Part shown: positions 1 through 64,000 of the stretch, one piece after another
Position numbering within the stretch: position 1 is the stretch's first letter
Layout: each line of letters begins with the position of its first letter
Origin: Polyangiaceae bacterium
GTDB lineage: Bacteria > Myxococcota_A > Polyangia > Polyangiales > Polyangiaceae
Length of the DNA: 64,000 nt
Assembly: GCA_947475525.1 (NCBI GenBank)
Contig: CANJMI010000002.1
Coordinates: 124,001-188,000 of the forward strand
Direction: 5' to 3'
The notes under the pieces: generated by a model
What the model was told of the DNA's origin: nothing
The model's input: only the letters and a program-made list of their open reading frames with translations
Database searches by the model: none
Position numbers and translations under genes: made by a program

Positions 1-326
1 GCTGTGACGAAGAGTTGGATTTGGTTGTAGGGGACCGCGATCGCGGAACCGTTGGCCGAGTCGGTGTAATCCGTCAGCAGGATCTCGGTGACGTCGTCGG
101 GGCTATGGCCGAGCGGACCGCCAAGCCGCTCGTGAATGGCTTCGCCGAGTCGGGCGATACGCACCGCAATGGGCTCGAGAGCGGTGTCGTACGTGATGTG
201 AAAGTGGCGGGTCTCGAGGGTCCAACGGTCAAGCTTCGGATCGTTTTCTGCGTGCGCATCCACCGCGAGCGTCGCCCCGATCAAACCGACCAGAAAGCGA
301 ACGGAGCTGCGACGCACGACCGGCAC
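1..326 (-). CDS. Secreted protein, N-terminal part (runs off window edge)
   Basis: An open minus-strand frame runs from a GTG at 326 (alternative GTG at 317) to the left edge without a stop, so only about 108 residues are visible. The N-terminus is a signal peptide: VRRSSVRF, a hydrophobic stretch, then a likely cleavage site after VDAHA. The mature part contains LETRHFHITYD and EILLTDYTDSANGSA. This pattern resembles large myxobacterial secreted proteins with a peptidase-MA-like start and a later beta-propeller or barrel, but that assignment is from memory of the pattern and not certain. It starts 9 bases after the PilZ gene stop, so the two are probably co-transcribed. Confidence 0.6.
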   Translation of the reverse strand, partial: MPVVRRSSVRFLVGLIGATLAVDAHAENDPKLDRWTLETRHFHITYDTALEPIAVRIARLGEAIHERLGGPLGHSPDDVTEILLTDYTDSANGSAIAVPYNQIQLFVT

Positions 327-334
327 GCCGTCGA

Positions 335-1354
335 TCAGAGGTCGTCGTAAAAAATCGGCTCGCGATTGCGGACGTAGCGGTACACGAGCTGACGGCCTTC
401 AGGGGAGATCCGCGTCACGCGAGTGCCGAAACCAGGTTCGCTCTCGCCGCTGCGGGTGTCGCGTGTCCACTGCACGACGCCGTCCGCCTCGAACTCGAGG
501 TCCCCGGGCAGATGCACGCGCAGTCCGATCGCCTGGCCGACTTTCGGAATTTGGTACGTCGCCACGAAAAGACCGCCGTGCTCGATCACGTCATTGCCGC
601 TCAGGCCCTTGTAGAAATTCGAGCCGGAGTGGGCGCCGAGCTCGACGTCGATTCGCTTCGTGCCATCGGCGAGTACCGGCGCGCCGGCTGACCCTGCCAC
701 GGCCTCCTTCTCTTTCGATAGCGCGACGGGAACTGCGGCGACGTCGCTCGTCTTCCCGCTGCGTCGCGTCGACTTTGGTGCGGCCTCGACGGGCTCCGCT
801 TTGAGGTGCGCACTCGGCTTCGGCTCCGGCGCGCTGACCGCACTCGACACCGCGATGCCGAAGCTCGGTTCGCTGCGTTCGGTCGCCGAGATTGTCTGCG
901 CGGGCTGCGCAGCCTTGCGCGCCGATTTTGGTGCTTCTTCGGCCTTTGCGACCGGTTTCGCTTCCGGTTTCGCTTCCGGTTTTGCCTCGACTCGCGTCTG
1001 AGGCCTCGGCGCGGTCGACCCCGCAGCTTCTGCTGCCTTCAGGGCCTTCGAGAGCGCGAACATCTTGCTGAGTGAGCTCGCGACAGCCTCCATCGCGGCA
1101 TCGACCGACGGGTGGTCTTGGCCAACCTCCTGCAGCGAATCGAGGACCCCGCGCACCGCTTCGAGGGCAGCATCGATTTCCTGGGCGCTGCCGGTCCCTT
1201 GTTTCTCGACGCGGTGCAGAACGCCCATCGTCTTGGCGATTGGCGCCGCAATGTCGAGGAGCTTCTCGGGGACGTTGTCGCCCGTCTGAAGTGCTTCCAA
1301 TGCTTGCGAGAGCGTATTGCGGGCCTTGAGAGCGAGTTCCTTCGGGTCGACCAT
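335..1354 (-). CDS. PilZ domain protein with Ala/Pro/Lys-rich linker
   Basis: This encodes 339 residues. The ATG at 1354 (MVDPKELALK) is chosen because the longer frame upstream reads antisense into ftsE. Residues 1-110 are predicted helical. Residues about 110-230 are a low-complexity Ala/Pro/Lys/Glu linker containing tandem EAKP repeats. Residues about 233-339 are a PilZ fold of the myxobacterial TIGR02266 type, with GLSGNDVIEHGGLFVAT, the VVQWTR strand and a C-terminal IFYDDL. The classical RxxxR arginines for c-di-GMP are not obvious, so it may act as a scaffold rather than a c-di-GMP sensor. It is divergent from ftsE across about 100 bases. Confidence 0.8.
   Translation of the reverse strand: MVDPKELALKARNTLSQALEALQTGDNVPEKLLDIAAPIAKTMGVLHRVEKQGTGSAQEIDAALEAVRGVLDSLQEVGQDHPSVDAAMEAVASSLSKMFALSKALKAAEAAGSTAPRPQTRVEAKPEAKPEAKPVAKAEEAPKSARKAAQPAQTISATERSEPSFGIAVSSAVSAPEPKPSAHLKAEPVEAAPKSTRRSGKTSDVAAVPVALSKEKEAVAGSAGAPVLADGTKRIDVELGAHSGSNFYKGLSGNDVIEHGGLFVATYQIPKVGQAIGLRVHLPGDLEFEADGVVQWTRDTRSGESEPGFGTRVTRISPEGRQLVYRYVRNREPIFYDDL
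952..987 (-). repeat. Three tandem 12-bp units in the PilZ protein linker
   Basis: Three consecutive copies of a 12-base unit (ccggtttcgctt, the third copy diverged by three bases) encode EAKP-type repeats in the disordered linker of the PilZ protein. Such in-frame repeats can expand or contract without a frameshift, changing linker length. Confidence 0.7.
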
Positions 1355-1457
1355 GACTTTCGAAGAGGAGACTACCAAATCTCCGCGCGGGGAAGTGGGC
1401 GGATTCCGCAGCCGAAAAGTTTCCCCTGTGGGACCTCGCTTGTTACGTCGTAGTGCG

Positions 1458-2267
1458 ATGCGATCGGTGAGTACCCTCAAGGGCAATGGAAGCCCGTCTG
1501 ACGGCCGTAAGGCCCGAAGATTCGACCCCACCGCAGCCGACAAACCGATCCTCGTCATCGAGGACGTGTGCAAATCGTACCGGGCGGACCAGCCCGTTCT
1601 TCGCTCGTTGTCGCTCACCATCGAGCGCGGCGAGTTCGTTTTCATCACCGGGCCGTCGGGTTCCGGGAAGAGCACGATGTTGCGAATGCTCTACCGCGCG
1701 GAGCTCCCCGACGACGGCACCATCCGCTTCATGGGACGTGACATCTCCCGCCTCACGCCCGAGTCGATCCCCGCGTTGCGGCGCAACATCGGCATCGTTT
1801 TCCAAGACTTCAAGCTCGTTCCTGATTGGTCGGCCTTCGAGAATGTCGCCATCGCGCTCGAGGTGCTCGGACTCCCGACTCGCATCATTCGCGCTCGGGT
1901 AGGCGCGGTGCTCGAGCGTGTTGGCCTCGTCGGCAAAGGCGGGATCAGAACCTCTGCCCTTTCGGGGGGTGAGCAACAACGCGTTGCGATAGCGCGAGCG
2001 ATCGTGGCCGAGCCGGCACTCGTCTTGGCGGACGAACCGACCGGTAATCTCGACCCGCTCCTCGCCGTCGACATCCTCGGGCTCTTCGAGGACATTCATG
2101 AATCCGGCACCACGGTTTTGTTCGCTACCCACGACCGCACGTTGCTCGACGTGCGCGCGCGGCGCGTGGTCGTCCTCGACGAAGGTAAGGCCTCCGACGC
2201 GAAGTCGGGTCTCGGTTCGCTCGACTGGAACGACGATGGGACGAGCGGCATCCGCGTGGCCGTGTAG
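1458..2267 (+). CDS. ftsE: Cell division ATP-binding protein FtsE
   Basis: This is the ABC-type ATPase of the FtsEX complex, which couples ATP hydrolysis at the divisome to periplasmic peptidoglycan hydrolysis. All nucleotide-binding motifs are present: Walker A GPSGSGKST, signature LSGGEQQR, Walker B LVLADEPTGNLD and the H-loop ATHD. The ATG at 1458 gives 269 residues, somewhat longer than the usual 220-230. The extra N-terminal 30 residues precede the core at KPILVIEDVCKSY and may not all be translated. It is followed after 9 bases by ftsX and then an EnvC-like gene, which is strong context for FtsE rather than another ABC ATPase. Confidence 0.93.
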   Translation: MRSVSTLKGNGSPSDGRKARRFDPTAADKPILVIEDVCKSYRADQPVLRSLSLTIERGEFVFITGPSGSGKSTMLRMLYRAELPDDGTIRFMGRDISRLTPESIPALRRNIGIVFQDFKLVPDWSAFENVAIALEVLGLPTRIIRARVGAVLERVGLVGKGGIRTSALSGGEQQRVAIARAIVAEPALVLADEPTGNLDPLLAVDILGLFEDIHESGTTVLFATHDRTLLDVRARRVVVLDEGKASDAKSGLGSLDWNDDGTSGIRVAV

Positions 2268-2276
2268 GAATTCCAC

Positions 2277-3164
2277 ATGAGCGACACCGGACCAACCTAC
2301 CGATTCCTTGGCACATGGCGTGCGGGCCGCAGCAACTGGCGGCTTCAGGTAATGTCTGTGTTTTCGCTGGCCGTGGCGTTCGTTTGCCTGGCGTCGGCGC
2401 TGCTTGTCGTGACGAATCTCGCCGCCGTCCGTGACCGCTGGTCCCGCGCCGGTCGAGCCACGGTCTACCTCCGCGACGATGCCTCCAAGGAGGACATCCA
2501 AGCCCTCGTCAAGGCGCTCGAGTCGACGCATGGCGTGAAGAGGGCGCGCTTCGTTAGTCGCGAAGATGCGCGCAACGAGATCGTTCAATCCGGCGGCGAT
2601 GACCAACTGGCCGCCCTTCCAGTCGATGCCTTCCCGACTTCGGTCGAGCTTGCCTTCGACGACTCCGTGGACGATGCAGGCCTGGGTGTCATGGCGCTCA
2701 AGCTCCGTGCTCTGCCGAGCGTGGAGACCGTCGAGACCTATCAGCGTTGGACCGAGCGCCTCTCCTCGCTTCTGCGTGGAGGCGTGACCGCGAGTCTCTT
2801 TCTCGCTTTCGTCGTGTTCGCTGCGGTCGTCAGCGTCGTCGCTTCGACCATGCGACTTTTGCTCGAGCGCCGAAGGCTCGAAGTGGAGGTGCTCCGACTC
2901 GTGGGCGCGACTTCCCAGTTCGTCTGTCGCCCGTTCATCGTCGAAGGCGCGCTCCAAGGCGCGAGCGGCGCCGCGGGTGCAATTTTGCTGCTCGGCGTGC
3001 TCTACAGCATCGTCAGCGGGCGCTTCGATCGCGAACTCGCGACGCTGTTCGGCGTGCATCCGTCCTTCTTGCCGTGGCCGACCATGATGCTGATGGTCTC
3101 CGTCGGCGGGCTGCTCGGTGGCACGACGGCGTGGCTCAGTCTCCGCAAGGTGGTTCGGATCTGA
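2277..3164 (+). CDS. ftsX: Cell division protein FtsX
   Basis: This is the permease-like partner of FtsE, 295 residues. It has the FtsX layout: a cytoplasmic N-terminus, TM1 at about 24-46, a periplasmic domain of about 120 residues (ATVYLRDDAS through VETYQRWTERL) that should bind the hydrolase activator, then three TM segments at roughly 165-190, 215-240 and 262-285. The LERRRLEVEVLRLVGAT segment between TM2 and TM3 is the typical FtsX coupling region. It lies 9 bases after ftsE and 1 base before the EnvC-like gene, so the three form one operon. Confidence 0.92.
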   Translation: MSDTGPTYRFLGTWRAGRSNWRLQVMSVFSLAVAFVCLASALLVVTNLAAVRDRWSRAGRATVYLRDDASKEDIQALVKALESTHGVKRARFVSREDARNEIVQSGGDDQLAALPVDAFPTSVELAFDDSVDDAGLGVMALKLRALPSVETVETYQRWTERLSSLLRGGVTASLFLAFVVFAAVVSVVASTMRLLLERRRLEVEVLRLVGATSQFVCRPFIVEGALQGASGAAGAILLLGVLYSIVSGRFDRELATLFGVHPSFLPWPTMMLMVSVGGLLGGTTAWLSLRKVVRI

Positions 3165-3165
3165 G

Positions 3166-4191
3166 ATGCCGACGCTGCGCTACCCAGATGAGGGGCGCAC
3201 CGCCGCGAAGCGGAGCGTCGTGGGCCTGTGTGTTGCCCTGCTCGTTGCGGGGTCGGCGGGCGCCTACGTGCCGAGTTCACCGCCCGCCCAAGCGCCGACT
3301 CCGGCCGAGTCGAGCGCCGCGCGAGAGACCGAGTCTGCTTCGTCGGCCGATTTCGACACGATTGTCACGCGCCTCGAGCACCGCGAACGGGCGCTCGAAC
3401 GCGAGCTCGCAGAGGTTGGCCCACGGCTCGACCTCATCGAAAAACGGGTCATCGCGCGCGGTCGTCAGTATTACCGACTCGTTCGAATCGGCATGCTTCC
3501 GGTCGGCGGGGGCTTCGACGGGCTCGTTGATCACGCGACGAAGGTGGAGCGTCTTCGCGCCGCCCTCGCGCGCGACCTCGCCATCGACACCGATCTTCGC
3601 GACCGGCAATCGAGCGCCCGCAAGGAGTTGCGAACGGTGCGAACCGAGCGGGCCCCGATGCTCGTTCAACGGGAGGCCATGAAGCAGGCGCAGCACGTCA
3701 TGCAGGAAGCCGACGACCGCCGGGACGCATTCCAACGCGCTTTCGGTAACTCCACCGAGCCGCCTCAGACGGCCGTCTACGGCGCCGACACCGGGCCACT
3801 CGCGGCCGACCCGAACTCGAAGTTCGCCCAGATGCGCGGCCGCCTCTCGTTTCCTCTCGCCGGACGAGCCACCGTGACTCAGAAGGACAAGTCCACCACC
3901 GCACTGCAGCTCCGTGCGAGCCGCGACACCGCTGTGCGCGCGGTGTATCCCGGCACCGTCGCCTTCGCAGGTGAGACCGATCGCGGCATCACCGTCGTCA
4001 TCGATCACGGAGACCACTACTTCTCGACCTACGGCAATCTGCAGCGGCTCGACGTCAAGATCGGCGATGCGCTGTCCGAGCGCGCACGTATCGGTTGGGT
4101 CAATCGCCGCGGATCGAAGCCGCCGTTGCTCCACTTCGAGTTGCGCCGCGGCAGCGCGGTCCTTGAAGCGGGCCCGTGGCTCGGCCTGTGA
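3166..4191 (+). CDS. EnvC-like coiled-coil/LytM (M23) protein, probable amidase activator
   Basis: This encodes 341 residues starting at the ATG one base after ftsX. An N-terminal hydrophobic segment (VVGLCVALLVAGSAGAY) acts as signal peptide or anchor. A coiled coil covers about residues 55-200 (TRLEHRERALERELAEV and onwards), and a LytM/M23 domain covers about 240-341. The peptidase is degenerate: the first metal motif HxxxD is not recognisable (LQLRASRDTAVRA), the central His is replaced in FSTYGNL, and only one His remains in LLHFELR. Loss of the zinc site is the hallmark of EnvC/NlpD activators, and EnvC binds FtsX in the periplasm. Activation of a cell-wall amidase under FtsEX control is therefore the best reading. 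Confidence 0.82.
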   Translation: MPTLRYPDEGRTAAKRSVVGLCVALLVAGSAGAYVPSSPPAQAPTPAESSAARETESASSADFDTIVTRLEHRERALERELAEVGPRLDLIEKRVIARGRQYYRLVRIGMLPVGGGFDGLVDHATKVERLRAALARDLAIDTDLRDRQSSARKELRTVRTERAPMLVQREAMKQAQHVMQEADDRRDAFQRAFGNSTEPPQTAVYGADTGPLAADPNSKFAQMRGRLSFPLAGRATVTQKDKSTTALQLRASRDTAVRAVYPGTVAFAGETDRGITVVIDHGDHYFSTYGNLQRLDVKIGDALSERARIGWVNRRGSKPPLLHFELRRGSAVLEAGPWLGL

Positions 4192-4244
4192 CGTGCGACT
4201 TCTGCGAGGTTTGACCTCGTTGCATGGTAGCGTGAACAACGTTC

Positions 4245-5447
4245 ATGGTACTGACCGAGCCGAGCCTCTCCGGGGCTGCTAGCGCCGTAAGGATCAGCGT
4301 TTTTGCTGCTCTTCAGTCGCGGATGGATGCCTACCGCCTCGCGGGAGGAGAGCTCATCCCGCTGCAGATCGGCGACACGTATCTCGCGCCTCCGTCGGCG
4401 GCGCTTGCCGCGGCGTCGGAGCCCCGCGCGCTGTCCACGTATGGAGCCGTGCCCGGGTTGCTCGAGCTTCGTTCTGCGCTCGCCTCTCGCTTGGCCGCGA
4501 AGGGCCACGCATCGGTGCAAGGCCCGGCCGAGGTGCACGTCGGAGCGGGCTGTACGCATGCGCTCTTCTGCGCCGCGCGTTCCGTGCTCGACCCGGGCGA
4601 TGAAGTCCTCGTCGTGACGCCGCATTGGCCGCTCATCACCGGCGTCTTTTCGACGGCGGCCGCAGTGCCGGTCGAAGTGCCGCTCACCCAAGGCTTGTTT
4701 GCGGCCCCTCGACTCGACATTGGGCGGGCGCTTCATGGCGCGGTTACCCCCCGAACTCGCGCGGTCTACTTCAGCACGCCGAGCAATCCAGACGGCTACG
4801 TCTTCTCGCTCGCCGACCTCGAGGCGGTGGCTGCTTTCGCGTTGGAATTCAATCTCTGGGTGTTCTCCGATGAGGTCTACGCCGACTTCGTTTACGACGG
4901 TCACCACGAGCCGTTTGCGAACCTCCCAGGGATGGCCGCTCGCACGGTAACCGGGCACTCGCTCTCGAAGAGCCACGCGCTAGCGGGTGCCCGCATCGGC
5001 TATGTCACGGGCCCCTCCCGGGTGATCGACGCGACGCGCCGCATGTCGAATCACACCATCTACAACGTACCGGTGCCGATGCAGCGCGTCGCACATGCGG
5101 CGATCCTTACCGGCGAGGCCTTCGTGGCTGAGGCGCGTGACCTCTACCGTGACGCGCGCGACAAGACCTCGGCCGCCTTGTTGCGGCATGGGCTCCGGCA
5201 TCACCTGCCGCGCGGCGGAAGCTTTGTTTTCGTCGATCTCGCTCCGCGTCTTTCAGGTCATACGGTTCAACGTGCGCTCGAGCTTGCGGTCGACCACGGC
5301 GTGTTGATCGCCCCGGGCGACGCGTTCGGAGCGGCCCACGCAACTTCGGTTCGACTCTGTTTCACGGGCGTGCCCATCGGGGACGTGCTGCGCGGCGTCG
5401 AGCGACTGGCAACGGCTCTCGACGCGCTCTCACTGGAGAATCCCTGA
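4245..5447 (+). CDS. PLP-dependent aminotransferase class I/II
   Basis: This encodes 400 residues with a fold-type I aminotransferase signature. Visible elements are the STPSNPDGYVF segment (substrate/PLP-binding Asn), SDEVYADFVYDG (Asp for the pyridine nitrogen), HSLSKSHALAGARIGY with the Schiff-base Lys in SLSK, and RLCFTG with the carboxylate-binding Arg. The substrate cannot be read from the sequence. Its stop overlaps the start of the downstream RND exporter (TGATG), suggesting translational coupling. A functional link between the two is not evident. Confidence 0.85.
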   Translation: MVLTEPSLSGAASAVRISVFAALQSRMDAYRLAGGELIPLQIGDTYLAPPSAALAAASEPRALSTYGAVPGLLELRSALASRLAAKGHASVQGPAEVHVGAGCTHALFCAARSVLDPGDEVLVVTPHWPLITGVFSTAAAVPVEVPLTQGLFAAPRLDIGRALHGAVTPRTRAVYFSTPSNPDGYVFSLADLEAVAAFALEFNLWVFSDEVYADFVYDGHHEPFANLPGMAARTVTGHSLSKSHALAGARIGYVTGPSRVIDATRRMSNHTIYNVPVPMQRVAHAAILTGEAFVAEARDLYRDARDKTSAALLRHGLRHHLPRGGSFVFVDLAPRLSGHTVQRALELAVDHGVLIAPGDAFGAAHATSVRLCFTGVPIGDVLRGVERLATALDALSLENP

Positions 5448-8290
5448 TGATGGAATCACTCGCGCGACACTTGATTCGCAAGTCCGTCGCCTGGTCGGTC
5501 GTGATTGTCACCGTCGTGGTCACGTTGCTTGCCGGTTGGCAGGCGACGCGCGTTGACCAGGACGATGACGTCCTCAAGTTTTTGCCCCGCGGGAATCGCG
5601 ACATTGCAAAATTTCGCGAGATAAACGAGCGATTTGGCGGCCTAGACGTCGCGCTCGTGGGGATCGAAGTTCCCGATGCGCTCGACCCTGCGTTTCTCGG
5701 CAAGCTCCGAACGCTGACCAAGACGCTGAATGAGGAGCCGCCGATCGCGTACGCGTTGAGTCTCGCGAACGTCGAGGACTTTACACTCGAGAAGGGCGGC
5801 GCTCGCGTCGACTACCTCGTTGGCGACTTGCCGACGGGCGACGCCGCGAAGGGTGCGCTGCGCGACAAGGTGATGAGCCGCGAGCACGTCGTCGGAAACC
5901 TCATCTCGAAAGACGGACGGTCGGTCCTCCTCTACAACTTCGGCAAGCACGGAACGAGCCCGCGCGAGCTCTCGGCGACGGTGAAAAAACGGGTCGAAGA
6001 AGTGTTCCCCGACGTGCCGAAGTACTGGGGCGGCGCCCCCTTCGTGTCGACCTACATCTACGACGTCACGCAAGCCGACATGCGGAAGCTCACGCCATGG
6101 GCGATCCTCGTGAAGCTAATCATCGTGCTGCTCGTGTTTCGCAATGCCATCGGCGTGCTGCTCACGATCGCGTCAGCCGGCATCGGCATCGTGATCGCGC
6201 AAGGCTTGATGGGTGCGACGCGCACTCCCGCGAATGTGGTTCTCGGTTCGCTGCCGGTCATCCTCTTCGCGCTCGGGAGCGCCTACGTCACTCACGTTGT
6301 CGTGCACTATTTTGGTAAGCGGGCGACGCTCGAGGCGAATGAAGCGGTCGTCGAGACTCTTCGCGAGGTCGGGCCTCCCGTGCTCGGCGCGGGTCTCATC
6401 ACTGCGGCGGGCTTGTTCTCTTTTTGCGCGATGGACATAGGTCCCCTGCGCGAGTTCGGGCTCTTCGCGGGTATTGGAATCCTCATCGCGCTGACGCTCT
6501 CGCTCACGTTCGTGCCCGCGGTGCTCGCGCTGACCGGTGCCCGTGCCCCAGCCGTGGGCGGTGGACGCTTCCAGAACGCGCTCGGCTCATTCGCAGCGAG
6601 GATGGTGACGAAGCGTCGGGTCGTCATCGCGGTGATTGCGGCGGTCGCGCTTGTCTCCGGCGTGCTGACGATGCGGGTCGATGCGCGCATGGAAGCCTCG
6701 GCCTTCTTCGGAAAAAACAGCCCGCCCGATCAAGCTGAGCGGTTCTTGCGCGACCGCTTCGGTGGCTCGCAGTTCATCCAGGTGGCTGTCGACGGCAACA
6801 TGAACGACGCGAACGTCCTCCGCGAGGTTCAGCGCGTCGCCGACGAGATTGCCCTCTTGCCGCACGTAAGCTCGGTGACCCACATCGGTCAGGTGCTCGC
6901 ACTGTCGGCGGACGCGATGGTTGGCGAACGTCGTATCCCGGCCACCACCGAACAGGTCTTGCCCCTCTACCGATTTCTCGCTGGTCGACCCTCAGTCAAG
7001 CAGCTCGTGGCCGAGGAACTCGATGGTCAGGGCGCGGAGCGGCGTCACGCCGTCATCCTCGTCAAAATCGACACGGATGATCACGTCGCCGTCGGCACAT
7101 TGCTCGCGCAAATCGAGCGTTTCGTCGCCGATCAGGCCATCGTCTCCTATCGCTTCCTCGGCCCACCGGCCGTGCTCTCCGCAGGCGATGACAAGGCTCG
7201 CCACGACCGAATTCGAGACGTCATCGCAGCCGAGATCCGCGCGATGCTCCGTGCCTTCGAGCTCGCCGTTCCTTCGCGCGAGGCCTTTCCTGCTGCACTC
7301 GCGAAGCCCGTCCCCAAAGCCGATCCGGTTGCGGTCGAGGAGCGGCTCGCGAGGCTACTTGCGAAGGTGGAGGACGACGAACTCGCGGCCGACGCCGGCG
7401 CCGTCGCGAAGTCCGTGGTGGCGCTCGGTCCGAGCCCCGATGAAGGGGAGCTCATCGCGGCCATCGCCCGTGCAATGGACGAAGACCCCAACTCCGACGA
7501 GATCGAGGACACGGCGGACGCAATCCGCGGCGCGGTCGATCAAGCCTGGCGCCCCGCTCTCGTGGGCGCCCGCGCAAGGGTGGTGCTCGCTGCCCTCGGC
7601 GTCGCGGTCCCCGATGGCGACACCGGTGAACGGCTCGTCGGACGGGTCGGCGAGGCGCTGCGCGATCTCGACAACACGACGGCCATCGTTTCGGCGCATG
7701 ACGGCAGCGCCGACGGCACCATTGGCTACAGCGTGAGCGGGACGCCCGTGCTGAACCGCGGCCTCTCGACCAGCGTTTTCGCGAACCAGTGGAAGAGCCT
7801 CGCGCTCTCCCTCGCGCTCGTCCTCGTGATCATGAGCGTGCTTTATCGCTCCGTCGCCGCAGGGCTCCTCGGGATTGCACCGACCGTCCTGACGCTGCTC
7901 GTGATCTACGGTTCCATGAACATCCTCGGGCTTCATCTCGAAGTGGGCACGTCGATGCTCGCGAGCTTGATCATCGGTGCCGGGGTCGATTACGGGGTGC
8001 ACTTTCTCGCGGGCTTTCGTGCCGCCCCCGGCGAGACGCTCGAGCTTGCGGCTACGCGGGCGGCGCGTCACTCGGGCGTCGCGAGCTTCTGCAATGCCAT
8101 CATGGTGAGCGCGGGATTTTTCGTGCTGACTCTCGGGGAGGCGCGGCCTCTAAAGACGGTAGGAGGACTGACTGGCGCGGCGATGCTCGTCGCCGCTGTA
8201 GCCACGTTCGTGGTCATCCCGGCGCTGGCCCGGCGCTCGCGTTACGGTCGCGATTCTGCGGACGGCGAGCACGGCGCGGCCGCGCAATGA
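5447..8290 (+). CDS. RND superfamily (MMPL-type) exporter
   Basis: This encodes 947 residues with two repeats of one TM helix, a large periplasmic loop and a block of about five TM helices. The first is TM1 at about 15-33 with its block near 215-365; the second is a helix near 398-415 with its block near 780-935. SSD/MMPL-like motifs such as GSAYVTHVVVHYFGKR and IIGAGVDYGVHFLAGFR are present. The second periplasmic loop is unusually long and Asp/Glu/Ala-rich (about residues 590-770). Related proteins export lipids or hydrophobic molecules (e.g. HpnN for hopanoids), but the substrate here is unknown. It is coupled to the preceding aminotransferase gene. Confidence 0.85.
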   Translation: MMESLARHLIRKSVAWSVVIVTVVVTLLAGWQATRVDQDDDVLKFLPRGNRDIAKFREINERFGGLDVALVGIEVPDALDPAFLGKLRTLTKTLNEEPPIAYALSLANVEDFTLEKGGARVDYLVGDLPTGDAAKGALRDKVMSREHVVGNLISKDGRSVLLYNFGKHGTSPRELSATVKKRVEEVFPDVPKYWGGAPFVSTYIYDVTQADMRKLTPWAILVKLIIVLLVFRNAIGVLLTIASAGIGIVIAQGLMGATRTPANVVLGSLPVILFALGSAYVTHVVVHYFGKRATLEANEAVVETLREVGPPVLGAGLITAAGLFSFCAMDIGPLREFGLFAGIGILIALTLSLTFVPAVLALTGARAPAVGGGRFQNALGSFAARMVTKRRVVIAVIAAVALVSGVLTMRVDARMEASAFFGKNSPPDQAERFLRDRFGGSQFIQVAVDGNMNDANVLREVQRVADEIALLPHVSSVTHIGQVLALSADAMVGERRIPATTEQVLPLYRFLAGRPSVKQLVAEELDGQGAERRHAVILVKIDTDDHVAVGTLLAQIERFVADQAIVSYRFLGPPAVLSAGDDKARHDRIRDVIAAEIRAMLRAFELAVPSREAFPAALAKPVPKADPVAVEERLARLLAKVEDDELAADAGAVAKSVVALGPSPDEGELIAAIARAMDEDPNSDEIEDTADAIRGAVDQAWRPALVGARARVVLAALGVAVPDGDTGERLVGRVGEALRDLDNTTAIVSAHDGSADGTIGYSVSGTPVLNRGLSTSVFANQWKSLALSLALVLVIMSVLYRSVAAGLLGIAPTVLTLLVIYGSMNILGLHLEVGTSMLASLIIGAGVDYGVHFLAGFRAAPGETLELAATRAARHSGVASFCNAIMVSAGFFVLTLGEARPLKTVGGLTGAAMLVAAVATFVVIPALARRSRYGRDSADGEHGAAAQ

Positions 8291-8359
8291 GCGCGACGAT
8301 GCGGGATATTCGCGCTCGGTTCGGGTTTCCATTAGAGTTTCGAGCAGGAGCGATGTTCT

Positions 8360-9274
8360 GTGTCCGTCGGTGATCCGAAACCAGGAGATGTGATCGACAA
8401 GCGCTACCGACTCGAGTGCGAGATCGGTCGGGGCGGTCACGGCTTGGTATTTCGTGCCGCTGACCTCGAGCAGGGGCTCGACGTCGCCCTAAAAATCCTG
8501 AGCCAGTCGATCGCCGAAGACCCGCAATACACCGTGCGACTGTGGCGCGAAGCTCAGTCCCTGCAGGCTCTGTGGGGTTCGAGCGTCGTGCGGGTGTTTG
8601 GATTCGGGACCGACGAGGAGAACGGCTACGTCTACATGGCGATGGAGCTGCTCGTCGGCGAGACGCTGGCGGAGCACCTACGGGAACTCGAGCGCTTTGG
8701 CGATCGCATGAGTTCGTTTTGCGTCCTCGAGGCGCTCGACCCCGTCGCGCGGGCGCTCCACGCGGCGCACGAGCGCGGCATCATCCATCGTGACATCAAG
8801 CCGGCCAACATCATCTTGCTTCACCCGGAGGCGGGCGGTGGGACGCGCCTCATGGATTTCGGTCTCGCGAAGATCCAGGGCTCGATGCAGCTGACGCAAG
8901 CGGGCATGGTCGCGGGTTCACCGAGCTACATCGCTCCCGAAGTCTGGCGTGCGCAGCCGTTCGATCATCGCATCGACGTCTACTCCTTCGCGGGCGTGGT
9001 CTTCCGCGCTTTCGCAGGCGTGGCGCCGTTCGTGGGTGAGTCGATGGTCGACATCCTGATGGCCTCGACGATGGGTGAGCGCCCCCTCTTGTCGACGGTT
9101 CGGGCCGAGTTGCCGCCGGAGATCGACCCATGGATAAAGCGCGCGCTCGCGATCGATCCGAACGACCGATATGACTACGTGACGACGATGTGGAATGATC
9201 TCATTCGCATCGTGATGAACGGCACGGGCCCGAGCGCCGAGAAGGCGCGTCACTATTTTCAGCTTCCCGAATAG
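8360..9274 (+). CDS. Soluble Ser/Thr protein kinase (Hanks type)
   Basis: This encodes 304 residues, essentially a bare PknB-type kinase domain with no membrane or sensor segment. Motifs: glycine loop GRGGHGLVF, VALKIL with the ATP Lys, HRDIKPANI catalytic loop, DFGLAKI and an APE-like IAPEVW. All catalytic residues are intact. The start is a GTG preceded by the purine-rich gagcaggag. It lies 69 bases after the RND gene and is convergent with the TPR lipoprotein downstream, so it may be monocistronic. Confidence 0.9.
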   Translation: MSVGDPKPGDVIDKRYRLECEIGRGGHGLVFRAADLEQGLDVALKILSQSIAEDPQYTVRLWREAQSLQALWGSSVVRVFGFGTDEENGYVYMAMELLVGETLAEHLRELERFGDRMSSFCVLEALDPVARALHAAHERGIIHRDIKPANIILLHPEAGGGTRLMDFGLAKIQGSMQLTQAGMVAGSPSYIAPEVWRAQPFDHRIDVYSFAGVVFRAFAGVAPFVGESMVDILMASTMGERPLLSTVRAELPPEIDPWIKRALAIDPNDRYDYVTTMWNDLIRIVMNGTGPSAEKARHYFQLPE

Positions 9275-9278
9275 CGGC

Positions 9279-9917
9279 TCAGTCGCAGTCGAGCTTCGCG
9301 CGACCGCCGACTTGTTCGAGTAACACCTGCAAGAGGGTCGCGTCCGTGGGTCGCAGTTCTTTCTCGTGCTGCAGGACGAAGCAGAGATGCGCGCTCGCCG
9401 GGTCGGGATCGTTCAGAGTGATGTAACCCTCCGCGAGCCGAATCCGATTCGCAGGATTGCTCGGGTATTCGGCGGCTTGCTGCTCCAGTAGCTCGATGCC
9501 GTCTTCGGAGTTGCCGTGCTGAACGAGGCTGCCCGGCGCGAGCACGTACATCGTGCCGAGCATGCGGCGGGCGGCGCCCTCGTGCCATTTCGGGTCCAGC
9601 TTCAGGCTGAGGCGCCCCCACGACTCCATGTCTCGAACCAGCGCGATCGCCGTAATGCCCGTCAGTTGGGCGAGTCGACCGGCGAGCGAGGCGCGCGCAA
9701 ACGCGTACTCGGCAGAGTCGCCTTTCCAAGCGCAAATAGCGTCGTAGGCGGCCCGCCGATCGTCGAGAGTTGCTCGGCCTTCGTCGATCAGGAGCTCGAG
9801 TGCGTTCGTCAATCCGAGCGCGTCACGCTTGGCCGCTGGCGCTCGAAGCTCGGGTCGCAGATGAATGACATCGAAGCAGGCTACGAGGGCGAGCGCGAGT
9901 CCGACTGCCGACGTCAG
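9279..9917 (-). CDS. TPR-type lipoprotein, TatT-like
   Basis: The frame encodes about 212 residues. It begins KLTSAVGLALALVAC, a lipoprotein signal with lipobox LVAC, followed by TPR-like helices (MESWGRLSLKLDP, GAARRMLGTMYVLAPGS, NPANRIRLAEGYI). The pattern resembles the TatT component family of TRAP-associated lipoproteins (moderate confidence). No ATG, GTG or TTG lies near the signal peptide in this frame. The best start is a CTG at 9917 overlapping the upstream TGA as CTGA. An ATG at 10019 would add 34 Arg-rich residues antisense-like in character. It is coupled to the PhnD-like gene. Confidence 0.65.
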   Translation of the reverse strand: MTSAVGLALALVACFDVIHLRPELRAPAAKRDALGLTNALELLIDEGRATLDDRRAAYDAICAWKGDSAEYAFARASLAGRLAQLTGITAIALVRDMESWGRLSLKLDPKWHEGAARRMLGTMYVLAPGSLVQHGNSEDGIELLEQQAAEYPSNPANRIRLAEGYITLNDPDPASAHLCFVLQHEKELRPTDATLLQVLLEQVGGRAKLDCD

Positions 9918-10765
9918 TTTCCGTAGTTTTGCACGACCGACGCGAAGGCGCTCTCGTCTGCCGCCCTGATCGCTTTGATGCCGACCTTGTCGCAAGCACT
10001 CTTTCCTTCGCCCGAACATAGCGAGCCGAGGCTCGCTTTGAACTTCGCACGTTCCGGGGCTGGCGTACCAGAGAACGCCACGACGGCCATCGGCGGGAGG
10101 TCCGCCGAACTCCACACGGTCTTGACCGCGGCGCCGCCTTCGACCTTCGTCAGCTCTGCGAGTTGAGCGTTGTCTACGAGCGCGCAGACGGCTTCGTCTT
10201 TGACTACGGCCTTCAGTGTTTGCACGGGACGCTTTGTCTTCACGAGTTCGAAGTCCTTCAGCGTGAATGCGCCGCCCGATACGACCCGCTCGATGAACTT
10301 CTTGTTGCCGAAGTGATTGCTCGCAAGCTTCTGTGACTTGCATCCTCCAAGGTCGCTCGCGGTCTTGGAGACGAGGTGGAACTTGCGTCCACCTGCCGAG
10401 TCGACCTCGGCTACCCCGAGAACCTCGAGCCCGTTGTCCTTGCGCATACCGAGAAACGCGCTGAGCGAAAAGATGCCGTACTGCGGGCTCTTTTCCTTGA
10501 TGTACTCCTTCGCGGCCTTGCGCCGGGTCGCATATTTTCCCTCGACGGCGGCCCAGCCGTTCGCGGCCTTTGCGCCCTCCATCAATTTGTCGACGTAGGG
10601 CTGAGCCTGCGCTGCGCTGCCGACGCCGTTGTCCATCACGATGAGGAAATGGACGTTCTGAGCCCCATCTGCCGTTGTCGCTGGGAGCCACGTTGCGAGC
10701 GCGCCGAGGCAGCCGAACGCGAGGGCAGGGATGAGAGAGCGGCGGGTGGTGTTGCGGGTGCTCAT
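9914..10765 (-). CDS. PhnD/phosphate-type periplasmic substrate-binding protein
   Basis: This encodes 283 residues. The ATG at 10765 is preceded by a strong GGAGG at correct spacing. An Arg-rich N-terminus and hydrophobic core form a signal peptide ending near TTADGAQ. The mature protein shows the bilobed binding-protein pattern of the PhnD/TauA-like group: VHFLIVMDNG, YGIFSLSAFLGMRK, LASNHFGNKKFIERV, EAVCALVDNAQL. No ABC permease or ATPase is adjacent, and the only partner is the TPR lipoprotein downstream. A sensing or orphan role is therefore possible, and the ligand is unknown. Confidence 0.65.
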   Translation of the reverse strand: MSTRNTTRRSLIPALAFGCLGALATWLPATTADGAQNVHFLIVMDNGVGSAAQAQPYVDKLMEGAKAANGWAAVEGKYATRRKAAKEYIKEKSPQYGIFSLSAFLGMRKDNGLEVLGVAEVDSAGGRKFHLVSKTASDLGGCKSQKLASNHFGNKKFIERVVSGGAFTLKDFELVKTKRPVQTLKAVVKDEAVCALVDNAQLAELTKVEGGAAVKTVWSSADLPPMAVVAFSGTPAPERAKFKASLGSLCSGEGKSACDKVGIKAIRAADESAFASVVQNYGN

Positions 10766-10982
10766 GACGAAAACCTCCATGGACGGGATAGACGAGGTCG
10801 CCCCGCGCCGCTTCCATGCCAGCACGAAAGAGGCGGGTCAACTTGGAGGAATGCGTCGCCCAAGGGAACACGTGCGGGCGCCTAGCGTCGCCGCTCTGAA
10901 ACGATGTTGCTGCTCGTGACGATTGCTTGGTGTGAGCAACCACGAAGTGCCGCCGGGCGCGTCGAGGCGCTATCCTCGTCGC

Positions 10983-11612
10983 ATGGGGAAGACGACGGCA
11001 CGCGCGACGTACGACAAGTTGCTCGCGCTCGACGAGAAGACCCGCGCCGAAGGGATTGAGGGGCGGGTGGTGATCCTGCCGTCGCCTAGCGCGGAACACT
11101 AAACGGTCGCGCGCGTGTTGGGTGGCGTCATCGGCGCCCGCTTCCAGGATGACCACGGACGAGGAGGGCCTGGCGCCTGGTGGAGCCTTTGCGACTTCGA
11201 CGTTCAGTTCGAAAAGCACACGATCCTTCGTCCTGACCTCGTCGGTTGGCGCCGGGAGAGCTCGCCTAAGCCGCCCGTTCGACCGGCCGCGCTCCGTCCC
11301 GACTGGGTTTGTGAAGTCGTGTCGCGGTCGAACACGAGCCACGATCGCGTGACGAAGCGGCCACTGTATACAACACACAACATTACATATTACTGGGTGG
11401 TCGACCCGATCGCGCGGACGCTGGATGCGTTGGCGCTGTGTGATGGCGCATGGGTTGAGATCGGCGTCTACGACGAGGACGATGTGGCGCGCATCGCTCC
11501 GTTCGACGCGGTGGAGCTCGAGGTGGGGCGGAGTTTCGCGCCCCCGGAGGAGGGGGTGGGGGAGGGCGCAGCCGAGGAGCAGCATCGGGGCGAAGCATTT
11601 GTCTCCCCGTAG
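10983..11612 (+). pseudogene. Uma2 family nuclease-like gene, interrupted by a nonsense codon
   Basis: Reading from the ATG at 10983 in register with the two downstream copies gives a Uma2 protein with an in-frame TAA at 11100-11102, where the intact copies have a Gln codon (HQ); CAA to TAA is the simplest change. The frame is otherwise open to 11612 and keeps RPDLVGWRRE, WVCEVVSRSNT, DRVTKRPLY and YYWVVDP. A short AT-rich stretch near 11366-11396 replaces the conserved AEHGVPH segment. Either the gene is dead or a shortened product starts after the stop. The same leader as the intact copies precedes it. Confidence 0.85.
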
Positions 11613-11776
11613 TTCAAGCGGTCGATTCCGTGCCCGGTTTGGCGAAGAACCGAGTTGCCCCGCTGCGTAAAACGGTGCGTGTCGATTCCCTGAAACGCTC
11701 ATCCCTCTCGTGACGAGTACTTGGTGTGACCAACCATGAAGTGACGCCGGGCGCGTCGAGGCGCTATCCTCGAGGC

Positions 11777-12397
11777 ATGGGGACGAAGACGCCGGAGACG
11801 TCCTACGAGGAGTGGCTCGCGCTCGACGAGAAGGTGCGGGCCGAGTTCATCGATGGACGGATCGTCACGCTGCCGTCGCCGAGCGGGCCGCATCAGTACG
11901 TCCTGAACGCGCTCGCGGAGTTCATCGTCATTCCGTTCTGCACGCGCCACGGTCGCGGTGGTCCAGGAGACTGGTGGATTCTGCCTGACTACGACGTTTG
12001 TTTCGGGGAGCAGATCCTCCGTCCCGACCTCGTCGGCTGGCGACGCGAACGCTCGCCGCGCTTGCCGGAACGCCCGGTGGAACTCACGCCCGACTGGGTG
12101 TGCGAGGTCGTGTCGCCGTCGAACACGAACCACGATCGCGTGACGAAGCGACGCCTCTACGCCGAGCACGGCGTACCGCATTACTGGGTGGTCGACCCGA
12201 TCGCGCGCACGCTGGATGCGCTCGCGCTGCGTGACGGCGCGTGGGTTGAGATCGGCGTCTACGACGAGGACGATGTGGCGCGGATCGCTCCGTTCGACGC
12301 GGTGGAGCTCGAGATTGGGCGGCTTTTCGTGCCGCGGGAAGAGATGGAGGAGGAGGGTTGTGTTGCAACGCCTCACGGCGAGACCGTCTCGCCTTAG
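11777..12397 (+). CDS. Uma2 family protein (PD-(D/E)XK nuclease-like)
   Basis: This encodes 206 residues, starting at the ATG shared in position by all three copies. The Uma2 (DUF820) core is intact: YEEWLALDEKVRAEFIDGRIV, LPSPSGPHQY, ILRPDLVGWRRE, WVCEVVSPSN, DRVTKRRLYAEHGVPHYWVVDP. The Asp, Glu and Lys of the PD-(D/E)XK active site can be placed in the RPD, CEVV and VTKR segments. Uma2 proteins are widespread, often multicopy and poorly characterised, and nuclease activity is inferred from fold. A TATCCT -10 box sits six bases before the ATG with no Shine-Dalgarno, suggesting a leaderless mRNA. Confidence 0.88.
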   Translation: MGTKTPETSYEEWLALDEKVRAEFIDGRIVTLPSPSGPHQYVLNALAEFIVIPFCTRHGRGGPGDWWILPDYDVCFGEQILRPDLVGWRRERSPRLPERPVELTPDWVCEVVSPSNTNHDRVTKRRLYAEHGVPHYWVVDPIARTLDALALRDGAWVEIGVYDEDDVARIAPFDAVELEIGRLFVPREEMEEEGCVATPHGETVSP

Positions 12398-12556
12398 TCC
12401 GAGCGGTCCATCCAGAGCGCGCGTTGTCGAACGCTCAGTCGCTTGAAGCGGCGCGCTGTCGAATCCGTGAAACGATCGCCCTGCTAGTGACGATCAGGTG
12501 GTGTGAGCCACCACGAAGGGACGACACGAGGCGCGTCGAGGCGCTATTCTCGACGC

Positions 12557-13213
12557 ATGGGGATGAAGCCGCCGCGGACGCCGTACGAAGAATGGCTCGC
12601 GCTTGACGAGAAGGTGCGAGCCGAGTTCATCGATGGGAAAATCATGATGCTCGATGCGCCGAGCGACGCCGTGACGCTGCCGTCGCCGAGCGGTGCGCAT
12701 CAGTATGTGCAAGGCGAGTTGGGTGACTTCGTACGTGCGCTTGTTCGGAGCCACGCGGACTGTCCGAACGGCTGGTGGATTCTCTGCGATTACGATGTTC
12801 GCTTGGGTGAGAACGTCCTGCGTCCCGACCTTGTCGGCTGGCGCCGGGAGCGCTCGCCGCGTTTGCCGGAGCGACCCGTAGAGCTGAGGCCTGACTGGGC
12901 TTGTGAAATCGTGTCGCCGTCAAATACGAACCACGATCGCGTGACGAAGCGACGGCTCTACGCCGAGCACGGCGTGCCGCACTACTGGGTGATCGACCCG
13001 ATGGAGCGGACGCTGGAGGCGCTCGCGCTTTGTGACGGTACATGGATTGAGATCGGCGTCTACGATGAGGAGGATGTGGCGCGGATCGCTCCGTTCGACG
13101 CGGTGGAGCTCGAGATCGGGCGGCTGTTCGTGCCGCGGGAGGAGGAGGACGGGGAAAGCGGCGAGGATGACGGCCAACGCGAGGAGGTCGCCTCAAGCGC
13201 CGTCGTCGGTTGA
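12557..13213 (+). CDS. Uma2 family protein (PD-(D/E)XK nuclease-like)
   Basis: This third tandem copy encodes 218 residues. It keeps the core motifs (VLRPDLVGWRRE, WACEIVSPSNTNHDR, VTKRRLYAEHGVPHYWVIDP) and carries a small insertion MMLDAPSDA before the TLPSPSG motif. The C-terminus is an acidic tail (EEEDGESGEDDG). A TATTCT -10-like box lies six bases upstream of the ATG in the conserved leader. It is intact and may differ in partner through the insertion and tail. Confidence 0.88.
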   Translation: MGMKPPRTPYEEWLALDEKVRAEFIDGKIMMLDAPSDAVTLPSPSGAHQYVQGELGDFVRALVRSHADCPNGWWILCDYDVRLGENVLRPDLVGWRRERSPRLPERPVELRPDWACEIVSPSNTNHDRVTKRRLYAEHGVPHYWVIDPMERTLEALALCDGTWIEIGVYDEEDVARIAPFDAVELEIGRLFVPREEEDGESGEDDGQREEVASSAVVG

Positions 13214-13244
13214 GGGGTGCGCGGGGACGCGCCTTATTGCGGCG

Positions 13245-14228
13245 TCAGTTGCTCATCGACTCCGACAAGCCACCGAGCTGCATCACAGCTTTCACCCACG
13301 CCGAGAATTGCCGCAACTCGACAGGATCGTCGTGTACGACTTGTTCCTGACCTCCGGGATTGCGAACACGCCCCGAAGTTGGAGGTTTGCCGTCCCGAAA
13401 GGTGCCCTCGATCACGAGTCCTGTGGGGCCGGTCGTCCGCGCGAGCCCGTGCAGTTTGCGGTGCGCGAAGGTGACCTCGGTGAGGATGTTCTCTGGCGAG
13501 CGGATTGTCATCACGCCCTCGACCGTTCCGCGATTGAACGTGAAGTCGGAGACGTTGCCATCGGCCGCGACCATGTGTGCCGGACCGTCCATCTTGCCGT
13601 CGAGGAACGCGACCTCCATCGTGCTGCCATCGGGGCGTGTCACCTTTGCAGGGCCGATGAGGTTTCCGTTCGCGTAGCGTCCCTCGAGGACCGTGCCGTC
13701 CGGCTGCGTCTGGCGCCCCTTTCCCGAGAGCTCGCCGTCGACGAAAGTGCCCTCGAACGTCATGTCGCCCTTCTTGATGAGGCCGCGTCCGTTCAGCTTC
13801 TGATGAACAAAGGTGCCCTCAATGAGGGTCGAACCGTCGTCGAGGCGGCCGCGTCCTTCGAGGAGGCCATCGACGAAGGTGCCGCTCGCCGTCAACGTGC
13901 CCTGCGTCGCCTTGCCTTCCCCCGAGAGCTTGCCGTCGCGAAACTGCCCTTCGAAAGTGCGCAAGAGTCGGCCGTCCCGTAGCACTTTGAGGCGCCCGTC
14001 CCCCGAGATGCGGCCATGTTCACAAGCCCCCGACCACCAGACGGTGAGATCGCTCTCGTCGGAGCCTGCAAACGCAACGCATTCATCGCTGACCGCAATC
14101 CAGCCGTGGGTGAGGGGGGCGTGCACTGACTTCGGCCCTCGATCATTGATGCGCGCCGAAGCGCAGCCGCCCAACGCAAGAGCTGCCAGCAGGGTGAGCA
14201 CCGACGAAGGCGTCGACTTATGCATCAT
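13245..14228 (-). CDS. MORN-like repeat lipoprotein
   Basis: This encodes 327 residues (ATG at 14228 or the adjacent ATG at 14225). A lipoprotein signal peptide ends at the lipobox LGGC. From about residue 70 to 290 there is a run of roughly ten degenerate repeats of about 22 residues with the pattern EGTFVDGxLxGxG, typical of MORN-type repeats that form an extended beta structure. It is the last gene of a three-gene minus-strand operon of exported proteins, 12 bases after the preceding gene. Its function is unknown, probably structural or adhesive on a membrane surface. Confidence 0.8.
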   Translation of the reverse strand: MMHKSTPSSVLTLLAALALGGCASARINDRGPKSVHAPLTHGWIAVSDECVAFAGSDESDLTVWWSGACEHGRISGDGRLKVLRDGRLLRTFEGQFRDGKLSGEGKATQGTLTASGTFVDGLLEGRGRLDDGSTLIEGTFVHQKLNGRGLIKKGDMTFEGTFVDGELSGKGRQTQPDGTVLEGRYANGNLIGPAKVTRPDGSTMEVAFLDGKMDGPAHMVAADGNVSDFTFNRGTVEGVMTIRSPENILTEVTFAHRKLHGLARTTGPTGLVIEGTFRDGKPPTSGRVRNPGGQEQVVHDDPVELRQFSAWVKAVMQLGGLSESMSN

Positions 14229-14240
14229 TACAGCCTTGCG

Positions 14241-15257
14241 TCAGTGGGAGCACTGATTGCGGCACATGTTGAGTAGCGCTTCAGGGTCGAGCCTTTCGTT
14301 GCCGCGTCCCTCTGCGATGGCCTTGTTCAGGAAGCCTTTCGCGCACCGATCTATGCACTCGTTTTTTTGTAGCTCCTTCTCGCTTTTTTCTGCCGTTCTT
14401 GCCGCCGCGGCCGCGCGCTCCTGCTCTTCCTCGGCTCGCTGACGTCGGAGTGCGCCCCCGCGGGAACGGAGTTGCTCAAGCGACACTGTCGCGGTTTGAC
14501 CGTCGAGAATGATCTCCGCCTCGCCCTTAATAAGTGCGTGCTCCGACCACTCCATCTTCTGACCGCTGAGGCGTAGCAAGCCCCGATCGTCGGTCACGAC
14601 GTTGACCTCCCGGTTGTCCCCATCCTTCACCACCACGGCTTGGTTCGGCATCGGCTTGCCGCCGGGACCGCCTTGGTCGTCTGTGCACGGGGCCCATGGA
14701 GTTTGCGAGGCTTCGTCCTCTTCCTCGTGCGTCGTGTCGATACCTCGAAGACCCGTGCCGAGCGCAAGCCCCCCCAAGGCCGCCCCGAGAGTTAGGAATA
14801 CGGCGCCCACGTTGGTGTCCGTCTTGCGTTGGTCGCTCTCTTCCGATGGGGTGCATGGGACTTTGGTTTTCCCGTCGTCGAGCGTATTGCTGCACGTGCT
14901 CGCGAGAGAGCCAACTCCGATCAGGGCACTCGCGAGCCCCGCAAGGCTGGCGTAAATGACCACATCGGTGTTCGCTTCGCGTTCGATCGTGGAGCGCCGC
15001 ACCGTCGGCCCCAAGAGGCGACACTCTCGCCTCGGTCGAAGGCGCACAAGCAGATCGTCGCCGTCGACTTCCGTGTCCTTCACTACGGGCACGAGGCGCA
15101 CTTCGAGCTTATGATTGACGCCTGGTTTCGGGACCAGTGAGCCAGGCTGGAAGGTCTCTTTCGGCGTGCAGCCGGAGTTGCTCGCGAGAGTTATCGCGAG
15201 CGCGAGTAGTCCGCCAACAGAGCGCTCGTAACGAGAGGTGATTTTGCTGTAAAACAT
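14241..15257 (-). CDS. Putative lipoprotein with TM segments and C-terminal twin CX3C motif
   Basis: This encodes 338 residues. The ATG at 15257 is preceded by gagg, and the longer frame upstream overlaps the next gene. A signal peptide ends at SNSGC, a weak lipobox. The middle has two glycine/alanine-rich hydrophobic segments (VIYASLAGLASALIGVGSLAS and VGAVFLTLGAALGGLALGTGL). A helical Arg/Glu/Ala region follows (RQRAEEEQERAAAA), then a C-terminal CIDRC - 24 residues - CRNQC. Twin CX3C spacing is that of CHCH-type disulfide hairpins. No family was recognised. Confidence 0.6.
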   Translation of the reverse strand: MFYSKITSRYERSVGGLLALAITLASNSGCTPKETFQPGSLVPKPGVNHKLEVRLVPVVKDTEVDGDDLLVRLRPRRECRLLGPTVRRSTIEREANTDVVIYASLAGLASALIGVGSLASTCSNTLDDGKTKVPCTPSEESDQRKTDTNVGAVFLTLGAALGGLALGTGLRGIDTTHEEEDEASQTPWAPCTDDQGGPGGKPMPNQAVVVKDGDNREVNVVTDDRGLLRLSGQKMEWSEHALIKGEAEIILDGQTATVSLEQLRSRGGALRRQRAEEEQERAAAAARTAEKSEKELQKNECIDRCAKGFLNKAIAEGRGNERLDPEALLNMCRNQCSH

Positions 15258-15322
15258 GCGGTCCTCTTTGGACCCCGGCCGCGGCGTGCAAGCGCGCCAC
15301 GGCCGAGAAGCCCGTTCTTCTT

Positions 15323-15655
15323 TCAGTTGCAACCGCACATTTTGTAGTTGCCCTTCTTGCCGTTCGCTTCGCAACACGTCGTGTTGGCGTCGTAGCAGTT
15401 CTCCTCGCAATTCTGCTTGTCGTCGCCGCTCTTGTTCGAGCAGCGGCGTTTGCAATCGTCGCAGCGGAACCAACACTGACTCGCATCCAACTCCACTGCG
15501 TTGTCCTGCGGTTTTGTCGCGTGTGCGGCCGTGCTCGCCTTAGCCGGCTCCGGGCGCGGCGGCTCGGCGGCGCCCATCAGCGCGGCGCTGAGGCCGAGGA
15601 ACGATAAGCCGATCGCGAGCTTCGTAATCTTCTTTATGTTCGATGTCTTCTTCAT
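15323..15655 (-). CDS. Small secreted cysteine-rich protein
   Basis: This encodes 110 residues. The ATG at 15655 is preceded by aaggaga at good spacing. A basic N-terminus and hydrophobic core (LAIGLSFLGLSAALMGAA) form a signal peptide. The mature C-terminal half has eleven cysteines with three CX3C units: CWFRC, CKRRC and CEENC, then CC and CGC. Such a density implies disulfides or metal binding outside the cytoplasm. It is the first gene of the three-gene operon and lies divergent from the XRE regulator. No family was recognised. Confidence 0.7.
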   Translation of the reverse strand: MKKTSNIKKITKLAIGLSFLGLSAALMGAAEPPRPEPAKASTAAHATKPQDNAVELDASQCWFRCDDCKRRCSNKSGDDKQNCEENCYDANTTCCEANGKKGNYKMCGCN

Positions 15656-15740
15656 GTTCGATGATCTCCTTCGACGTTGTGTCAGAGCCGCCCCCCCAGT
15701 CGCCAACCTCTCGGCGCGTCGAGCTAGACGACGATCAACG

Positions 15741-15769
15741 ACTACCACGTATCGTGGTAGTAATGTCAA
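15741..15769. promoter_or_regulatory. Perfect 9-bp inverted repeat plus TTGACA: probable operator/promoter of the Cys-rich operon
   Basis: The arms ACTACCACG (15741-15749) and CGTGGTAGT (15753-15761) flank TAT, giving a perfect 21-base palindrome in the divergent region. On the minus strand a consensus TTGACA (15764-15769) abuts it, so the palindrome lies where the spacer and -10 of the secreted-protein operon promoter would be. A dimeric regulator bound here would block that promoter. The adjacent XRE gene is the obvious candidate. Confidence 0.7.
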
Positions 15770-15824
15770 CGCTATCGCCAAGCGTGGGTGTCGTCTGCGC
15801 GGTGGCGCGGACAAAAGTCACCAC

Positions 15825-16187
15825 ATGGTCGTCACCGCCACGGCGCTCCTGCAGCAGGTCGGCAACCGCCTGCGCACGCTCCGCGAGGTGGCCGGTTTGA
15901 CGCAGGAAGAGGTCGCGGAGCGGGCTGGATTTACGGGCAAATACGTCTCCGAGATCGAACGTGGCCTCCGCGACGTGCCGCTCTCGACGTTGGAGCGCGT
16001 GGCGACTCGAGCCCTCGAGACTCGCGTCGACGCGCTCTTCGGCGCCCGCCCCAGCGAGACGTGGGAACATCCCGCACTACCACGCTCCGTGGAAGTCGTT
16101 GCGCAGCGCATCGCGGTCCTCCCGAGCCTCAAGCGCCGGGCCGTCCTGCGTATCGTACGGGAGCTCCTTTCCGTCGTCGGCGGCTGA
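15825..16187 (+). CDS. XRE-family helix-turn-helix transcriptional regulator
   Basis: This encodes 120 residues. The Cro/C1-type HTH spans about residues 11-68, with VGNRLRTLREVAGLTQEEVAERAG and the recognition helix GKYVSEIERG. The remaining 50 residues are helical and may mediate dimerisation. There is no Shine-Dalgarno before the ATG. It is divergent from the Cys-rich secreted-protein operon, with a perfect palindrome between them, so local repression and possibly autoregulation are likely. Confidence 0.85.
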   Translation: MVVTATALLQQVGNRLRTLREVAGLTQEEVAERAGFTGKYVSEIERGLRDVPLSTLERVATRALETRVDALFGARPSETWEHPALPRSVEVVAQRIAVLPSLKRRAVLRIVRELLSVVGG

Positions 16188-16251
16188 GCCTGCGACGCGC
16201 CCCGCGCCGCATTCCGTTGCGTCCGCGCGAGGTAGGACTAACCTCCGAGCG

Positions 16252-17118
16252 ATGCGCATCAAGGCCATGCTTGGTGGCGGTCGCCCCGTCGTGTCCTTCG
16301 AGTTTTTCCCGCCGAAGACGGATGACGGCGTCGAGAAGCTCTATCACTCCGTTGAGGCATTGAAGCCGTGTCGCCCGTCGTTCGTCTCGGTGACCTACGG
16401 CGCCGGCGGCTCGACCCGCGAGCGCACTCTCGAGCTCGTTGGGCGCATCAAGCACGACCTTGGGATCGAGACGATGGCGCACCTCACTTGCGTTGGTGCT
16501 TCCAAAAAGGACTTAGCGGTCACCCTCGAAAAGCTCGCGCATGCGGGCATCGAGAACGTCCTGGCCCTGCGTGGTGATCCGCCCAAAGGCGAGACGACTT
16601 TCGCCGCGCACGATGGCGGCTTTGCACACGCGAGTGAGCTTGTCGCGTTCATACGGGAAGAAGGCTACCCGTTCTGCGTCGGCGCCGCGTGTTACCCCGA
16701 GGGGCACCCGGAGGCGGCCGGTCTCGATGCCGATTTGGCGAACCTCGTGACCAAGGTTGCGGCGGGCGCTGAATTTCTCATCTCTCAGCTTTTCTTCGAT
16801 AACCAGGACTTTCTGCCGTTCGTGCGGCGGGCGCGCTCCGCTGGCATCGAGGTGCCGATCATCCCGGGCCTCATGCCGGTCACCAACGTCTCGCAGACGC
16901 ATCGCTTCACGAAAATGTGCGGCGCCCGGATCCCGCAGGAACTTTCACGTCGCCTCGCGATCGTCGAGCGCGATCCGGCGGCGGTCGTCGCCGCGGGTGT
17001 GTATTGGACCACGGTCCAAGCGCAGCAGTTGCTGGACCATGGCGTACCGGGCCTTCACTTCTACACGCTCAATCAGTCCTCCGCGACGCTCGCTGTCCAC
17101 GCCGCTCTCGGGCTCTGA
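16252..17118 (+). CDS. metF: Methylenetetrahydrofolate reductase
   Basis: This encodes 288 residues and reduces 5,10-methylene-THF to 5-methyl-THF with FAD, supplying methyl groups for methionine synthesis. It carries the family signatures SFEFFPPKT (catalytic Glu), VSVTYGAGGSTR, HLTCVG, NVLALRGDPP, FCVGAACYPEGHPEA, FLISQLFFD and PGLMPV. Its length is typical. TTGCGT-16-TAACCT ends seven bases before the ATG with no Shine-Dalgarno, compatible with leaderless transcription. Confidence 0.95.
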   Translation: MRIKAMLGGGRPVVSFEFFPPKTDDGVEKLYHSVEALKPCRPSFVSVTYGAGGSTRERTLELVGRIKHDLGIETMAHLTCVGASKKDLAVTLEKLAHAGIENVLALRGDPPKGETTFAAHDGGFAHASELVAFIREEGYPFCVGAACYPEGHPEAAGLDADLANLVTKVAAGAEFLISQLFFDNQDFLPFVRRARSAGIEVPIIPGLMPVTNVSQTHRFTKMCGARIPQELSRRLAIVERDPAAVVAAGVYWTTVQAQQLLDHGVPGLHFYTLNQSSATLAVHAALGL

Positions 17119-17158
17119 TCGAGCCTGGGGAGCTGGGCTGGGGAGCTGGGCCGAAAAG

Positions 17159-18082
17159 CTACTTTGCGCGCTCCGCCACGTTAGCCTTGGGTACCGTGCG
17201 GACGACGACCACGGCCGCGAGAATGACGAGACTCGCCCCCGCTGCGGTCCACGCGCTCGGGCGCTCACCGAAGAAGCAGAGGCCCCACAGCGAGGCGAAT
17301 GCGATCTGCAAGTAGCCGACGGCCGTGCCCCGACCAGCCGGCACGAGCGCGAGGCCACGCGTCATCCACAGCTGCCCCATGTGCGTCACGCAGCCGATCG
17401 CGAAAAGGAGCACCCAGCCCCGAGGAGTCGGCCACGTCCACGTCGCCAGCGCGAACACGAAGGTTGCAGGGGTCGCGACCAGCGGGAAATAGAACGCGAC
17501 GAGGTCCGGGTGATTGGTGCGCGTCACCCTGCGAATCGTCACGTAAGCGCACGAGCTGAAGACCGCGCCGCCGATTCCCGCGAGCACGCCTTGCTGGGAG
17601 AGCGCGACGTGCTCACCGAACAGCGCTGCCGGCCGCGCGACGAGCAGCGTTCCCGAAAGTCCGAGCGCGAGCGCGAGCCCGACCGAGCCACCAGGTCGCT
17701 CCTTCAGCACCACGAACGCCAGCAGTGTCGTCAGCAGGGGGTTCATGAATTGGATCACCGTCGCTTCCGCGATCGGCAAGGAGAGGACCGCGTAAAAGAA
17801 ACACACGATCCCGCCGAGTCCGAAGAGCCCACGCAGGACGAGGAGCTTTTTCTCGGCGCTTTGGAACGAGCGCCCTTGCCGTTGCACGACCGCGTACGAA
17901 AAGACGAGAGTCACGAGCGAGCGCGCGAACATCGCCATGCCCATCGGCAGCTCACGTCCGGCGAGCTTGACGAGCGCGCTCATGATGCTGAACCAAACGG
18001 CTGCTCCGACGAGCATCCAGAGTCCGCGGGATTCGGGCCCCGCGTGTGCGCTCAACAAATGGCCGCGGCGCTCTTTGTTCAC
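17159..18082 (-). CDS. EamA/DMT-family transporter
   Basis: This encodes 307 residues with ten predicted TM helices arranged as two EamA repeats (about 20-150 and 160-295). Typical EamA features are visible: FMNPLLTTLLAFVVLKERP closing repeat one and FGERPSAWTAAGASLVILAAV closing repeat two. The substrate of such exporters (amino acids, metabolites) cannot be told from the sequence. It lies 8 bases after the protease gene stop, so it is probably co-transcribed with it. Confidence 0.88.
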   Translation of the reverse strand: MNKERRGHLLSAHAGPESRGLWMLVGAAVWFSIMSALVKLAGRELPMGMAMFARSLVTLVFSYAVVQRQGRSFQSAEKKLLVLRGLFGLGGIVCFFYAVLSLPIAEATVIQFMNPLLTTLLAFVVLKERPGGSVGLALALGLSGTLLVARPAALFGEHVALSQQGVLAGIGGAVFSSCAYVTIRRVTRTNHPDLVAFYFPLVATPATFVFALATWTWPTPRGWVLLFAIGCVTHMGQLWMTRGLALVPAGRGTAVGYLQIAFASLWGLCFFGERPSAWTAAGASLVILAAVVVVRTVPKANVAERAK

Positions 18083-18090
18083 GGCGGGAT

Positions 18091-19494
18091 TCAGTCTGCG
18101 AGGTCGCGGGAGCGGTCGTGGCGGATGTGGTACCGCTCGAGAATTCGTAGGTTCGCTTCGCGCGCTTCCGCCGGATCGAGCGCGAGCACCGAGCCGTCAG
18201 ACACCTGGATCTCGATCACGCTTTTCGCGTGCTCTAGAAGTTCGACGAAGTGTTTCATGTTGCGCGGAACGATGCCGCGCCCCGGCGTCCGGGAAGCTCC
18301 GGTCGAGACGCGCGCGATGGTCGTGTTGTCGAGCCCCTCGAAACCGACACTGATAGGATCGGCGAGCACCTGCGTGAGCACGACCACCTCTTCGCGCTGC
18401 TTGGTGCGCATGCCGCCGTGATAATGGTGCAAGAGTTCCGACGGTGCCTTCTCCCACCAGTCGGGCCAGGTGCGCAGATAGTCGAGCGACAGCGGCTGAA
18501 AGACGATGCCGGCGTAAACGAAGTAGCGGGGTGCCATGTCGTACTGGCTTCGCGGGATGAGCGAGACGTAGGGCTTCAGCTCGAGCTTGAGTTCGCGCAC
18601 CTGGCCACCGCGCAGCACGCGAAGTGCGATGATGTCGCCGACGAAGTGATCGCCGAGGAGCACCTCCGACCCGGTGCGGAAACGCCCTTCGTACTGAACC
18701 GTGCCGTTGTTCGCGACGCGATGCCCGTCGATCGAGAGGATCGCGTCCCCGACCTCAATGTGTCCAAAGCACGAGCTGCCCCACTCGACTCCGACGACGA
18801 GCAGGCCGCTCTGTTTCGGTCCGAGGCCCACACGCTTGCGCAGGAGTGGGCTCTCGAGGCGCTGCATCACGAGGCCGAGGCCGGGGACGGTTGGAGGTTT
18901 TCCCGAGGCCGTCCCCTCGATGAAGCGTCGAATCAAATTCGAAGGCACCATCTCGCCGATGTTCTCGGCGTCGACCAGGCTCTGGAACGCGATCCCCGCG
19001 ACGCGCCCATCCTTGAAGACCGGTCCACCGCTGTTGCCCTCATTGATCGCGGCATCCACGGTTACGGCGAGTAAATTCCGCTGCGAGTGGCTGTAGCGTT
19101 GCACCTCGATGCGCGAGACGACCCCCTCGGTGATGCTGATTTCCTCTCCGCCGATCGGGTAACCGACGACGCTGACGGCGTCGCGAAGTCGCGGCAATGG
19201 GCCGAGTCTCTCCGGCTTCACGCCTTGCATGAAGCGCGGATCACGCACGGTGAGCAGCGCAAGGTCGCAGTCGTGGTTGATGGCCTCGACTTCGGCGATC
19301 ATCTTGTCGGGGTCGGAGACCTTCTGAACCTGGAGGAAGGTCGCGTTCGCAACCACGTGAGCACCGGTCAGGATCTTCCCTTTGCCGATGATGACGCCCG
19401 AGCCCGTGCTGTGCTCCGGCGGCTCGGCCTGCCAAGGACACCGGTAGTCCGGTGCCTGCGTGTGTGCGAAAATTCGAACGACCGATTGGTACAT
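18091..19494 (-). CDS. Cytoplasmic Deg/HtrA-type serine protease with PDZ domains
   Basis: This encodes 467 residues. The trypsin-like triad is complete: His in LTGAHVVA, Asp in HDCDLALL and Ser in NEGNSGGPVF. A PDZ domain follows (about 205-290, GDAILSIDG). A second C-terminal domain contains PRYFVYAGIVFQPLS, a segment like that in the Deg9/PDZ_3 group of plants and bacteria rather than classic periplasmic DegP. The frame has an upstream stop and no in-frame start before the ATG, and the protein begins MYQSVVRIFAH without a signal peptide, so it should be cytoplasmic. Confidence 0.82.
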   Translation of the reverse strand: MYQSVVRIFAHTQAPDYRCPWQAEPPEHSTGSGVIIGKGKILTGAHVVANATFLQVQKVSDPDKMIAEVEAINHDCDLALLTVRDPRFMQGVKPERLGPLPRLRDAVSVVGYPIGGEEISITEGVVSRIEVQRYSHSQRNLLAVTVDAAINEGNSGGPVFKDGRVAGIAFQSLVDAENIGEMVPSNLIRRFIEGTASGKPPTVPGLGLVMQRLESPLLRKRVGLGPKQSGLLVVGVEWGSSCFGHIEVGDAILSIDGHRVANNGTVQYEGRFRTGSEVLLGDHFVGDIIALRVLRGGQVRELKLELKPYVSLIPRSQYDMAPRYFVYAGIVFQPLSLDYLRTWPDWWEKAPSELLHHYHGGMRTKQREEVVVLTQVLADPISVGFEGLDNTTIARVSTGASRTPGRGIVPRNMKHFVELLEHAKSVIEIQVSDGSVLALDPAEAREANLRILERYHIRHDRSRDLAD

Positions 19495-19565
19495 CGTCGG
19501 GACGCGTGTCGATCCGCGACGCGCACAAGACCTCTAGCACGGGGCGCCGGGGCGGCCCCTCGGAA

Positions 19566-20984
19566 TCACAGTTGCAGTGATTTTACAGCCAAATACTCAT
19601 CGAGGCCCCACTTGCCGAATTCGCGACCGTGCCCCGATTGCTTGAAACCACCGAATGGAGCCATCGGGTTGAACGCGCCTCCATTGATATCGACCTGACC
19701 GGCTCGAATGCGGCGAGCGACACGTTTCGCGCGCTCCACGTCCCCGGACCAGACCCCGCCACCGAGCCCATAGCTCGAGTCGTTGGCGATGCGGATGCCG
19801 TCTTCTTCGTCCTCGAATGCCATCACGCAGAGGACCGGCCCGAAAATTTCTTCGCGCGCGATCGTCATCGAATTGGTGACGTTCGCGAACACCGTTGGCT
19901 TCACGTAGAAGCCGCGTGAGAGCCCGGTGGGTTGTTCCGCGTCGCCCGTGACGAGGCGCGCACCCTCTTCGACGCCTTTCCGAATGTAGGCGCGTACGCG
20001 CTCTTGTTGAACCTTCGAGACGAGGGGGCCGAGCTTCGTTTTCGGATCGAACGGATCGCCCACGGTGAAGCGCTCTGCCGCTTGTTTCGCAGTGGCGACA
20101 GCCTCCTCGTAACGCGCACGGGGGACGAGCAGGCGCGTCCAAGCCGAGCACGTCTGCCCTCCGTTGAAGAACGCATTCGAGACACTCCGTTTTACGGCCG
20201 TCACGAGGTCAGCGTCGTCGAGCACGAGTGACGCCGATTTTCCGCCGAGTTCGAGGGATGTTCGCTTGACGGTCTGCGCGGCGAGCTCCGCTACGCGGCG
20301 TCCAGCGCGCGTCGACCCCGTGAACGAGAGCACTTCGATTTCGGGATGGCTCGCGAGCGCTTCGCCTACGGGCATCCCATACCCGCTGACGAGATTGAGC
20401 ACGCCCGGCGGTAAGCCAAGTTCGTGGAAAATATCGGCCAATATGAACGCTGACAGTGGGGCAAGCTCACTTGGCTTCAGGACAACGGTGCAGCCTGCCG
20501 CGAGCGCCGGAGCGACCTTCGCGACCACCTGATGCAGTGGATAATTCCATGGCGTGATTGCCCCAACGACTCCTGCGGCTTCGCTGACGATGAGCGACGT
20601 ACCGAAGGGCTCCTCGAAAGCCCGCTCTCGGACGAGCTTTGCGTAATCGGCCATCACGGCCGCGGGCATCTCGACTTGAACGGGCTTCGCGAGCGTGAAT
20701 GGCATGCCTACTTCGGCGGCGATGACGCGTGCGATCTCGTCCGTGCGCGTGCGAATCGCGGCGGCGGCGGCGTCCAGAAATGCCGCGCGCTCGTCAACCG
20801 GAGTTCGGCTCCAGCCATCGAAGGCGTGTCGCGCGGCGTGGGCTGCCCGCTCGACGTCGCTCGCCGTGCCCGCAGGCGTCCGCCCAATCACTTCTTCGGT
20901 CGCCGAGTGCAGGACCTCAATCGACTCCGGGCCTTCGGTGCGCACCCAGGCGCCGTTCACGTAGATTGCATTGCGGTCGTTCAT
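19566..20984 (-). CDS. NAD(P)-dependent aldehyde dehydrogenase
   Basis: This encodes 472 residues, the usual ALDH superfamily length. Key residues are visible: oxyanion Asn in TPWNYPL, cofactor-binding VLKPSELAP and SFTGST, the general-base Glu in LELGGKSA, and the nucleophile Cys in [10 protein letters not shown]. The C-terminal EEIFGPVL and [12 protein letters not shown] segments are intact. The substrate is not deducible. It is divergent from the lamin-tail lipoprotein gene. Confidence 0.93.
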
Positions 20985-20998
20985 TCGAGGTCGAATTG

Positions 20999-21008
20999 TT
21001 CACGTGAA
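20999..21008. promoter_or_regulatory. Short palindrome TTCACGTGAA upstream of the aldehyde dehydrogenase
   Basis: A perfect 10-base palindrome lies 15 bases before the ALDH start codon in the divergent 120-base intergenic region, where a repressor could act. The short length means chance is possible. Confidence 0.3.
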
Positions 21009-21104
21009 AAAAAGCGCGGGCGAGGAAAAACCGGCGCGAGGTCCCGTCTTTTCTTGTCGCCTCCCATCTGCCGCGCCCGGCCTTCCAGTGCTAGGATCCC
21101 TCCT

Positions 21105-22406
21105 GTGAGCTTTCGCTTCGTTGCGGCTGCGGCGGTCTTCGGACCCGCTGCGTGTGCGGTGTACACCCCGGATCTCGTGGGAGGCACGGGCCCTCAAGGC
21201 GTAGGTGGCGCGGCGAGCAGCGCGGTGACGACCGGCCCGACGGTCAGCGTGTCGAGCGGGGTCACGGCGACGATGAGCAGCACGGGAACGTGCATGACCG
21301 GCGGATGCGGAGGCGATCCGTGTCCGAGCGGCGGCTGCGCATGCGATGACGCAGCGAAGGGCGCCTCCGAGACCGACGTCGACTGTGGCGGCTCGAGCTG
21401 CCCACCGTGCAATGACGGTCTCGACTGCCTCGCTCACGCCGATTGCAAGAGCGGTGTGTGCGCGGGCACCTGCATGCCTTCGTCCTGTTCGGATACCGCG
21501 CAAAATGGCGACGAGACCGCGGTCGATTGTGGCGGCAGCTGCCTTACCAACTGCGTCGAAGGCCAAGGCTGCGCGAGCGGTGAGGATTGCGAGAGCGGCG
21601 TCTGCGTAGGCTCGATCTGCCAGCCCCCCGGCTGTGGAGATGGCGTCATCAATGGCGGAGAGGCTTGCGACGACGCCAACAAAGACCCGTTCGACGCGTG
21701 CTCCAGCACCTGCCAGTCCCCTGCCGGGCACCTGCTCCTCAGTGAATTCGTTGTCACAACGGATCCGACCGAGTTCATCGAGATTTACAATCCGACCGCG
21801 GCCCCGATCGATCTCACCAACTATTGGATCGCCGACTACGCGACCTACCACGAGGTCACGACGATGAAGGTCCCCAACTCGAACGACTTCGTGGCGCGCT
21901 TTCCGGCCGGTCAATCGTTGGCAGCCGGAGCGTTTGCGACGATTTCGCTGCATTCAGCCACTGAGTTCAAGACCGCATTTGGCGCTTTTCCGACCTACGA
22001 CTTTTCAACGCCCGACGCGAACGCGCCGACGATGCTCGGCACGATCGGTTCACAAGCGAGCCTGACCAATACGGGAGAAGTGCTGATGCTCTTCTATTGG
22101 AACGGGGTCACCTCGACGGTCCAGGACGTCGACTACGTCGCCTACGGTTCGAGCAGCGACAAGGTCGATAAGAGCGCTGTAGCCGGCTACAAGCCGGACA
22201 CGCCAGCGGCCCAGCAAGTCACGACGAGCGCCCCGTCGAGTGGCAAGTCGATGCATCGCTGCCGAACGAGTGAGGACGCCGAGAAGACGACCGGCGGCAA
22301 CGGACTCACCGGGCACGATGAGACCAGCGAGAGCGGCTCGGGCTCGTGGAAGCTAGCGGCCAAGCCGTCGCCAGGCGCGCCCCCGAGTGTCGGCGTCTGT
22401 CCCTGA
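21105..22406 (+). CDS. Lipoprotein with Cys-rich repeats and a lamin-tail domain
   Basis: This encodes 433 residues from the GTG at 21105; the longer frame upstream runs antisense to the aldehyde dehydrogenase. A short signal ends at GPAAC (lipobox). Residues about 25-60 are Ser/Thr/Gly-rich linker. Residues 65-150 have repeated ETDVDCGG / CxxxxDCxSGVC units. About 155-195 is a DUF4215-type repeat (GCGDGVINGGEACDD), and about 200-330 is a lamin-tail domain (LLLSEFV, EFIEIYNP, IDLTNYWI). This is a common surface lipoprotein architecture in myxobacteria. TAGGAT lies seven bases before the GTG with no Shine-Dalgarno. Confidence 0.82.
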   Translation: MSFRFVAAAAVFGPAACAVYTPDLVGGTGPQGVGGAASSAVTTGPTVSVSSGVTATMSSTGTCMTGGCGGDPCPSGGCACDDAAKGASETDVDCGGSSCPPCNDGLDCLAHADCKSGVCAGTCMPSSCSDTAQNGDETAVDCGGSCLTNCVEGQGCASGEDCESGVCVGSICQPPGCGDGVINGGEACDDANKDPFDACSSTCQSPAGHLLLSEFVVTTDPTEFIEIYNPTAAPIDLTNYWIADYATYHEVTTMKVPNSNDFVARFPAGQSLAAGAFATISLHSATEFKTAFGAFPTYDFSTPDANAPTMLGTIGSQASLTNTGEVLMLFYWNGVTSTVQDVDYVAYGSSSDKVDKSAVAGYKPDTPAAQQVTTSAPSSGKSMHRCRTSEDAEKTTGGNGLTGHDETSESGSGSWKLAAKPSPGAPPSVGVCP

Positions 22407-22532
22407 TTCGCGACTCGAGCTGCCGAGTGTGGAGCCGTTGGGGGGGCTGGCGATGAGGCGTCGGTCCAAGGGCCGATAGCGCCCGTGCGACGAGGCGTTC
22501 GCCGACGAGCGAATCCGTAGAACAACAAACGC

Positions 22533-22569
22533 AAAAACGCCGCGCCATCCTTGCGATGACACGGCGTTT
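22533..22569 (-). terminator. Rho-independent terminator after rpsI
   Basis: On the minus strand an 8-base stem AAACGCCG / CGGCGTTT encloses a second small stem CATC/GATG and is followed by TTGCGTTT, 26 bases past the rpsI stop. The position and T-rich tail fit an intrinsic terminator of rplM-rpsI. The plus-strand side ends in only three T, so it is weaker for the convergent lipoprotein gene. Confidence 0.7.
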
Positions 22570-22594
22570 CGGCTTCGAAGATGGTTCGCTCGAA

Positions 22595-22996
22595 TCAGCG
22601 CTTCGAGTACTGGAACTTCTTGCGAGCGCCCGGCTGACCGTACTTTTTGCGCTCCTTCTTGCGCGAGTCGCGCGTGAGGAAGCCGGCCCGCTTCAGCGTC
22701 GTGCGAAGGTCTTGGCTCGTCGCCGCGAGTGCACGAGCCACGCCGTGGCGAATAGCCTCAGCTTGCGCCGAATGGCCTCCGCCCGTCACGCGCGCCGTGA
22801 TGTCGAACTTCTCGCCGAACTCAAGCACCTCAAGCGACTGGCGCATCACCATGCGCGAAGTCTCCCGCTCGAAGTAGGTCTCGGCTGAATGGTCGTTGAC
22901 CACGAACTTGCCGGAACCGGGCTTGATGTAAACGCGAGCGACGGCCGTCTTGCGGCGTCCCGTGGCGTACAATTTTTCCGATTGTGCTTCAGCCAT
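22595..22996 (-). CDS. rpsI: 30S ribosomal protein S9
   Basis: This encodes 133 residues. S9 signatures are present: YATGRRKTAVARV near the N-terminus, RVTGGGHSAQAEAIRHGVARAL in the middle, and the basic C-terminal tail RKKFQYSKR, whose last Lys-Arg reaches the P-site tRNA. It lies 3 bases after rplM in the conserved L13-S9 operon. Confidence 0.97.
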   Translation of the reverse strand: MAEAQSEKLYATGRRKTAVARVYIKPGSGKFVVNDHSAETYFERETSRMVMRQSLEVLEFGEKFDITARVTGGGHSAQAEAIRHGVARALAATSQDLRTTLKRAGFLTRDSRKKERKKYGQPGARKKFQYSKR

Positions 22997-22999
22997 GAT

Positions 23000-23449
23000 T
23001 CACTTGACCTCGAGAACTTTCGGTTGCTGAGCGCTATGCTCGTGGCTCGGTCCGCCGTAGACCTTGAGCTTTTTGATGATCGTGCGGCCGAGCGGCCCTT
23101 TAGGGATCATCCCCCAGACCGCCTTGCGGATCGGCAACTCAGGCTCGTTTGCGACTAGGAAGTCGTAACCGAGGGTCTTGATGCCGCCCGGGTAGCCCGA
23201 GTGCGTGTAATACTTCTTTTGCTCAAGCTTGCGGCCGGTGAGCTTCACTTTGGTCGCGTTGACGACGATGACGAAGTCACCGGTGTCGACGTGCGGCGTG
23301 AAGATCGGCTTGTCTTTGCCTCGAAGCTTGTCGGCGATGAGGGTGGCCAGACGGCCGAGGGGCTGATCGGTGGCGTCAACCACCCACCAACCTCGCTGGT
23401 CTTGCGACTCTGCGGGCTTGGCGGAAAACGTTCTGCGGTGCGGATTCAT
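23000..23449 (-). CDS. rplM: 50S ribosomal protein L13
   Basis: This encodes 149 residues of the L13 family: [45 protein letters not shown], and the [12 protein letters not shown]-binding loop. It is the first gene of the rplM-rpsI operon, with a near-consensus promoter just upstream. Confidence 0.97.
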
Positions 23450-23478
23450 GGGAGGGGAGGTCCAGAAAAGGGGTGGTT

Positions 23479-23507
23479 GTCTTAGTTTTGCGGCAGAGGC
23501 TTGTCAA
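23479..23507 (-). promoter_or_regulatory. Sigma-70 type promoter of rplM-rpsI
   Basis: On the minus strand a perfect TTGACA (-35, 23502-23507) is followed by a 17-base spacer and TAAGAC (-10, 23479-23484). That places the transcript start about 20 bases before the rplM ATG, leaving room for the ggaggtcc-type leader. Confidence 0.75.
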
Positions 23508-23580
23508 TGAATTCCTCGTACGGCTCCGCTTTGGGGGCGCCGTAGGGACAGCTCTCGGGCGGTCATGTGGCCAATTCGGC

Positions 23581-24405
23581 TCAGGCCATCCGCCGAATCC
23601 AGGCGGAGAGGAGGGCTGTGAATCCGGCCCTCGCCTCGCGCGCCGTTTCTTCGACTTCGCTGTGATCAAGCAGCGATCCGGAGATCCCCGCGGCCAGGTT
23701 CGTGATGCAAGAAATTGCCGCGGCGCGCACGCCAGCGTGGCGCAGCGCGATCACCTCGGGGGCGGTGCTCATGCCAACGGCATCGACGCCGAACGTGCGA
23801 AGCATTTGAATCTCTGCGGGCGTCTCGTAGGACGGACCCAGCATCGCGGCGTAGACGCCGTGTTCGAGTGGGACGCCGGCTTCGGAGGCGGCCTCGTGCG
23901 CAAGTTGGCCCAACTCGCGATCGTACGCACGCGTCATGTCGGGAAAGCGCGGGCCGAGGTCCGCTTCATTGGCACCGACGAGCGGGTTTTTCCCCGTGAG
24001 GTTGATGTGGTCGTCGATCAACATCAGCGTTCCCGGCTTGAAAGACGGGCGAATGCCGCCGGCGGCGTTCGTTAGGAGAACGATGGTGCAACCGAGCTTC
24101 GCGAGCAGGCGCACCCCGAAGACCACGGTGTCCATGTCGTGCCCTTCGTAGGTATGGCTGCGGCCTTGAAGGCAGGCCACGGACACGCCGGAGACGTGGC
24201 CGAAGCATAGATTCCCCGCGTGCCCCGAGACGCTGGGGGACGGCATGTGCGGGATTTCGGCGAACGGCACTTTGATCAACCCGCTGAGACCATCGCCAAA
24301 GGCGCCGAGGCCGGAGCCGAGCACCAGGCCGACGCTGGGCACGTGGTTGGATACCGCACGAACGGCCACGACGGCCTCGTTGAGTCGCTGCGAAAGGGAC
24401 GCCAT
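23581..24405 (-). CDS. Purine nucleoside phosphorylase, class I trimeric
   Basis: This encodes 274 residues and catalyses phosphorolysis of inosine/guanosine-type nucleosides to free base and ribose-1-phosphate in purine salvage. Family motifs: LVLGSGLGAFGD (phosphate Ser), GRSHTYEGH (phosphate Arg/His), LTNAAGGIRP, and ALRHAGVRAAAISCITN. Length and motifs fit the PunA/XapA-type trimeric PNP. It lies upstream of rplM on the same strand but separated by 131 bases containing the rplM promoter. Confidence 0.92.
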   Translation of the reverse strand: MASLSQRLNEAVVAVRAVSNHVPSVGLVLGSGLGAFGDGLSGLIKVPFAEIPHMPSPSVSGHAGNLCFGHVSGVSVACLQGRSHTYEGHDMDTVVFGVRLLAKLGCTIVLLTNAAGGIRPSFKPGTLMLIDDHINLTGKNPLVGANEADLGPRFPDMTRAYDRELGQLAHEAASEAGVPLEHGVYAAMLGPSYETPAEIQMLRTFGVDAVGMSTAPEVIALRHAGVRAAAISCITNLAAGISGSLLDHSEVEETAREARAGFTALLSAWIRRMA

Positions 24406-24523
24406 ACTGGAGGCGCATCGTCGGTGTTGGCGAGGGCCGCGTCAAGCCCCTCCCTTCGTCAGGCTGTTCCCAACTGCCGTCAGGCTGTGCTATGTACGCA
24501 CCCCTTTTCCCGCGGAGGACTCC

Positions 24524-24871
24524 ATGGCCACCAAGTTCGAAACGTTCCTGACCACCAAGAAGATCGACAACCGCCGCCTCGTTGCGGCCTCCATTGAGCT
24601 CGAGAAGCTCCGTCCGGAAGACCGCGCGGTGAAGCTCGCTCAGCGTCAGGCCCGCAAAAAGGACGTGAAGAGGGTGGCGGGTTCGCCGAAGCCCCGCACG
24701 GGCAAAGCGATCTCAGCGGCGACCATCAACCGGGAATTCGCGGGAATCACGATCTCGGGTCCCACGAAGCAGCGTTTGCTTCGCGCGGTGAACCACATCC
24801 TCGAGCAGCGCAAGCTGGCCGTGGTGGCGCTCGGCGACTTGTTCGAGGCGCCCCGCAAAGCCGCTGAGTGA
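24524..24871 (+). CDS. Small basic protein of unknown function
   Basis: This encodes 115 residues starting MATKFETFLTTKKID, with a strong GCGGAGGA Shine-Dalgarno at ideal spacing, which suggests high expression. It is Lys/Arg/Ala-rich and largely helical (VKLAQRQARKKDVKR, TKQRLLRAVNHILEQ), with a PKPRTGKAIS linker in the middle. The charge and size resemble a nucleic-acid-binding or ribosome-associated protein, but no family was recognised and it is not S20. It is divergent from the purine nucleoside phosphorylase. Confidence 0.7.
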   Translation: MATKFETFLTTKKIDNRRLVAASIELEKLRPEDRAVKLAQRQARKKDVKRVAGSPKPRTGKAISAATINREFAGITISGPTKQRLLRAVNHILEQRKLAVVALGDLFEAPRKAAE

Positions 24872-25299
24872 GTCCCGCCCCGGTCCTCTGACCCGCCGCC
24901 GGACGGCGAATCGTCGTCGGGCTTTCGCGTGTCGGCGGGTGTAGGGCGAGTCGCCACGTTTTCCTTCCAATCGGCCAATTGAACTTGGCCCGATCGGCGC
25001 GTTTGCGCGAGCAAGGAGGCATGGTGTTTTTCGCAGTGGCAGCCGTGTGCATGCTGGTCGGGTCGGATTTATTCGCTTTCGGCGGGCGCCGCACGCGTAA
25101 TTGATGTGCTCTGAATGCGAGGGGAGGGTCCCGCACCAATGTGGCTGTGGCGTCGCCCTCTCCAAGCCGTGATCTCCCAATCGGTGGGGTTCTCTCGACG
25201 CGTCCGGGGCGAGGAGCGCTTCGACTCGTGTGGGACCGTGGCAACACCGATGGCGGCAACCCTCGACCCGTCGCGCCGCGTGCGGCTAACGTGGCAGAT
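24872..25299. other. Intergenic stretch before the sigma factor gene
   Basis: About 430 bases lack a convincing gene. A GC-rich inverted repeat (CGCCG/CGGCG near 24890) has no T-tract. A 27-codon frame at 25021 has an AGGAGG only one base before its ATG. The sigma-factor frame is open back to a GTG at 25141, after a ggggaggg purine run, but third-position GC drops there. No clear promoter was identified. Confidence 0.4.
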
Positions 25300-26001
25300 G
25301 TGGTGACCGTGGCCGATGACGTCGAACAGCTGGTGACGCGAGCCCAGCGCGGAGAAAAGGCAGCTTTTTCCGAGCTTTTTCGACGGCACGCTTCGCTCGT
25401 TACGGCCCTCGTTTACCGAATGATCGGACGTTCGCCCGACCTCGAGGACGTCGTCCAAGAGGTGTTTCTCCAGGTTCACCGCAGCCTCGGGGAGTTTCGA
25501 GGACACGCGAAGTTCTCCACGTGGCTGCACCGCGTCGCCGTCAACGTCGTCTTGATGCACAAACGCCGCGCGAAGAGCCGCCCTGTCTTCGCTGCTGAGG
25601 ATGCCGGCGGAGAAGCGCCGGACTCGAGTTGGGCTCCCGATAAGGAGCTTGGCCGGCAGCAACGCGTCGCCGCATTTCATCGTTTGCTCGACACGCTGAG
25701 TGACAAGAAGCGCGAGGTGTTCGTGCTCCACGAAATCGAGGGCATGTCGCCAGCGGAGATCGCGACCGTGATGCGCTGCCCGGTTTTGACCGTGCGGACG
25801 CGCCTCTTTTACGCGCGGAAGGAACTCGGCGAACGGATGCGCGATGAGCCCGTTCTCGCCGCCTTGGTTGGCGAGCTTGAGATTGGGCAGCCAAGTCCCA
25901 GCAGCACGAGCGATGCTGTGCGCGTTTCGGAGGACGAGGGAAACCTCCCTCCACCATCGGGTGAGCTTCTCGCCCACAGCACAGGGAGAGCCCCGCGATG
26001 A
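25300..26001 (+). CDS. ECF-type RNA polymerase sigma factor
   Basis: The core is about 233 residues. Sigma region 2 is clear (FSELFRRHASLVTALVYRMIG, DLEDVVQEVFLQVHRSLGEFRG, FSTWLHRVAVNVV), and region 4 follows (LSDKKREVFVLHEIEGMSPAEIATVM, VRTRLFYARKEL). It is followed by an unusual acidic/Ser-rich tail of about 50 residues. The start is uncertain: GTG codons at 25300, 25303 and 25309 fit the domain, while the frame is open to a GTG at 25141. The downstream FecR-type gene overlaps its stop by four bases, giving a sigma/anti-sigma-like pair. Confidence 0.88.
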   Translation: MVTVADDVEQLVTRAQRGEKAAFSELFRRHASLVTALVYRMIGRSPDLEDVVQEVFLQVHRSLGEFRGHAKFSTWLHRVAVNVVLMHKRRAKSRPVFAAEDAGGEAPDSSWAPDKELGRQQRVAAFHRLLDTLSDKKREVFVLHEIEGMSPAEIATVMRCPVLTVRTRLFYARKELGERMRDEPVLAALVGELEIGQPSPSSTSDAVRVSEDEGNLPPPSGELLAHSTGRAPR

Positions 26002-27206
26002 TGGGTGATTTTTCAGGTCCCGAGGTGCGCGCGATGCGGCTCGTGATCGACGAGGTGCGCAGCTCACTACCGCCCGCCGTTGACTGGGAGGGGCTCGAGC
26101 GACGGACGCTTGCGAGTATCGATGCGGAGCTGCGTTCCGCGCCTCACACCGTTCGCGCCAACCCGAGCGGAATGAAATCGGCCCTCGGATTCGCGGCTGT
26201 TGCTGCCGCGCTGGTGATGCTGATCACGGGGCAACGTGCCGGCTCCGTCCCATCCTCCGCGGCGCTCGAGCTTGCGAGTGTGCCGATGGCGGGGCCGGGG
26301 ATGATTCTCGCATCGGCAATCGCATCCGGATCGCGTGTGGACGTGGGAGAGGTGGGGCGACGTTTCGTTTGGCCGGGCGTGGCGCAATGGGATCTCGCGC
26401 CTGGCACGAGTGTCGTGATGACCCGTGAAGGTGGCGCGCCGACCATCGTTCTGGAACGTGGAGCCGTGACCGCTCGCGCGGTTTCCCGTCGCGTGCTCGG
26501 CGCTCCCGTCGAGTCGTTCGTCGTGGAGGCCGGTGGTGCGCGCATCGCGGTGCATGGCACGACATTTTCGGTGGCGATTGACGGCGACCGCGTCATCCTG
26601 ACCGTCGACGAGGGCGCCGTTTCCATCGGGCGCGCGGGCAAGCCGGGTGGGGCGGGCGACGCCATCGTCAAAGGGCCCGGCTCGGCTGCGTTCTCGAGCC
26701 GTGATGGTCGGTTACTCGAATTGAACCGCGAGTCTTCTCCCGTTTTTGGCGCGCTTCCGGAAAACACCGCGCGCGCCTTTTCTCCGGGGCCTTTCGGTGC
26801 TCCGGCACCGAGCCTGGTGGCGCGATCCTTCGATGGTTCGAGGCCGACGGCGGGTGCGGAGCCCGCGGATGCCGTCGTCTCCGAACTCCCGCCGCCGCTC
26901 GCTAGCTCCGGGATCGTCGAAGTCCTCGCGGAACCTGCGCACGGACCGATCAGTCTGGCTGCCGTCCAGCGTGAGCTCACTGCGTGTGTCGCAAGTGAGG
27001 CGCGTGAGGGCGATTTATCGCTGCGTGTAACCGCATCCACCGACGTTCGCCTCGGTCTCGACGCGGAACATCGCGTCTCGACCGTCCGCTTTGACCCGCC
27101 ACTGCGCGCGGACCTCCAGCAGCGCTGCGCCTCGTCACTTCTTGGTCGGGTCGTCGAAGGAGCGGGGCCGAACCCCACGGTGCGCGTCGAGTTTGCCCCA
27201 CGCTGA
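25998..27206 (+). CDS. FecR-domain membrane protein, probable anti-sigma regulator
   Basis: This encodes 402 residues and starts in an ATGA overlap with the sigma gene. The cytoplasmic N-terminus (1-55) could bind the sigma factor. A single TM helix lies at about 60-78 (LGFAAVAAALVMLITG). The outer part holds a FecR beta domain (about 115-245; RFVWPGVAQWDLAPGT, GARIAVHGTTFSV, VDEGAVSI). The C-terminal 100 residues (ISLAAVQRELTACVAS to VRVEFAPR) resemble the AgmX/PglI-type C-terminal domain of myxobacteria (inference). No TonB receptor is adjacent, so iron-dicitrate-type signalling is not implied. Confidence 0.75.
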   Translation: MMGDFSGPEVRAMRLVIDEVRSSLPPAVDWEGLERRTLASIDAELRSAPHTVRANPSGMKSALGFAAVAAALVMLITGQRAGSVPSSAALELASVPMAGPGMILASAIASGSRVDVGEVGRRFVWPGVAQWDLAPGTSVVMTREGGAPTIVLERGAVTARAVSRRVLGAPVESFVVEAGGARIAVHGTTFSVAIDGDRVILTVDEGAVSIGRAGKPGGAGDAIVKGPGSAAFSSRDGRLLELNRESSPVFGALPENTARAFSPGPFGAPAPSLVARSFDGSRPTAGAEPADAVVSELPPPLASSGIVEVLAEPAHGPISLAAVQRELTACVASEAREGDLSLRVTASTDVRLGLDAEHRVSTVRFDPPLRADLQQRCASSLLGRVVEGAGPNPTVRVEFAPR

Positions 27207-27227
27207 TCGCGAACGCGGCGTGCCGAG

Positions 27228-27578
27228 TCAGTCGGTCTCGGGCCGGCGCGAATCCGGAACCTCGTCCGCCGAGGCGAGCGTTTCGGTAATCAGGTAGGTC
27301 TCTCTCGCGCCGAGCGAGCCGAACTGCACGCCGATCCCTGCGGGCTTCGCCCAGCGAACGATCGCCGCGAGCGTCAGGGACTGGCCATCGATCGTTATCT
27401 GGATTGAGAGCACGGTGCCGAAGGCGGGCGCCTCCACACCTACGATGAAGGCGCCGCTGAGGCTCATGTCGCGCAGGTTGCCGACCATCACCGAGCCGCC
27501 CGTCACTTGAATGGTCGCCTCTAGGTTAACCCGCTTGCGGACATGCGTTCGTCGCTCTCGGTTCGTCACGGCTGCCAT
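27228..27578 (-). CDS. PilZ domain protein, single domain
   Basis: This encodes 116 residues from the ATG at 27578; a longer start at 27596 would overlap the divergent gene. It is an almost pure PilZ domain with the c-di-GMP signature: the Arg cluster RERRTHVRKRV (RxxxR) and DMSLSGAFI (DxSxxG). A C-terminal tail of about 15 polar residues follows. It should bind c-di-GMP and act as an adaptor. It is divergent from an anchored unknown protein and convergent with the FecR gene. Confidence 0.85.
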   Translation of the reverse strand: MAAVTNRERRTHVRKRVNLEATIQVTGGSVMVGNLRDMSLSGAFIVGVEAPAFGTVLSIQITIDGQSLTLAAIVRWAKPAGIGVQFGSLGARETYLITETLASADEVPDSRRPETD

Positions 27579-27586
27579 CGAGTAAG

Positions 27587-28537
27587 ATGGTAGCATCTGG
27601 CCCCGTGTCTGCGAAGTCCACAGCGAAGGGGATGCGGCGCCATCTGCGCGGTTGGCAAGCGGGTTTGCTCATCGTGCTCCTTGCCGGGAGTGCGATCGTG
27701 CTCGCGACTCCCCGTGCGGTGGAGCCGGGCGGATTTCCCGAGTCGCGAATCGACGTGGCCGCGATCAACCGCGTGATGGCAGAAGACGACGCGCTCGCAC
27801 TCCTTGCGGCTCGCGGCGAGCTCGACGTCGATGTGCGCGCGCTCGGGCGTGAACTCCGTAACTACAACGAGGCGGCCGCACTCGCGGAGGAGGATGACTT
27901 CGCGCACGCTCGCGAACGGGTCGTCGATGCGGCCGCGAGGCTTGGCCAGTTTGGCGAGCAAGTCCGGCAGCTCCGTGCCTACCAGATGCGGAGCTTTCTC
28001 GTGGAGTTACGCGGCTGGCAGGCGACCGGCGTGATTACCGAGGAGCTGCGCGCGCTCTCGGGCGATTTTATCGACGCCGTCGTCCGCAGTCATTGGTGCC
28101 AGCCGGCTAGCAGAGAGCTCCTGCTCGGTGAACGTGAACTGCGCGTCCTCTTCAAAAAACGCTGGAATACCGTGGTTGGCGCGGACAGTGAGGAGCTCGC
28201 ACCGACGCTCGAAGAGGAGCGCGTGCGGCTTCGGTTTTTGCTCGCCTATCCGTTCATCAACAACGACCCGCGCGGTCGCGGCGTTACCGATCGCACGTCG
28301 GTCGACCGGCTCGTCGCGCCGCAGCGGATGAAAACCATCGACCGGCTCGGGGCGCTCGATCCGTCTTACCCGACCGACCTCGCACGCGCCGTCGTCCTTT
28401 ACGGCACCGGGCAATTTCACCTCGCGGCCGAGGCGCTGCGCCGGCACCTCGACGCGCGCCCTGACGGACCGTACACCTTGCTCGCACGCAACTATCTTAA
28501 AGCGGCGCTCGACCAGACCGTCTTGCCGGGGCTGTAG
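27587..28537 (+). CDS. Membrane-anchored protein of unknown function
   Basis: This encodes 316 residues. It has a short basic N-terminus, one TM or signal segment at about 24-42 ([17 protein letters not shown]) and a long helical outer part. The last 60 residues ([29 protein letters not shown]) look like one or two TPR-type helical hairpins. GTG 27605 and ATG 27632 are alternative starts. No family was recognised. It starts 8 bases from the start of the divergent PilZ gene, so the two share control elements. Confidence 0.6.
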
Positions 28538-28544
28538 CTGGAAG

Positions 28545-28573
28545 CTGACAGCCGACACTGCCAGTGCTAATTC
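28545..28573 (+). promoter_or_regulatory. Promoter of carB, probably leaderless
   Basis: CTGACA (28545-28550), a 17-base spacer and TAATTC (28568-28573) end seven bases before the carB ATG at 28581. The transcript would therefore begin at or next to the start codon, and no Shine-Dalgarno is present. Confidence 0.55.
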
Positions 28574-28580
28574 GGCCTCG

Positions 28581-31500
28581 ATGCCACGTCGGGAAGATCT
28601 CAAGCGAATCGCGGTGATCGGCTCCGGCCCAATCGTCATCGGCCAGGCCTGCGAATTCGACTATTCGGGGACTCAAGGAGCGAAGGCGCTCCGTGCCGAA
28701 GGCTACGAGATCGTGCTCATCAACTCCAACCCGGCCACGATCATGACCGATCCGGGGCTGGCCGAGCGCACGTACATCGAGCCGCTCGAACCGAGGACCT
28801 TGCGGGCGATCCTCGAGCGCGAGAAGCCCGACGCGCTCCTACCGACGCTTGGCGGCCAGACTGCACTCAACCTCGCGCTCGCGCTCCACGAAGACGGCAC
28901 GCTCGAGGAACTCGGGATCGAGCTTATCGGAGCGAAGCCCGCGTCGATCGCAAAGGCGGAGAGTCGCCGCCAATTCCGCGAAGCGATGCTCAAGATCGGT
29001 CTGGAAACTCCGCGCGGCGGTTATGCGCATTCAACCGATGAGGCCCGCGCGATCGTCGAAGGAACCCGTGGCCAACCCGGTACGGGATACCCAGCAATTG
29101 TCCGCGCATCGTTCACGCTCGGTGGCATGGGCGGTGGCATTGCGGAGCGGCCGGAAGACCTCGAGCGCGTCGTAAGTTGGGCGCTCAGTCAGTCGCCACG
29201 CAGCCGAATTTTGGTGGAAGAGAGCCTGCTCGGTTGGAAGGAATTCGAGCTCGAGGTCATGCGCGACTGCGCGGACAACTTCATCGTCGTCTGTTCGATT
29301 GAGAACATCGATCCCATGGGCGTGCACACCGGTGACTCGGTGACCGTGGCCCCGGCGCTCACGTTGACCGACCGCGAATACCAGCGCCTCCGTGACGCCG
29401 CGCGCATGGTCGTCACCGAGATCGGTGTCGAGACGGGCGGCGCGAACGTGCAGTTCGCCGTGAATCCGGCGGATGGCCGCATCGTCGTCATCGAGATGAA
29501 TCCGCGTGTCTCGCGGTCGAGCGCGCTCGCATCGAAGGCCACGGGCTACCCGATTGCGAAGATAAGCGCGAAGCTTTCGGTCGGCTACACGCTCGACGAG
29601 CTCAAGAACGACATCACGGGGACGAGCGCCGCCTTCGAGCCGACAATCGATTATGTCGTGGTGAAATGGCCGCGTTTCTCGTTCGAGAAATTCCCCGGCG
29701 CGGACGTTCGCCTCGGCACGCAGATGAAGAGTGTCGGCGAAGCGATGAGCATGGGCCGCACTTTCGTGGAGGCGCTCGAGAAGGCCGCCCGATCACTCGA
29801 AACGGGTCACGATGGTCTCGGCTCGCTCATCGGTCGCGTTGATTATCGCAAGCTCGCGCACGATCCGAACGCGACGCGCGACATGTTAATGGATGCTCCG
29901 AGTGAGCCGTTGGCGCCAACCGATCGCCCGCCGCCGGGCCAGGCCGAGTTGGGAGGAATGCTGCGCAAGCTCGTCCCTGTGCCACTTGGTGATCGCCTCT
30001 TCTTCGTCGCCGACGCGCTGCGGATGGGCGTCACGGTGGCCGAGCTGAATGAACTCACTTCCATCGACCCATGGTTCCTTGGACAGATCGAACGCATCGT
30101 CGTCGAAGAGCGCCGCATCGCCACGCTCGGGGCAGCCGCGCTCGAAGCCGATTCGCTTCGAGCCTCGAAGCGCATGGGCCTAGCGGACTCGCGGATAGCG
30201 CGTCTGATGGGGGGCACCGAAGCCGAGGTAGCCTCTGCGCGCGAGCGTCACGGTCTCTTCCCGACGTTCTACAATGTCGACAGTTGCGCGGCTGAGTTCG
30301 AAGCCACGACGCCGTACATGTACTCGACGTACGACGGCCGCGGAGGCGCCGAGATCCCGGCGAGCTGTCGTAAGAAAGTCATCATCCTCGGTGGTGGCCC
30401 GAACCGCATCGGGCAGGGCATCGAGTTCGACTATTGCTGCGTGCATGCCTCGATTGCGCTTCGCGAACTGGGCATCGAGACCATCATGGTCAACTGCAAC
30501 CCCGAGACCGTGTCGACGGATTACGACACGTCCGACAGACTTTACTTTGAACCCCTGCGCTACGAGGACGTGCTCGCGATCTGCCGCGAGGAACAGAAGG
30601 CGGGTGAGCTGCTCGGCGTCATCGTCCAGTACGGCGGCCAGACTCCACTGAAGCTCGCGGTCTCGCTCGAGAAGGCTGGCATCAAACTACTCGGCACGAG
30701 CGCGGACGCTATCGACCGCGCGGAAGATCGCCAACGCTTCGATGATTTGCTCGGAAAACTGAATTTGCGCCGGCCGTGGGGCGGCATCGCTTCTTCTGCC
30801 GAGGAGGCTCGCGCGATCGCGGCGGAGATTCGCTACCCCGTGCTGGTTCGCCCTTCGTATGTGCTCGGCGGTCGCGCGATGATGATCTGCGATGACGACC
30901 GGGAACTCGAGGCTTACGTTCACGTCGCGGTTGAGGCGGCGCGCGAGGCGGGGAGCCATCGCATCTTGGTCGACAAGTACATCAACGACGCCGTCGAAGT
31001 GGACGTCGACGCGGTGTGCGACGGTAAGCACGTCGTCATCGGCGGCGTGATGCAGCACATCGAGGAGGCGGGCATCCACTCGGGTGACTCGGCTTGCGTC
31101 TTGCCGCCCCATTCTCTCTCGGCGGCGATCACCGCGTCGATTGAAGAACAGACGCGCCAGCTCGCGCTCGAGCTCGGTGTCGTGGGCCTCATGAACGTGC
31201 AGTTCGCCGTGAAGGGCAACGATGTCTACGTGCTCGAGGTGAACCCGCGTGCCGCGCGTACCGTGCCGTTCGTATCGAAGGCTACGGGTCGCCCTTTGGC
31301 GAAAATCGCAGCAAAAGTAATGGCGGGCGTGTCGCTGGAGGCGCAGGGGGTCACGGACTACGTGGTGCCGACTCATGTCGCCGTGAAGGAGTCCGTCTTT
31401 CCGTTCCTCAAGCTGCCGGGCGTCGATACGCAGCTCGGGCCAGAGATGCGCTCGACCGGTGAGGTCATGGGCATCGCGAAGACCTTCGCGCGGGCGTACG

Positions 31501-31949
31501 GCAAGGCGCTCAGCGGCGCGGGCGTGCGGCTACCGCGTTCCGGGCGCGCGTTCATCAGCGTCCATGACAAGGATAAGCCGGTGGCGTGCGTCATCGCGCG
31601 GCGCTTGCGTGCGCTCGGGTTCACTCTGGTCGCGACGAGCGGCACGGCTGAGGCTCTCGAGCGAGCGCGCATTCCGGCAGAACGTATCAACAAGGTCGGT
31701 GAGTCGTCGCCACACGCGGTCGACTTAATCAAGGCTCGCAGCGTTCAGCTCGTGGTCAACACGACGCGAGGCGCCCGTTCGGTGCGCGACAGCTACTCGA
31801 TTCGCCGTCACGCGCTGCAGCTCGCCGTGCCCTATTTCACAACGCTAAGCGCGGCTCTCGCGGGGATCGAGTACCTCGAGGCCGTGGATGATGCCTCCCC
31901 CGACGCGTTGCCCCGAGTCCGCAGCATTCAAGAGTGGCTCGACGGCTGA
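28581..31949 (+). CDS. carB: Carbamoyl-phosphate synthase large subunit
   Basis: This encodes 1122 residues, slightly longer than the usual 1070-1080. It makes carbamoyl phosphate from bicarbonate, ammonia (from CarA) and two ATP for pyrimidine and arginine synthesis. Two ATP-grasp halves are visible. The first is [17 protein letters not shown] to about residue 400. The oligomerisation part follows, then the second half from [18 protein letters not shown] (about residue 600). A C-terminal MGS-like allosteric domain starts near FISVHDKDK. Metal-binding [12 protein letters not shown] and [12 protein letters not shown] are intact. carA is not adjacent, so the operon is split. Confidence 0.97.
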
Positions 31950-31956
31950 CGCTCGG

Positions 31957-31985
31957 GTGACGTTGCAATCCATAGCGGATAGGCT
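31957..31985 (+). promoter_or_regulatory. Promoter of the M19 dipeptidase gene
   Basis: GTGACG (31957-31962), a 17-base spacer and TAGGCT (31980-31985) end nine bases before the ATG at 31995, giving a leaderless or near-leaderless transcript. Confidence 0.45.
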
Positions 31986-31994
31986 CTCGCCGTC

Positions 31995-33065
31995 ATGCTC
32001 GAGTTTTCCGATGGCCGTCGCGACCCCGACCTCTGGGTAAAGGCGCTTGGGGTCTCACGCGAGGCGGCCGAGTTGCATGCAACCTCCGACGTCATCGACC
32101 TTCACCTCGACTCGTTCATCTGGCATCGGATTTTCGGCTACGACCTCGCGAAGCGGCATGGGCGCGGTGTGCTCGGCGCGCGCTTCCTCAGCCAGTGTGA
32201 TTTTCCTCGCGTGCTCGAGGCCGGCCTCACTGGCGCGACGTGGATCATCACGACGAATCCAGTGCGCACCGCACGCGGACGCGCGAAGGCGTTCGTGCGC
32301 AATGTAGGTCGTCTTCGCGAACTCTTCGCCGCGGCCTCGGAGCACTTCGCGGTCGTTCGCAATGCGCGCGAATACCGGGCTGCCCGCGCCCAAGGCAAGC
32401 ATGGGGCATTCCTAGGGATACAAGGCGGCAACGCCCTCGATGAGAGCCTCGACTCGCTCGACCTCATCCCCGACGACGTCATCCTCCGCATCACGCTCGT
32501 GCACCTCACGTCCTCGCGGATCGGTGTGACGAGCTCGCCGCTCAAGTGGACCGGGGGCGGGCTCTCGGACTTCGGGCGCGATTACGTGCGTCGCCTCGAT
32601 GAGAAGCGGATCTTCGTCGATCTCGCTCACATCAACCGCGAGGGGTTCTTCGACGCCGTTGCGGTCCATGACCCGAGCTTGCCACTCATCGTTACCCACA
32701 CCGGCGTCTCGGGCGTCTACCCGCACTGGCGGAACCTCGACGACGAGCAGCTCCGCGCCATCGCTGAGACGGGCGGTACCATCGGCGTCATGTACCAGGC
32801 GAGCTTCCTTGGCAAAGGCTCAGCGGGGCGGAGCGCGAACGCCGTGATAGCGCATCTCGAGCACATCATTCGCACGGTCGGCGAAGACCACGCTTCGCTC
32901 GGTAGCGATTGGGACGGCGCAATCGTCGCACCGCCGGACATCGCGACGTGCCTGGAGCAGCCCGTTCTCGTTCAACGCATGCTCGATCGCGGCTGGAAGG
33001 CGGAGCGGATTCAAAAGATTCTCTCCGGAAATTTTCTCCGCGCGGTCGAACTGCTCCGCGGATAA
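31995..33065 (+). CDS. Membrane dipeptidase family protein (peptidase M19)
   Basis: This encodes 356 residues with the amidohydrolase-fold renal dipeptidase pattern: DVIDLHLDS with the first zinc His-x-Asp, FLGIQGG with a Glu replaced by Gln relative to some family members, RITLVHLTSS, FVDLAHINREGF, IVTHTGVSG and LGSDWDG. No signal peptide is seen, so it is likely cytoplasmic. It should hydrolyse dipeptides, possibly D-amino-acid-containing ones. The Gln at the usual bridging Glu position could lower metal binding or change specificity. Confidence 0.8.
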   Translation: MLEFSDGRRDPDLWVKALGVSREAAELHATSDVIDLHLDSFIWHRIFGYDLAKRHGRGVLGARFLSQCDFPRVLEAGLTGATWIITTNPVRTARGRAKAFVRNVGRLRELFAAASEHFAVVRNAREYRAARAQGKHGAFLGIQGGNALDESLDSLDLIPDDVILRITLVHLTSSRIGVTSSPLKWTGGGLSDFGRDYVRRLDEKRIFVDLAHINREGFFDAVAVHDPSLPLIVTHTGVSGVYPHWRNLDDEQLRAIAETGGTIGVMYQASFLGKGSAGRSANAVIAHLEHIIRTVGEDHASLGSDWDGAIVAPPDIATCLEQPVLVQRMLDRGWKAERIQKILSGNFLRAVELLRG

Positions 33066-33085
33066 GGCGTCGCTTGTGCGTTCGC

Positions 33086-33529
33086 TCACGCGCCCAAAAT
33101 GGGTGCCGTTCGCGCGTCCGCCCAGCCGACCCAGTGAGGCCCCTCCGTGCCGTGTTCGCGCTTCCAGATAGGCACACGCGCCTTCACGCGGACGATAAGC
33201 TCACGGCAGGCGTCGAACGCTTGGTCGCGATGGGCTGCGCTGACCGCGCATACGACCGCGGCTTCACCGACGGCGAGAGTGCCGACGCGGTGAACGCACG
33301 CGACCCGCACGCCTACGAACTGCGCCTCCAACTCGGCCGCGATCGCCGCGAGCTCCGTCTCCGCCATCCTTGGGTACACGTGGTACTCGAGCATGGTTAC
33401 CGGGAGGCCTTCGCTGTGGTTGCGTACCACGCCGAGGAACGTCACGACCGCGCCGGCCGTATCCTCCGAGACCGACTGAACGACTTCGTCGAGCGACAGT
33501 GGCGTCGCGCGAATCGCGGTCAGGCTCAA
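33086..33529 (-). CDS. moaE: Molybdopterin synthase catalytic subunit MoaE
   Basis: This encodes 147 residues. MoaE transfers sulfur from MoaD thiocarboxylate to cyclic pyranopterin monophosphate. Family motifs are TFLGVVRNHSEG, LEYHVYPRMAE, RVGTLAVGE, SAAHRDQAFDACRELI and the catalytic Lys in VPIWKREH. Its start overlaps the moaC-fusion stop by four bases (ATGA). Confidence 0.95.
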   Translation of the reverse strand: MSLTAIRATPLSLDEVVQSVSEDTAGAVVTFLGVVRNHSEGLPVTMLEYHVYPRMAETELAAIAAELEAQFVGVRVACVHRVGTLAVGEAAVVCAVSAAHRDQAFDACRELIVRVKARVPIWKREHGTEGPHWVGWADARTAPILGA

Positions 33530-34485
33530 CCTTCGCCCTCGTTTTGCTCGTGCTCCTCGCGCGGGGTCGGCGCTGCGCTGTGGCCGAGGGTTTCAGTGCG
33601 CACGTAGTGTCCCGAGCGCCCTCCCTCTTTTTCGAGCAACACGACGTCTTCGATCGCGATGTCGCGCTGCGCCCCTTTCAGCATGTCGTAGACCGTGAGG
33701 GCTGCGACGCTCACTGCGACCATCGCTTCCATTTCCACGCCCGTTCGATCCCATGTTTCGGTTGTGGCGAGAATTGTCACGACTCCCGCTTCTGGATCCA
33801 CGGTGAGTTCGAGCGCGACGTGCGAGAGCGCGATCGGGTGGCAGAGGGGAATGAGATCGCTCGTACGCTTGGAAGCCATGATGCCCGCGATGCGAGCGCT
33901 CGCGAGGACATCGCCTTTGGGACCGCCGTGCTCAACGATGAGGAGCGCGGTTTTTGGCAGCATTTTCACTCGAGCGCGCGCGACCGCTCGCCGCTTGGTG
34001 ACGCCCTTCTCGCCGACGTCGACCATGCGCGCTTCACCTTTGGAGTCGAGGTGCGTGAGCTGCAGCGCCCGCCCGACGACCTCGTCGAATGCGACCGCCA
34101 GCCTCTCGGCGTCGCCACGTTTTGCGAGGTGGCGAAGTGCAAAACGCGACAGCCGTGAGAGGCCCGGCCACGCGCTCGCGAGCACACGGTACGGATGCAG
34201 GAGCCGCGCCGCTCGGTCGTCGCATTCCTCGAGTGCGCCTTCGATCGACGCGTCGATCGGGGTTGCCGATGGCGTCGCTAGTCGCACGAGTGCCTCGACG
34301 GCCGACGTGTCGATGCGCTCCGCTGTCCCGTAGGCGACGAGTGCATGACGGTCGAATTGAGAGAGCGAGGTCCACCCCGCAAGCGACAACTTCCAACCGC
34401 TGACGTCGAGTGCTCGTCGTGCCGCCAGCGGCAAAAGTTTTAAATCGGCACCCTGTGCCTCGAAGGTGAAAACGCCCGCGGTCAT
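33526..34485 (-). CDS. moaC: MoaC with an N-terminal nitrate-reductase-associated-like domain
   Basis: This encodes 319 residues from the ATG at 34485, preceded by GGAGG. The C-terminal 160 residues are cyclic pyranopterin monophosphate synthase MoaC: LTHLDSKGEARMVDVGEK, KRTSDLIPLCHPIALSH, DRTGVEMEAMVAV, and YDMLKG with the catalytic Lys. The first 75 residues (FTFEAQGADLKLLPLAARRALD, GWKLSLAGWTSLSQFDRHAL) match the pattern of the stand-alone nitrate reductase-associated protein family. A helical linker of about 75 residues joins the two. It sits between moaD and moaE with a 4-base gap and a 4-base overlap. The fusion is unusual. Confidence 0.88.
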   Translation of the reverse strand: MTAGVFTFEAQGADLKLLPLAARRALDVSGWKLSLAGWTSLSQFDRHALVAYGTAERIDTSAVEALVRLATPSATPIDASIEGALEECDDRAARLLHPYRVLASAWPGLSRLSRFALRHLAKRGDAERLAVAFDEVVGRALQLTHLDSKGEARMVDVGEKGVTKRRAVARARVKMLPKTALLIVEHGGPKGDVLASARIAGIMASKRTSDLIPLCHPIALSHVALELTVDPEAGVVTILATTETWDRTGVEMEAMVAVSVAALTVYDMLKGAQRDIAIEDVVLLEKEGGRSGHYVRTETLGHSAAPTPREEHEQNEGEG

Positions 34486-34489
34486 GACT

Positions 34490-34741
34490 TTATCCTCCGG
34501 CAACTGGCGGGATCAGGGCCACTTCATCGCCCGGACGCACGAGCGCGTCACCCGATGCGTAGGTCCCGTTGACGGCGATCCGGAGGCTCGAGCGATGGGC
34601 AGATAGTCCAGTAAAACGCTGGCATATCGCATCGAATAGCTCCGCCACTGTGCACGGTTCGGCGAGCGGCCAATCGACCTCGTGGGCCCCCACTACGTCA
34701 CGTGCCCCTGCAAATGCAAGCAGCTTGAGCCGTGACGACAT
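34490..34741 (-). CDS. moaD: Molybdopterin synthase sulfur carrier subunit MoaD
   Basis: This encodes 83 residues with a beta-grasp ubiquitin-like fold: KLLAFAGARDVVG, CTVAELFDAICQRF, RIAVNGTYA, LVRPGDEVALIPPVAGG. It ends in the essential Gly-Gly that is adenylated and thiocarboxylated. The ATG at 34741 is chosen because earlier starts overlap the divergent kinase gene's leader. It is the first gene of moaD-moaC-moaE. Confidence 0.93.
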   Translation of the reverse strand: MSSRLKLLAFAGARDVVGAHEVDWPLAEPCTVAELFDAICQRFTGLSAHRSSLRIAVNGTYASGDALVRPGDEVALIPPVAGG

Positions 34742-34821
34742 GCGCCCCCAACCTAGCACTAATTTTCTTTCGGGTGGGGCTTCCACCTCGCGCACACGTT
34801 GATAGTCTGCGGGTCCGTTTC

Positions 34822-37800
34822 ATGGTTTCGGCGAAACCCTCAGGCTTGGCCGTCGGCTCTCTTTTAGCCGGCCGCTATCAGGTCCGGCGCGAGCTCGGTC
34901 GCGGCGGAATGGGGTTCGTGTACCTCTGCCGCGATCTTGCGCTCGATGAACGCGTCGCGTTGAAGCTGATGCCTCGCAATGCCGAGGACGGCGAAGGTAG
35001 CGGCGCTGGGGGCGTGGACACGAAGGCGCGACGCAAGGCACGCCAGGATGACGCGTGGTTCTTCTTCGAGGAGGCGCGAGCGCTCGCTGGCCTGTCGCAC
35101 CCGACGATCGTACGGGCGCGCGACTACGGACTTCTCTCCGACGGCGCGCCGTACATCGTGATGGATGTCGTTCCTGGACGCTCGCTCCATGAATGGATCT
35201 ACCGGGCGAAGACCGAGGGCGCCATCCCGTGGCCGGTCATCTGGAGCACGGTCGATCAGGTTCTCGCCGGTCTTGCGCATGCGCACTCGCGAGGGGTGAT
35301 TCACGGTGACCTGAAGCCGTCGAACATTTTGCTCGACCGCTCGCAAGGCGACGACCGATGCCGTGCATTTTTGCTCGATCTCGGCCTCGCGTGGCTCACC
35401 CGTGATCTCGTCGATCACAGACTCGACGGCTCGCGCGAGGTGGCCCCGACCGTTCGCTATGGGGCAGGAACTCCCGGCTGGATGGCTCCCGAGCAGATCC
35501 GAATGGCGACGCCGCACATTGGTCCAGCGACCGATTTGTACCCGCTTGGCTGCCTCATTCACACGCTCCTCACGGGCGAGGAGCCGTTCGACGGAACGAA
35601 CGAAGAGCTGCTCGAGCACCACAAAAATTCACCATCACCGCCGGTGAAACTCGCCCCCGGTGTGCCTGCCGGTGTCGAGGGTTTCATCCATCGGATCATG
35701 GAAAAGTGGCCATGGAACCGTTACGAATTTGCGGCTGATGCGCGGCGCGCGTGGGCCGAGTTCCGGCCGATGGGTGTCTCGGTGACGATGCCTCCGGTGG
35801 CGGGCACCGTTCGCCCCGAGATGGCCGGGAGCGGACAGAGTTTGATAAGCGATGTTGGCGTCACCGGCGAAGGAAGCTCCGAGGAAAGCGGCGCTCCCAC
35901 GGTGTCCACGCCCGGGCTCTTGGGCATTCGGCCGAGTCCGATGGTCGCGCGGTTGGAAGAGCGTCGTGAGCTGCTCGAGCTTGCGCGCGAGATGAGCGAG
36001 AGCGCGGAGCCGCAGCACCGCTTCGTTCTCCTGTCCGGCACGGCCGGGGTCGGCAAGAGCCGGCTCGCGGAGTGGCTCTGCCAAGAGGTCCACGAGCAAG
36101 CGTTGATGCGCCCGTTGCGAGCGAAATACCGGAAGATCGCCGCGCCGCTGGACGGAGTCGTCGGTGCACTCGTGCAACACTACCGACTGGAGAAGGCGAA
36201 GCGCGCCACGGTTGAGAAGGTTTTGATGAACCTCTGGCGGGTCGCGGCGACCGACGACGAGGAACTCACTTGGGTTGCGGGTGCCGCGGCTTGGCTCTGC
36301 CGTGTGAAGGAAGAGGCCGAGGTGCTCGGTCCTACAAAGAAGCGGTTCGTCCTCGACCGGCCGGAGCTGAAGTGGCTCGTGATTCGAAAGACCCTCGAGA
36401 AGACGGCTGCCGGTAAGCCGATGCTTTACTGGCTCGACGACTTGCACCGCGCGCCGGCCGACACGTTCGCTCGACTCGCGCGCATCAAGCGGGACTTGAA
36501 GCACGTGTCGATCATGTTCGTCGCCACCATGCGCAATGAGGATGTCGCGAACGATCCCACGGCGAGGGCGCGCATCGAGCTCTTGCTCGAGGAGTTCGGC
36601 GGAATGCGCATGGAAATCGAGCCGCTCGACGTGCGCGAGACGGAAGTGTTGCTGCGTGACACGTTGCCGCTCAGTCCAACGGCGCTATCGGTTGCGGCAA
36701 AGCGCGCAAAGGGCAATCCGCTCTTTGCACTGCAGCTCGTGCATTCGTGGGCGATGAGCGGCGCACTCACCCAGCGACCGGATGGCGCCTACGATGCGAG
36801 TGAGGACGCGCTGAATCGTACGGCGCAGACGACGGCGGAATTGTGGGAGGAGCGCCTCGGCGCGTTGCCACCGGACTTGCGACCTGCGGCGTTCGCGGCT
36901 TCGGCTCTCGGTGGCGACATTCGGCGGGACGTGCTCCGCGCGCTCCTGACGGATCTCGGGCTCGACGCTACGCGGGCCTTGAGTGCGATGAAGCGCGCGC
37001 AGCTCCTTTTGATGTCGGGTACCGAGCAATTGCAGTGGCCGCACGCCTTGCTGCAGGAATATTTGCTGCAGCAGCTCCTCGAACAGCCCGACGCGCGGCG
37101 CGTGTTCTTGATCGCCTCCAACGCCTTGTCGCTGCACCCTGCGGCTTCGAGTGGTCGCATCGTGCGGCACCGCGTCACGAACCTCGAGCGGGCGGGACAG
37201 CTCGAGCAAGCCGCGACGCTCTTGCACGGCTACGTCGCGGGCTCATGGAGCCAGGTGCGCGACGCGAGCGCCACGCTCCGTGACTTGTCCCTGCTGGACG
37301 ATAAACTCACGGGCGTGAACCTCGCCCACCAGCTCCGGTGGCGTGCCGAGGCATGTCGCCACTCGGGTGCACTCGACGAGGCGCGCCGTGAATCCGAGAT
37401 CGCTCGTCGCACGTTTAGAGATTACGGCGATGAGGTCAACGAAGCGCAGTGCCTCCGTCTCCTTGGTCACATCGCGTCGGATCTCGGGGCGTCGGCGCAA
37501 GGTAGACGCCTCGTCACCCGCGCTCATGCGCACTTCAAGAAGCACGACCACTTCGCCGGCCAGGCACAGTGTGAAGTCCTGATTGGAGAGATCGACTACT
37601 TGCTCGGTGACCACGCGAGCGGCCTCGAGATGCTGCACCAAGCGGCTGAAAAATTTCTTCAGGTAGGCGACATGCTGGGTCGCTCGCAGTGCTTCATCCT
37701 TCAGGGATTCATCGAGCAGTCGGGGGGATCTCCGGCCCGTGCACGTGAACTCTTGATGACCGCGCATGCCGAGCTCGAGCGAATTGGTTACCGGCTCGGT

Positions 37801-38382
37801 GTCGCGCAGTGCGACCTCGCGCTCGCTCACGCCGACCACCGTGAAGGTCAGTTTTCGCGCGCCCACGAGCGCGCCTCCTCGACGTTGAAGGCGTTCCGAT
37901 TGATCGAGAACCCGCGAGGCGAGGCGGGTTGTGAGCGATTGCTCGCGATGAACGCGCTAGACGGTGGGCACCCGAACACAGCCGAGGTCCACGCGCGCGC
38001 CGCCGGCAGCGTCTACGGGAAGTTGAACGACCCTTGGGGCAAGGTCGAGTCCTTGCTGCTGCTCGCGCAAATTGGGCTCTTCCGGAACGATACGACTGCC
38101 GCGCGCGACGCCCTCATTCGCTGCGAAGCGATAGCCCTCGTCGAGGCGGAGCCGAAGCAGCACCGGCACTTGACGCTCGCTTGGCTAGGGGCAAGCGAAG
38201 GACGCTGGCTCGATGTCGTGCGTGAGCTGGACGCCGCGCGCCGCGCATTTCGCGACACGCTCCAAAGCGGCGATCATACGCCCCAGCTCTTGCGCCATTT
38301 CGACGTTCTCGGATGGCCGGATGTCGCCGGTGCCCGCGTCAAGCAGTGGCTCCGCGCGGTGGCCGTGCCGCCCCGGGCCTGA
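34822..38382 (+). CDS. Giant Ser/Thr kinase with AAA-type ATPase and TPR region
   Basis: This encodes 1186 residues. The kinase domain is at about 14-275 (GRGGMGFVYL; VALKLM). Its catalytic loop reads HGDLKPSN instead of HRD, and DFG is replaced by DLG, so it is a non-RD kinase that may not need activation-loop phosphorylation. An ATPase of the AAA_16/STAND kind starts near residue 395, with Walker A GTAGVGKSR (about 406) and a Walker B-like MLYWLDDLHRA. The C-terminal 400 residues are TPR-type helical repeats. It is cytoplasmic. The ATG at 34822 follows an 80-base region shared with moaD. The architecture is typical of myxobacterial kinase regulators. Confidence 0.88.
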   Translation: MVSAKPSGLAVGSLLAGRYQVRRELGRGGMGFVYLCRDLALDERVALKLMPRNAEDGEGSGAGGVDTKARRKARQDDAWFFFEEARALAGLSHPTIVRARDYGLLSDGAPYIVMDVVPGRSLHEWIYRAKTEGAIPWPVIWSTVDQVLAGLAHAHSRGVIHGDLKPSNILLDRSQGDDRCRAFLLDLGLAWLTRDLVDHRLDGSREVAPTVRYGAGTPGWMAPEQIRMATPHIGPATDLYPLGCLIHTLLTGEEPFDGTNEELLEHHKNSPSPPVKLAPGVPAGVEGFIHRIMEKWPWNRYEFAADARRAWAEFRPMGVSVTMPPVAGTVRPEMAGSGQSLISDVGVTGEGSSEESGAPTVSTPGLLGIRPSPMVARLEERRELLELAREMSESAEPQHRFVLLSGTAGVGKSRLAEWLCQEVHEQALMRPLRAKYRKIAAPLDGVVGALVQHYRLEKAKRATVEKVLMNLWRVAATDDEELTWVAGAAAWLCRVKEEAEVLGPTKKRFVLDRPELKWLVIRKTLEKTAAGKPMLYWLDDLHRAPADTFARLARIKRDLKHVSIMFVATMRNEDVANDPTARARIELLLEEFGGMRMEIEPLDVRETEVLLRDTLPLSPTALSVAAKRAKGNPLFALQLVHSWAMSGALTQRPDGAYDASEDALNRTAQTTAELWEERLGALPPDLRPAAFAASALGGDIRRDVLRALLTDLGLDATRALSAMKRAQLLLMSGTEQLQWPHALLQEYLLQQLLEQPDARRVFLIASNALSLHPAASSGRIVRHRVTNLERAGQLEQAATLLHGYVAGSWSQVRDASATLRDLSLLDDKLTGVNLAHQLRWRAEACRHSGALDEARRESEIARRTFRDYGDEVNEAQCLRLLGHIASDLGASAQGRRLVTRAHAHFKKHDHFAGQAQCEVLIGEIDYLLGDHASGLEMLHQAAEKFLQVGDMLGRSQCFILQGFIEQSGGSPARARELLMTAHAELERIGYRLGVAQCDLALAHADHREGQFSRAHERASSTLKAFRLIENPRGEAGCERLLAMNALDGGHPNTAEVHARAAGSVYGKLNDPWGKVESLLLLAQIGLFRNDTTAARDALIRCEAIALVEAEPKQHRHLTLAWLGASEGRWLDVVRELDAARRAFRDTLQSGDHTPQLLRHFDVLGWPDVAGARVKQWLRAVAVPPRA

Positions 38383-38427
38383 GTCGCTGGAGTGGATCGG
38401 CGGAGGCCGCCATGGTAACCCCGCGGA

Positions 38428-39390
38428 ATGCCGAGTAAGCCGAGCCGCAAACAGGCCCACCAGGCCGTGGTGCGCGCGGGCACCGTTGCGATCGTCGGTC
38501 GCAGCAACGTCGGCAAGTCGACGTTGCTCAACGCGGCGCTCGAGTTGCGGCTGGCGGCGGTGTCGCGACGCCCGCAGACGACACGCATGCCGCTCCTCGG
38601 CATCGTGCGTCACGGTGGCGCCGAAATCGGTTTTCTCGACACGCCAGGGCTCCACAAGGCCGACTCGAAGCTCGGACGCGAGATGAACCGCTCCGCGCGT
38701 GATGCACTGCGCGATGCGGATGTCGTGCTTTTCGTCGTCGCGTTGCCTCCGCACGTTAAAGGCGACGTGAGGCCTCACCCCGGTGACCTGGCGCTGATCG
38801 AGCAACTGCCCACGGACAAGCCGGTCGTGCTGGTGGTGAACAAGATCGACGTCATCCGCGACAAGGGGCAGATGCTTCCGCTCCTCGCGGCCCTCTCCGC
38901 CGCGCGGCAGTTCGCCGCGGTCGTCCCTGTGTCGGCGCTTGCGGAAGACGGCATTGGCTCCGTGCTCGATGAAGTTGCGAAGCTCTTGCCGGAGGGCCCC
39001 GCGCGCCACGATGAGGACACGCTGACGGATCGTCCGATGCGCCATTTCGCGGCTGAATACGTGCGCGAGGCCATCCTCCGCGCGACAGCGCAAGAGGTGC
39101 CCCATGCCGTTGCGGTGACCATCGACGAGTACGCCGAGCCTTCGACCGAGAAGGAGGTCACGCGGATCAGCGCGACGATTCACGTTGAGCGTGAAGGGCA
39201 GAAACGCATCTTGATAGGTGAGAAGGGCGCCATGTTGAAACGCATGGGCACCGAGGCGCGCGAGCGCATCGAAGAGCTGATCGGTGGCCGCGTGCACCTC
39301 GCGCTGTGGATTCGCGTGACAGCAGACTGGCGCGAACGCCCGGATGCGTTGGCTGACTTCGGCTTGCTGGCGCGCACGGAGTCGCCATGA
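38428..39390 (+). CDS. era: GTPase Era
   Basis: This encodes 320 residues and is a 16S rRNA maturation and 30S assembly GTPase. The G domain has G1 GRSNVGKSTLLN (Ser where Pro is usual), the G2 region RRPQTTRMPLLG, G3 DTPGLHKA and G4 NKID. The C-terminal KH domain is shown by GQKRILIGEKGAMLKRMGTEAR. TAACCC lies six bases before the ATG and no Shine-Dalgarno is seen. Its stop overlaps der by four bases. Confidence 0.94.
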   Translation: MPSKPSRKQAHQAVVRAGTVAIVGRSNVGKSTLLNAALELRLAAVSRRPQTTRMPLLGIVRHGGAEIGFLDTPGLHKADSKLGREMNRSARDALRDADVVLFVVALPPHVKGDVRPHPGDLALIEQLPTDKPVVLVVNKIDVIRDKGQMLPLLAALSAARQFAAVVPVSALAEDGIGSVLDEVAKLLPEGPARHDEDTLTDRPMRHFAAEYVREAILRATAQEVPHAVAVTIDEYAEPSTEKEVTRISATIHVEREGQKRILIGEKGAMLKRMGTEARERIEELIGGRVHLALWIRVTADWRERPDALADFGLLARTESP

Positions 39391-40721
39391 CCAAACCCAT
39401 CGTTGCTGTTATCGGCCGGCCCAACGTCGGCAAGAGCACGCTGTTCAATCGCATCATCGGCAGGCCACTCGCGATCGTGCACGATCAGCCTGGCGTCACG
39501 CGCGATCGCCACTACGCAGACGCGAGCTCCTACGGCCGAGACTACACCCTCGTCGATACCGGCGGATTCGATCCGGGCGGCGATGACGACATGAAGGCTG
39601 GCATCATTCGGCAGCTCAAGGCGGCTATCGAGGAAGCCGATGTGATCTTGTGCGTGCTCGATGCGACGGCTCCACCGTCGTCCGTGGACAGCGAGGAGGT
39701 CAGGCTGCTGCGTCGCTCGAGCAAGCCCGTCATTTATCTCGCAAACAAAGCCGACACAGGACGGGAGGACGCCCTCTCGACCGAACTCTACCGCCTCGGG
39801 ATGGAGCATCTCATCCCGGTGAGCGCCTTGCACGGGCGTGGCTTCGACGATCTCGAACGCGCGATTACGGACGCGCTGCCGCCCGAAGAGGTGGAGCCGG
39901 AGATAGAAGATGAAAACCGGCCGCTTTCCATCGCCGTCATCGGGAAGCCGAACGCAGGAAAGTCATCGCTCATCAATCGGTTGCTCGGCGAAGAGCGCCT
40001 GCTCGTCGATAGCCGACCCGGTACGACGCGCGACACGATCGACACCATCGTTGAACGCGGTGGGCGACGGTACAAGTTCGTCGATACGGCGGGACTGCGC
40101 CGAAAATCCAAGGTGATTAAGGGCGACGATACGGTCGAGGCTATAAGCGTGATGCGCGCCATCCGCGCGATCGATCGTGCCGAGATCGTCGTTCTCTTGT
40201 TCGATGCGGCCGAAGGCGTCGCCGAACAGGACGCGAAGATTTTAGGGCTCGCGGTGGATCGGGGTCGCGCGATCGTGATCGGCTTGAACAAGACCGATCT
40301 GCTCGATCGCGAGGAACAAAAGACGGCCGAGGAGCGTGCTCGGGACGTACTCGCGTTCGCCTCATGGGCAGAGCTGACGACGCTGAGTGCGAAGACCGGT
40401 CGCGGCGTTGACCGGCTGCTCAAGGTCGTCGATCACGTGGCCGAGTCTTTCCGAAAACGCGTGAAGACGGGCGAGCTCAACCGCTTCTTCGACACCGTGC
40501 TTATGACCCATCCGCCGCCCACTTCTGGCGGTCGCGCGCCGCGCTTCTACTACATCACCCAAGCCAGTGTGGCTCCGCCGACGTTCTCCATCAGCACGAA
40601 CCACCCGGACAACATCCACTTCAGCTACCAACGCTACGTCTCCAACGCGATTCGAAAGCATTTCGCGTTCGACGGGGTACCCCTGCGCGTCTACTACCGC
40701 GGGAAGAAGCCAAAGAAGTAG
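39387..40721 (+). CDS. der: GTPase Der (EngA), 50S assembly factor
   Basis: This encodes 444 residues with two tandem G domains: GRPNVGKSTLFN with DTGGFD and NKAD, then GKPNAGKSSLIN with DTAGLRRKSKV and NKTD. A C-terminal KH-like domain (HFAFDGVPLRVYYRGKKPKK) follows. It acts in late 50S subunit assembly. Its start lies in the ATGA overlap with era, coupling two ribosome-assembly GTPases. Confidence 0.96.
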   Translation: MTKPIVAVIGRPNVGKSTLFNRIIGRPLAIVHDQPGVTRDRHYADASSYGRDYTLVDTGGFDPGGDDDMKAGIIRQLKAAIEEADVILCVLDATAPPSSVDSEEVRLLRRSSKPVIYLANKADTGREDALSTELYRLGMEHLIPVSALHGRGFDDLERAITDALPPEEVEPEIEDENRPLSIAVIGKPNAGKSSLINRLLGEERLLVDSRPGTTRDTIDTIVERGGRRYKFVDTAGLRRKSKVIKGDDTVEAISVMRAIRAIDRAEIVVLLFDAAEGVAEQDAKILGLAVDRGRAIVIGLNKTDLLDREEQKTAEERARDVLAFASWAELTTLSAKTGRGVDRLLKVVDHVAESFRKRVKTGELNRFFDTVLMTHPPPTSGGRAPRFYYITQASVAPPTFSISTNHPDNIHFSYQRYVSNAIRKHFAFDGVPLRVYYRGKKPKK

Positions 40722-40773
40722 CGCTCGCGATTGGGCTCGGAAAGCCCCGACGCCTTGTGGCCCTTCGAGTGCG

Positions 40774-41904
40774 TTACACGAGAACGTCGGCGACCCAGGC
40801 GAGCCTTGATACGTCGTGGATGTCGCGCGGGAAGTCCGGCACCTTCACGACGGTGACGCCATGCCCGCTCCGATCGTCGAGGGCGGAGAGGTGCACCGAG
40901 TCGAGGTCGGCGAGCTGCTGCTCGTCGCGAGCGGCGGCGACGATGCGCGCGGCCCCGCCGGCTCCGAGCTCAAGTTGGTTCGCGGAGAGAGCGGCGCTCA
41001 CGTCGCTTTCATTCGGGTCCCAATCCGTCTTGTGGTGAACGCGGTTCACGACGAACGCGGAAGGAAGGACGCCTTGCTGTCGGAGCCGATCGGCGAAGAA
41101 AGCCACCTCGCGAAGCGACATCGGATCGGGCGTCGTCACGAGGATGTAGCCGACGTCTCCGCCACGCAGCGCGCTCGACACGCGTTCGGCTCGCTGCTTC
41201 CAGCCGCCGAAGAGCTCGTTGATCTCGCCCATGAAGGTTGCGACTTGTTCGAGGAAGCCGGCGCCGGTGATGCGGCCAATGCCCCGCATGATCGAGGCAG
41301 CCGTGCGCTGCAGGAGGTTGAACGAGAGGTGGCCCGACTGCTGGAACGCCTCGAGGAACCAGCGGACGGCTGGGCTGTCGATGGCGCCAACGAGTCGCTC
41401 CGGCGCGTCGAAGAAGTCGAGCGCGTGTGACGTCGGGGGCGTGTCGAGCAAGATGAGATCGTAGTTCGGGTCATCCTTCACGGCGTAGAGCTTCTCCATC
41501 GCCATGTATTCCTGCGTCCCCGCGAGTTTCGTCGAGATGTACTTGTACAGAACGTTGTTCATGATGCGGTCGCGCTTCTCGGGCGTTGCCGCGAGCGACG
41601 CGATCAGCGAGTCGAAAGTCGATTTTGTGTCGAGCATCATCATGGTCAAGCTGCCCGTGACCTCGATGCCTGCGCGCGCAAAGACTTCTTGGGAGACCTG
41701 CTGCGCTTCTCCGCTGACCGACTCGAGCCCGAGACTTTCGGCTAATCGCCTGGCCGGATCGATCGTGAGGCAGAGCACTCGTCGGCCGCGACGTGCTGCA
41801 GCGAGGCCCAGCGCCGCGCACGTCGTGGTCTTGCCTACTCCCCCGCAACCCGCGCACAAAAGCACGCGGCGCGTGTCCAGCAGGCGGCGCAGATCTTCGG
41901 CCAC
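40774..41904 (-). CDS. ArsA/GET3-family ATPase
   Basis: This encodes 376 residues. The deviant Walker A CGGVGKTTTCAALGLAAARRG, with Cys where family members usually have Lys (GKGGVGKT), is followed by LTIDPARRLAESLG, the switch-like LLDTPPTSHALDFFDAPERL and the A-loop region VVNRVHH. There is no transmembrane segment. In this family the signature Lys contacts ATP across the dimer, so its loss may change activity. No arsenic genes are nearby and the role is unknown. It is divergent from the PHP phosphatase. Confidence 0.8.
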   Translation of the reverse strand: MAEDLRRLLDTRRVLLCAGCGGVGKTTTCAALGLAAARRGRRVLCLTIDPARRLAESLGLESVSGEAQQVSQEVFARAGIEVTGSLTMMMLDTKSTFDSLIASLAATPEKRDRIMNNVLYKYISTKLAGTQEYMAMEKLYAVKDDPNYDLILLDTPPTSHALDFFDAPERLVGAIDSPAVRWFLEAFQQSGHLSFNLLQRTAASIMRGIGRITGAGFLEQVATFMGEINELFGGWKQRAERVSSALRGGDVGYILVTTPDPMSLREVAFFADRLRQQGVLPSAFVVNRVHHKTDWDPNESDVSAALSANQLELGAGGAARIVAAARDEQQLADLDSVHLSALDDRSGHGVTVVKVPDFPRDIHDVSRLAWVADVLV

Positions 41905-41955
41905 GGAATTCGTTTAGCACACGCTTGGGCCCTCGCGGAGGGCTATGATTGCCAG

Positions 41956-42684
41956 GTGAGCGGGTACATCGACCTGCATAGCCACTGGATTCCCGGCATC
42001 GACGACGGCGCGCCGGACGTGGCGGAAGGCCTCGCCATTTTGCGGGCGCTCGGCGACATCGGTTTTGCCAAGGTCGTGGCGACACCGCACATGCGTACGG
42101 GGATGTTCGACAACGAGCGCGGTGAGCTCGAGCGAGCATTTCAAAAAATGCTGATCGAGGTGCGACGCCATCCGGGATTGCCGGATGTTTCGCTCGGGAG
42201 CGAACATCACTTGGACGACGTCGTCTTCGACCGCCTCACCAAAGGTCTTGGATTGCCCTACGAGCCCGCACGCACGGCCGCCTTGATCGAGTTCCCAACG
42301 GACCACTTTCCGCTTCGGTACCGAGAGCGTCTGTTCGATCTACGGGTCAAACGCATTCGGCCGGTGCTCGCTCACCCCGAACGTTACCGGCCGGTTTGGA
42401 AGGACAAGGCTCTACTCGAGCCGCTACTCGATGGCGGAGCCTTGCTCCTCCTGGATGTGGGCGCGCTCGTCGGCAAGTACGGTCGCGCTCCGAAGAAAGC
42501 GGCATTTGAGATGCTCGAGGCCGGGTTTTACTATGCGGCGTGCAGCGACGCGCACCGTGCGAGTGATGCCCGCGAGGTGGGTCGCGCGATAAAAGAGCTC
42601 TACGCGGTGATGGGCCGCGAGGAGGCCGAGTTTCTCTTGATCGAGGGCCCGCGCAACATCCTGGAAGGCACCGTGAAGGATTGA
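41956..42684 (+). CDS. PHP-type tyrosine phosphatase, CpsB/YwqE-like
   Basis: This encodes 242 residues. The PHP metal motifs are YIDLHSHWIPGIDDG at the N-terminus, TPHM, GSEHH, LAHPERY and CSDAHR, which are the ligands of a trinuclear metal site. This subgroup dephosphorylates bacterial tyrosine kinases that control polysaccharide chain length. No kinase or polysaccharide cluster lies in the window. TATGAT ends six bases before the GTG start, so the mRNA is probably leaderless. Confidence 0.85.
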   Translation: MSGYIDLHSHWIPGIDDGAPDVAEGLAILRALGDIGFAKVVATPHMRTGMFDNERGELERAFQKMLIEVRRHPGLPDVSLGSEHHLDDVVFDRLTKGLGLPYEPARTAALIEFPTDHFPLRYRERLFDLRVKRIRPVLAHPERYRPVWKDKALLEPLLDGGALLLLDVGALVGKYGRAPKKAAFEMLEAGFYYAACSDAHRASDAREVGRAIKELYAVMGREEAEFLLIEGPRNILEGTVKD

Positions 42685-42762
42685 CGCGCCACTCTTGCGC
42701 CCCGGCTTTCGCGTTCGCTTCGAACTTGGCCCGCGACAGCGCACGAGGATAGCCAACGAGCC

Positions 42763-43290
42763 ATGTTACGGAAGCTCGCCAGCCATGCCGTGTTCGTCGC
42801 AGCCTTCGTGGCATTGCCCGCTACGGCCTCGGCGAAAGCGCAGATGGACTCGGTGTACAGCTACCGACAGACCTTCGGTTCGGCCTTGCGCATGGTGAAG
42901 GTGGACCTCGGGTTTCAGGTTACCGAAGTGAACGCCGATTGGGGCTACGTGCTCTTTGAATACGTGACCGCCGACAGCGGGGCACGCAAGAATCGCGCGG
43001 CGATCCAGCTCGTGGAGTCGGAAACGAATGGCACGGTTCAGGTGGCGATTCAGATGCCCCAGATGCCGTCATTTCACGAGGAGTTCATCCTCGACAAGCT
43101 GAGGCAGAAGCTCCAGGAAGAGCACGGCGCACCCCCCGAGCGCGGCAAAAAGAAAGAGCCCGAGGACGGGAAGAAAAAGGACGCCGACAAAGACAATGCG
43201 CGTCCCGACGGGAACGACGATCAGCGCGGTCGGAATCCCGACAATGTCGTTATTCTCGAGCCACCGCGCGACACGTTGAAGAAAAAGTAA
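42763..43290 (+). CDS. Exported protein with charged C-terminal tail, unknown
   Basis: This encodes 175 residues. A signal peptide (SHAVFVAAFVALPATASA) is cleaved near residue 24. The compact domain is at about 28-115 (SYRQTFGSALRMVKVDLGF, LFEYVTADSG). A Lys/Asp/Glu/Pro-rich tail (about 120-175) is probably disordered. TTGGCC-18-TAGCCA ends seven bases before the ATG. No family was recognised. Confidence 0.65.
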   Translation: MLRKLASHAVFVAAFVALPATASAKAQMDSVYSYRQTFGSALRMVKVDLGFQVTEVNADWGYVLFEYVTADSGARKNRAAIQLVESETNGTVQVAIQMPQMPSFHEEFILDKLRQKLQEEHGAPPERGKKKEPEDGKKKDADKDNARPDGNDDQRGRNPDNVVILEPPRDTLKKK

Positions 43291-43315
43291 TTCGGCGCCG
43301 GGGGGCGTTTCCGGC

Positions 43316-43855
43316 TCACCCGTTCGAGCTGGGTTTACTGCACGTCGACAGGCAGTCGTCGCAGCCGAAGCACGAGGACGTGATGCACTGCAGGCACACG
43401 CCGGTCATGCACACGTCGGCGGGGTCGCCGGTGCCGCAGCGTTGCTCGCAGAGATTTTTACTGTAGACGCAATAGTCCGTTGCGGGGCAGTCGGCGTGGT
43501 CGAGACAAAGGGTCGCCTTCGACGGCAGGCAGCCCGCGACGCAGTCTTTGCAGGTCGGACAGCTGGGCGTCGCGCAGGGGTCGCACGCGTCGCTGCCGCA
43601 GTTCGGCTGGGCCGTGTCGCAGGCGGTGATGCACACGCCGGTGGGAATGTGGCACACCAAGCCGGCCATGCAGCTTGTCTGACGGCAGTCCGGCGCGCCT
43701 CCGCTTGGGTTCCCCGTGTTGGTGCTTGGGCCATCGGTCGTGGTCGTCACGACGGATGCGGACGCACCACCCGCGCCGAGCGGTGCGTCGATCACAGCCT
43801 TACCGCCACACGAGGTCAAGGCGAGCAGGGCCACCGTACCGAAGGATCGCATCAT
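43316..43855 (-). CDS. Cysteine-rich lipoprotein
   Basis: This encodes 179 residues from the tandem ATGs at 43855/43852. A signal peptide ends at the lipobox LTSC. After a Ser/Thr/Gly linker the protein has about 25 cysteines, with recurring CxxCxxC spacing (DPCATPSCPTCKDC, CITSSCFGCDDCLSTC). This is a common myxobacterial surface lipoprotein type, probably disulfide-bonded. Function unknown. Confidence 0.75.
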   Translation of the reverse strand: MMRSFGTVALLALTSCGGKAVIDAPLGAGGASASVVTTTTDGPSTNTGNPSGGAPDCRQTSCMAGLVCHIPTGVCITACDTAQPNCGSDACDPCATPSCPTCKDCVAGCLPSKATLCLDHADCPATDYCVYSKNLCEQRCGTGDPADVCMTGVCLQCITSSCFGCDDCLSTCSKPSSNG

Positions 43856-43951
43856 GCCGGCTATCGTCCTTCCGAACGTCGGCGCGCGCAATCGGACTTC
43901 GCGCAAGCGGTAGTCCCGGCGCAAAGATGTTCGCCCTCGAGAAAATACGTT

Positions 43952-45379
<1,428 letters not shown>

Positions 45380-45416
45380 CGTCTTCTATCTCCGTGTTGC
45401 GTTGCGTTGCGGGTGC

Positions 45417-47093
<1,677 letters not shown>

Positions 47094-47127
47094 CTCCGCG
47101 AAAGGTACCGGAACGCTGCACGTCAGG

Positions 47128-47145
47128 CAAGCATTATAATGCTTG
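47128..47145. promoter_or_regulatory. 18-bp perfect palindrome, probable BoxR operator
   Basis: CAAGCATTATAATGCTTG is a perfect palindrome in the 85-base boxC-boxR region. It contains a TATAAT on each strand and overlaps the boxR -35. A repressor here would close both promoters. Known BzdR/BoxR sites are palindromes with TGCA elements; TGCA also occurs at 47117 and 47161. Confidence 0.65.
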
Positions 47146-47171
47146 AGGCGACGGTGCGCATGCAGTATATT
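47143..47171 (+). promoter_or_regulatory. boxR promoter, leaderless
   Basis: TTGAGG (47143-47148), a 17-base spacer and TATATT (47166-47171) end seven bases before the GTG at 47179, so transcription should begin at the start codon. A second imperfect dyad, GCA-gtatat-TGC (47162-47173), covers the -10. Confidence 0.7.
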
Positions 47172-47178
47172 GCTTCCT

Positions 47179-47934
47179 GTGAGCGACCTCCTTCGGCATC
47201 TTGGCGCTGAGATTCGCCGCCTTCGCGAAGCGCGTGGCTTGACCCTCCGTGAGCTGTCGGAGCGCTCCACGGTTAGCCTCCGTTTTCTGTCGCTGCTCGA
47301 AAAAGGCGAGGGAAATATCTCGGTTGAGAGACTTGTACAAGTCGGCGCGTCGCTCGGCACCGAGGCCTCCGCGCTATTTTTGGCGTGCGAAAAAACCTTG
47401 GAGGCGCGCGCGCGACCCGTGGGGCGGATGGTCGCGTTGCTTGGCCTGCGGGGTGCCGGAAAATCGACCATCGGGAAGCGCTCGGCAGCACAACTCGGCC
47501 TTCCATTCGTCGAGCTCGACGGGCAGATCGTGGAGCGAGCAGGGATGTCGCTCGAGGCGATTTTTTCGCTGCATGGTCCCGAGTACTACCGTCGCTTGGA
47601 GCTCGCGGTCGTCGAGGAGCTTCTCTCCAAGCCTCGACCTGCGGTGATAGCCACAGGTGGCAGCCTCGTCACGCACCACCAGGCGTTCGAGCGCCTCCGT
47701 GGAGCGGCCGTGACCGTGTTCCTCAAAGCCAGCGCGGATGACCACTGGAATCGCGTCGTCGCACAGGGAGACGTTCGGCCAATGGCGAACCGCACGAGCG
47801 CCATGCAAGAACTGCAGGCGCTGCTGCGAGCTCGACGTGCCCTCTATGAGCGCGCGCATCACACCGTGAACACAACGTCACTCGGCCTCGAGCGCAGCGT
47901 CGACGCGGTCGTGCGCATCGCCAACGGCGCGTGA
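47179..47934 (+). CDS. boxR: BoxR/BzdR-type regulator (HTH plus shikimate-kinase-like domain)
   Basis: This encodes 251 residues. The N-terminal XRE HTH is at about 5-65 (HLGAEIRRLREARGLTLREL, LRFLSLLEKGEGNISVERL). The C-terminal domain is shikimate-kinase-like (about 85-250), with a P-loop GLRGAGKSTIGK. In this family that domain senses benzoyl-CoA, which releases the repressor from box promoters. It is divergent from boxC with two dyads between them. The GTG has no Shine-Dalgarno. Confidence 0.92.
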   Translation: MSDLLRHLGAEIRRLREARGLTLRELSERSTVSLRFLSLLEKGEGNISVERLVQVGASLGTEASALFLACEKTLEARARPVGRMVALLGLRGAGKSTIGKRSAAQLGLPFVELDGQIVERAGMSLEAIFSLHGPEYYRRLELAVVEELLSKPRPAVIATGGSLVTHHQAFERLRGAAVTVFLKASADDHWNRVVAQGDVRPMANRTSAMQELQALLRARRALYERAHHTVNTTSLGLERSVDAVVRIANGA

Positions 47935-48034
47935 GCTGCGCGTGCCGTACTCACCGCTGGTGACGGGCTGCGATGCGACTCTTTTGCTCGCATTGGTGCC
48001 GCGGTCACGGCAGCGCTAAGCTACGCGTGCCCCC

Positions 48035-49276
48035 GTGTCTCAAAGCATCCGCTTCGCCCTCGTCGTGATCGTCCTCGTAGCCGTCCTCGGTGGGTTCAAC
48101 GCGCTCGTTCATCGGCGTGTTTCGGCGGCCTTCATGCTGGCGACCTTCGGCCGTCGCGCACTCGCCGCGTTTTTTGCGTTGGGTCTCGCGGGGATCTTCG
48201 CGGGACGCTTTTTGCCAAGCGCTTTCTGGGCGCGTCTCGTGTCGGGACTTGGGTGGGTTGTCGAGATTGGCGTGCTGATAGCCGGCCTCTTCCTGCTCGC
48301 TGTGGGGCTCCTCGTCGCGCTCGGCGATCGCGTGCTCCGCGCCGGAAAGTGGGGCAAGACGTCCACCTCGCCCACGAGCGCTCCCATTGAGGATGCGTCG
48401 TCGCCCGAGGCCGCGCGCGTCAACCTGCTCCCGCTCCCGTTCGCCCTGTCGCGGCGTGACTTGCTCTCTCGCGCGTCCGCAACGGCGGCTCTTGCGATCG
48501 GTGGCGGCAGCGCGACGTATGGCGCGCTCAGCGGTCGCCACGATTACGTTGTCGAAGAAGTGCCCATCCGCCTCGCGCGCCTTCCGCGGCAACTCGATGG
48601 CTTCACGATAGCGCAGCTCTCCGATCTCCACCTTGGCCTGTTCGTCGGCGATTGGGAGATGGCCCGGGCGGTCGAGCTCGTGAAGCGCGCAAGGCCGGAC
48701 GTAATCGCGATCACGGGTGACATGATCGATCACCAAATCGCTTACGCCGATCAACTCGGTCGACTCGTGCGGATGCTCTCGGAGGTTGCGCCGGTGCTGG
48801 CCGTTCCGGGCAATCACGATCATTACGCTGGCGTCGATGCCGTTCTCGCGGCGGTTCGCCGTGGTGGTGGGACGGTGCTTTTGAACCAGAGTGTGCGGGT
48901 GGGCGAGCAGCGCATCGTCGTCGCCGGAGTCGATGACCTCTGGGCGAGGCGCCGTCGGTTGGGCCGGGGACCTGACCTCGATGCCGCCTTGTCGAACGGC
49001 GTTGACGACGCACCGTGCGTTCTTCTCGCCCACCAACCGGAGTACTTCGAGGAGTCGGCGTCACGCGTCGATTTGCAATTGAGTGGCCACACACACGGCG
49101 GGCAATTCAACCTCGGTGTCCGCCCAGCAGGCTTCGTGCTGCCGCATGGCTGGGTGGCGGGTCGCTACGAAGTTGGGCCCGCGCAACTCTACGTGAATCG
49201 AGGCTTCGGTACCGCCGGGCCACCCGCGCGCCTCGGCGCACCGCCTGAGGTGACGCGGCTCGTGCTGACCGTGTAG
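48035..49276 (+). CDS. Membrane-anchored metallophosphoesterase
   Basis: This encodes 413 residues from a GTG. The N-terminal half has about three TM helices (7-25, 40-60, 75-97). An internal SRRDLLSRASATAALAIGG segment resembles a twin-arginine-type motif. The calcineurin-like phosphoesterase domain (about 190-413) has intact metal motifs: QLSDLHLG, TGDMID, PGNHDH and GHTHGGQ. It resembles YkuE-type enzymes that act on lipids or nucleotides outside the membrane. The substrate is unknown. Confidence 0.85.
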   Translation: MSQSIRFALVVIVLVAVLGGFNALVHRRVSAAFMLATFGRRALAAFFALGLAGIFAGRFLPSAFWARLVSGLGWVVEIGVLIAGLFLLAVGLLVALGDRVLRAGKWGKTSTSPTSAPIEDASSPEAARVNLLPLPFALSRRDLLSRASATAALAIGGGSATYGALSGRHDYVVEEVPIRLARLPRQLDGFTIAQLSDLHLGLFVGDWEMARAVELVKRARPDVIAITGDMIDHQIAYADQLGRLVRMLSEVAPVLAVPGNHDHYAGVDAVLAAVRRGGGTVLLNQSVRVGEQRIVVAGVDDLWARRRRLGRGPDLDAALSNGVDDAPCVLLAHQPEYFEESASRVDLQLSGHTHGGQFNLGVRPAGFVLPHGWVAGRYEVGPAQLYVNRGFGTAGPPARLGAPPEVTRLVLTV

Positions 49277-49311
49277 GCTCGTGCTTCTCGCGGACGCGCG
49301 AGAGGTTCCGC

Positions 49312-49674
49312 ATGAACACAAAGCGTACGCCCCTGCCTTTGCTCGCGACTTTCGACGCCGTGTTGCCGCGTGATGAGCGCGTCGAGCAGCGGAAGCTTTT
49401 CGGTAATCCGTGCGGCTACGTCAACGGCAACATGTTCACGAGCGTCCACCAGGATCAGTGGATCGTACGGCTCCCCGAAGCGCAACGCCGCACGCTCCTC
49501 GGTGTCGAAGGCGCGTCGATTTTCGAACCGATGAAGGGGCGCCCGATGCTGGAGTTCGTGCGCGTTCCTACGGCGATGCTCGCGAACCGGCGCCAGTTAA
49601 AAGGTTGGGTGAAACGCGCCTTCGAGTACTGCTCCTCGTTGCCCGTGAACGAGCCGAAGCGCTCGCCGAAGTGA
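49312..49674 (+). CDS. TfoX N-terminal domain protein
   Basis: This encodes 120 residues of the TfoX/Sxy N-terminal type: VEQRKLFGNPCGYVNGNMF, IVRLPEAQRR and EPMKGRPMLEFV. It lacks the C-terminal helix-hairpin part of full TfoX competence regulators. Single-domain versions are common and uncharacterised. It lies 35 bases after the phosphoesterase. Confidence 0.82.
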   Translation: MNTKRTPLPLLATFDAVLPRDERVEQRKLFGNPCGYVNGNMFTSVHQDQWIVRLPEAQRRTLLGVEGASIFEPMKGRPMLEFVRVPTAMLANRRQLKGWVKRAFEYCSSLPVNEPKRSPK

Positions 49675-49737
49675 CCCTTCCGCTGCGTACTGCGTACTAC
49701 GGCCACGCACGCACGCGCGCTCCTGAGGCTCGTGGCA

Positions 49738-52700
49738 TCAGCGCGCGAGGTCGAAGCCCAGCCTGTCGGACGGCTCTGACGAGATGAAGAGCATGGCGTT
49801 CTCGACGATCGAGCGGATGGGCGGTCGCATCATGAAGCGTTCTCGTAGCTGCGGGTCGCGGACGTAGCTCAAGACCTTGTCTACTTGGTTGGAGGCCCGC
49901 CGACACACGCTGGTGTTCAGCGTCGAGGCCGTCGCGCTTCTGTCGAAGCCCACCGCTTTGATCACGGCCTCGCAACACAGCGAGCGGATTTCGATGCCGT
50001 ACTCCGAGCCTTCCATCGCTTCGACCGCTCCTAAGGCGGTCGTCGCGAGAAGCACGCCGGCTTGCCCATTGCCGAGGTCGACGCGTGCTACCGCTTCGAT
50101 GGCTGTCGCGTAGACGTGGTAGCTCACGAGCGCCTGGTCCTCGGCCTGCCGTCGGGCATCGGCGGCGTGTGTTGCCGCTCCAGCGGGGTCGCCTGATGCG
50201 CGCGCGAGCAGCGCTTTAACGACCAGGCAGTGGATGCGATCGTAGACGTTCTCCGATACGGCGAGGATTGCGGAAGCATCGAGCACGCTCTGCCGCGCTT
50301 CGTCGATCTTGCCTTCTTCGATGAGCACGCTCGCGTAGACGAGCAAGGTGTCGACCCAACCGTCGAGATCGTCGTATCGCTCGTGCGCTTCTCGGGCGCG
50401 CGACAAATAAACGAGACCCTGTTCCGTGTGGCCGAGGCGCGCGTAAGCGAGTCCGATGTTGGCGAGCGTCTTTGCGACCTGGAAGCGCCCGCCGACCATC
50501 AAGTCGAGGCTCAACGATTGGAGGCACATCGCAATTGAATCCTCGTAGCGACCGAGGACAAAAAGTGCAAAGCCGAGCGCGTTGCGTGCGCGAGCTTCAC
50601 TCCGGCGGGCGCTCAAGAGTGCAAAAATGGCGATCGCTTCGGCATGCGCTTCCACAGCGGCGTGGAGGCGGCCGGCCCGTCGGAGGAGGACCCCTTTGGC
50701 CACCAGCACCGCGCCGCGCGCGCCAGGCGTCACGTGGAGAGTGTTGGCAACCTCGAGGGCACGCTCACACGCCTCGAGCGCTCCATTGAAGTCACCGATG
50801 TCGCGCAAGAGTTGGCACAACACGATCGAAGCTTCGACGCGCAAGTCGGGGTCGCGAGCCAGTGCGGCAACGTCTTCGGCCCGTTGAGCGAGGGGCAGAC
50901 CGCGCGCCATGGTGCCTTCGTCGAGCTCAAGCTCCGCGCACCGCACGAGCAGCACCGCAATCCAGCGGGCCGAGCGTGATTCGAACGCGAGGCGGCGCAG
51001 CTCGCCGAGATGCCGTAGCCGAGGAGCCGACTGACCGAGCTGCCGGAAGATGCGAACGAGCCCGTTTTGGGTTGGAATGAGGCGTGAATCCCCGGTAGGC
51101 AGGAGCGCCGCGGCGCGTTCGAAATAGCGCAACGCGAGCTGGGTCTGCGACGCACCGCGGGCCGCCTGCGCCGCCTCGAAGTAGAGCTCTCCCGCCATGA
51201 CGGGCGCTGCTCCGTTTTCGAAATGCTGCGCGACGATCGCCGCGGACAACCCCTGCGCGAGTGGCGTGCCGACGAGGTGTTCGCCGAGCTGTCGGTGCAT
51301 GCGGACCCGATGCACGTCGTCCAGTCCGTGGTAGGCGACGTCGCGCGCCAGCGGGTGCCGAAAATCGAGGTTCGCGCCTCGCCGATCGCACAGGCCGCGG
51401 GCGCAGAGGCGGGCGAGCGGCTCGTCGCTCGGGAGGCGCGCCAACGTGACGATCTCGGCGCCAGACAACGGTCCACCCGCAACCGCGAGCCAATCGACGA
51501 TGGCGCGTTCCTCGTTCGGTAGCTCGTTCAGCCGATCGCCGACGAGTTGCTCGACGGTCGATGGGAGGAGGTCGGCCTGTTCTTCGAAGCGCGCATCATT
51601 GCGGATGAGCTCACCTTCGCCGTCAGCGTTCGTGTCGAGGAGCTCGAGCGCGCCACGTTCGAGGAGGGCGTCGACCATCTCGAGCAGGAAGTACGGATTG
51701 CCCCCAACGCGGGGCACGAGTTCACGGCACACGTCGCTTACGCCTCGCCGCACCCCAAGGCGAGACTGGACGAGGCGCACCTGCTCGTCGGGCGAGAGTC
51801 CGCGCAATTCGCTGCGCATCATGCCTTCGAGGTACGGCTCGATGCGCTCGTCGGGGCGGGTGACAAGTAGCATCAGCACTGGCGACTTCTCGGGGCGACG
51901 CAGCACGCGCTCGAGGACCTCGAGGCTCATTCGGTCCGCCCACTGGAGTCCGTCGAACACGATCACCACAGGCGCGGTCTCGGCGAGCGCGCCGATGAGG
52001 AGCTTCGTGCTCCGAATAGTCAGCTCGTGGAATTGCGAGGCGGCTTCTTCGTCTTTCAGCGCCGTGTCGGCTCCGGTCACGAGCTCGGCGAGGCGCTCGA
52101 CGACCCGTTCGCCGCGGCCTGGTTTCACTCGCAACACGTTACGAATCGTGGCTGCCGCGTCCGTGAGCGACGTGTCGGAGTCCGTGCCCGTCGCTTGCCG
52201 AATCAGGTCGGCAACGACCGCGTATGGCAGATCGATTCGCACGGGGGAGCATTCGACCAGGATGGGCTGCGCGCTCTCGCCGAGCTCCGCCGTGAACGCT
52301 CGCACGAGGGCCGTTTTTCCGATGCCCATCTCGCCTACGACGACGTGTGCGAGCACGTCGCCGGCGCTGTGCGAGCGAGCGCCCGGGCGGTCGAAGAGTT
52401 CGGGCGGCGGCGCCATGGTGCCGTCCGACTGGTGAGTCGCGCGATGGAAAGCGGCATGGAGATCGGCCCGCTCCGCATCACGCCCCACGAGATCATTCGG
52501 GGCGAGCGCGAACTCTGCACTGCGCTCTTCCGCCGTCAGAGGACGCATCATCACGTAGACGCGCATGCAGTCTGGGACGTCAAAGCGGGTGGCGTTTTCG
52601 AGTGGGATGGAAGGTCCGTCTTCCCAATGAAATCCCTGACGAACGAGACGGTAGACGCCTCCAGCGACCCAGGTGGCCCCGAATGGGGTGTGCGCTGCGA

Positions 52701-54153
52701 GTGCGTCGGCGAGGTAACTGGCTGGCGCTTGGAGGGAGTGCTCGACGAGATGCCCGAGGGCGTCACGCTCGCCGGTCGCGATGCCGCGCACGATGGCGAT
52801 GGAGGCTTGAAAATCGATGCCGAGATCGTCCGAGCGGCTCGCCAAAAATTCGTGCACGTCGGCCGCCAAGAGGGTCGTATCGTCGGCAGCCCGCGAGGGA
52901 TCCGCCATGAGGCCGACGATCGCGATCGCCGTGGCGTCGTCTTCCCAGGACCACACGGCTCCACGCTTGTAAGCGATGTCGTCGAGGGTGGCGCGGATCG
53001 CGGCAATCTCTCTTGTTTGCGCGGCCACGCCGGCGAATTCGGCGAGCGAGCCGAAACCGCCGATTCGCAATTTCACGACGGCGACATGGCGAACCTCGCG
53101 CACGATTCGCTGCGAATTTCCAGCGGTGCCAAGCCCGGATGACGAGTCTCCCTCGAGCGTGCGCGCGCGACGCACGGCCGCCATCGTGCGAGGCTGGACA
53201 TCACGTTGCTCGAGCAACGCGCCGCTTGCCCCTACGAGCTCGGCCACGGTGTCCTCGATCGTCGTCGTGTCGATGAGCTGGCGCTGTTCGAGCAGGAGGC
53301 GGGCAATTGCCGCCGCCATCTCGCGGGCCGTTTGGAACCGGTCGGCGGCCGATCGCGCGAGCGCGTGAAGAATGATTCCCTCGAGCTCGGGGTGGATGCT
53401 CGCATCGACGCTGCTAGGGGCTTTGATGGACCCGAGGCGCACCGCTTCGCTCAACGCTTCATCTTTCAACCCGCCGTAGGGTGAGCGGCCGCACACCAGC
53501 TCGTAGAGGACCACCCCGAGGGAGTAGAGATCGCTCCGCCGGTCGGCTTTCTCGCCGCGCGCCTGCTCGGGGGACATGTAGGCCGTCTTGCCCTTCAACG
53601 CGCCGTGCTCTTCGCGGAACAGGTTCGCGCTGGCGATGCCGAAGTCGGCCACTTTCACGATCCCGCCGAACGAGACGAGGACGTTCTGCGGTGACACGTC
53701 ACGGTGCACGATCGCGAGCGGAAACCCGCCTTCGTCTTTGCGCTCGTGGGCGTAATGAAGGCCCTTTGCGACTTCGGCGATGATGTGGGCCGCGATCCAC
53801 GGCGGTACCGGCCGTTCGAGGTGGTGTGCCGCGCGCATCAGCTTCGCGAGATCGATCCCTTCGACGTATTCCATCGCGAGGAGCAGGTCGTCGCCGTGAT
53901 GCGCGAAGTCGTACACCTGCACGATATTCGGGTGGTTCAGGCGCGTTGCGAGCTGCGCCTCCTCGACGAACATCAGCCGAAAACGCCTTGATTTGCCGTG
54001 TTCTGGGAGGATTCGCTTCAGCACAAGCTGCTTGAAGGTGCCTTCGGCGCCCCGCTTCTTCGCCAGGAACACCTCCGCCATGCCGCCAGCGCCGAGTCGC
54101 CGCTGAAGCTCGAACCCAGGGATATCGGGGAGGTCGTTCGGAGGGACGGTCAT
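49738..54153 (-). CDS. Giant Ser/Thr kinase with cyclase-like domain, ATPase and TPR region
   Basis: This encodes 1471 residues. The kinase is at about 13-285 (GAGGMAEVFLAK, LKRIL, VHRDVSPQNVL, DFGIAS, SPEQ). The catalytic-loop Lys (DxKP) is replaced by Ser, a variant seen in myxobacterial kinases. About residues 350-540 look like a degenerate class III nucleotide-cyclase domain (VAVVKLRIGGFGSLAEFAG, FQASIAIVRG). An ATPase has Walker A GEMGIGKTALV (about 610) and Walker B VIVFDGLQWAD. TPR-type repeats run from about 980 to 1330. There are no TM segments, so it is a cytoplasmic signal integrator. Confidence 0.85.
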   Translation of the reverse strand: MTVPPNDLPDIPGFELQRRLGAGGMAEVFLAKKRGAEGTFKQLVLKRILPEHGKSRRFRLMFVEEAQLATRLNHPNIVQVYDFAHHGDDLLLAMEYVEGIDLAKLMRAAHHLERPVPPWIAAHIIAEVAKGLHYAHERKDEGGFPLAIVHRDVSPQNVLVSFGGIVKVADFGIASANLFREEHGALKGKTAYMSPEQARGEKADRRSDLYSLGVVLYELVCGRSPYGGLKDEALSEAVRLGSIKAPSSVDASIHPELEGIILHALARSAADRFQTAREMAAAIARLLLEQRQLIDTTTIEDTVAELVGASGALLEQRDVQPRTMAAVRRARTLEGDSSSGLGTAGNSQRIVREVRHVAVVKLRIGGFGSLAEFAGVAAQTREIAAIRATLDDIAYKRGAVWSWEDDATAIAIVGLMADPSRAADDTTLLAADVHEFLASRSDDLGIDFQASIAIVRGIATGERDALGHLVEHSLQAPASYLADALAAHTPFGATWVAGGVYRLVRQGFHWEDGPSIPLENATRFDVPDCMRVYVMMRPLTAEERSAEFALAPNDLVGRDAERADLHAAFHRATHQSDGTMAPPPELFDRPGARSHSAGDVLAHVVVGEMGIGKTALVRAFTAELGESAQPILVECSPVRIDLPYAVVADLIRQATGTDSDTSLTDAAATIRNVLRVKPGRGERVVERLAELVTGADTALKDEEAASQFHELTIRSTKLLIGALAETAPVVIVFDGLQWADRMSLEVLERVLRRPEKSPVLMLLVTRPDERIEPYLEGMMRSELRGLSPDEQVRLVQSRLGVRRGVSDVCRELVPRVGGNPYFLLEMVDALLERGALELLDTNADGEGELIRNDARFEEQADLLPSTVEQLVGDRLNELPNEERAIVDWLAVAGGPLSGAEIVTLARLPSDEPLARLCARGLCDRRGANLDFRHPLARDVAYHGLDDVHRVRMHRQLGEHLVGTPLAQGLSAAIVAQHFENGAAPVMAGELYFEAAQAARGASQTQLALRYFERAAALLPTGDSRLIPTQNGLVRIFRQLGQSAPRLRHLGELRRLAFESRSARWIAVLLVRCAELELDEGTMARGLPLAQRAEDVAALARDPDLRVEASIVLCQLLRDIGDFNGALEACERALEVANTLHVTPGARGAVLVAKGVLLRRAGRLHAAVEAHAEAIAIFALLSARRSEARARNALGFALFVLGRYEDSIAMCLQSLSLDLMVGGRFQVAKTLANIGLAYARLGHTEQGLVYLSRAREAHERYDDLDGWVDTLLVYASVLIEEGKIDEARQSVLDASAILAVSENVYDRIHCLVVKALLARASGDPAGAATHAADARRQAEDQALVSYHVYATAIEAVARVDLGNGQAGVLLATTALGAVEAMEGSEYGIEIRSLCCEAVIKAVGFDRSATASTLNTSVCRRASNQVDKVLSYVRDPQLRERFMMRPPIRSIVENAMLFISSEPSDRLGFDLAR

Positions 54154-54232
54154 CAGGGCACGCGGCGTGTTGCGCGATACTCTACTTCTATGCCGCCGCG
54201 GCTTGTACTAGGTTCACCGCCGGAATAAGGCC

Positions 54233-55498
54233 ATGCGCTCCTCTGTCCTCGCCCCCTGGCTCGTCGGTGCCCTCACCATCGGCGTTTCTCTTTCCATCAG
54301 CAGCGCGGTCTACGCGCAGGACGAGGGGGTGTCGCCATCTGAGGGCGAAGGAGACGCCGCCAAGCCCGCTGAAGGTGGCGACGCCGACACAGCCGGAGCA
54401 CCCAAAAAAGAAGATGAGGAAAAGCTCGGCGGTTGGGGCGTCGGTGGCAAAGAGGGTGACGGCAACTTCAAGCCGCACGGCAAGACCGGCAAGCTGAAGG
54501 AGCTCGAGGACGACCAAGAGGAGCGGCGGATCGTCGATGCGACCCCTGCAAATCTCGGGCGCCCAGGAAATTCCTGGGTGGACGTGGTGATCGCCCCGGG
54601 TGGCTCGATCATCGTTCCAATCCAAGTCGGTGGCCCGACTGAGGTCGCACCTGGCGCTTCGTTCGTTCTCGGCACGACTTACCGCGCGTGGGACAAGTGG
54701 GAGTTCGGCATTCGTTTCGGGGTGTCGAGTTCGGCCACGAATGGCCCGCGCCAAGCGCTGCTCGTGGGCTCGCGCGATCCCGATAGCTTCAAGCAAATTG
54801 CCACGGGAAACCTCGAGGTCTCCCTTCGGCCGTTCTTCAAGCTGACGCCGTCGACCGTCGTGCCGGTCGGCCTCGCGCTCGTGCTGCCGACGGCGATGGG
54901 CGACATGTTCGCCGACCCCGACTCGCGCGTGGAACTCGCGCGCTGGAATGTGAATCAGTCCGCGTCCGCGATGCGCGGTTGGGAGGACAAAGCCCTCTTC
55001 GAGCCGCATCGCTTCGCCATCGTGCCGAGCGTTGGAGCGATCTACCAGCGACCGATGGGCTCGGGCGTCGCGGCGGGCACTCTCGTGCTCGAGGGCCGCA
55101 CGAAGCTCGAGATCATGGCGCTCACCGGTGGCAAAGATCCCTCGATCGATCCGTCCGCGCAGAACGTGCAGGGCGATGTCAAAGATGTCGCGGTCAACTG
55201 GCTGCTCGGCGGCAGCGCCGGCTTCGCGATGTTGGACGGTCTCGTTACGCCAAGCCTCAAGGCGTGGTTCGTATACGCTTCGCCGACGAGTACGTTTGGC
55301 AGCATCGAAGCCTCCGGCGCTCAGCTCGTCGTCGAGCCCGGCGTCGCGACGAGCGTGCCATTTGGGGCGAGCGGCAACCTCCGCTTCCAAGGGCGACTCT
55401 CGGGGATCCTGCCGCTTGGCGGCCCGCTCGGTTCCGGCAATCAGGCGACCCCAGCGGGCATTGCCGGCCTTCGAGTTGCGGCCGGACTCAGCTTCTAG
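54233..55498 (+). CDS. Outer-membrane beta-barrel-like protein
   Basis: This encodes 421 residues. A signal peptide (ALTIGVSLSISSAVYA) is followed by an acidic, Gly-rich linker (about 27-110). The remainder is rich in alternating hydrophobic strands (WEFGIRFGVSSSA, LRPFFKLTPSTVVPVGLALVLP) and ends in GLSF, a C-terminal Phe typical of barrel proteins. No named family was recognised. It is divergent from the giant kinase by 79 bases. Confidence 0.65.
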   Translation: MRSSVLAPWLVGALTIGVSLSISSAVYAQDEGVSPSEGEGDAAKPAEGGDADTAGAPKKEDEEKLGGWGVGGKEGDGNFKPHGKTGKLKELEDDQEERRIVDATPANLGRPGNSWVDVVIAPGGSIIVPIQVGGPTEVAPGASFVLGTTYRAWDKWEFGIRFGVSSSATNGPRQALLVGSRDPDSFKQIATGNLEVSLRPFFKLTPSTVVPVGLALVLPTAMGDMFADPDSRVELARWNVNQSASAMRGWEDKALFEPHRFAIVPSVGAIYQRPMGSGVAAGTLVLEGRTKLEIMALTGGKDPSIDPSAQNVQGDVKDVAVNWLLGGSAGFAMLDGLVTPSLKAWFVYASPTSTFGSIEASGAQLVVEPGVATSVPFGASGNLRFQGRLSGILPLGGPLGSGNQATPAGIAGLRVAAGLSF

Positions 55499-55606
55499 GC
55501 GGAGCGCGGTGGGGTCGCGTCACGAGCGAGTGCGTAGAGTTCTACGCGCTCGGGCGCTCTGGTTGTCCATGACGAGCCATGTTACGCACGCGAACGTTTT
55601 CCCGCC

Positions 55607-58600
55607 ATGGCCGAGACCGTACCTTTGATCATCACCCGCCCGTTCGGCACCCAGCTTAGCCCGATCGACGTCGCCTCGTCGCCTCTCCACCCGACGCAGC
55701 TCTTCGCCGGCAGGAAGCTCGTGGTCGTCGGCGGCACCGGTTTTCTCGGCAAGGTGTGGGTCTCGATGTTGCTCTCGCGTTTCCCCGACGTCGGGCACAT
55801 CTACTTGATGGTTCGGCCGAAGCGCGACCAGTCGCCCGAAGCTCGATTCTGGGCAGACATCGTTCCGTCTCCGACGTTCGACCCGATTCGCGAAGCGTAT
55901 CCGGGGGCTGCCTTCGAGGCCTTCCTGCGCGCGAAAATTACGCCGATGCCCGGCGATGTGACGTTGCCGCGCCTCGGTTTCGATGACGCGTTCATCTCCG
56001 AAAATGCCGGAAAAATCGCAGCGATCGTCAATGTCGCCGGTGTCGTCGACTTCAACCCGCCGCTCGATGAAGCCCTGCAGGCGAACGCCTTCGGCGTAAA
56101 CCACTTGATCGACCTCGCGCGCGCTCTCTCTGCGCCGGTCATGCACACGTCGACCTGCTACGTCGCCGGCTACCGCACCGGTCTCATCGATGAAGTCGAT
56201 CCGCGGGACGTCCCGTTTCCTCGCGCAGAGAACGCACCCGGCGAGCGCTTCATCGCGTTGCCCGAGGGCGTCCCCGTCGACCGCAAGCTCGATCGCACCC
56301 ACTGGAATGCGCAAAACGAGATCCGCGAGTCCCTCAACGTCATCGAGCACGTGCGTCATCGCTGCGAGGACTCGTTTCGTCAGAGCACCTTCCTCGATGA
56401 AGCGAAGAACAACCTGGAGACACGCGGCGAGCCTTGCCGCGGCGCGGTGCTCGCCGACGAGCTGTCCAAGGTTAAGCGCAAGTTCATCCGTGATCGGCTG
56501 ATCGAGGCCGGCCAAGAGCGTGCGCTCTACTGGGGTTGGCCGAACATCTACACCTACACCAAGAGCATCGGCGAGCAGGTGCTCGCGGCCAGTGGCGTTC
56601 CCTTCACCATCGTGCGCCCGGCCGTCGTCGAGTCTTCGTGCGACTACCCGTTTCCGGGTTGGAACGAGGGCATCAACACGTCGGCTCCGTTCATCTACAT
56701 GGCGCTGAAGGGCCAGAGCCAATTCCCCGCCGACGAGAGCGTCAACCTCGACATCATCCCCGTCGACTTCGTCTGCAGCGGCATGATCGCGGCCCTCGCC
56801 GAGCTCATCGACGGTACGCATAAGCCGGTTTATCAATTTGGCTGCGCCGACGTAAACCCCTGCAGAATGTCGCGCTACATGGAGCTCATCGGGCTCTACA
56901 AGCGCAAGAAGCTCCAGGACGGCGGCGACAGCGGCAACCGGATGATCAACGCGATCCTCGCGCGCGTCGAGCCCGTCAGCCTCAACAAGAAAGAGTACCG
57001 CGCACACGGGGCCCACGCGATCGCGAAGGCCGAACGCGGCGTCGCAAAGGTGTTCGATGCGCTTTCGCTCGGGCCGCTCGCGGCGCTCTTCAAGCCCGCG
57101 GCCAAGGCGCTTCGGAACGCGGCTAAGACCGAAGACAAGATCGGTGAGATCATGGATCTCTTCCTGCCCTTCACGGTCGAGTGCGAGTGGATCTTCAACT
57201 GCGCCAACACGCGTTCCGCGCTCGCTCGCATGCCCGAAGACGATCGCGCGCTTTTTTCTTGGTACCCCGAGGCGATCGACTGGCGCAAATGGATGTACGA
57301 GGTTCACATCCCGGCGATCGAGCGCTGGGCCGGCCCGCAGTTCGTGGAACGCCTGAAGCGCGAAGTGAAGCCGCTGCGCCGTCACGAGACGCTCGTCGCG
57401 TTGCTCGACGAGATGGCCGAGCGGCACGACCACGCTGTGGCGCTGCGCATGCTCGAGGACGACGGACTCTCACGCATCACGTTCATCGAGTGGCGTGAAG
57501 CGTCCGCCTCGGTTGCTGCGCGCCTCGCCGAGAGCGGCGTGAAGCCCGGCGATCGTGTGGTGCTCACGGGCGAGAACCGACCGGCATGGCCCATCGCTTA
57601 CTTCGGCATTCTGCGCGCGGGTGCGGTCGCCGTTCCCATCGATCCGAAGCTCTCGTCCAAGCAAATTGCCAACATCGTACAGGCGTCCGGCGCGCGCATC
57701 GCGCTGTGGGGCGAGGAGGTCGATGCGGCCGGTGGCCTCAACGCGCGGCAGAGTCTTCCCGAGCTCATCGTGCTCGATCTCGACTCGGTCACGAAGAACG
57801 ACGCGCGGCTCATCCCTCCGGCGGTCGACGTCCTTGCAACGGACATCGCGAGCATCATTTATACGAGCGGTACGACGGGCGACCCAAAGGGCGTGATGCT
57901 GACGCACGAGAACTTCACGTCGCTCCTCGCATCGCTGACGCCGCTCTTCCAACTCAACCCGAGTGATGGCTTGCTCAGCGTGCTGCCGCTCCACCACACG
58001 TTCGAATTTTCGTGTGGCTTGCTGCTGCCCATGTCGAGCGGCTCGTGCATCACCTACATCGGCGAGGTCAACTCGGAACGCCTGGGTGAGGGCCTCTCGA
58101 AGGCGCGCATCAGCGCGATGGTTGGTGTGCCGGCACTTTGGCAGATGCTCGAGCGCCGCATCGTGAGTCAGGCAAAGGAGCGCGGAAAGGTCGCCGGAAT
58201 GGCGTTCGACTGGGCCCTCGAACTCAATCGTCTGCTAGGTAAAAACCTGGGTGTCGATGCCGGAAAGCTCTTCTTCGCGCCGGTGCACCATAAACTCGGC
58301 GGCCGCATCAAGTACCTCATCAGCGGAGGCAGCGCGCTCCCCAAGAGCACCGCCAAAACGTTCGCCGGTCTCGGGCTGCACTTGTCCGAAGGCTACGGTC
58401 TTACCGAGGCCGCGCCCGTGCTCACGTTCGCGAAGGCCTCGCCACGCTCGCGAGCCGGACACGTCGGCAAGGCGATTCCCGGTGTGACGATTCGCATCGC
58501 CAGCCCCGATAAAGACGGAGTCGGCGAGGTTTGGGGGAGCGGCGACAACGTCATGCTTGGCTACTTCGGAAACGAGGAAGCCTCGCGCGGCGTGCTCGAT

Positions 58601-60367
58601 GCCGACGGTTGGTTGCACACGGGCGACCTCGGCAAGTTCGACAAGAAGGGCCAGCTCGTCCTCGTTGGGCGCTCCAAGGACGTGATCGTCGGAGCCTCGG
58701 GTGAAAACGTCTACCCGGACGACGTGGAGGAGTGGCTCGGCCAAGTCGATGGCGTTCTCGAGCTGTCGATCGTCGGCTTGAAGCGCGGCGACACGGAGGT
58801 CGTGGCGTGCCTCGCGGCCCCGTTGCGCGAAAAGGATCGCGTGCGGCAAGACGCGCATTCTCGCGCGCTCCTCTCCCTCAAGAAGGCGGTAGCTGAGCTG
58901 CCAAAACATTGCCAGCCGTCCGTGATTCACCTTTATGACGCGGACCTTCCGAAGACCGCGACACGCAAGGTCAAGCGGAGCGAAGTCAAAGCGATCCTCG
59001 AGCGTATGACGGCGGCCACGACGCCCGCGGTGGCCACGGGCGTGACGGTTACAGGTTCGCTCGCGCTGGTGCAGCAGGCGCTCGCGGCGATAACGAACCG
59101 TCAGGTCGCGGACGTCCGGCCCGAACTCTCGCTCGCGGCGGATCTCGGCCTCGACTCGCTGCTCGCGATGGAACTCGCTGTCGCGCTCGAGGCGCGTCTC
59201 GGACGGCCGCTACCGCAAGACCAATTGAACCGCGTGGAGACCGTGTCCGAGCTCGCCGAACTCTGCGCCGCGGCTCGACCTGCGCGGAGCGCCTTCGTCG
59301 TCGATGACGAACCCGAGTTCAAGAGCCTCGATGTTCCGGCTCCGCTTGCCTCGACTGTAAAATCGCTGCTCAGTCGCGCGCAGACGGGCTTCTATGATCG
59401 TCTGATGAAACCCGAGGTTTTCGGTCGCGCGTTCATTCCGCACAACCGGAATACGATCGTCATCTCGAACCACGCGAGTCATCTCGACATGGGGTTCGTG
59501 AAGTACGCGCTTGGCAACTACGGCCAGGGAATGGTCGCCCTCGCGGCGCAGGATTATTTTTTCGATGGGACGCTGCGTCGCACCTACTTCGAGCAGCTGA
59601 CCAACCTCCAGGCCTTCGACCGCAAGACCAACATCCGCCAGGCCCTTCGCGAAGCGGGCGACACGATTCGCTTGGGCCATAACGTGCTGCTCTTTCCCGA
59701 AGGCACGCGCACAATCGACGGTTCGATTCACGAGTTTAAACCGACGCTTGGCCACCTCGCGCTCTCGAACCGGACCGACATCCTGCCGGTCCACCTCGGT
59801 GGCACCTACGAATCGTGGCCGAAGGGAGGCAAACTCCCGACACGTCGTGAGATCACCGCCCGCATCGGCCCGCCGCTCGAGATAGCGGAGCTCGAGCGCC
59901 TCACGCACGGGATGAAGTTTGCCGCGGCGTGCAGGGCGGTCGCGAAGCTCGCACGTGCGGCGGTGATCGCACTACGCGACGGTGGCGCTCTCGAACTCGG
60001 CCGGCACGCGACCCTCGATTCTGCCCTCGGTGAAAAGCGCGAGCACCCCCTCGTCCTATTGTTCCGACGGCTCGAAGGACGCTTCGTTCCGGGGAAGGTC
60101 GACAAACCGGTGTCCTTCTACTTCACCCTCGGCGCCGACAACGAATGCAAGTGGAGCGTCGTCGTCGAGCCCAATCGCTGCACGGTACTCAATGGCAAGC
60201 CTGCCGGCGGCTCAGCGGATTGCGTGCTGAAAACCACGCAGGAGATCTTCACTCGCATCGTCGAGGACGGTTACATGCCATCGCCTGTTGAGGTGATGAG
60301 CGGTCTTGTGAAGTCGAACGATGTCTCGCTTCTCGGTACCTTCAAAGAGGCGTTCGATCTGCCATGA
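55607..60367 (+). CDS. elbD: ElbD-type fatty acyl reductase/acyl ligase/ACP/acyltransferase/SCP2 fusion
   Basis: This encodes 1586 residues. Domain order: an NAD(P)-binding acyl reductase (about 30-450; VVVGGTGFLGKVW, YTYTKSIGEQ), a helical C-terminal part, then an AMP-binding acyl ligase (about 600-1100; YTSGTTGDPKGVML, LSEGYGLTEAAP). Next is an acyl-carrier domain with the phosphopantetheine Ser in LGLDSLLAME (about 1183), then a PlsC acyltransferase (about 1270-1440; NHASHLD, FPEGTR), and last a C-terminal SCP2 sterol-carrier-like domain (about 1475-1586). This is the order expected for making and transferring a fatty alcohol or ether lipid. It matches ElbD of myxobacteria, with the SCP2 tail perhaps an addition. 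The next two genes are coupled. Confidence 0.85.
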   Translation: MAETVPLIITRPFGTQLSPIDVASSPLHPTQLFAGRKLVVVGGTGFLGKVWVSMLLSRFPDVGHIYLMVRPKRDQSPEARFWADIVPSPTFDPIREAYPGAAFEAFLRAKITPMPGDVTLPRLGFDDAFISENAGKIAAIVNVAGVVDFNPPLDEALQANAFGVNHLIDLARALSAPVMHTSTCYVAGYRTGLIDEVDPRDVPFPRAENAPGERFIALPEGVPVDRKLDRTHWNAQNEIRESLNVIEHVRHRCEDSFRQSTFLDEAKNNLETRGEPCRGAVLADELSKVKRKFIRDRLIEAGQERALYWGWPNIYTYTKSIGEQVLAASGVPFTIVRPAVVESSCDYPFPGWNEGINTSAPFIYMALKGQSQFPADESVNLDIIPVDFVCSGMIAALAELIDGTHKPVYQFGCADVNPCRMSRYMELIGLYKRKKLQDGGDSGNRMINAILARVEPVSLNKKEYRAHGAHAIAKAERGVAKVFDALSLGPLAALFKPAAKALRNAAKTEDKIGEIMDLFLPFTVECEWIFNCANTRSALARMPEDDRALFSWYPEAIDWRKWMYEVHIPAIERWAGPQFVERLKREVKPLRRHETLVALLDEMAERHDHAVALRMLEDDGLSRITFIEWREASASVAARLAESGVKPGDRVVLTGENRPAWPIAYFGILRAGAVAVPIDPKLSSKQIANIVQASGARIALWGEEVDAAGGLNARQSLPELIVLDLDSVTKNDARLIPPAVDVLATDIASIIYTSGTTGDPKGVMLTHENFTSLLASLTPLFQLNPSDGLLSVLPLHHTFEFSCGLLLPMSSGSCITYIGEVNSERLGEGLSKARISAMVGVPALWQMLERRIVSQAKERGKVAGMAFDWALELNRLLGKNLGVDAGKLFFAPVHHKLGGRIKYLISGGSALPKSTAKTFAGLGLHLSEGYGLTEAAPVLTFAKASPRSRAGHVGKAIPGVTIRIASPDKDGVGEVWGSGDNVMLGYFGNEEASRGVLDADGWLHTGDLGKFDKKGQLVLVGRSKDVIVGASGENVYPDDVEEWLGQVDGVLELSIVGLKRGDTEVVACLAAPLREKDRVRQDAHSRALLSLKKAVAELPKHCQPSVIHLYDADLPKTATRKVKRSEVKAILERMTAATTPAVATGVTVTGSLALVQQALAAITNRQVADVRPELSLAADLGLDSLLAMELAVALEARLGRPLPQDQLNRVETVSELAELCAAARPARSAFVVDDEPEFKSLDVPAPLASTVKSLLSRAQTGFYDRLMKPEVFGRAFIPHNRNTIVISNHASHLDMGFVKYALGNYGQGMVALAAQDYFFDGTLRRTYFEQLTNLQAFDRKTNIRQALREAGDTIRLGHNVLLFPEGTRTIDGSIHEFKPTLGHLALSNRTDILPVHLGGTYESWPKGGKLPTRREITARIGPPLEIAELERLTHGMKFAAACRAVAKLARAAVIALRDGGALELGRHATLDSALGEKREHPLVLLFRRLEGRFVPGKVDKPVSFYFTLGADNECKWSVVVEPNRCTVLNGKPAGGSADCVLKTTQEIFTRIVEDGYMPSPVEVMSGLVKSNDVSLLGTFKEAFDLP

Positions 60368-61362
60368 AATGGTTCGTGACCGGCGCGACCGGGTTTCTCG
60401 GTCGGCATCTCGTGGCCGCGCTTCTCGCACGGGGCGACGAGGTCGTGGCCTTGTGCCGCAAGCACGACTCCGTACTCGCTTCACTTGGCGCGACGCTCGC
60501 ACTCGGTGACGTGATGGATGGCCCCTCGGTCCGAGTGGCTGCGGCCGGTTGTGACGGAGCCTTCCACTGCGCCGGCAAAGTGTCCCGCGAGGTCGGCGAC
60601 GCGGAGCCGATGTTCCGCGTCCATGTCGAAGGGACGAAGGTCGCGCTCGATGCGCTGAAAGAAGCTGGCGTACGGCGTGTCGTTTACGCGAGCACGAGCG
60701 GAACCGTCGCGATCTCGAGCGACGCGAACGACATCCGCGACGAGGGTTCACCCACGCCGATCGACCTCATCGCAAGATGGCCGTACTACCGCAGCAAGCT
60801 CTACGCGGAGCAGGTCGCGCTCGAGCGCAGCGGGCCTGAATTCGCCGTCATCAGCGTCAACCCATCCCTCTTGCTCGGCCCCGGTGACGTCTACGGTTCG
60901 TCGACCGAGGATGTTCGCAAATTCCTCGAGCAGAAGATCCCGTTCGCGCCGGGCGGCGGTATCGCCTTCGTCGACGCGCGCGACGCTGCCACGGCGATGA
61001 TTCTCGCGATGCTGCGTGGGCTCCCGGGTGAGCGCTACCTGATCAATGCCGCGAACATGAGCCTCGGCTCGTTCTTCGGGCGCCTCGAGCGAATCAGTGG
61101 AGTGAAGGGCCCGCAGGTCCGTCTCCCGCGGACGAGCGCGACCCTCGCGAGTGTGAGCGCCGACTTGCTCGGCCGCGCCGCAAAGCTCATCGGAGCCGCG
61201 AGCCCACTCGACAAGGTGAGCGCGGAGATGGCGCAATTTTATTGGTATTGCAGCTCATCGAAGGCCGAACGAGACCTCGGTTGGGTTGCCCGTGATCCCA
61301 ACGAGACGCTCGCCGATACCGTTGCCGACTTGCGGCAACGCGGCGTCGTCTGGCCGTCCTGA
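60364..61362 (+). CDS. NAD-dependent epimerase/dehydratase (SDR) of the elb-type operon
   Basis: This encodes 332 residues, starting in an ATGA overlap with elbD. An extended SDR fold has the N-terminal VTGATGFLGRHL, the Ser of STSGTVA, and YxxxK as YYRSKLYAEQ. Steroid dehydrogenase-like sequence features fit a reductase acting on lipid intermediates. In M. xanthus an epimerase-like gene belongs to the same ether-lipid cluster (from memory, moderate). Confidence 0.85.
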   Translation: MKWFVTGATGFLGRHLVAALLARGDEVVALCRKHDSVLASLGATLALGDVMDGPSVRVAAAGCDGAFHCAGKVSREVGDAEPMFRVHVEGTKVALDALKEAGVRRVVYASTSGTVAISSDANDIRDEGSPTPIDLIARWPYYRSKLYAEQVALERSGPEFAVISVNPSLLLGPGDVYGSSTEDVRKFLEQKIPFAPGGGIAFVDARDAATAMILAMLRGLPGERYLINAANMSLGSFFGRLERISGVKGPQVRLPRTSATLASVSADLLGRAAKLIGAASPLDKVSAEMAQFYWYCSSSKAERDLGWVARDPNETLADTVADLRQRGVVWPS

Positions 61363-61367
61363 CGTTC

Positions 61368-62318
61368 ATGCGACCACTCGCCATCCTCAACCCCACCTCG
61401 CAGGGCGGAAAGACCGGCGAGCGCGCCACCGAGCTCACGCGCGTCCTCGCACGTTACCTGGGTGAGGTCGACGTCGTGGCCACTACCCACGGCGGGCACG
61501 CAGGCGAGCTTGCCGAGGCCGCGGCTGAGGAAGGGCGCGACGTGGTCGTTGCGATCGGGGGCGACGGTACAATCCACGAAGTGGCCGACGGCTTGATGCG
61601 GGCGCGTGACCGCGGCGTTACGATCCCGAAGCTCGGCATCGTCGGTCAAGGCACCGGCGGGGATTTTCGGCGTACGCTTGGTCTCGAGCACCGCCTCGAT
61701 CGTTACTGTCAGGTGATCGCCGAAGGAAGGACCCGCGCCGTCGACGTTGGTCGGTTCGGTTTTCGTGGACACGACGGCTCCGAGCGACGCGCGTACTTCA
61801 TCAACATCCTGAGCGTAGGCCTAGGCGGCCTCGTCGACCGCTACATCACCCGGTCGAATCGGCCGCTCGGCGGCACCGTGGCGTACTTCAATGCGACCTT
61901 GCGTGCCCTCGCGAAGAGCGAAGTCGGCATGTTGCGGTGCAAGGTGACCTACCAGGGGACGACCCGCGAGGTGCAGCTCGCTACCCGCACCCTGGCCGTG
62001 TGCAACGGGCGGTACTTCGGCGGCGGCATGGAGGTCGCTCCGATGGCCGAGCCCGACGACGGGGTGTTCCATGTCGTCTCGCTCGGCGACGCTCCGAAGG
62101 TGCAATTCTTCTTGTCGTCGCTCTCGATTTATCGCGGAAAACACGTCGACTTGCCGAAGACCGAAATCTTTCCCTGCGAGTCGCTCGAGGTCGATATCGA
62201 GAACGAGCACGTGCGCGCTGATTTCCCCCTCGACGTGGACGGCGAGCCGCTCGGGCTCCTGCCGCTTCGCATCGACGTGGTCCCGCGCGCCCTCGAGGTC
62301 TTCGTCGGCTCTGCGTGA
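61368..62318 (+). CDS. Diacylglycerol kinase family lipid kinase
   Basis: This encodes 316 residues. The DAGK catalytic domain is at the N-terminus: ILNPTSQGGKTG, VVAIGGDGTIHEVADGLM (GGDGT nucleotide motif), and GQGTGGDFRRTLG. The C-terminal beta domain has ACNGRYFGGGME-like NGRYFGGGMEVAP and the DVDGEPLG motif. It phosphorylates diacylglycerol or a similar alkyl-acyl glycerol. It lies 5 bases after the SDR in the elb-type operon, which suggests a lipid substrate. Confidence 0.9.
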   Translation: MRPLAILNPTSQGGKTGERATELTRVLARYLGEVDVVATTHGGHAGELAEAAAEEGRDVVVAIGGDGTIHEVADGLMRARDRGVTIPKLGIVGQGTGGDFRRTLGLEHRLDRYCQVIAEGRTRAVDVGRFGFRGHDGSERRAYFINILSVGLGGLVDRYITRSNRPLGGTVAYFNATLRALAKSEVGMLRCKVTYQGTTREVQLATRTLAVCNGRYFGGGMEVAPMAEPDDGVFHVVSLGDAPKVQFFLSSLSIYRGKHVDLPKTEIFPCESLEVDIENEHVRADFPLDVDGEPLGLLPLRIDVVPRALEVFVGSA

Positions 62319-62444
62319 TCGCGCGCGTTTCCGGAATAGGACGGCGGGGAGCGGAATTGTCGACGTGTCCCTAGGAAGAACCTGAATTTGACGCGCCTTC
62401 CACTGGGCCAAGCTCTCCGCTCCGTGTTATCGAAAACGCCGCCT

Positions 62445-62810
62445 ATGAGACCCGAAGCCAACCTTTTCTGTGTCGCTTTGCTCGCTGCGAGTTGCGGTTG
62501 CGCAACGGGTGCGACGGGCGCACCTGTCGACGCGAGTCACGACAAGCCTGCTGCCGCGAGTCTCGCGCGCGCCGAACTCCACGTGGTGCTCGACCTCGAG
62601 CCGGCGGCGAATTGCGATGAGACCTTCGACCTCGCACTCTACAAAGACACGGCCGTCGAACGTGTCGCGTGGGACGAAAAAAAGGGAAAGTGTTCGGCGA
62701 GGCGCGTGGTCATCCGGTACCTCTCTAGCCTGCGCACCGAAGCGGACTTGATAGCGAAACTCGAGAAGCTCGTTCGAAGTGTTGAAGCCCACCGTGGAGG
62801 TGTTGAGTGA
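62445..62810 (+). CDS. Small lipoprotein, unknown
   Basis: This encodes 121 residues from the ATG at 62445; a TTG at 62388 would only add leader. The signal peptide ends at the lipobox AASC. The mature part is a compact alpha/beta sequence (ELHVVLDLEPAANCDETFDLAL, RRVVIRYLSSLRTEADL) with paired cysteines. It overlaps the next gene by four bases, so the two probably act together. No family was recognised. Confidence 0.65.
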   Translation: MRPEANLFCVALLAASCGCATGATGAPVDASHDKPAAASLARAELHVVLDLEPAANCDETFDLALYKDTAVERVAWDEKKGKCSARRVVIRYLSSLRTEADLIAKLEKLVRSVEAHRGGVE

Positions 62811-64000
62811 ACCGCATGCGTGAATGGTTTTTGGGTCGGTGCACTTCGGTGCCGCGTGTCGGGTCGACGTTCGTGTTCCTTGCGGCGCTGCTGCCCGCAG
62901 CGGTTGCGGGGGTGCAGGCGACGCGTGTGGCGGCAGGGTTCGCGCAAGACGACGGCGCGAATGAAACGATGCGTGCGCGGAGGCGGCTCCTCAACGCGGT
63001 GCCGCGCGATCCGGCTGTTCTCATCAACGTGCCTTTCCGCGACATGCCTTCGAGCCCGGAGCTCGTGAACCTCGGGAAGCGCTCCACGGCGGCGCTCGAG
63101 CGCTGCCTCGCGGACAACGTGGAAGCCGATGCCCGCGCGCGCTGCGCCATCGTTTTGCAAGCGCTCGGTGACAAGCGGGCGCTCCCCACGTTGCAGGCCG
63201 CCCTCGAAGACTGGGACGCCACGGTGCGCCTCCGCGTCGTGAAGGCCCTCGGCGCGATGCCGGACAAATCCAGCGTGGCTCCGCTGATTCGGCTCTTCGA
63301 GCGCAAAGACGAGGATCTCGCGGTTCGCAGCGAGATCGTTCGCGCGCTCGGTTCGATAAGCGACAAGCGCGTCGTGGCGCTCCTTCGCAAGGAGCTGCAG
63401 AATCGCGCCGGTGACGGCGGCGGTGACTTGCGCGCGGCGGCGTTTGACGCGCTGTGGTTGCACCGTCACCTGATGGACCGCAACACGTTGATCGGCGACG
63501 TGGCAAAGTCGCTCGCGAGCGATGACCAGCAGCTTGTCTTGTCGGCGACGTTCGCGGCTTCGGAGCTGCGCGCAACCAAGCTCACCGCGGCGTTGATTCC
63601 ATTGATGGAGAGCGCGAACCCCGAGATCGCGAACAAGGCGATCTACGCCCTCGGTCGGATCGGCGACAAGACGGCCACGAAGGCGCTCTTGGCGCGCCTG
63701 CCGGACGTCCGCGAGTCGCGCATGCTGAACAACCTCGCGTTCGCACTCGAGCGCCTCGACAAGAACGCGTTCTATGCCGAGATCGCGAAGACCATCGAGC
63801 ACAAACAAGCTGTAATTCGATTGAATTCCGCCTTCGTTCTCGGCGACGTGACTCACGAGGAGGGCCTCCCGCTTTTGCGAAAGGCGCTCTCCGATGCGAG
63901 CGATTTCGTGCGGACGAGCGCGGTTGCCGCCATTGGAAAACTCGCACTCGACGGAGCGACGCGCGATGCGGCGCTCGCCGCGCTCGAGCCACTCACGAAT
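62807..64000 (+). CDS. HEAT-repeat protein, N-terminal part (runs off window edge)
   Basis: An open plus-strand frame from the GTG at 62807 (GTGA overlap with the preceding lipoprotein stop) has no stop before the window end, so about 397 residues are visible. It has a signal or anchor segment at about 20-45 (VFLAALLPAAVAGVQA). From residue 100 on it has HEAT/PBS-lyase-type repeats (VRLRVVKALGAMPDKSSVAPLIRLF, VRSEIVRALGSISDKRVVALL, IANKAIYALGRIGDKTATKALL). Such repeats are protein-binding scaffolds. Confidence 0.85.
   Translation, partial: MNRMREWFLGRCTSVPRVGSTFVFLAALLPAAVAGVQATRVAAGFAQDDGANETMRARRRLLNAVPRDPAVLINVPFRDMPSSPELVNLGKRSTAALERCLADNVEADARARCAIVLQALGDKRALPTLQAALEDWDATVRLRVVKALGAMPDKSSVAPLIRLFERKDEDLAVRSEIVRALGSISDKRVVALLRKELQNRAGDGGGDLRAAAFDALWLHRHLMDRNTLIGDVAKSLASDDQQLVLSATFAASELRATKLTAALIPLMESANPEIANKAIYALGRIGDKTATKALLARLPDVRESRMLNNLAFALERLDKNAFYAEIAKTIEHKQAVIRLNSAFVLGDVTHEEGLPLLRKALSDASDFVRTSAVAAIGKLALDGATRDAALAALEPLTN

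Follow-up and report, generated by a model that had tools for sequence, protein, structure and literature searches.

A window of 64,000 nucleotides from the genome of a Polyangiaceae bacterium was analysed, in which the gene of a small XRE-family regulator and three genes coding for exported-looking proteins are divergently oriented (Table 1). Together with Uma2 genes, they make up a block bordered in the window by a gene at 9914-10825 and by metF at 16252-17118. These two flanking genes are direct neighbours in a genome of the same genus (G004), which identifies the block as an accessory insert at the metF site. The spot upstream of metF is variable (window 10826-16251; L082:2386-4623; L084:11607-11926), being empty in G004 and occupied in G001 by other accessory genes, including one for another Cys-rich exported-looking protein. 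The Uma2 family (PF05685) is represented in the window by three tandem genes (11011-13213), the first of which has an in-frame stop; this genome gave 10 Uma2 matches, and one relative of the same genus 13.

Table 1. Features of the divergent locus and of the accessory block that contains it (positions are those of the window)
Feature	Position	Strand	Description
Accessory block (Uma2 genes, operon, XRE gene)	10826-16251		Flanking genes adjoin directly in G004 (L084)
Predicted MORN-repeat lipoprotein, 327 aa	13245-14228	-	PF02493 MORN, E = 2.9e-13
Predicted lipoprotein, 338 aa	14241-15257	-	C-terminal twin CX3C; no family
Small exported-looking protein, 110 aa	15323-15655	-	10 Cys, three CX3C pairs; N-terminal signal-like segment
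O1	15741-15761		Perfect palindrome ACTACCACG-TAT-CGTGGTAGT (9+3+9) between the divergent genes; proposed operator
TTGACA	15763-15768	-	Possible -35 towards the Cys-rich gene, 1 base from O1; no matching -10 recognised
XRE-family regulator, 120 aa	15825-16187	+	PF13560 HTH_31, PF01381 HTH_3
O2	16076-16096		ACTACCACG-CTC-CGTGGAAGT, 1 mismatch, within the XRE gene; proposed auxiliary/roadblock operator

The signal peptides and lipoboxes of the three operon proteins were read by eye. The initial annotation had attributed eleven cysteines to the smallest of them, where ten were counted, and its description of the 338-aa protein as a lipoprotein with a twin CX3C motif was confirmed. It had also considered the operon devoid of recognised families, which held for the 338-aa protein and for the Cys-rich protein, whose family search returned no match, and did not hold for the third protein, which presented MORN repeats. 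A single orthologue of the Cys-rich protein was found, in G003 (same genus), sharing 49% identity and conserving 10/10 cysteines, and this family was confined to one genus within the genomes sampled. Neither an XRE gene nor the palindrome nor a lipoprotein gene was present beside the G003 gene; its neighbours, identified by eye, were an IS3-type transposase-like gene and, on the other strand, a gene with haem-peroxidase-like motifs. A short similarity between the upstream regions of the two Cys-rich genes, starting just downstream of O1 in the window, was weak, with 5 of 1000 shuffles scoring as high, and was set aside. Similarly, no convincing homologue of the 338-aa lipoprotein was found among 58 related genomes. 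The secreted Cys-rich genes represent a lineage-restricted accessory cluster.

The regulator carries a Cro/C1-type helix-turn-helix domain above the curated cut-offs of both families that define it as an XRE protein, with 49 bits for PF13560 HTH_31 (E = 7.7e-13; cut-off 27) and 37.2 bits for PF01381 HTH_3 (cut-off 23). Its start codon is uncertain, as no clear ribosome-binding site precedes the ATG at 15825. The search for close orthologues covered 58 relatives, 183 genomes from the order and 377 from the phylum, together with plasmids, phages and viral contigs, and found none; the matches within the genus were generic XRE proteins only. Among the 183 order genomes, the nearest homologues found shared 43% (G056) and 41% (G059) identity, and the phylum sample of 377 genomes yielded none at this 41-43% level. 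The G056 homologue kept the C-terminal segment (LPRNV) and had neither the O1 nor the O2 palindrome.

The perfect inverted repeat with 9-bp arms that had been annotated in front of this regulator, here named O1, was recovered exactly. It is placed in the 169-bp gap separating the start of the Cys-rich gene (15655, minus strand) from that of the XRE gene (15825, plus strand), with 86 bp between it and the start codon of the Cys-rich gene, the first of the operon. In the whole window, 4 inverted repeats of this kind were observed against 5.9 expected in Markov sequence; this expectation corresponds to approximately 0.016 repeats in the 169-bp gap. Taken alone, and judged by its length, O1 is not beyond chance, and a literature search with the palindrome sequence as a string retrieved unrelated papers only. 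The minus-strand TTGACA reported beside the palindrome was present as well, read from 15768 to 15763. The initial annotation placed O1 in the expected spacer/-10 of the operon promoter; the scan of positions 15560-15960 revealed no sigma-70-like promoter combining a -35 with a -10, and the hexamers found 16, 17 and 18 nt from TTGACA were TGGTAG, GGTAGT and GTAGTC, respectively.

A search of the window for further copies of the palindrome revealed a second site, O2, absent from the initial annotation and located approximately 250 bp into the XRE coding sequence, where it encodes the residues ALPRSVEV. Across the 5.15-Mb genome, no sites besides O1 (no mismatch) and O2 (one mismatch) came within 3 mismatches, while a reversed control pattern produced 7 genome matches at the same threshold. 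Moreover, no match with up to 3 mismatches occurred in 100 shuffles of the window, against the two observed. This second, near-identical copy raises the palindrome observation clearly above chance. Its single mismatch is the minimum that the residues ALPRSVEV permit, and it is spelled in uncommon codons, with P = 3.9e-5 given the protein and the codon usage of nine window genes, which stood in for the genome. In addition, none of 3000 recoded versions of the XRE gene (0/3000) matched the palindrome with at most one mismatch. Because the mismatch count is the lowest possible and such a match is so rarely produced by synonymous choice, both in the codon test and in the recodings, O2 looks held at the DNA level and not simply dictated by the encoded residues. 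From centre to centre, O1 and O2 are 335 bp apart, or 31.9 helical turns at 10.5 bp; this near-integer phase is one isolated value that chance could produce.

The presence of putative palindromic operators at its own gene, unique in the genome, is the arrangement of an autoregulator, and it is probable, on the whole, that the XRE protein controls its own gene through O1 in the divergent intergenic region and through O2 as an intragenic auxiliary or roadblock operator. In such a mechanism, the XRE protein, probably as a dimer, would bind ACTACCACGN3CGTGGTAGT and thereby control its own gene. When bound at O1, it would keep RNA polymerase off the promoter of the XRE gene and possibly off the Cys-rich operon too, given that O1 abuts the candidate minus-strand -35. 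At O2, it would act as a roadblock to elongation; alternatively, O2 could serve as an auxiliary operator forming a 335-bp loop with O1. That the XRE protein is the binder, that repression is the effect, and the choice between roadblock and loop are what we infer from the arrangement of the sites. The initial annotation had already proposed the adjoining regulator as the natural binder of the palindrome, and this proposal gains indirect support from the position of the only two sites of the genome, one preceding the XRE gene and the other within it.

Control of the Cys-rich operon by O1 is suggested by its position and can be held only tentatively, being unsupported by comparison. The initial annotation had gone further, treating O1 chiefly as the operator of this operon and the regulator and operon as a dedicated regulated envelope module, which seems unlikely. 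The divergent arrangement, the short distance from O1 to the operon start codon and the adjacent TTGACA are in agreement with it. However, no -10 was recognised, the Cys-rich family belongs to one genus in the sample, and O2, inside the regulator gene, is left unexplained. Furthermore, the regulator, the palindrome and the Cys-rich gene are not conserved together: the sole Cys-rich orthologue found, that of G003, has no palindrome upstream and neither the regulator nor the lipoprotein genes adjoining it. It is more improbable still that O1 and O2 are recognised by another cellular DNA-binding protein; the genome does encode more XRE-family proteins, with two further matches on the same contig, for example, but within the genome both sites are confined to the XRE gene, as is usual for a local autoregulator. 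Finally, a chance origin, with O1 as one of the random inverted repeats expected and O2 as a coincidental match, can practically be dismissed, for about six palindromes of the length of O1 are indeed expected per window, but neither the two matches, unequalled in the shuffles, nor the codon test result fits with it.

In the context of other genomes, a scan of 84,980 species for the exact palindrome revealed five places, three of which, in Streptomyces and two Frankia, were located just after the stop codon of an XRE-TPR gene. The palindrome was likewise found just after an XRE-TPR gene in a viral contig (sites 3′ of these genes at L064:2608-2628, L065:5709-5729, L066:6983-7003 and L070:5011-5031), and it was also present in a second viral contig (L069), where the sequence is too short to tell. 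All four genomes or records searched (Streptomyces, two Frankia and the first viral contig) had one site each when up to 2 mismatches were allowed. Of six plasmid-borne relatives of the actinobacterial regulator, two presented degenerate palindromes at the stop codon, with 3 and 4 mismatches (L109:2436, L111:2403), and the remaining ones had no clear palindrome. The exact palindrome of Brevibacillus and Anoxybacillus was set aside, as it is part of a longer hairpin between apparent citrate synthase and isocitrate dehydrogenase genes, with 13-bp arms (L067:7139-7159, L068:4001-4021). The near-exact palindromes of two other Myxococcota (L085, L086) were attributed to chance, with no relative of the window XRE protein adjoining them.

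The actinobacterial regulators thus share with the window the same 18 specified bases, a single copy per genome or record and an XRE gene alongside. They differ in that their site is just after the gene, in their long TPR-like C-terminal part and in their recognition helix (LSVSTIRKIEQG versus FTGKYVSEIERG in the window protein). Since the recognition helices differ, the common palindrome does not demonstrate common descent; the coincidence gives indirect support to the notion that palindromes of this kind go with XRE genes, and the copies following the actinobacterial genes may represent a conserved 3′ operator in that family. A more elaborate version of the autoregulatory model, in which the XRE protein would set its own level through two matched operators by looping and roadblock combined, and in which the same operator sequence would have been arrived at independently by the actinobacterial XRE-TPR regulators, is rather doubtful.

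With regard to known systems, the lac and gal repressors combine a main operator with an imperfect auxiliary operator that lies inside or near the gene, at a distance of a few hundred bp, which allows looping. The locus described here similarly presents a main site and a second, imperfect one in coding sequence, a few hundred bp apart; however, the protein families are unrelated, the second site is in the gene of the regulator itself, and looping is only proposed. Restriction-modification controllers were considered as well, C.BclI and C.AhdI being the nearest solved structures to the XRE protein by helix-turn-helix sequence and nothing more. C proteins are encoded next to endonuclease and methyltransferase genes, and identity as a C protein was rejected for want of a methyltransferase gene among the neighbours searched: the three operon genes and two Uma2 genes matched no methyltransferase family, the Uma2 copies lie 2.6 kb from the XRE gene, beyond the operon, and metF flanks the XRE gene on the opposite side. 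Among the closest parallels is C.Kpn2I, an XRE-type regulator for which it was experimentally demonstrated that binding within its own gene blocks elongating RNA polymerase (PMC6237814). Both cases involve an XRE-type regulator, divergent genes and a site in the coding region of the regulator gene, bound in C.Kpn2I and proposed here. In contrast, C.Kpn2I is a restriction-modification controller, whereas no methyltransferase gene was recognised adjoining the XRE gene; the present locus has two separated sites, one intergenic and one intragenic, and the latter is approximately 250 bp into the gene instead of near its beginning. O2 offers a concrete case of a putative operator kept within a coding sequence at the best match that the amino acids allow, and operators of this type escape motif searches restricted to upstream regions. 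This fits the suggestion, raised by the C.Kpn2I work, that autoregulatory sites within genes are more frequent than annotation indicates (PMC6237814).
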